From a virus: a DNA stretch of 23,202 nt. The translations under genes and the position numbers were made by a program. This document shows positions 1-23,202 of the stretch, piece by piece; position 1 is the stretch's first letter; every line of letters starts with the position of its first letter. The notes under the pieces are model-generated. The model was not told where the DNA came from. It ran no database searches and saw only the letters and a program-made list of their open reading frames with translations. The stretch lies in IMG/VR virus record IMGVR_UViG_3300022871_000817, positions 1 through 23,202 of that record. One strand, 5' to 3'.

Positions 1-182
1 TTCATACTAGATTTACTGGAGTTCAACAATCACAGGAACAAATGAGAAATGAAGCAGCATGGGTTCAAGTAGTAGCAGAAGTATTAGGTAAGAATTCTGG
101 AATAGATCTTGAAGCATTTGTTAAAGAAAGACAAAGAAAGTTAAATATAAGTAATATAAAAAAAGAGCAAATAGAGGAATAA
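1..182 (+). CDS. C-terminal end of an unidentified phage protein (partial)
   Basis: This is an open frame running in from the left edge (first whole codon at 3) and ending at TAA 180-182. About 59 residues are visible. They read as a helical, charged tail (for example RNEAAWVQVVAEVLGKNSG) ending in KKEQIEE. I do not recognise the family. In T4 the genes upstream of the portal are terminase, tail sheath and tail tube, so a structural or packaging gene is expected by position only. The portal start lies 1 nt beyond the stop and its ribosome binding site (AGAGGAA) is inside this reading frame, so the two are probably translationally coupled. Confidence 0.6.
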   Translation, partial: HTRFTGVQQSQEQMRNEAAWVQVVAEVLGKNSGIDLEAFVKERQRKLNISNIKKEQIEE

Positions 183-183
183 T

Positions 184-1740
184 ATGTCTTGGATTGATAA
201 AATAACAGGAAGAGAATCACTTAATGAAGCTATAAAATCATTTATAGGTAAAGGTGAATCTATACTAACAGATAAACAAGTAATAAAACGAAGTGGTGAA
301 GGTATAGAAGACCTTAGTGCAATGGGATTTGGAGCAACAGGCCTAGAATCTTTTAATATGTTCTATAATAGATATATTAACAAAGAATATGAGAGTGAAT
401 ATAATAAAATTATTGAATATAGAAAAATAGCTGAATACCCAGAAATATCAGATGTTATAGAAGATGCTGTAAATGAATCGACAGAAGAAAATATTGACGG
501 CCAAACATTTATTCTTAATATACTAGATGATGAAATATCAAAAAACAAAAACATTGTAGATACTTTATTTAGTGAGTTTAATGATTTTTTTTATAACAGA
601 TTAAATATAAATGAAAAAATTAACAATCTATTTAGAACATATATGATTGATGGTCGCTTATATTATGAAAGAGTAATAAACACAAGCAATCAAAAAAATG
701 GTATCATTAATATCAAAAGACTTCCATCAGAAACAATGGACTTTACTTACAACACAAGAACAGGTCGTACTACATCATATTATCAATATCTTAAAAAAGA
801 CGCCAAAAGACCGTTGACTGCAGCAGAAGCTAATGAATCCAAAGATATTATAGTATTCAATCCAGAACAAATAGGATTTATAGATCATGGTATGTTTGGT
901 AAAACGAGACATGATATATATGGTTATCTTGAGAAAGCTAAAGTACCATATAACCAATTGAAATTATTAGAAACATCTGTTATTATATACCGTATAGTAA
1001 GAGCTCCAGAGCGATTAGTATTTAAGATTGATACTGGAAATATGCCGAAAGATAAGGCAATGCGATTTGTTGATAAGGTTAAAAATAAATTCATTAAGAA
1101 GCAAACATATAATCCTACAACTGGAAACCTTACACATGAGCCAGAGATATTAAGTATTTTAGAGAATTTTTTTATTCCAACATCGGCAGATGGCCGTGGT
1201 TCTGATATTACTACAGTAGGTGGTAATGCTGCTGGATTTACTGAATTAGACGATATATATTATTTCGCACGAAAACTTTACAGAGCTTTAAAATATCCAT
1301 TGTCAAGAATTTCTGCTAATCAAGAAAAAAGAGAAGCTGATAATATTATAGGTGGTTCAAAAGCTGGTGAGATATCAAGAGATGAGGTAAAATGGTCCAA
1401 GTTTCTTGTAAGACATCAAAATAATTTTTGTAAAGAATTTAAGGACTTATTTCTATTACATCTTGAATTTAAAGGTCTTAAAAACGAATATAAACTTGAT
1501 AAAAACAGCATAAGACTTTCTATGAATGCTCCATCACATTATAAAGACTCAATGGAGCAAGGATTCTTAGAACAACAATTTAATAATTATAACAGTCTAT
1601 CTAATAATGAAGAATTTTCAAAATATTTTTTAGCTAAAAAATATTTACATTATACAGATGAAGATGTTGAAGATAATAAGGAAGGTTTTATAAAAGATGA
1701 AGAATTTTTCACAAAGAAAGATGATGAAAATGAAGAATAA
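184..1740 (+). CDS. 20: T4 gp20-like portal (head-tail connector) protein
   Basis: This is the dodecameric portal at the unique head vertex, which initiates head assembly and serves as the DNA channel. The 518-residue length matches T4 gp20 (524). Family features I can see: a middle stretch with GRGSDITTVGG followed by LDDIYYFARKLYRALKYPLSRI-type sequence (about residues 338-380), then the EKREADNIIGGSKAGEISRDE segment and the helical KWSKFLVRHQNNF region, as in T4-type portals. The C-terminus is acidic (KDDENEE). The ATG at 184 has AGAGGAA upstream. It is followed by the gp67-like gene, the protease, the scaffold and the capsid, which is the T4 gene order and strongly supports the call. Confidence 0.93.
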   Translation: MSWIDKITGRESLNEAIKSFIGKGESILTDKQVIKRSGEGIEDLSAMGFGATGLESFNMFYNRYINKEYESEYNKIIEYRKIAEYPEISDVIEDAVNESTEENIDGQTFILNILDDEISKNKNIVDTLFSEFNDFFYNRLNINEKINNLFRTYMIDGRLYYERVINTSNQKNGIINIKRLPSETMDFTYNTRTGRTTSYYQYLKKDAKRPLTAAEANESKDIIVFNPEQIGFIDHGMFGKTRHDIYGYLEKAKVPYNQLKLLETSVIIYRIVRAPERLVFKIDTGNMPKDKAMRFVDKVKNKFIKKQTYNPTTGNLTHEPEILSILENFFIPTSADGRGSDITTVGGNAAGFTELDDIYYFARKLYRALKYPLSRISANQEKREADNIIGGSKAGEISRDEVKWSKFLVRHQNNFCKEFKDLFLLHLEFKGLKNEYKLDKNSIRLSMNAPSHYKDSMEQGFLEQQFNNYNSLSNNEEFSKYFLAKKYLHYTDEDVEDNKEGFIKDEEFFTKKDDENEE

Positions 1741-1742
1741 AA

Positions 1743-1750
1743 TATAAATA
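1743..1750 (+). promoter_or_regulatory. Possible T4-type late promoter box TATAAATA
   Basis: An exact TATAAATA lies in the 26-nt gap between portal and core protein genes. If used, transcription would start about 6 nt downstream, almost on the ribosome binding site, leaving a very short leader. In DNA this AT-rich a chance match is quite possible, so confidence is low. Confidence 0.3.
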
Positions 1751-1766
1751 ATAGGTGAGGTGTATT

Positions 1767-1937
1767 ATGGACAGCGAAAAAGTAAAAGAAATTATAAATG
1801 ATTTTGAAAGTGAGGATTTTATATCAGCTAAAGAAAAGCTTAAAGATGAAGTCATTAAAATAAGAGATGAAAAACTTAAAGATAAGTTAGGTCTTGAAAA
1901 TGATATCAATCCAGAAGAAAAAAAAGATGAGGAGTAA
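1767..1937 (+). CDS. 67: gp67-like prohead core protein
   Basis: This is a 56-residue protein with an amphipathic, highly charged helix (VKEIINDFESEDFISAKEKL) and an acidic tail (EEKKDEE). T4 gp67 (Pip), a small internal prohead core protein cleaved by gp21, has the same design: an N-terminal 'IxxxDxxxAxxxF' helix and a long acidic tail. It also sits in the same place, between portal and protease. I chose the ATG at 1767 over a GTG at 1755 because AGGTGAGG lies just upstream of the ATG. Assignment rests on composition and position, not on strong sequence identity. No counterpart of T4 gp68 is visible. Confidence 0.6.
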   Translation: MDSEKVKEIINDFESEDFISAKEKLKDEVIKIRDEKLKDKLGLENDINPEEKKDEE

Positions 1938-1940
1938 ATA

Positions 1941-2804
1941 ATGAAGAAAAAACTTATAACAGAATTTTCTCGTAATGTGCAAGTAGAAAAAACTTCTAAT
2001 GACCTTTATATAAAAGGTGTTTTTAGTTCTGCTGAATTACTTAATAATAATGGCAGACGTTATAGAAAAGATATACTTACAAGAGAAATAGATAATATTA
2101 TGGAGAAAGTTAATAATAAATGTTTGTGGGGGGAACTTTCACATCCGGCTAATCCAGATATTAATCCAGATAAAATAGCTATATTAACAGATAGTCTAGA
2201 ATGGGATAATAATGATGTTGTAGGTAGAGCTAAAGTTCTTGATACACCTATGGGTAATATAGCTAAGACACTTATTAAAGAAGGTAAAATTGGCATATCA
2301 AGTAGAGGTCTAGGAACTGTTTCTGAAAATGACAATTATGTCAATGAAGACTTTCAACTTTTAACATGGGATCTTGTTATGGAGCCTAGTAACAATCCAT
2401 CATGGGTAAAGGGTATATATGAAGGTAAAGAATTTGATATTACTTCTGATATTATTGATGAAGATATTATAGAAGCCAAACTTAACCAATTTAAAGTGGG
2501 CTATATAGTTGAAATTACAGAAGGTAAATTAAAAGGATGCAAAGGTAAAGTTACATATATTGGTAGTGGTCATAAATTTAATAAGCTTACTGTAGAAATG
2601 GATGAATCAAGACTTAATCTTTTAGGTCAGCCTATGATATCACCAAATCAAGTAAAGGTTGTTGAGAAAGATTTGAATGCTGTTGAAATAGAACAATCAA
2701 TTAATGAAATGGTAGGATATTATCAATCATGGTTACTTAAAGAAAAATCAAGAGCTGATATTATAAGTCTTTATGAAAAAAATCTTATAAGATGGCCTGT
2801 ATAA
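1941..2804 (+). CDS. 21: gp21-like prohead maturation protease with C-terminal KOW-like domain
   Basis: This is a serine protease of the herpes/T4 prohead protease superfamily, which cleaves scaffold and capsid precursors inside the prohead. Residues 20-160 carry the family pattern: GVFSSAELLNNNGRRYRKDI at the start, catalytic His68 in WGELSHP, and the GISSRG motif with Ser120/Ser121 as candidate nucleophiles. LTWDLVMEPSNNPSW follows. T4 gp21 is 212 residues; this one is 287. The extra part (about 185-242) reads as a KOW/SH3-like barrel: VGYIVEITEGKLKGCKGKV, then hydrophobic strands ending in ISPNQVKVVEKD. A helical tail ends in RWPV. The next gene starts on the stop codon (TAATG). Confidence 0.88.
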   Translation: MKKKLITEFSRNVQVEKTSNDLYIKGVFSSAELLNNNGRRYRKDILTREIDNIMEKVNNKCLWGELSHPANPDINPDKIAILTDSLEWDNNDVVGRAKVLDTPMGNIAKTLIKEGKIGISSRGLGTVSENDNYVNEDFQLLTWDLVMEPSNNPSWVKGIYEGKEFDITSDIIDEDIIEAKLNQFKVGYIVEITEGKLKGCKGKVTYIGSGHKFNKLTVEMDESRLNLLGQPMISPNQVKVVEKDLNAVEIEQSINEMVGYYQSWLLKEKSRADIISLYEKNLIRWPV

Positions 2805-3004
2805 TGAATATAATAAATACAACTGCTAAGTATATTAATGAATCTAAAAATATTGATAAAGAGCTTGAAAGAATAGCTAAAGATATTTTAAAAATAAAAA
2901 CATTAAAAGCTCGTAATTCTGATGAACTTGATTTTTATAATGTTTCTGTTTGGGATATTAAAAAAGCATTAATGACAGCTTACCAACTTGGAACAAAATT
3001 TTAA
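2804..3004 (+). CDS. Small protein of unknown function (possible DUF6900-like)
   Basis: This 66-residue protein lies between protease and scaffold, where T4 has no gene. I chose the ATG at 2804, which overlaps the protease stop (TAATG), over the ATG at 2792 inside the protease frame, because overlapping stop-start coupling is common in this window. The sequence has a helical N-terminus (IDKELERIAKDILKI) and a conserved-looking core (LKARNSDELDFYNVSVWDIK) that resembles, from memory, the DUF6900 family seen in phage and plasmid proteins. Function unknown. It ends 33 nt before a terminator, so it is the last gene of the portal transcript. Confidence 0.65.
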   Translation: MNIINTTAKYINESKNIDKELERIAKDILKIKTLKARNSDELDFYNVSVWDIKKALMTAYQLGTKF

Positions 3005-3036
3005 GAAAATAAATCAAATATAAATAAGTTTAAATT

Positions 3037-3077
3037 AAAAGGTGTATATTATTTTGTGTAATATACACCTTTTTTTA
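3037..3077 (+). terminator. Rho-independent terminator after the portal-protease group
   Basis: The arm AAAAGGTGTATATTA (3037-3051) pairs with TAATATACACCTTTT (3059-3073) across a 7-nt loop, followed by a run of T. It closes the first structural transcript just upstream of the late promoter for the scaffold gene. Confidence 0.9.
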
Positions 3078-3130
3078 TTTGTATTGTGTACCAAAGGTTT
3101 TATAAGAATTACGAAAATTATGTAAATACC

Positions 3131-3138
3131 TATAAATA
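3131..3138 (+). promoter_or_regulatory. T4-type late promoter upstream of scaffold and capsid genes
   Basis: There is an exact TATAAATA in a non-coding gap, directly after a terminator and about 40 nt ahead of the scaffold start. T4 late promoters consist of this box, read by the phage sigma gp55 with the sliding clamp. The predicted start is near 3144, leaving a leader that contains the AGGAGG site at 3162-3167. Placement between terminator and gene makes chance unlikely. Confidence 0.75.
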
Positions 3139-3178
3139 AAGATAAAGGCAAATAAGCTATAGGAGGACTGTAGTTATA

Positions 3179-4066
3179 ATGAAAGATATTTTAAAGATTT
3201 TAGGCGTAGAAAAACTTGATGAATCACAACAAGATTCAATCAAAGAAAAACTTGAAGGTGTTATTGATGTTAAGGCTCGTGAAAGAGCTACTACACTTGT
3301 AGAGGAAAAAAAAGAAGAACTTGTTACAGAATATGAGGAAAAGTTTGAAGATTATAAGAAAGACATTACTTCTAAATTTTCTAACTTTGTTGATTCAGTA
3401 ATTGATGAAGAGCTTGAAATTCCAGAAAGGGTTATTGAATTTGCAAGAAAGGGTGAGCTTTATACTGACCTTATTGAACAATTCAAAGTTAAATTGTCTC
3501 TTGATGAAGGAATTCTTGACGATGAAATAAAATCATTGCTTAAAGAATCCAAAGAAGAAATTCTTAATTTAAGAGAAAGTGTTAATGGTCTTACAAAAAA
3601 AGAAATTGATTTACAGGAAGATGCTAAGAAAATGGCAACTCATATTTATTTAAGAACTAAATGTGATGGTCTTACAGAATCTAATAGACAAAAAGTTATT
3701 TCTCTTTTAGAAGATGTAGAAGATAAAAAAGAAATTGATAAGAAATTTGACTATATTGTTGAAACTATTTTATCTGAAAAGAAAAAAGTAGATGATGATG
3801 ATAAAGATGGTGAAGAAGAAGAATCATTTTCTTATGAATGTCCTAAATGTGGGGAAAAATTTGAACTTACAGAAAAAAAAGAAGAAGTCAAATGCCCTGA
3901 ATGTGGTGAAACTTTTAAAGTAAAAGTTTCAGAAGAAGATGATAAAAAAGATGAAGGTAAGGGAAAAATAGATGTCAATAATAAAACTAAGATTGACGAA
4001 GATAAAAGTCCATTTAAAACACAACAAAATGAATGGGTGAAAATTTTACAAGAAGGTAAATTCTAG
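3179..4066 (+). CDS. 22: gp22-like prohead scaffold protein with an embedded zinc ribbon
   Basis: This is the main internal scaffold around which the capsid assembles and which the gp21-like protease then degrades. At 295 residues it is close to T4 gp22 (269). It is almost wholly charged, Glu/Lys-rich and predicted coiled coil (for example VEEKKEELVTEYEEKFEDYK, about 41-60). Position directly upstream of the capsid gene supports the call. The odd part is residues 221-242, a CPKCG...CPECG zinc ribbon (C221, C224, C239, C242) between two acidic linkers. I know of no such module in T4 gp22. The C-terminus (NEWVKILQEGKF) returns to scaffold-like sequence. AGGAGG lies 12 nt before the ATG. Confidence 0.85.
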   Translation: MKDILKILGVEKLDESQQDSIKEKLEGVIDVKARERATTLVEEKKEELVTEYEEKFEDYKKDITSKFSNFVDSVIDEELEIPERVIEFARKGELYTDLIEQFKVKLSLDEGILDDEIKSLLKESKEEILNLRESVNGLTKKEIDLQEDAKKMATHIYLRTKCDGLTESNRQKVISLLEDVEDKKEIDKKFDYIVETILSEKKKVDDDDKDGEEEESFSYECPKCGEKFELTEKKEEVKCPECGETFKVKVSEEDDKKDEGKGKIDVNNKTKIDEDKSPFKTQQNEWVKILQEGKF

Positions 4067-4094
4067 ACTGAATTTATAGGAGGATAAAAATCAA

Positions 4095-5270
4095 ATGGAT
4101 TTAAAAGAATTAGTTAAAAAATGGGAAGGCGTTCTTAATGAAGGCGATGTTAAAATTAAGGACAAAAAAAGATTGAAATCAACTGCTTTGATGCTTGAAA
4201 ATGAATATAAATATCTTAACGAATCTGGTAATTATTCACAACCAGGTTTAAATAGAGATGCTGGATATGCAACATCAGGTGATTTTCAACAAATAGCTAT
4301 TCCAATGGTTAGACGTACATTTCCAGAACTTATTGCTCATGACGTAGTTGGTGTCCAACCACTTACGGGACCTGTTGGTCTTGCATTTGCATTAAGATTT
4401 AGAGCTGGTCAAACTTATGATAGTGCATCAAATACTGAGTTAGGTTACAATACTATTGATAGTGATTATTCCGGTTCTAGTGTAACATCTGCTGGTGAAT
4501 TACTTGGTTCTAATGCTACAGGTGATATAGGACTTGGTGTTGGTAGTGGTACAGCTATTAAAGAAGTAAATATGACAATCGAAAAAGCACAAGTTGAAGC
4601 TTCTACTAGAAAGCTTAGAAGTAGATGGTCATTAGAAGTCGCACAAGATATTAAAGCGATGCATGGTCTTGATCTTGAAGAAGAAATGCTTGATATTCTA
4701 TCATATGAAATCACAGCAGAAATTGATAGAGAAATTATAGACCAAATTAATTCAGTTGCTGTATCAAGTGGTTGGGATTATAACAATCCTTCAGATGCTG
4801 ATGGTAGATGGCAGTCTGAAAAGTACAGAACACTATATAATATGGTGATCAGAAAATCTAATCAAATAGCTGTTAATACAAGACGTGGTGCTGGTAACTT
4901 TATCATAGCTTCACCAATTGTATGTGCTGCTCTTGAATCACTTTCAGCCTTTACAGTTTGGCCTGTTGGTACTAATATTAATAGTAACATTACAGGTGTA
5001 GCTAAGGTTGGTACTCTTGATGGTCGTGTAACAGTTTATAGAGATACATTCGCATCAGAGGATTATTGTACAGTAGGATATAAGGGACCAAGTGAATATG
5101 ATTGTGGTATAATTTATCTACCATATATTCAGTTGCTAGTAAGTAAAGCAACATTTGAGGATAGTTTCAATCCAACTATCGGACTTATGAGTAGATATGC
5201 AATTCATAATCAAATCTTTGGGGCTAATTTGTATTACCAAAGAATTAGAACATTTAACTTACCTCAGTAA
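4095..5270 (+). CDS. 23: gp23-like major capsid protein precursor
   Basis: This HK97-fold major head protein is 391 residues, clearly shorter than T4 gp23 (521). Recognisable blocks are GDFQQIAIPMVRRTFPELIA and VVGVQPLTGPVGLAFALRFR (about 62-103), as in T4-type capsids, and the C-terminal NQIFGANLYYQRIRTFNLP. The first ~43 residues are charged and helical, like the gp23 propeptide. LNE at 41-43, just before SGNYSQPG, fits the gp21 cleavage rule (hydrophobic-x-Glu), so the mature protein probably begins at Ser44. LNE14-16 is a second match. AGGAGG at 4078-4083 precedes the ATG. No TATAAATA lies in the 28-nt gap, so it is probably read from the scaffold promoter. Confidence 0.95.
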   Translation: MDLKELVKKWEGVLNEGDVKIKDKKRLKSTALMLENEYKYLNESGNYSQPGLNRDAGYATSGDFQQIAIPMVRRTFPELIAHDVVGVQPLTGPVGLAFALRFRAGQTYDSASNTELGYNTIDSDYSGSSVTSAGELLGSNATGDIGLGVGSGTAIKEVNMTIEKAQVEASTRKLRSRWSLEVAQDIKAMHGLDLEEEMLDILSYEITAEIDREIIDQINSVAVSSGWDYNNPSDADGRWQSEKYRTLYNMVIRKSNQIAVNTRRGAGNFIIASPIVCAALESLSAFTVWPVGTNINSNITGVAKVGTLDGRVTVYRDTFASEDYCTVGYKGPSEYDCGIIYLPYIQLLVSKATFEDSFNPTIGLMSRYAIHNQIFGANLYYQRIRTFNLPQ

Positions 5271-5287
5271 GTTAAATTAAACAAAAC

Positions 5288-5319
5288 AAAAACCGTATAG
5301 ATTAATCTATACGGTTTTT
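5288..5319. terminator. Bidirectional terminator between converging transcripts
   Basis: This is a perfect 32-nt palindrome (16 + 16), core CCGTATAGATT/AATCTATACGG, flanked by A on the left and T on the right so that it has a U-run in both directions. It separates the forward capsid operon from the minus-strand gene block. Confidence 0.92.
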
Positions 5320-5333
5320 TATTGCTCTATATA

Positions 5334-6077
5334 TTATAGTTCTTCTATTGGGTGGTATTCAATTTCAGGATATAGCATAGTATTGGTATAACCGACATAT
5401 ATGTTAGATCCTTTTGGCTTTAACATTTGATCTCTGAATGCTATAATAAAGGACTTTAGATGTGATGTATTATGAGGTGATCCTTGCTTCTTTCCTTCAT
5501 GATCTTTATTATGATGGCAATGTGTTTTACCATATTCAAGATGGTCTGACCAAAAATACAGGCTATCCTTCATATCACATCCTAATAACACAATTTTTTT
5601 ATAACCTATACGATACCATAGCTCAAATAGCATTGTCATAGATACACCGCAGACACATGTTAATATATTCTTATTATTGCTAAATTGATAATTAATAGAT
5701 GTTCTTTCAATTCTTTGTTCATCAAGTTTCAACATATCATAAAGATAAATATATTTTTGATCACCAACAACTTGTATTGCTTCAGCAATATGCATTCGTT
5801 TTCTATTTACTATAAACACAACATCTTTATATAAATCATTTTTTTCTTTCTTTCGCTCTTTAAAGATATCATAACTTATTGGTTTTAATTCTAAATGATA
5901 AAATGTTGGTACAAAAGTTGGATGATAAATCCAATTATTTATGGCCCATGTATCATGCTTAGATATAATATCCCATTGGTCTTTAATTATATTGTTAATA
6001 CTAGAACCAGACCCTAAAAATATTGCTGTATCTGATTTTTTATGTTTATCTATTTCACTTATGTTATAATAAGACAT
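5334..6077 (-). CDS. GT42/DUF115-like putative sugar transferase
   Basis: This 247-residue protein carries the 'glycine-rich loop then switch' pattern of GT42 sialyltransferases and the related DUF115/Maf proteins. These are AIFLGSGSSINN (about 18-29), where families have G(N/S)GPS, DTWAINNWIYHP, and CGVSMTMLFELWYRIGYKKI followed by VLLGCDM (about 143-169), which parallels the TSGxxM...LGYKxIYLxGxDF block of bacterial sialyltransferases. A His-rich stretch follows. A CMP-sialic-acid-type synthetase three genes upstream fits a CMP-sugar transferase. It is the last gene of the minus-strand block, and its start overlaps the radical SAM stop by one base. Alternatives are a DUF115 pseudaminic-acid transferase or a non-catalytic relative. 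Confidence 0.55.
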   Translation of the reverse strand: MSYYNISEIDKHKKSDTAIFLGSGSSINNIIKDQWDIISKHDTWAINNWIYHPTFVPTFYHLELKPISYDIFKERKKEKNDLYKDVVFIVNRKRMHIAEAIQVVGDQKYIYLYDMLKLDEQRIERTSINYQFSNNKNILTCVCGVSMTMLFELWYRIGYKKIVLLGCDMKDSLYFWSDHLEYGKTHCHHNKDHEGKKQGSPHNTSHLKSFIIAFRDQMLKPKGSNIYVGYTNTMLYPEIEYHPIEEL

Positions 6078-6955
6078 TATCCTTTACTATTCCCAAAACA
6101 ATTATTACATATATAAGAATATCTACCTTTACCTTTAACACTTAATCGTAATTCATTAATATAATCACCATTCCAACATCCTGTAGTCAGTAATTCACTT
6201 GGTGGTAATACTCTACGGCATCCAGTAAATAAATTGTTACCATTAACACCTATAGTAGCAGTAGGAGATGAGCAATTATGATTTGGTATCTTTTTGATAA
6301 GTATAGGCCATTTTCTTATAATACCAGCACCGGGGAGTTTTTTATATTCATTTAATTGTTTAATGATATCAAGATCATCTTCTTTTATAATATCTGGTAT
6401 ACTTCCTTTATTATAAGGTAAAGAATTCACTATAGTACAGTAACTTACACCTAAACTATTAGCCAATTTTATAAATTCTGGAATTTCTGATATAGCTTTC
6501 TTAAATGCTATAAAACTCAATACAATAGGCCATCTTTTTTGTGATACCAGCCATTTAATACCTGATATAACATCATCAAAAGTATCAGTTTGTGTAATTT
6601 TTTTATGCTTTTCTTTACTAACAGTATTAAGTGATACAGCAATATATTGAAAATTAAGATCTTTAAATTCATCTTTCCTTTTAGTTATAAGACTACCATT
6701 AGTTATAAGTGAACATCCAACATTTTTACTACTAAGAAATTTTATTATATCAAATACATTTCTACTACATAAAGGTTCACCAAAACCAGCAATACACGCA
6801 TTTTTAATAGTAGGAAACATAGTTATCACATTATTAATAACAGTAGATGTTACATCTACAGCTTTTAGTATGTTATTATCAGTCTGTCTTAAACAATGAC
6901 TGCATTTATAATTACATGTTGTTGTTTGATAAATATTTACATCATTTGGATTCAT
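6077..6955 (-). CDS. Radical SAM protein with SPASM-like C-terminal cysteines
   Basis: This 292-residue enzyme has the CxxxCxxC iron-sulfur motif (C14, C18, C21 in TCNYKCSHC). AGFGEPL, the GGEP-like SAM-binding strand, is near 55-61, and ITNGSL follows. The C-terminal third carries cysteines spaced like an auxiliary cluster (CSSPTATIGVNGN...GCRR, then CNNCFG), with the 'G.I...G.....C' core typical of SPASM proteins. Substrate is unknown; family members modify peptides, sugars or nucleosides. The start overlaps the methyltransferase stop by 14 nt, and AAAGGAAAG lies upstream. Membership in a block of transferases suggests it modifies a sugar or its acceptor, but that is inference. Confidence 0.85.
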   Translation of the reverse strand: MNPNDVNIYQTTTCNYKCSHCLRQTDNNILKAVDVTSTVINNVITMFPTIKNACIAGFGEPLCSRNVFDIIKFLSSKNVGCSLITNGSLITKRKDEFKDLNFQYIAVSLNTVSKEKHKKITQTDTFDDVISGIKWLVSQKRWPIVLSFIAFKKAISEIPEFIKLANSLGVSYCTIVNSLPYNKGSIPDIIKEDDLDIIKQLNEYKKLPGAGIIRKWPILIKKIPNHNCSSPTATIGVNGNNLFTGCRRVLPPSELLTTGCWNGDYINELRLSVKGKGRYSYICNNCFGNSKG

Positions 6956-7622
6956 TTTGTTCTTTCCTTTTTAAATTTTTTTGTACATCTCTTTCATATC
7001 TTGTTAATTTTGATGCCGATACAACCATTCTTTTATACATCCATTCTTTAAGATTTTCATCAACAATACAAGCTCTTTCATGTTCTGTTGGTTCTATTGT
7101 ATATTGAAATCTATTAATATAAAGATTGTGTTTTTCTAACAATTGCATTAAAGTATATTTATCAAACCACATCATATGCTCTTTATTAAGTGAATATACA
7201 TGATCTTTTTTAATCATTTGATTATACCATTTTATAGCAAATACATTCGGTGTAGTTATTATAAACATACCATCATCAGTTAATAAATTTTTAACATTTT
7301 CTAATGCTAGGCCTGGATTAGTAAGATGTTCAATAACTTCTATCATCATAACAATCTCGAATTTACCTAATTTATTAATTAAATTATTGATATATTTTTT
7401 GTTAGATATATCAACATGGTATATATTTTTAATACCATTTTTTAAAGCTGTAGTGACATATTTTTTATTAATATCAATACTATATACTTCTTTAGCATTT
7501 TTAATATATTCTGTATGAGCTAAACCAATTTTATTTTCTATATTTCCAAGAGAACCTATATCAAATACCTTTTTATCTTTAGTTGCTCTTTGTATGAATT
7601 GTATTAAATTTTTACATATCAT
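6942..7622 (-). CDS. Class I SAM-dependent methyltransferase
   Basis: This 226-residue Rossmann methyltransferase shows motif I KVFDIGSLGNIENKIG (about 18-33, with a less glycine-rich loop than usual) and the acidic residue ending strand 2 in VYSIDI. IVMMIEVIEHLTNPG (motif IV/V, about 90-104) and LLTDDGMFIITTPN follow, as in the Methyltransf_11/23 type found in glycan clusters. The acceptor cannot be read from sequence; O-methylation of a sugar is a fair guess from context. It overlaps its upstream neighbour by 4 nt (ATGA) and its downstream neighbour by 14 nt, so it belongs to the same translationally coupled set. Confidence 0.85.
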   Translation of the reverse strand: MICKNLIQFIQRATKDKKVFDIGSLGNIENKIGLAHTEYIKNAKEVYSIDINKKYVTTALKNGIKNIYHVDISNKKYINNLINKLGKFEIVMMIEVIEHLTNPGLALENVKNLLTDDGMFIITTPNVFAIKWYNQMIKKDHVYSLNKEHMMWFDKYTLMQLLEKHNLYINRFQYTIEPTEHERACIVDENLKEWMYKRMVVSASKLTRYERDVQKNLKRKEQNESK

Positions 7623-7837
7623 AATTTAAAAGGATTAAATGAAATGTGATTTGAAGTTAATTCTAATATTTTATGTGTTTCAATTATATTTTTATTTTTA
7701 TTTTTTGATATTGTCATTGTTATCGGATTTACTTTATAAATAAATCCCGATAATTCTATATTAAATTCTTTTGATATATCAACCATATATAAATCACAAC
7801 AACTAAAATATATACCACATGCTATTCGTTTATTCAT
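7619..7837 (-). CDS. Small hypothetical protein in the glycan block
   Basis: This 72-residue protein is unrecognised. It is beta-rich by eye, with three cysteines near the start (ACGIYFSCCDLYMVD) and repeated hydrophobic-polar alternation (FIYKVNPITMTISK). There is no signal peptide. AAAGGAGAG lies just before the ATG, and the stop overlaps the methyltransferase start (ATGA), both good signs of a real gene. No function is offered. Confidence 0.6.
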   Translation of the reverse strand: MNKRIACGIYFSCCDLYMVDISKEFNIELSGFIYKVNPITMTISKNKNKNIIETHKILELTSNHISFNPFKL

Positions 7838-7849
7838 TAATCTCTCCTT

Positions 7850-8566
7850 TTATTTCATTAATTTCTCTATCATTTTTAAATCTAGTAAACTATCTACCTG
7901 AAACATTGTCCAAAAAGGCACTTCAATAAACATTATATTACCACTAATTCTACAATTTGTTGATATTAATTGTTCTTTAGTTGTTATAAAGAAACCACCC
8001 GTCTCAATAAAATATGAACTTTTTCTATCTTGTCTTCTTCCTCTATTATTAGGGTCATAATTTAATGGTTTACAGTTATTATAAGATGATATACCATTTG
8101 ATCCAGAAGTACTACTTCTATTCCCAATATTCTCCCATAATAATATATCATCAGTATTAATTACAGTCATTGCTGAATTAAACATATGTGAATGACTTAT
8201 AAATTGATTAATACCATCATCTAATTGTTGAGATGAAATTAAAGGAGATGTAAGTTGAATAAGTACTATGATATCAAAATCAATTTGTTCAGCAAAATGC
8301 ATCATAGCTTCTTCTGTAGAAGAAGTATCAGAAGCAATCTCTGGTGGTCTATCTATTACCATTACACCCTTTGATAATGAAAAATCTTTAATGTCATGAT
8401 CTTCAGTACTTACATATGTTTCATTTATTATAGAAGAATATTTTGAAGCATTTATAGCATATTCTATTAAGGGTTTACCATAAAGATTGTATAAATTTTT
8501 GTTAGGAAGCCCTTTTGATCCACCACGAGCTGGTATTAGCGAAACTATTTTTTTTGTTTTTTTCAT
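7850..8566 (-). CDS. CMP-sialic acid synthetase-like (acylneuraminate cytidylyltransferase family)
   Basis: This family activates a nonulosonic acid (sialic, legionaminic or pseudaminic type) with CTP to give the CMP-sugar used by glycosyltransferases. The 238-residue length is typical. Motifs: IPARGGSKGLPNKN (about 11-24, nucleotide-binding loop), KPLIEYAI, VSTEDHDI, RPPEIASDTSSTEEAM, VLIQLTSPL (about 104-112), NRGRRQD and ETGGFFITT. All the usual blocks seem intact. The sugar preference cannot be read. No sialic acid synthase is in the window, so the sugar must come from the host or from genes elsewhere. It starts 2 nt after the stop of the MORN-like gene, with AGAGG upstream. Confidence 0.9.
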   Translation of the reverse strand: MKKTKKIVSLIPARGGSKGLPNKNLYNLYGKPLIEYAINASKYSSIINETYVSTEDHDIKDFSLSKGVMVIDRPPEIASDTSSTEEAMMHFAEQIDFDIIVLIQLTSPLISSQQLDDGINQFISHSHMFNSAMTVINTDDILLWENIGNRSSTSGSNGISSYNNCKPLNYDPNNRGRRQDRKSSYFIETGGFFITTKEQLISTNCRISGNIMFIEVPFWTMFQVDSLLDLKMIEKLMK

Positions 8567-8883
8567 ATTAACCTCTCACGATATTTATTACTCATTATTA
8601 TTGATTCTTTATCGGTAGCTAACCAATCTTTTTTACCCATACACCACCATTCCTTTTCACCATCATCATATTCTCTTGCTGGTCCATCAACACGATGCAA
8701 CATACCCATACAAAACCATTCTTTAGTCCCATCTGCCCATTCTATTGCTGGTCCATCTATACGATGTAACTTATCATTAATGTACCATTTTTTAGTACCA
8801 TCAGACCATATACTAGCAGGACCATCTATACTATGTAACTGCCCTTTATTGTTATGATATTCTTTTAATATTATTTTTTCCAT
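8563..8883 (-). CDS. MORN-like repeat protein
   Basis: This 106-residue protein is built from three 23-residue repeats of the pattern 'G-x-LHR-x-DGPA-x-E-x-x-DG-x-KEW-x-x-x' (about residues 14-82), for example KLHRIDGPAIEWADGTKEWF. Such LHRxDGPA repeats form short beta-hairpins and are scattered through phages and other large viruses; their role is unknown. I chose the ATG at 8883, not a TTG at 8892, for its standard codon. The start lies inside the end of the upstream methyltransferase gene. The protein probably acts by binding rather than catalysis. Confidence 0.75.
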   Translation of the reverse strand: MEKIILKEYHNNKGQLHSIDGPASIWSDGTKKWYINDKLHRIDGPAIEWADGTKEWFCMGMLHRVDGPAREYDDGEKEWWCMGKKDWLATDKESIIMSNKYRERLI

Positions 8884-9383
8884 ACCCACCAATCTGAATG
8901 ATTATTAATAGAATCTAAACAAAAATCAGTCTCAACATTTTCTTTACCAAATTTTTCATTAACAGCTTTATCAACATCTTTCGTCTTACCTCTACCATAA
9001 TCATGTCCACATATAAGACCACCCATTTTAACTTTAGAATAATAATTGTTAATATCTTCTTTTACTCCCTCATATCTATGATCACCATCTATATAAACAA
9101 AATCAAGTTCATTATCTTTTATATATTCACACGCTTTTATTGAATCGACATGTAAAAAAATAATTTTATCTTCAAATTTTTTCAACCTTTTTATTGACAT
9201 ATTCTTATCAGACCCATTATGTGACCATATATCTATTAAATACAATTTTTTTATATCTAATTTTTCTAGCATATCAAATGAATTTTTTCCTTGTAAAACA
9301 CCTACTTCAGCTCCAATTAAATCTTTTTTATCTATAAAGTTTTGTAATGAAGGTCTATTTAAATATATTTTTTGTGTTTTCAT
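8871..9383 (-). CDS. Class I methyltransferase, Methyltransf_24 type
   Basis: This 170-residue enzyme has GAEVGVLQGKNSF as motif I (about 24-36), LYLIDIWS as strand 2, LDFVYIDGDHRYEGVKEDI (about 93-111) and GGLICGHDYG, the signature of the small methyltransferases often found with glycosyltransferases. I chose the ATG at 9383 because it overlaps the stop of the small upstream gene (ATGA); a GTG at 9392 is the alternative. Its acceptor is unknown. Its 3' end overlaps the MORN-like gene. Confidence 0.85.
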   Translation of the reverse strand: MKTQKIYLNRPSLQNFIDKKDLIGAEVGVLQGKNSFDMLEKLDIKKLYLIDIWSHNGSDKNMSIKRLKKFEDKIIFLHVDSIKACEYIKDNELDFVYIDGDHRYEGVKEDINNYYSKVKMGGLICGHDYGRGKTKDVDKAVNEKFGKENVETDFCLDSINNHSDWWVWKK

Positions 9384-9526
9384 ATCGCCCACATCTCTTT
9401 AGGTATTAACATTGATTTGAATTTTTGATAATTATCAAAAATTTCTTTATCAATCATCATTGCCATTTTTGCTGCCATTTTATTAAAAATTTCATCTTCA
9501 ATTGCTTTAATTGCTTCTATTTTCAT
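9380..9526 (-). CDS. Small helical protein of 48 residues
   Basis: This short gene is supported by its signals. AGAGGAAATGT lies just before the ATG at 9526. The TGA overlaps the methyltransferase ATG (ATGA). Its 5' end overlaps the stop region of the upstream glycosyltransferase. The product is an amphipathic Met- and Lys-rich helix (MKIEAIKAIEDEIFNKMAAK) with a tail ending in PKEMWAI. I do not recognise it. It may serve mainly to couple translation through the block. Confidence 0.55.
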   Translation of the reverse strand: MKIEAIKAIEDEIFNKMAAKMAMMIDKEIFDNYQKFKSMLIPKEMWAI

Positions 9527-10193
9527 ACATTTCCTCTAATTTCTTTTTATATTTTTTAATTCGTTCTTTTTTAATACCATATTCAGTCTTATGTGCTGAC
9601 CATATCATAGAATCATCTTTTTCTAAATGGTCTAAATATTGTCTGCTTACATCAAGCCATTTTAGACCTTTTGCTATATACAATTCACAATATCTTGCTA
9701 ATGATGGTTGATCTTTATTAAAATAATATACTTGATCATCAAGAAGATATTTAGACCATTTTCTTAATAAATTCATACTCATGGCTGTAGGTCTTACTGC
9801 TAAAAATCCACCAGCTATTTTATTCTTATTAATTCTAATACCGGCCATATCAAAGTCTTTCATTTGACTTTTCAAAACATCTATAGGATTTATTAACATC
9901 ATATCTGTATCAATCATAATATGTAAATCATCAGGAAAAAGTTTAATTGTTTCCATAAGATATTTTGCTTTATTTTCTATAATTTGCCATGCCATCTGAA
10001 CATTTATTATATCTTTTATATCATGCTCTATAACAAATGTATTACTATATTCTATTAATTTTTTGCTTTCCTCAAATTTTATATTAATATAATGAGCAGC
10101 AATAATAGCTGTAGGCTCTATTATATTAATGGATTTTATAAGAACATTTGCCCACTCCATATAATCTTTATTAAAATAAATTGTAAATGTCAT
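9507..10193 (-). CDS. GT-A fold glycosyltransferase (GT8-like)
   Basis: This 228-residue protein has a metal-binding DxD in HIMIDTDMMLINPID (about 91-105), preceded by a helix that packs on the nucleotide site and followed by FDMAGIRINKNKIAGGFLAVRP. That block is typical of GT8-like transferases that retain the anomeric configuration. The DQPSLARY segment and the final IWSAHKTEYG carry the acceptor-side and second metal-binding histidines in such families (His here in SAH). Donor and acceptor are unknown. The ATG overlaps the stop of the GT4 gene (ATGA). Confidence 0.75.
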   Translation of the reverse strand: MTFTIYFNKDYMEWANVLIKSINIIEPTAIIAAHYINIKFEESKKLIEYSNTFVIEHDIKDIINVQMAWQIIENKAKYLMETIKLFPDDLHIMIDTDMMLINPIDVLKSQMKDFDMAGIRINKNKIAGGFLAVRPTAMSMNLLRKWSKYLLDDQVYYFNKDQPSLARYCELYIAKGLKWLDVSRQYLDHLEKDDSMIWSAHKTEYGIKKERIKKYKKKLEEMYENRSN

Positions 10194-11113
10194 AATAAAT
10201 CCTTCATAAAATTAGTATATTGTGTAGCCATATACTTTATTGTTAATTGTTTAGGTATAATAACTCTTGGTCTATCTTTATAAACATCCGTTATAGCATT
10301 TAATATTAATTGTGATGTAGTATCGGATATTACATTATATTCATCTCTATAAGGATAACACGGCTGTATATTTTGCTCTTCACCACTACATGATATACAC
10401 CCCTTTGTAATATTAACCATTTCTGTAGCCCCGCCACATGCATTAGTCGTTATAACAGGTACACCAGCTCCTATAGCTTCAACTACTGTATTAGGACATG
10501 AATCTTTTTTTGATAAATGAATTGATAAATCACCAATTCTCCAAACGGGTTTCATTTCATTTTCATTAAGATGACCATAATATATAATACTAGGATGGTC
10601 ATATTTTTTATTTTGTATTGTATCACCTAATATATGAAGTCTGGCATCTTTATGTAATTTATGAAATATTATAAATAAATCAATAATTTCTTTAAGTCTT
10701 TTATGTCGCCTCCATTTAGATGATACAATAATATTAAAGTTATTTGTATCAATATGCTTACCGCACCACATGTTATCTACACCATTATAAATAACAGATG
10801 TTTTTGCATTAAAATTTCTGGGTGATAAATACTTTTCACACATTTTTTTAGAAAAATTGCTCTGATATATTACACCATTAGCAATATAATGTGATTTTGA
10901 TATCAATAAATTTCTTTTATTATAATCAGTATCATTATCATAATATATACCATCAAGACGTAATACTTTAGGTACATTAGACTGTTGAATAAATTTAATA
11001 AAAGATAAATGAATATCACCTTTGATAGTTATTTGATGGCCATCAGATTTCCAATAAGGTAACATTCTTTTTATTACCACATGCTCTTTACCATGATCTA
11101 TAGATATATTCAC
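10190..11113 (-). CDS. GT4-family glycosyltransferase
   Basis: This 307-residue GT-B enzyme is shorter than usual (350-400), mostly through a reduced N-terminal domain. The N-terminal domain ends in TSVIYNGVDNMW (about 103-114). The C-terminal nucleotide-sugar domain has IIVSSKWRRHKRLKEIIDLF, LHILGD, and SIHLSKKDSCPNTVVEAIGAG then VPVITTNACGG (about 205-238), the E-x7-E type loop of GT4 (PNTVVEAIGAGVPV). The start codon is GTG at 11113, overlapping the end of the broken nuclease relic (GTGA). The next ATG lies further in. A retaining transferase acting on a nucleotide-activated sugar is likely; the sugar cannot be told. Confidence 0.85.
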   Translation of the reverse strand: MNISIDHGKEHVVIKRMLPYWKSDGHQITIKGDIHLSFIKFIQQSNVPKVLRLDGIYYDNDTDYNKRNLLISKSHYIANGVIYQSNFSKKMCEKYLSPRNFNAKTSVIYNGVDNMWCGKHIDTNNFNIIVSSKWRRHKRLKEIIDLFIIFHKLHKDARLHILGDTIQNKKYDHPSIIYYGHLNENEMKPVWRIGDLSIHLSKKDSCPNTVVEAIGAGVPVITTNACGGATEMVNITKGCISCSGEEQNIQPCYPYRDEYNVISDTTSQLILNAITDVYKDRPRVIIPKQLTIKYMATQYTNFMKDLL

Positions 11114-11341
11114 TTAATAAATTCCTTAATATTATTAATACATTTATTTTTAACATCTAACCAGTCTTGCTCTTCTATTACTAATAAATCTATTCCTTTA
11201 TTTAAGCATTGTAAAATTTTCTGTTGATCTTTATATTTACTATATTTTGAACTATGCCACCACACCATTATATTCAATTGCTTTATTAAGACTTGGCATC
11301 CAAAGATCTAATTCTAAATTCCATCCTGTTTTTGGATTCAT
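11110..11341 (-). pseudogene. Frameshifted relic of a phage-type (Vsr-like) endonuclease
   Basis: Two short frames join into one recognisable sequence. The first starts at ATG 11341 (overlapping the upstream stop, TAATG) and reads TGWNLELDLWMPSLNKAIEYNG before a stop. The second, shifted frame reads WWHSSKYSKYKDQQKILQCL, then NKGIDLLVIEEQDWLDVKNK, to a TGA at 11110. Together they match the pattern 'ELDIYIPxLxxAIEYNGxYWHS...C...GIxLIxIxExxW' of free-standing phage nucleases related to homing endonucleases. Restoring 2 nt in the TGGTGTGGTGG tract re-joins them. The usual N-terminal domain is missing, so it is truncated as well as frameshifted. Confidence 0.7.
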
Positions 11342-12834
11342 TATTTTTTTCTTTTTAATATTTTATATCGTACTTTATTTTTAATTAGCTTTTTACATTT
11401 TGATTGCTCTTCTGGCAATATTTTAGATAAATTATTTGGATTTTCACTGTTATAAATATACAACACATCTTTTATAAATCTTATTTTATTAGATGGGGTC
11501 ATTTCTAAAATTGGGTACATCAAACATCTATCATAACTATATTTAATGAATTTTTTATCATCATCTTTAAAATCCCTTTGATCAATATTCATATATAAAA
11601 AAGCTTTAAATGTTTGCAAATGTGTATAAATCCATTTAGATTTTCTAAATGATCTATTAATTATTTTAACAGCTTGTTTTGGATTTTTTGGTAAAAATTT
11701 AGGATTGTTTAATCTACTATATTTTAAACTACCATAAGTTACCCAGCATTTTTTCTTTTCATATATATCATTAAGTTTACTTAGTACTGTGTTATCAGCA
11801 AGCCAATCATCAAGATCTAAAACAACTATTATACTTTCATCATCAATAATATTAGGTAATAAATAATCAATAGAATTTGCTAACCATTTTCTATTTTTTG
11901 CTGATTTATATGATATAACTTTATCATCTTTATATGTCATTATTTTTTCATAAGTGTCATCAGTACTGTGATCATCTACAATAATATGTGTATAATTTTT
12001 ATAAGTTTGATTTTGCACACTTTCAATATTTTTAATAGCATAATCTTTACAATTATATCCAGAACTAAAAATAATAAAATGATTACCTTTTACCTTTTCT
12101 TCATCTTTATATTTCAATATATCATATTTTTTTCTATTTTGATACCAACTACAATATTTTATTTGATCATTTCTATTAACAGTTTTATCATTTAACTCAT
12201 GAATATTATATACATATGAAATATCTTTAATTTGACGAATTTTAACCGCTGGCGTCATTTGTAATATAGGATAACCTATAGCATAATCATAACTTGTTGT
12301 TGGATATTCTTTGTCAGGTCCTAAAAGATCTTTTTTATCAATATTATCCCATATAAACGATTTAAATGTTCTTAATGCCCAAAATTTCCATCTATACGTT
12401 TCAAATTTCTTTTTTGTTAATTCTTCAGAATTATAACCATTAAAATTGTTTTTTCGTACTTCACCTGTACTTCTAACTAATGTACCATAAGTTACCCAGC
12501 ATTTTTTCTTTTCATATATATCATTAAGCCCCGTAAAAACTTTTTTATGCACAAGCCAATCATCAAGATCTATTATTGTAATAACATCATATGCGCTGTC
12601 AGTCTTAATATACTTTATAGCATTATATACCCAGCCTTTGTTATCTTTATTGTGATGTACTATAGTCTTATCATCTTTATATTTCATTATTTCATCAAAA
12701 GTACCATCAGTACTGGCATCATCTACTATAATATGAATATAATTTTGATAAGTCTGTTTTTGTACACTTAACATATGTTTTTTTATATAATCTTTACAAT
12801 TATATCCTGAACTAAAAATAACCAATTTTTGCAT
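11341..12834 (-). CDS. Double-domain GT2 glycosyltransferase
   Basis: This 497-residue protein is made of two GT2 (GT-A) modules in tandem. Module 1 (about 1-245) has FSSGYNCKDYIKKHMLSVQ, HIIVDDASTDGT and the DxD site DLDD at 89-92. Module 2 (about 252-497) repeats FSSGYNCKDY, HIIVDDHSTDDT and DLDD at 340-343. Each module ends with the same LRTFKSF/LQTFKAF and 'YPILxMTP...IRxIKDxxYxYN' blocks. Both catalytic sites look intact. A third homologous module is the next gene upstream, so three copies arose by duplication. Two-module GT2 proteins often alternate two linkages in one polymer, which is possible here. Confidence 0.85.
   Translation of the reverse strand: MQKLVIFSSGYNCKDYIKKHMLSVQKQTYQNYIHIIVDDASTDGTFDEIMKYKDDKTIVHHNKDNKGWVYNAIKYIKTDSAYDVITIIDLDDWLVHKKVFTGLNDIYEKKKCWVTYGTLVRSTGEVRKNNFNGYNSEELTKKKFETYRWKFWALRTFKSFIWDNIDKKDLLGPDKEYPTTSYDYAIGYPILQMTPAVKIRQIKDISYVYNIHELNDKTVNRNDQIKYCSWYQNRKKYDILKYKDEEKVKGNHFIIFSSGYNCKDYAIKNIESVQNQTYKNYTHIIVDDHSTDDTYEKIMTYKDDKVISYKSAKNRKWLANSIDYLLPNIIDDESIIVVLDLDDWLADNTVLSKLNDIYEKKKCWVTYGSLKYSRLNNPKFLPKNPKQAVKIINRSFRKSKWIYTHLQTFKAFLYMNIDQRDFKDDDKKFIKYSYDRCLMYPILEMTPSNKIRFIKDVLYIYNSENPNNLSKILPEEQSKCKKLIKNKVRYKILKRKK
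11731..11775 (-). repeat. 45-nt perfect direct repeat, copy 1 (GT2 module 2)
   Basis: It is identical over 45 nt to 12484-12528. It encodes LNDIYEKKKCWVTYG in module 2 of the double GT2 protein (residues 354-368). The surrounding modules have diverged much more than this block. Confidence 0.95.
12484..12528 (-). repeat. 45-nt perfect direct repeat, copy 2 (GT2 module 1)
   Basis: This is the partner of 11731-11775, 753 nt (251 codons) away, so the repeat keeps reading frame. It encodes residues 103-117 of module 1. Confidence 0.95.
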
Positions 12835-12836
12835 AA

Positions 12837-13607
12837 TTAACCTCTTATTAACGATTTATATTTATTTTTTGAACGTATGATGTCTCTGTTTATCTCCTGT
12901 TCTTTTCTATTAATTTTTTCAACCTGTAATGGATTAGAATTATTATATACATATAATGCATTAGGAATAAAACTTATATGATCTGGACTTGACATTTCAA
13001 GCATTGGTATTAAAATTGCTTGATCATAACATGACTTAAAATATTCTCCTTTATTATCTTTTAAATCATTGATATTATTATCAAAAAGAATCATTTTAGC
13101 ATTAAGTTCATTCCATAAAAAAGCTTTAAATGTTCTAAGATGCGTAAATGACCATACAGATTGTCTAAATAATTTATTTTTGATAATATCATCTGTATAT
13201 ACTGGTATCCATGTAGATAGTCTTAATGACATAGTATCAATAAACCTACTATAAGTCATCCAACAATCTGTTTTATTATAACAATTATTAACGATTTCTA
13301 AAACTTTTTTATGTGGTAACCAATCATCAAGATCAACAATAACAATAATATCTTCTTCATTAATTATATGATCATCTAAATATTTTAAAGCATTTCTTAT
13401 CCATTTGATATTGTTATCATTTCTATATATTATAGTATTATCATCTATATATTTACAACCCTTTTCAAAAGTACCATCAGTACTAGCATCATCTATTATT
13501 ATATGTGTATAATTTTTGTAAGTCTGATTCTGTATACTTTTTATATGTTTTTCTATATAATCAAAGCAGTTATAGCCAGCACTAAAAATAATAAATTTGT
13601 TATTCAT
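12837..13607 (-). CDS. GT2 glycosyltransferase, third homologous module
   Basis: This 256-residue protein has one GT2 domain, closely related to both modules of the next gene: FIIFSAGYNCFDYIEKHIKS, HIIIDDASTDGTF, VDLDDWLPHKK (DxD) and LRTFKAFLW. It ends in 'LIPMLEMSSPDHISFIPNALYVYN', matching the same end block. I chose the ATG at 13607 over the one at 13643 because the homologous proteins begin just before the FSSGYN strand. The upstream gene then overlaps by 8 nt. The gap to the double-module gene is 2 nt. The tandem arrangement suggests stepwise assembly of one glycan. Confidence 0.85.
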   Translation of the reverse strand: MNNKFIIFSAGYNCFDYIEKHIKSIQNQTYKNYTHIIIDDASTDGTFEKGCKYIDDNTIIYRNDNNIKWIRNALKYLDDHIINEEDIIVIVDLDDWLPHKKVLEIVNNCYNKTDCWMTYSRFIDTMSLRLSTWIPVYTDDIIKNKLFRQSVWSFTHLRTFKAFLWNELNAKMILFDNNINDLKDNKGEYFKSCYDQAILIPMLEMSSPDHISFIPNALYVYNNSNPLQVEKINRKEQEINRDIIRSKNKYKSLIRG

Positions 13608-14268
13608 CTTCCATCCATGTATTCCAAATTTTTCTTCGTTCATCAGGTATTATTATTTTTGATGTTTTTAGTGGAATTATTGCTCCAGCATGAGTTCTTA
13701 TATTATGTTGTGATTGTGTTGTTCCAGCACGAGTTCTTATATTAGGCTGTGGTGTAACTTGTCTAATATTAGGCTGTAGTGTATTATTTTTATTTTTAAT
13801 AGCATCTAAATAAATATATTCATTTCTAATAATAGGAACAAATACCATATTACCGCCTATCATTTTAACAAGTTCTTTAATAACCATAAAAAAATCAGAA
13901 GTAGGTCTTAAATCTCTTAATGTTCTAAAATTCTTTTTATTAAAGCATATTATATCATCTTTTTGCATATTAGGTATTGTTGATTTTACAAATCCATCAT
14001 TTATAGGATCATCATGTCTTCTAGCATACACAATATCTTTATCATATTCTTTTTTAAAATTATCTATAAAACCATCATCAAGATCTTGTGATAAAGTATT
14101 AATAAGTATTATTTTATTAAATTTGGCTCCTCTTATAATACCATCTAATTTAGATATTGGATATTTTGGAATGTTCTCAATTATAAGTTGATCATCTGAA
14201 GATACCTGTTCTTTAATTGTTCTTAAAAGTCCTTCATTTTGTTTAGTTGGTACTATTATTGTAAACAT
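13600..14268 (-). CDS. Putative GT-A-like protein with a short C-terminal repeat region
   Basis: This 222-residue protein begins MFTIIVPTKQNEGLLRTIKE, the usual first strand and helix of a GT2-type domain. It then lacks a clear DDxSxD and has only an SQDLDDG motif near residue 60, so catalysis is doubtful. Later sequence (DIICFNKKNFRTLRDLRPTS) resembles the acceptor side of small phage transferases. Residues about 163-195 contain an imperfect repeat (QPNIR-x, QPNIRTRAG, QHNIRTHAG). The remaining tail is IPDERRKIWNTWMEDE. It starts directly after the zinc-ribbon gene stop (TAAATG), with AAGGA upstream. Confidence 0.5.
   Translation of the reverse strand: MFTIIVPTKQNEGLLRTIKEQVSSDDQLIIENIPKYPISKLDGIIRGAKFNKIILINTLSQDLDDGFIDNFKKEYDKDIVYARRHDDPINDGFVKSTIPNMQKDDIICFNKKNFRTLRDLRPTSDFFMVIKELVKMIGGNMVFVPIIRNEYIYLDAIKNKNNTLQPNIRQVTPQPNIRTRAGTTQSQHNIRTHAGAIIPLKTSKIIIPDERRKIWNTWMEDE
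13684..13776 (-). repeat. Imperfect in-frame repeat encoding (Q)PNIR-x-x-AG units
   Basis: Units of 27 nt at 13684-13710 and 13723-13749 differ at three positions and are spaced 39 nt (13 codons) apart. A shorter third copy ends near 13776. The spacing keeps the frame, giving a variable linker in the C-terminal part of the GT-like protein. Confidence 0.8.
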
Positions 14269-14517
14269 TTATTCCTTATCCTCTTTTTTTTCTATTTTTC
14301 TATTATATTGTGAAGTACTATACCCCTCAGCACCCCAGCTTGATATATCTTTCTTATTATCATATACAAGTTTAAAATTCATAGATGTTATAGGAAACAT
14401 TTTTTCCATTATAGCTTTACATTTAGGACATATATGTTCTTTATCCATTTCACTAATAAATTCAAGTTTTTCAATTACATAATCACATTTTGAACATTTA
14501 TAATCATTTAACGGCAT
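14269..14517 (-). CDS. FmdB-like zinc ribbon protein
   Basis: This 82-residue protein has a single N-terminal zinc ribbon: YKCSKCDYVIEKLEFISE (C8, C11), then HICPKCKAIMEKMFP (C33, C36). The 'CPxC...M...' layout is that of the FmdB/CxxC-CxxC regulatory-protein family. The remainder is polar with no clear domain. Such proteins are common in phages as small DNA-, RNA- or protein-binding factors; the specific role is unknown. AAAGGAT lies just before the ATG, and the gene overlaps the upstream transferase end by 14 nt. Confidence 0.75.
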   Translation of the reverse strand: MPLNDYKCSKCDYVIEKLEFISEMDKEHICPKCKAIMEKMFPITSMNFKLVYDNKKDISSWGAEGYSTSQYNRKIEKKEDKE

Positions 14518-15325
14518 AATTTATCCTTTCATAAAAATATTTAAAACTATCAACTATCATATTAACATCATTAGTAGGAACTGTAAAACAATTATTATTA
14601 AAATTATATATACCATCATTAGCATATAATCCAACATTATTACCCCATGAAAATACAGGCTTTTGTTGTAAATTGCATAAAAATGTCCAATGACTTATAG
14701 GACATATGACAGCATTAGCATTCATTATATATTTAACAATATACTTATAACCATTTTCAAAATAATCCACATTTTTTAAAATCATATTTTCATCAGATAA
14801 ATATGATTTCATGTCACCTATTACTTTAATATTAGAAAACTGTTTAATTAAATTATCATAAATATTTTTTATTACATCCTCATTTGAACTCTCATCAGGA
14901 ATAAAAACAATATAATCTTCTTCTTTAATATTAACATCTTGTGGTGTTTTAATAGGGCTAAATACTTTATTATAGATAGGGCAATGATTCTTATTTTTTG
15001 AATACTTCAAAAAATGATTTTCTATTTTATCATGTATTACCGATTGTATATATTTTTTAAATTGTTTTACTATAAGATTAAAATCTTTTGGTTTAAAGTC
15101 TTTATATATACAACCCTTTTGATTCAATTCATCTCTGGTGATATCTTTATATTCAGACCATATTTTATCATCATCAATCCAATCATAAAGAAACGCTCTA
15201 TTATCATGCGTTGATAAAAAAATATTATCACATTCTATAATCTCCGATACCCATTTAACATACGGCCTAAAAACCATTATTTCATATTCCCAGTCTCCAA
15301 TATAAGGACCTAGAGATAATACCAT
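14504..15325 (-). CDS. Putative GT-B-like transferase of the glycan block
   Basis: This 273-residue protein has an N-terminal MVLSLGPYIGDWEYEIMVF loop, resembling the 'GxxGDxxxxxP' start of GT-B enzymes such as GT9. A mid strand reads YIVFIPDES, IKVIGDMKSYL follows, and then comes AVICPISHWTFLCNLQQKPV then FSWGN, which looks like the donor-side 'xxSxxxHLAxxxxxPxxxxxG' block of GT9. The similarity is by pattern only, so it may instead be another nucleotide-sugar protein. AGGTGAAATATAA precedes the ATG. It is the first gene of the glycan block; only 11 nt separate it from the gene before. Confidence 0.5.
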   Translation of the reverse strand: MVLSLGPYIGDWEYEIMVFRPYVKWVSEIIECDNIFLSTHDNRAFLYDWIDDDKIWSEYKDITRDELNQKGCIYKDFKPKDFNLIVKQFKKYIQSVIHDKIENHFLKYSKNKNHCPIYNKVFSPIKTPQDVNIKEEDYIVFIPDESSNEDVIKNIYDNLIKQFSNIKVIGDMKSYLSDENMILKNVDYFENGYKYIVKYIMNANAVICPISHWTFLCNLQQKPVFSWGNNVGLYANDGIYNFNNNCFTVPTNDVNMIVDSFKYFYERINYAVK

Positions 15326-15336
15326 TTATATTTCAC

Positions 15337-15795
15337 CTATTGTATTATAACATTGCCATTCCATTTCTTAAATATACTAGAATACATATTATAACATTCC
15401 TTTTCAATTTGAATTACTTCTATATTTTTTAACACATCTGACAAAGTATTTTTATTTAAAACAAATGACTTATCATGTTCTGTTAAATTACAAACATTTA
15501 ACAAGACTTTATTATTTCTTCTAAAAAAAGTTATAAGATTATCATATGAGGTATTTTCAACATAATACTTTTTAACTGTTCTTTTAAGTATATCATTATA
15601 AATTTTAATATTATTTGCTATAACAAATCTATTAGTTTTATTCCATAACACCATAACAGCTTCTACTTTTTCAATAGAAGGTTGTTTAAAATCAAATTTT
15701 ATTAAATGTACTCTGTCAATTTTTAATAATTGTTCATCTTTAATATTTTCTTCATTAATAGTAATATAATCAGATCCTATCTTAGTAATCAGCAT
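15337..15795 (-). CDS. Hypothetical protein downstream of primase
   Basis: This 152-residue protein is not recognised. I chose the ATG at 15795, preceded by CAGGAG and lying 1 nt past the primase stop, over an in-frame TTG 18 nt earlier. The sequence alternates beta and helix (LITKIGSDYITINEENI; VMVLWNKTNRFVIANNIKI; VLLNVCNLTEHDKSFVLN) and suggests a compact alpha/beta domain, with no transmembrane segment or clear motif. Its position between primase and the glycan block means it probably shares the replication transcript. Confidence 0.6.
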   Translation of the reverse strand: MLITKIGSDYITINEENIKDEQLLKIDRVHLIKFDFKQPSIEKVEAVMVLWNKTNRFVIANNIKIYNDILKRTVKKYYVENTSYDNLITFFRRNNKVLLNVCNLTEHDKSFVLNKNTLSDVLKNIEVIQIEKECYNMYSSIFKKWNGNVIIQ

Positions 15796-15796
15796 T

Positions 15797-16798
15797 CTAC
15801 AATCTCCTGTCAATTATATATTTTGTTTTCATTTCAAAACTATTATATGAATTTTTTGTTATAAAATTATACATATCTTTTATCTTAGATTTTATAGCTA
15901 ATTCACATATATCCATTTTACTATATTTATCAGGATATACGAAAAATTTAAATTTATGACTATATTTGTTATCAATTAATTTTTTTGATTGCTTAATACC
16001 ACATTTATCATTATCAAGAGCTATAATAATACCTTTATCTGTATGTTTTAAAAGCAGTTTTATAAAATCATCCGTTATATTACATCCAAGTGCTGTGGTT
16101 CCTTGATTACCAACATGAACAGCATCTAGAATACCCTCAGATACTATAATATATTTTGTTCTATCAAATTTTTCTTCATTAAATACCACAAATCCCTTTT
16201 TTAATGTTGGATTTTTATATTTAGGTTCAAGTGTACCTGTAGCACGTCCTTGAAAATAAATGATATTATTTTTATTATATATTGGTATTATAATTCTTCC
16301 CTTATAATCACCTTTGTATGCAATGAAAATAGGGAAATCTGATAAAAGTTCTCTTTTCGTAACAAAATTATTAAGCTCTTTATAATAATTTTGTTGTAAA
16401 ATACCATCAATTGTACTATTAAGATTTATACAATCATCTATAATATAATTATGATATGCATATTCAATTTCATTTACTATTTTCTTTTTCTTTTTTGATG
16501 AAAGAATCTGGGTAAGATGTTGAGGATTGTATTTATAAAGTTCTTTTTTAGCTTCATTTATAGAAACACCATTAAGTTCTGAATAAATTTGTAAAAAAGA
16601 TCCTGATCTATTACAATTAAAGCAATGCCATATAGGATTGCCTTCATTATAATCTAAATGAAATCTTTTTTTTCTAGATGATTTCTTAGAATCACCGCAA
16701 AGAGGGCATCTGGAATGAAAATGCATCCCATTTTTTGATACAGCAATGTTTTCAAAATGCTCATATGCAAAATCATTAATAATTTCAAGGTCTAACAT
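15797..16798 (-). CDS. DNA primase, T4 gp61-size (zinc finger + TOPRIM)
   Basis: This enzyme makes RNA primers for the lagging strand. The N-terminal CHC2-type zinc finger has C31-x2-C34 (SRCPLCGDSKK) and C59-x2-C62 after His58 (WHCFNCNRSG). The TOPRIM domain has Glu221 in YIIVSEGILDAVH, and Asp262 and Asp264 in IIIALDNDKCG. At 333 residues it is about the size of T4 gp61 (342), and like gp61 it lacks a helicase half, so it would pair with a separate gp41-like helicase not in this window. The start is ATG 16798, 2 nt after the stop of the small Cys-rich gene. Confidence 0.9.
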   Translation of the reverse strand: MLDLEIINDFAYEHFENIAVSKNGMHFHSRCPLCGDSKKSSRKKRFHLDYNEGNPIWHCFNCNRSGSFLQIYSELNGVSINEAKKELYKYNPQHLTQILSSKKKKKIVNEIEYAYHNYIIDDCINLNSTIDGILQQNYYKELNNFVTKRELLSDFPIFIAYKGDYKGRIIIPIYNKNNIIYFQGRATGTLEPKYKNPTLKKGFVVFNEEKFDRTKYIIVSEGILDAVHVGNQGTTALGCNITDDFIKLLLKHTDKGIIIALDNDKCGIKQSKKLIDNKYSHKFKFFVYPDKYSKMDICELAIKSKIKDMYNFITKNSYNSFEMKTKYIIDRRL

Positions 16799-16800
16799 TT

Positions 16801-16962
16801 TTACTCCACATCATCTTCATAATCAACACATTCAAAATCAAAAGGAGTATAAAACTTTACGATCTTAATATTAGTTTCTTCAAAATAATTTAAATCACAT
16901 TTTATATTACCATTTTTCTTCCTTTTACAATTGATACAGTTAATACAAAGGAATATTTTCAT
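16801..16962 (-). CDS. Small Cys-rich protein (53 residues)
   Basis: This short frame between primase and the HTH-like gene has five cysteines, three of them in CINCINCKRKKNGNIKC (C6, C9, C12, C22), which could bind zinc. The rest is DLNYFEETNIKIVKFYTPFD, ending in an acidic DYEDDVE. It overlaps the upstream gene by 23 nt and abuts the primase start. The ribosome binding site (AAAAGAAAAA) is weak, so I am moderately sure. Role unknown. Confidence 0.55.
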   Translation of the reverse strand: MKIFLCINCINCKRKKNGNIKCDLNYFEETNIKIVKFYTPFDFECVDYEDDVE

Positions 16963-17314
16963 TTTTTCTTTTTGAATAATAATTTAAGGAATCTTCTTTA
17001 ATTTCATCTCTTATTTTTTTAGGAAATAATCTAAAAAAAGAATCCACACCTCCTCTGAAGTCTAAATACTCTCCTATATTATTTGCATATAACATTTCAA
17101 GCATAAGAGATGCTACTTGAAATGAAGTCATTTCATCATTGCTTTTAAACAAATACTTATAAAATGACCCCATTGCATTTTTAAGAGCATTAGATATATT
17201 TTGTCTTGTTGTTTTTATACCTGTCTGTTTTTCTATTTCTTTCACAATTTTTTCACCATTAAGAGGTGTACTATTTACTTTAATATCAGCCCAACATATT
17301 CTATCACTTTTCAT
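16940..17314 (-). CDS. Hypothetical protein with a possible helix-turn-helix
   Basis: This 124-residue protein is mainly helical. Residues about 21-50 (IVKEIEKQTGIKTTRQNISN, then ALKNAM) look like a helix-turn-helix recognition segment, with TTRQNISNALK as the second helix. The C-terminal half (MLEMLYANNIGEYLDFRGGV, FFRLFPKKIRDEI) is helical and hydrophobic, possibly a dimerisation part. I do not recognise the family. A DNA-binding regulator is a guess from pattern only. It lies second behind the consensus sigma70 promoter at 17593-17621, 17 nt downstream of its neighbour. Confidence 0.6.
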   Translation of the reverse strand: MKSDRICWADIKVNSTPLNGEKIVKEIEKQTGIKTTRQNISNALKNAMGSFYKYLFKSNDEMTSFQVASLMLEMLYANNIGEYLDFRGGVDSFFRLFPKKIRDEIKEDSLNYYSKRKNENIPLY

Positions 17315-17331
17315 TTTGTAATTCCTTTACA

Positions 17332-17571
17332 TTAATGATTTTCACATAAATTAAGAGGATCAAATATATTTAATTTACATTCTTTTAATTCAACAGAAAA
17401 TTCTAACCCCTCAATGCCATGAAGTTCTTTACCAGCTAAAAGACCTAAATGATGAAAGAATGAATGAGCTGACATTGAATTTTCTTTATTTTTATGATCT
17501 AAATCTGTTATTAAAAAATTTGTAGTCCAACTTCCAACATCAACTTTTTTAACTTTAAAATGTCTTTTCAT
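17332..17571 (-). CDS. Small hypothetical protein, first gene behind a strong promoter
   Basis: This 79-residue protein is unrecognised. It has VGSWTTNFLITDLDHKNKEN, a His-rich SAHSFFHHLGLLAGKELHG and FSVELKECKLNIFD. No membrane segment or known motif. AAAAAGGA lies before the ATG at 17571, and a perfect-consensus sigma70 promoter lies 22 nt upstream of that, so it is probably an early, highly expressed phage protein. Early phage proteins of this size often bind host machinery, but nothing here shows a target. Confidence 0.65.
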   Translation of the reverse strand: MKRHFKVKKVDVGSWTTNFLITDLDHKNKENSMSAHSFFHHLGLLAGKELHGIEGLEFSVELKECKLNIFDPLNLCENH

Positions 17572-17592
17572 TATATTATCCTTTTTGTAATG

Positions 17593-17621
17593 ATTATATA
17601 TAACTTATTACATAATGTCAA
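17593..17621 (-). promoter_or_regulatory. Perfect-consensus sigma70 promoter (TTGACA-N17-TATAAT)
   Basis: On the minus strand TTGACA (17621-17616) and TATAAT (17598-17593) are separated by exactly 17 nt. It sits between the nrdJ stop (17625) and the next ATG (17571). This is the expected form of an early phage promoter read by unmodified host polymerase, and it gives primase and the glycan block a start independent of nrdJ. Confidence 0.9.
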
Positions 17622-17624
17622 TAA

Positions 17625-19393
17625 TTAATTACACTTACTTTCACCACAATTTTGACAAACCTTACAACCCTCTATTAATATTACAGAATATGTACCACAT
17701 TTATTACACAGTTCTTTATTATTCGGTACATTATCAAATTCACAATTCAAATAATATCTTTGAAGCAATTTAGCTATACCATCTGGTATAGATAATATTT
17801 GTGTAGGTTTTTTATCAGTAACTTCAAATCTATGCCATGCTGTTCTATCAGAATTAATACCTATCAATGTATCTACTAACGCCTGAACAGGTACATTATT
17901 TTGTAAAGATATAGACATTGATCTACCAAGAGATTCAGTAAACACATTAAATAATTGTCCTGATTTACCCATATTCATAAATATTTCAACAGGTTTACCA
18001 TTATGAGTTGATATTGTAACATACAATTTCCCATTACCTGTTTCAAGTACATGAACATTAGCTGATAATTTAGATGGTCTATTAAAAAATGATATAGCTT
18101 CTTTCTTTTTAGAATCAAATGTTATCGGTTGAAATTTTTTAGAACCATCTCTATATACAGTAACACCTTTAAGACCTCTTTCATAAGCATATTTATATAA
18201 ATCACTTATTTCTTCTATTGTTATATCTTTAGGAAGATTTATAGTACTTGATATAGCAGATGATACATATTTTTGTAATTCTGATTGCATATCAATTCTA
18301 TCTTTATATTTAATATCATGTGCTGTAACAAATACATCTCTAACATCTTTTGGAATCCCTCGAATACCTTTAAGTGAACCATTATTTAATGCTATTTTTT
18401 CTAACAGTGTATCATTATACCATTCTTCATCAGAATATTTTGAAAAAATCTTATTAGTAATATTCATTGTACCACCATCTATAAGGTTCTTTTGAAACAC
18501 AAGTCCAAAGCAAGGCTCCATACCATATGAACAATCACAAGATAAAGCAGTTGTGCCAGTTGGTGCACAAGTTGTATGTTGTACATTACGAAGTCCATAT
18601 TTTCTTACCTTTGACATTATATTTTCATCATTATCAGTAAGATCCTTAATAATTTCTATAACATCATCTTTAACAATATCATAATCAGCAAAAGTACCGC
18701 GTTCATTAGCAAGGTCAGCACTGCATTCTATGCAAGCATTAGTTATTGTTTTCATTATACGACCTGAAAAAACTTTACCATCAACACTATCATATCGTAA
18801 ATCTAATTGATATAATACATCTGATAAACCCATCATACCAATACCTACAGGTCGATATTTTGTAACCATTTCTTTAAATCTATTATCTGGATGATCCATA
18901 ACATCAATAATATTATCCATAAATCTCATAATTTTATAAGAGGTTTTATACAAACCATCAAAATCAAATTTACCATTTTTATAAAACTTTGATACATTAA
19001 TAGAACTTAAATTACATGAAGTGTATGGCCATAAAAATTGTTCCAGTTTGTTCTTTCTAAAAGTTTTTTATCTTTTAGTTCTATTGATTCGTTTTATCAA
19101 TAGTTCGGCATATCTTTTCATTATTAAAATGTCCCGGCCTCTTGGTGATTTATATTCTCATATTGAGTTTCAATCCACTATGCTCTGCCCCTGACTATTC
19201 TTTTATAAATAGCCTTCGGTTCGGATTCCCATCACAGGGTTCCCGCTTAATTCCGAGATGATTATACTGAGGCAAACTATTCACCACAGTTGTGTATTAA
19301 TATATTATTAGCAAAAAAATTATGATTTTTAAATGTTGTTAAATCATAAACATCTTCGTTGTTTACATGTTTTTTACTTATTAATCTACCCAT
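17625..19393 (-). CDS. nrdJ: C-terminal split-intein half fused to NrdJ C-terminal part, interrupted by a group I intron
   Basis: Exons are 19393-19283 and 19043-17625, joining in frame to a 509-residue precursor. Residues 1-35 are the intein half (ending ANNILIHN), then Cys-Gly, then after the intron EQFLWPYTSCNLSSINVSKF and the rest of a class II ribonucleotide reductase. That part has CAPTGTTALSC (substrate loop), SSTINLPKDI and a C-terminal Cys cluster (CNKCG, GCKVCQNCGESKC). The second redox Cys lies 11 residues after the +1 Cys, as between the radical and redox Cys of class II enzymes. The ATG at 19393 overlaps the endonuclease stop, with AAAGGAGAA 8-9 nt upstream. Without RNA splicing, translation stops at TAG 19279-19277 after 38 residues. 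A TTG at 18953 is not a real start. Confidence 0.9.
19044..19282 (-). mobile_element. Group I self-splicing intron, 239 nt, no ORF
   Basis: The 5' exon ends in CTGTGGT. Its U pairs as U-G with intron GCCTCAG (P1: six pairs, one U-U mismatch), and intron GCCTCAGTATAA resembles the start of the T4 td intron. Core helices fit: P3 TCTCGG/CCGGGA, P4 CGGG/TCCG, P5 CCC/GGG, P6 GGCTATT/AATAGTC, P7 GGCA/TGCC within the S element AAGATATGCC, P8 CATT/AATG, and a long P9 CTATTGAT/ATCAATAG. An extra pair of P7.1/P7.2-type stems lies between P7 and P3', as in subgroup IA. The last intron base is G19044. Excision restores the conserved CGEQ reading frame. Confidence 0.9.
19289..19393 (-). mobile_element. 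C-terminal half of a split intein (35 residues)
   Basis: The sequence starts MGRLISKKHVNNEDVYDLTT and ends in FFANNILIHN followed by Cys. These are intein block F (EDVYDLTT...HNFFANN) and block G (ILIHN-C), with the terminal Asn and +1 Cys nucleophile in place. The +1 Cys is the reductase's own radical Cys in NPCGE. Together with the 100-residue N half it gives a 135-residue mini-intein with no room for an endonuclease domain. Confidence 0.95.
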
Positions 19394-20387
19394 TTAGTAA
19401 TTCTCCTTTTAATTTTTTATATGTGCCAAATGTAGATCTTATGTCACACATAATACCATTATCTTTACAATACTGTTTAAATTCTTTTCTATTTGGTATT
19501 CTTTTATATAACTTTTTAAATTTAATATAAAGTAATGATTGTTGTTTTCTTTTATTACTAACTAATTTTTTCATTCTATATTTTATAGAACATGATATAC
19601 TACAAAAATCCCCTTTTAATTTATTATTATGCTTAATAGAAGAATAACATATAAAATTACCATTTATTCTATCATAAAGACCATATATATCAAATTTTTT
19701 ATTACATTCTAAACAGGTATTTGTAATTAATTTTTTATTATATAATCTATTGATATCACTAAGCCACTCTCTAATTTTAGGATCTTTCATTCTATTTTTT
19801 TGAAAATCACTTAATACTTTTCTTCTATCATTTGTAAAAGACCTTTTAATAGCTTTTGAATGTATTTTTTTAAATTCAGGATCTTTCATTCGTTCAGATG
19901 TTTTAAATCCAATAAATTTTTTAGTTTTATTACTATGTTTAAAACCAAAATGGGGATTTTTACATCCTTTCATATCATGTTGTATTAAAGAACTTTTATT
20001 AATCCATTCTTCAACATCATATTTTAAACAATATTTATTTATTAATTTATTAGTATGCCTCTTATATAATACAATATATTTAATATTAATATTTTTAAAA
20101 TAATTATAATATTTATTAATATATTCAAAGGCTTCTTTTTTACTGTATTTTACTTCTATAATATATTTTATATTATAATTATTGTATATAAAAAAATCTG
20201 GTTTATATCCTTTTCCATTTATATTATATATAATAGATTCGGTTTTATAATTTTTATTTAATATATCCAACCATTTAGCTACAATAAATTCTAATTTTGA
20301 TCTTAAATATACTTTAACATTTTTATTATTTTTATACCACCCACAATAGCCTCTAGATGTTCTATCATTATTATTATTTAATTTCAT
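19386..20387 (-). CDS. PD-(D/E)XK-type homing endonuclease inserted between the split-intein halves
   Basis: This 333-residue protein probably cuts unbroken nrdJ alleles. The nuclease domain (about 25-115) has Glu33 in YLRSKLEFIVAKWLD, Asp64 in KGYKPDFFIYNN, and Glu78-x-Lys80 in YIIEVKYSK, a PD-(D/E)XK core like Vsr-related phage endonucleases. A NUMOD3-like DNA-binding stretch follows (KNPHFGFKHSNKTKKFIGFK, about 143-162), then a four-Cys zinc site (C225, C228, C262, C266). The last part is a terminal helix motif (FKKLYKRIPNRKEFKQYCKD, ending STFGTYKKLKG) like the repeats found in phage homing nucleases. The start ATG has GGAG 8 nt upstream. Its stop codon overlaps the intein C-half start by 8 nt. 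A late promoter box lies 30 nt upstream. Confidence 0.88.
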   Translation of the reverse strand: MKLNNNNDRTSRGYCGWYKNNKNVKVYLRSKLEFIVAKWLDILNKNYKTESIIYNINGKGYKPDFFIYNNYNIKYIIEVKYSKKEAFEYINKYYNYFKNINIKYIVLYKRHTNKLINKYCLKYDVEEWINKSSLIQHDMKGCKNPHFGFKHSNKTKKFIGFKTSERMKDPEFKKIHSKAIKRSFTNDRRKVLSDFQKNRMKDPKIREWLSDINRLYNKKLITNTCLECNKKFDIYGLYDRINGNFICYSSIKHNNKLKGDFCSISCSIKYRMKKLVSNKRKQQSLLYIKFKKLYKRIPNRKEFKQYCKDNGIMCDIRSTFGTYKKLKGELLNG

Positions 20388-20416
20388 ATAATATCTCCAA
20401 TGTATTCTTTTAATTC

Positions 20417-20424
20417 TATTTATA
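20417..20424 (-). promoter_or_regulatory. T4-type late promoter box for the homing endonuclease
   Basis: An exact TATAAATA on the minus strand lies in the 62-nt gap between the N-half stop and the endonuclease ATG. T4 intron endonuclease genes (I-TevI) also use late promoters. A late transcript from here would carry the endonuclease plus the intein C half and NrdJ C part. Confidence 0.65.
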
Positions 20425-20449
20425 AAAATACATCTATTTTTATTATTAT

Positions 20450-21532
20450 TTATGAAATGTAATTACACATAATATTATCTTTATCTGTTAAATCTTTAGC
20501 TTCAACATATCCTCTGTTTTTAGTATAAATTTTATGGTCAGGTGTACATTTTAATGTAAAAATATTATTATTTTCTTCAATTTTTAATTCTATTATATCT
20601 ACATTTTCTTTAGTTTTTCCTACAAATTCAATATTTTCAAATTCAACTATATCATTTTTAATATTATATGTTAATATTTCATCTTTAATATTAACATTCT
20701 TTATAGGAATATCGCCTCTATTAGTATTTACTATTGTATCTCCAACAATACATGGATTACTTGATTGAATAAGACATAACTTCTTTAAAACATTATATTT
20801 ATTAACAGTATCAATAAATATAACACCAGGATCGGCAGATTTCCATGACATTTCAGATATTTTATCCCACACTTTTTTTGGATTTATCTCACCAACTTTT
20901 TTCATACCATAAGGTGATAAAAGATCATATGGTATGTTATCTTTTAAGCATTCCATGAATTTATCATCAATAACTACTGATATATTCATATTTTTTAATC
21001 TACCATCAATTTCTTTACATGCTATAAATTCAAGAATATCAGGATGCCATATAGGCATAACACACATTATAGCTGCTCTCCTTGCTCTACCACCACTCTT
21101 TGTAGTCTCACCAACAGAATCAAATAATGACATAAAACTTATAGGGCCTGAACTTTTACCTTTAGGTACATTTTCTGAATCACCATCATATATAGAAGCA
21201 TTATTTTCTCTTAAATTACCTACAGGTATACCAACACCTGCGCCATATTGAAAAATTTTTCTTGATGTATTAGCAACATCATATATACTATCCATTGTAT
21301 CTTCAAGTCCTAAAACAAAACAGGCTGAATATAATTTCTTTTTTGTTCCAGCATTAAAAAATACAGGAGTATTACATCTCCAAATATTTTGTTTTAACAG
21401 GTTATAAACTTCCTTTTTTTCTTCTTCATTTGTTGCAAATTCTTTAGATACTCTTTTAAAAGTACCATCTATAGTTTCATCACCCAATTTATATAATTTA
21501 TCAAAAATCTTTACTGCATTATCACTCAACAT
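20450..21532 (-). CDS. nrdJ: N-terminal part of class II ribonucleotide reductase fused to a split-intein N half
   Basis: This makes deoxyribonucleotides using adenosylcobalamin. The 260-residue extein is the first third of NrdJ, with CNTPVFFNAGT, SACFVLGLEDTM (redox Cys71), FQYGAGVGIPVG, KSSGPISFM and GGRARRAAIM. It ends in IFIDTVNKYNVLKKLCLIQS, SNP. In an unbroken gene NPCGEQ would follow; here the intein half begins at that Cys. Spliced to the C-terminal protein the enzyme would have 260 + 474 = 734 residues, normal for NrdJ. The start is ATG 21532 with AAAGAGG upstream, 19 nt after a hairpin terminator. No class I (NrdAB) genes are in the window. Confidence 0.95.
   Translation of the reverse strand: MLSDNAVKIFDKLYKLGDETIDGTFKRVSKEFATNEEEKKEVYNLLKQNIWRCNTPVFFNAGTKKKLYSACFVLGLEDTMDSIYDVANTSRKIFQYGAGVGIPVGNLRENNASIYDGDSENVPKGKSSGPISFMSLFDSVGETTKSGGRARRAAIMCVMPIWHPDILEFIACKEIDGRLKNMNISVVIDDKFMECLKDNIPYDLLSPYGMKKVGEINPKKVWDKISEMSWKSADPGVIFIDTVNKYNVLKKLCLIQSSNPCIVGDTIVNTNRGDIPIKNVNIKDEILTYNIKNDIVEFENIEFVGKTKENVDIIELKIEENNNIFTLKCTPDHKIYTKNRGYVEAKDLTDKDNIMCNYIS
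20453..20752 (-). mobile_element. N-terminal half of a split intein (100 residues)
   Basis: It begins at Cys261 of the upstream reading frame, right after SSNP. Block A is CIVGDTIVNTNRGDIPIKNV. Block B is LKCTPDHKIYTKNRGYVEAK, with the T-x-x-H motif (TPDH). The tail LTDKDNIMCNYIS ends in a stop codon. It closely resembles the N half I recall for the metagenomic NrdJ-type split inteins (TPDHxxYTKNRGYVxAxxLTDDD). Cys1 is present, so N-S acyl shift should be possible. Confidence 0.95.
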
Positions 21533-21550
21533 ATATTAACCTCTTTATTA

Positions 21551-21587
21551 ATAAAAATTGAATAGGGCATCATATGATGCCCTATTC
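21551..21587 (-). terminator. Hairpin terminator just upstream of nrdJ
   Basis: A perfect 28-nt palindrome (21560-21587; arms GAATAGGGCATCAT and ATGATGCCCTATTC) is followed on the minus strand by AATTTTTATT. It ends the membrane-protein transcript. Only about 19 nt remain before the nrdJ start, too little for a separate promoter, so nrdJ is probably expressed by read-through and the hairpin may limit it. Confidence 0.85.
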
Positions 21588-21604
21588 ATTATCATAACCA
21601 AATT

Positions 21605-22201
21605 TTATTGATATAGAAACTTACCTTCATATATAATTTCTATATTACCATTTTTATGTTCCTCAATAACATAATTTATTACATTTATATCATCCATTTG
21701 CATATCTTTCATACAATCAATAGCTTCAATTAACGTATTAGATATCGGAACACCAGAATAACCGTAAGACATCTGATTTACTTTTTCAAACTCAACTCTA
21801 ATATCAGGATCTACAACAGCATACTTGACTAACATTTTATTCTCCTTTTCTATAAATGTTTTATTAATTTGTAAATATTTTCCTAATGTATTATTATAAA
21901 TATTTTTATTTATTTTAAGATGAAATTTTGTTTTATCATTTGTATTATTATAAAAATATGCATCTGTTTTTATATAAAAATTTTTATCAATTATTAAAAC
22001 AACTTGTGATTTAAATTTATGATATTCAAAATTTTGAATGTTTTTATATTCAACTTTATATATTATACCAAAGCTTATAAAAGTAAATGCAATAAATATT
22101 ATAAATGATAATATAAAAAATTCAATATCATTTTTTACCATACCTAAAATAATAAAAATAATAAATAAACCAATCAATATACCTAAAATATATTCTAACA
22201 T
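21605..22201 (-). CDS. Membrane protein with a probable internal translation start
   Basis: The frame from ATG 22201 (RBS AAGGGTGA; a GTG at 22210 is possible) gives 198 residues. Two transmembrane helices lie near the start (YILGILIGLFIIFIILGM; FFILSFIIFIAFTFISFGII), followed by a polar domain. A second ATG at 21835, in frame, has a perfect AAAAGGAGAATAAA ribosome binding site inside the coding sequence and would give a separate 76-residue soluble protein (MLVKYAVVDPDIRVEFEKVN..., ending IIYEGKFLYQ). Both starts share the same GAATAAAATGTTAG sequence. Likely two genes that became fused, or one gene with two products. Function unknown for both parts. Confidence 0.65.
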   Translation of the reverse strand: MLEYILGILIGLFIIFIILGMVKNDIEFFILSFIIFIAFTFISFGIIYKVEYKNIQNFEYHKFKSQVVLIIDKNFYIKTDAYFYNNTNDKTKFHLKINKNIYNNTLGKYLQINKTFIEKENKMLVKYAVVDPDIRVEFEKVNQMSYGYSGVPISNTLIEAIDCMKDMQMDDINVINYVIEEHKNGNIEIIYEGKFLYQ

Positions 22202-22215
22202 TTTATTCACCCTTC

Positions 22216-23091
22216 TTAATATAATTCTAACAGTTTATTTTCTACATTAGTAAAATCATCTAACATTGTTTGAAATTTATTTTTCTTAAAATAAGCATAT
22301 ATATTATCTGGATTAGGTAACTCATATGAATCATATCGTTTTAAAATTTCATCTTTAACAGTATTGGGTATCTTATTAAAATCTATCAATGTTTTATTAA
22401 TCTCAAATCTTTTTTCTAAATCATTTTCTTTAAGCCATTCTTTATACCCTTTATTCATAACCTTTTCAGCAGATTTCTTACCAAATCCTGGTTTTCTTTT
22501 ACCAGAAGGCCAATCTATTGGTGTCTTAATATTAAATATATCATCCTTTGCTTGACCTGTCAAACATTTTTCTATTAAAAATAATTCTGGATTTTCACAT
22601 TCAGCAAATTTCTGTTTAGAAGGATTGTATATCTTAATCCTGTCAGAAATTAATTGTAAATAATCTTCATCATTTGATACTATAGTATATTGATTTTCTC
22701 TGAATTTTGAAATAATAGCAATAACATCGTCAGCTTCCGCATAACTTGATAATATTACTTTGAAAGGTAGGTGTTCTGTAATTTCATCTTTAAGATTATT
22801 CATTTCATGATGTAATCTATCCCAATCTACACCAGAAACATCTCTTTTTTTCTTTCTTGACTCTTTATATCTATCCCAATAAAGCTTTCTCCATGAAATT
22901 CTATCATCTACAGCTAATATTATTTCATCAACATGATCTTTACTTAAAGACATATATATACTATTGATAATATAGTATTTCCATAATTGATAATTCGGAA
23001 TACCATCATCAGACTTAGAATCAATTACATCTTTTGCAAAAAAGGTTCTAATAACCAAGTTATTAAAATCAAATATATTAACATTTTTCAT
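22216..23091 (-). CDS. rnh: T4 RNase H-like 5'-3' nuclease (FEN family)
   Basis: This enzyme removes RNA primers and adjacent DNA from lagging-strand fragments. The 291-residue protein has the FEN-family acidic residues in order: Asp8 (NIFDFNNLVIRTFF), Asp62/Asp63 (IILAVDDRISWRKLYW), the YKESRKKKRD bridge, Glu119/Asp121/Asp122 (YAEADDVIAI) and Asp141/Asp143 (IVSNDEDYLQL). CLTGQAKDDIFNIK and a helix-hairpin region (PGFGKKSAEKVMN) follow. T4 RNase H is 305 residues. I chose the ATG at 23091, with TAGGAG upstream, over one at 23136 that would run back through the promoter leader. It is a replication partner of the primase in this window. Confidence 0.92.
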   Translation of the reverse strand: MKNVNIFDFNNLVIRTFFAKDVIDSKSDDGIPNYQLWKYYIINSIYMSLSKDHVDEIILAVDDRISWRKLYWDRYKESRKKKRDVSGVDWDRLHHEMNNLKDEITEHLPFKVILSSYAEADDVIAIISKFRENQYTIVSNDEDYLQLISDRIKIYNPSKQKFAECENPELFLIEKCLTGQAKDDIFNIKTPIDWPSGKRKPGFGKKSAEKVMNKGYKEWLKENDLEKRFEINKTLIDFNKIPNTVKDEILKRYDSYELPNPDNIYAYFKKNKFQTMLDDFTNVENKLLELY

Positions 23092-23127
23092 TCGTTTTCT
23101 CCTAACATTTTTATTAACTACTATATT

Positions 23128-23156
23128 AAGATACACTATTCATCTAATATTGTCAA
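23128..23156 (-). promoter_or_regulatory. sigma70-type promoter upstream of RNase H gene
   Basis: On the minus strand TTGACA (23156-23151) and TATCTT (23133-23128) are 17 nt apart, in non-coding DNA about 37 nt before the RNase H ATG. The -35 is perfect and the -10 matches four of six. The remaining 46 nt to the window edge show no gene I can support. Confidence 0.7.
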
Positions 23157-23202
23157 TAAATTATTATATCTTATTTAGGTTCGATTATTTACCATCTTTT
23201 AT

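What the first reader, a model, noticed from the sequence alone, without database searches (positions are those of the whole stretch)
19044..19393. Group I intron lies only two codons after the intein: two kinds of splicing at one active-site motif
The exon between intein end and intron start is just TGT GGT. The intron's P1 uses those bases (and the last intein codon) as its 5' exon helix, so the intein and intron target sequences overlap. RNA splicing must occur first, because the unspliced message stops at TAG six to nine nt after the intein. I know of introns and inteins each inserted in RNR genes, but not nested this closely together with a gene break. The reductase active site may be a hot spot because it is the most conserved DNA in the gene.
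Basis: partly seen in the sequence, partly recalled or inferred. Interest (0 to 1): 0.95.

Follow-up and report, generated by a model that had tools for sequence, protein, structure and literature searches.

The report
Intron beside split intein in reductase
In this phage-like genome the gene for a DNA-building enzyme is cut at its active-site codons by a two-part protein-splicing element with a DNA-cutting enzyme gene inside it, and six bases further on by a self-splicing RNA element; relatives carry neither, either or both at the same spot, which suggests that two unrelated kinds of splicing parasite use one landing site.

Summary
On the minus strand, nrdJ (class II ribonucleotide reductase) is broken by a split intein of the NrdJ-1 type with a free-standing PD-(D/E)XK-like homing endonuclease gene between its halves. 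Six nucleotides (TGT GGT) after the intein lies a 239-nt, ORF-less group I intron, 19282-19044. A covariance model built from seven other phage introns hits it at E~1e-34. Rfam misses it, but Rfam also misses phage T4's td intron. The composite recurs in six further, diverged viral nrdJ loci carrying at least two intron types. Empty, intein-only and intron-only alleles also exist at the same codons. In two Bacillota genomes the same endonuclease family sits inside a group I intron inserted at exactly this site. The endonucleases of the window and two relatives form one clade although their host genes do not, so the cassette has moved between nrdJ genes. Listeria phage LIS04 has a comparable pair, four codons apart, in terminase. 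Each part is known: fractured genes, split inteins, group I introns, collaborative homing. A split intein and an intron overlapping at one active-site target, served by one endonuclease family, is a new variant. Splicing and cleavage are predicted, not shown.

The parts
20753..21532 (-). NrdJ N-terminal extein (exon 1), ending ...SSNP
   Evidence: ORF; Pfam Ribonuc_red_lgN/lgC; alignment to intact NrdJ L005
20450..20752 (-). Intein N-half (CIVGDT...DNIMCNYIS), own stop codon
   Evidence: Pfam Intein_splicing below its cut-off; with IntC matches NrdJ-1 intein PDB 8ubs/9omb, E 3e-27
19386..20387 (-). Free-standing homing endonuclease gene: PD-(D/E)XK-like N-terminal domain, NUMOD3-like middle, zinc-binding Cys pairs, repeat-like C-terminus
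   Evidence: invariant E33, P63-D64, E78-x-K80 in 17 homologs; NUMOD3 found in 14 of 17 homologs, not significant in the window member itself; AlphaFold model pLDDT 85, best folds R2 restriction-like endonuclease, Bax1, VRR_NUC at sub-threshold E-values
19289..19393 (-). Intein C-half (MGRLISKK...NHNFFANNILIHN), own start codon with AAGGAG upstream
   Evidence: equivalent halves in L003, L004
19283..19288 (-). Six-nucleotide exon TGT GGT (Cys-Gly of the NPCGEQ active-site motif)
   Evidence: direct sequence; frame matches intact alleles
19044..19282 (-). ORF-less group I intron (subgroup IA-like, with P7.1/P7.2), 239 nt; IGS GCCTCAG at 19273-19267; core 19261-19103; stop TAG at 19279-19277
   Evidence: CM R1 135.5 bits, E 9.6e-35; covariation of the model; P1
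17625..19043 (-). NrdJ C-terminal extein (EQFLWPYTSCNL...), ends in Zn-binding Cys motif
   Evidence: Pfam Ribonuc_red_lgC, TSCPD; A3 alignment

Best explanation
Three parasitic elements are stacked on the NrdJ active-site motif NP|CG|EQ. A split intein of the NrdJ-1 type is inserted before Cys, a PD-(D/E)XK-like homing endonuclease gene lies between its halves and breaks the gene into two translation units, and an ORF-less group IA-type intron is inserted two codons later. To make the enzyme, the intron splices out of the mRNA, joining TGTGGT to GAACAA; the N protein (NrdJ-N+IntN) and C protein (IntC+NrdJ-C) are translated separately; and the intein halves then ligate NP to CGEQ by protein trans-splicing. 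The endonuclease most likely cuts the uninterrupted active-site codons of a rival phage's nrdJ, so that repair copies intein, endonuclease and intron together (collaborative homing spanning protein and RNA splicing). Shown: the anatomy, the group I core, the intein relationship, recurrence, the full allele series, and HEG/host tree conflict. Inferred: splicing activity, trans-splicing, and the endonuclease's target and co-conversion.
For: Intron: R1 135 bits, E 1e-34 on a structure with 23 covarying pairs. Intein: NrdJ-1, E 3e-27. Same composite in L003 and L004; a second intron type in L018 and L171 with exact frame restoration to NPCLEQS; two more composites, L305 (HEG remnant) and L307 (no HEG). 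Allele states: empty L005 and many others, intein-only L029, L042, intron-only L299/L304, L297, L199. The same HEG family lies inside a same-site intron in L199 and L297 and inside inteins at the RNR active-site Cys in every viral HEG locus whose context could be read. HEGs of window/L003/L004 form a clade (96/96), while one clade of their host NrdJs is rejected (AU p 1.4e-4).
Against: No splicing, cleavage or homing has been measured. Most inteins with this HEG carry no intron, so the intron is not an obligatory partner. Intron-only alleles without an ORF exist (L299), so the intron can be present without the intein. The intron is more conserved (77-87%) than the HEG (59-63%) or exons (64-71%), which may mean separate histories. 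The HEG's nuclease fold match is below the significance threshold.
Confidence: 0.72

Rival explanations
1. Independent coincidence: the intein (with its HEG) and the intron each landed by themselves on the most conserved stretch of the gene; there is no shared endonuclease and no joint movement.
For: Both element types are known to prefer conserved active-site codons (PMC2814812). Intein-only and intron-only alleles occur. Intron identity differs from HEG identity.
Against: At least two intron types at these codons next to split inteins, and the same HEG family found both in inteins and inside the intron at the same codons. A background sample of viral inteins ending HNFxAN...HNC shows no early stop just after the intein (shortest 50 codons).
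Confidence: 0.33
2. Carrier exchange: the HEG originally lived in the same-site group I intron (as in L199/L297) and later jumped to the intein, leaving an ORF-less intron beside it as a relic that persists by vertical descent.
For: Intron-borne HEGs L199 and L297 group with an intein-borne one, L026 (98/99 and 82/79). Composites show HEG decay states: stops in L171, remnant in L305, absent in L307.
Against: Long branches in the HEG tree. The window intron has no trace of an ORF. Host genes of composite alleles are not one clade, so pure vertical descent is unlikely.
Confidence: 0.25
3. A dead, decaying gene: the nrdJ is a pseudogene overloaded with insertions and none of the splicing works.
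For: Four insert boundaries in one motif; no expression data.
Against: All exons, both intein halves and the intron core are intact and conserved across three 60%-identical genes. P1 matches its exon in each composite locus checked except L305, where pairing is ambiguous. Two near-identical contigs from other samples.
Confidence: 0.05

Closest known systems
Fractured genes with split inteins (Dassa et al. 2009, cited in PMC3653736; text not held, rest from memory)
   Same: nrdJ broken by a split intein with a free-standing endonuclease gene between the halves; IntN/IntC are NrdJ-1 relatives
   Different: Here a group I intron lies six nucleotides after the intein, and the endonuclease looks PD-(D/E)XK, not the Vsr-like family I recall for that work
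Intron and intein in bnrdE of phage SPbeta ('Lightning strikes twice', refs in PMC3653736)
   Same: [quoted passage not shown] the SPbeta intein also sits at the active-site Cys
   Different: In SPbeta the two are over 400 nucleotides of exon apart and the intein is not split; here the spacing is 6 nucleotides and the gene is broken
Collaborative homing (T3/T7-like phages, cyanophage psbA; PMC3984707, PMC10448857)
   Same: [quoted passage not shown]
   Different: The endonuclease here sits inside a split intein at the same site, so it would serve two splicing systems; cleavage untested
T4 td/nrdB-type group IA introns
   Same: P1 to P9 layout with P7.1/P7.2, U-G splice-site pair, IGS followed by GUAUAA
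   Different: No encoded endonuclease; placed directly against an intein
Neighbouring inteins in haloarchaeal mcm (PMC10643990)
   Same: Two self-splicing parasites at close sites in one gene
   Different: Both are inteins with their own endonucleases; there co-homing was inefficient

Membership tests
Group I intron (IA-like) | Conserved core P3-P8 with P7 pseudoknot | tested here: met
   R1 135.5 bits, E 9.6e-35; P3, P4, P7, P7.1, P7.2 all 100% paired with covariation in the model set
Group I intron (IA-like) | P1 with U-G at the 5' splice site; terminal G before the 3' exon | tested here: met
   CUGUGGU/GCCUCAG; intron ends ...CTG^GAACAA; frame restored in all composites
Group I intron (IA-like) | Match to Rfam RF00028 | tested here: not met
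   No hit; same search also misses the proven T4 td intron and scores T4 nrdB below cut-off, so uninformative; not a defining feature of the class
Group I intron (IA-like) | Guanosine-dependent self-splicing | not testable with these tools
   needs in vitro transcription
NrdJ-1-type split intein | Homology and junction residues (Cys1, terminal His-Asn, Cys+1) | tested here: met
   8ubs E 3e-27; C|IVGDT and IHN|C
NrdJ-1-type split intein | Trans-splicing activity | not testable with these tools
   needs co-expression
Fractured gene (Dassa-type) | Conserved enzyme gene broken at a split intein with a free-standing endonuclease gene between the halves | tested here: met
PD-(D/E)XK homing endonuclease | Catalytic E / PD / ExK constellation in a restriction-like fold | tested here: inconclusive
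   motif invariant in 17 homologs; fold hits R2 RLE, Bax1, VRR_NUC but E > 0.001
Collaborative homing system | Endonuclease cuts at the intron insertion site | not testable with these tools
   supported only indirectly: the same HEG family inside an intron at the same codons in L199 and L297

The most novel reading that the evidence does not exclude
One endonuclease mobilises a protein-splicing element and an RNA-splicing element as a single cassette: it cuts the bare NPCGEQ codons, and repair installs split intein, endonuclease gene and intron together. The intron's P1 has adapted to the intein's last codon, and unspliced message yields a trans-splicing decoy that regulates the reductase.
Probability: 0.35. 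Interest if true: 0.85.

Novelty: new variant of a known kind. Interest (0 to 1): 0.68.

Why it matters
It gives a natural site where RNA splicing and protein trans-splicing act on neighbouring codons of one active site, with empty, intein-only, intron-only and double alleles all available. That makes an open question directly testable: do unrelated splicing parasites converge on active-site DNA by chance, or because one endonuclease target serves them both? It also offers NrdJ-1-like split inteins whose C-extein is controlled by a ribozyme.

Tried and rejected
Rfam as a test of the core: no hit, but the positive control failed too, so I built R1 from other phages' introns. The idea that the intron never occurs without the intein held in the two NrdJ protein surveys (Fisher p 3e-5) but was refuted by L199, L297 and L299; I do not use that statistic as support. 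The idea that adjacency is a general feature of viral inteins was rejected: in a sample of inteins ending HNFxAN...HNC none meets an early stop just after the intein. P1 adaptation to the intein codon is only suggestive: position -8 is A-U in intein alleles and C-G in L199/L297, but it is mismatched in L299, and L305's P1 is ambiguous. The HEG finds no match in phage isolates at E 1e-5 and no significant PDB relative by sequence. The first SPbeta region fetched missed the gene.

Full report
WHAT IS THERE. The window is a 23.2-kb virus record. Reading the minus strand, nrdJ starts at 21532 and runs to ...SSNP. It continues in frame into an intein N-half (CIVGDTIVNTNRG...DNIMCNYIS) and stops at 20450. 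A separate 333-aa ORF (20387-19386) follows. A third reading frame then starts at ATG 19393, after an AAGGAG sequence: intein C-half (...NHNFFANNILIHN), Cys-Gly (TGT GGT, 19288-19283), Glu (GAA), stop (TAG). The rest of NrdJ resumes at GAACAATTT (19043) and runs to 17625. Removing 19282-19044 gives NP-CGEQFLWPYTSCNL, which matches intact relatives (NPCGEQPLWPFNACNL in L005). Both intein halves together match the NrdJ-1 split intein (8ubs/9omb, E 3e-27).

THE INTRON. However, RF00028 also misses the proven T4 td intron at E<=1 and scores the T4 nrdB intron at 35.7 bits, below its cut-off of 50. I therefore collected seven related introns from other loci: DNA gyrase, RNA polymerase, terminase and others, from phages R1-37, VB_ZK_P1, ACP1, AhC3_1, LIS04 and two IMG/VR contigs. 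I wrote a P3-P8 structure for them: 94.5% of cells pair, 23 pairs show changes on both sides, and no shuffle or slid register comes close in pairing or covariation score. The calibrated model R1, built without the window, finds the window intron at 135.5 bits, E 9.6e-35, and the introns of L003 and L004 at E 7e-39 and 7e-36, but nothing in the empty allele L005. P1 is CUGUGGU with GCCUCAG (U-G at the splice site, one U-U mismatch), extended by C-G and A-U pairs into the intein's terminal Asn codon.

RECURRENCE. L003 and L004 (nrdJ about 60% identical) have the same split intein, HEG and intron at the same codons. L018 and L171=L172 carry a different, group I-like intron directly after a split intein in another nrdJ subfamily; I assign it to group I from its P7-like R/S motifs and its P1 (U-G at the splice site), since neither R1 nor Rfam hits it. 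Its removal restores NPCLEQS exactly as in 77 intact relatives. L305 and L307 are two more composites, with an HEG remnant and no HEG respectively. In Listeria phage LIS04 the order is reversed in terminase: a homologous intron with an endonuclease ORF in its P1 loop ends four codons (RDIF) before a split intein. Bacillus phage SP-15 has the intein-only allele GLGRDIF|C there. In a sample of viral inteins with the same C-terminal motif, none meets an early stop codon just after the intein (shortest run 50 codons), so adjacency is not a general rule.

ALLELE SERIES. At the same nrdJ codons I found empty (L005 and many others), intein-only (L029, L042, L243), intron-only (viral L299=L304, ORF-less; bacterial L199 and L297) and double alleles. 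In L199 (Aneurinibacillus) and L297 (a second genome of the same family) the endonuclease inside the intron belongs to the same family as the one between the intein halves in the window. So one nuclease family serves either splicing element at one target. The family has invariant E, PD and ExK residues and NUMOD3 in 14 of 17 members, though not significantly in the window protein itself. Its predicted fold resembles restriction-like nucleases, below significance.

MOVEMENT. The HEGs of the window, L003 and L004 form one clade (96/96), but a single clade of their host NrdJ sequences is rejected (AU p 1.4e-4); the window's NrdJ groups with the intein-only L029 (100/99). The cassette has therefore moved between nrdJ genes. 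The intron (77-87% identical) is more conserved than HEG (59-63%) or exons (64-71%), which may mean either constraint or a partly separate history. HEG decay states (intact; stops in L171; remnant in L305; absent in L307) fit a homing life cycle.

HOW IT PROBABLY WORKS. Intron splicing must precede productive translation of the C gene, because the unspliced frame ends CGE-stop. Protein trans-splicing then joins NP to CGEQ. The unspliced message should still yield IntC-CGE, which could trans-splice into a dead-end product; this is inference and testable. I think the endonuclease cuts bare NPCGEQ DNA and that repair installs the whole cassette (about 0.55 for shared homing; 0.9 for the anatomy).

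KNOWN OR NEW. Fractured nrdJ genes with split inteins, group IA introns in phage genes, and collaborative homing are all known. SPbeta bnrdE has an intron and an intein in one gene, but over 400 nucleotides of exon separate them. In the papers I could search I found no split intein and group I intron within a few codons of each other; the key 2009 paper was not held and is cited through PMC3653736 and memory. I call it a new variant of a known kind.

Noticed in passing
L210 (T4 NC_000866) td intron: Rfam RF00028 at E<=1 misses the proven T4 td intron and scores nrdB below its cut-off, so phage group IA introns are largely invisible to standard Rfam annotation.
   Followed up: yes
L200 (Listeria phage LIS04) 1552-3270: Terminase large subunit: a group I intron with an endonuclease ORF in its P1 loop ends four codons before a split intein at the RDIF|C Walker B-like motif.
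   Followed up: partly
L297 1282-2500 and L199 3680-5055: Two Bacillota genomes carry a group I intron with an internal PD-(D/E)XK-like HEG at the NrdJ active-site codons.
   Followed up: partly
L171 4000-5032: The HEG has four in-frame stops, at least two at positions that are Trp in relatives, while intein and intron stay intact: decay or local recoding.
   Followed up: partly
L307 7624-12466: One nrdJ carries several inteins besides the intein-intron pair.
   Followed up: no
L042 170-4918: One nrdJ is interrupted at three places, one of them the NPC intein.
   Followed up: no
window 9507-13643: Several glycosyltransferase-like ORFs, some repeating related DNA segments (74-85% identical), on the minus strand.
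   Followed up: no
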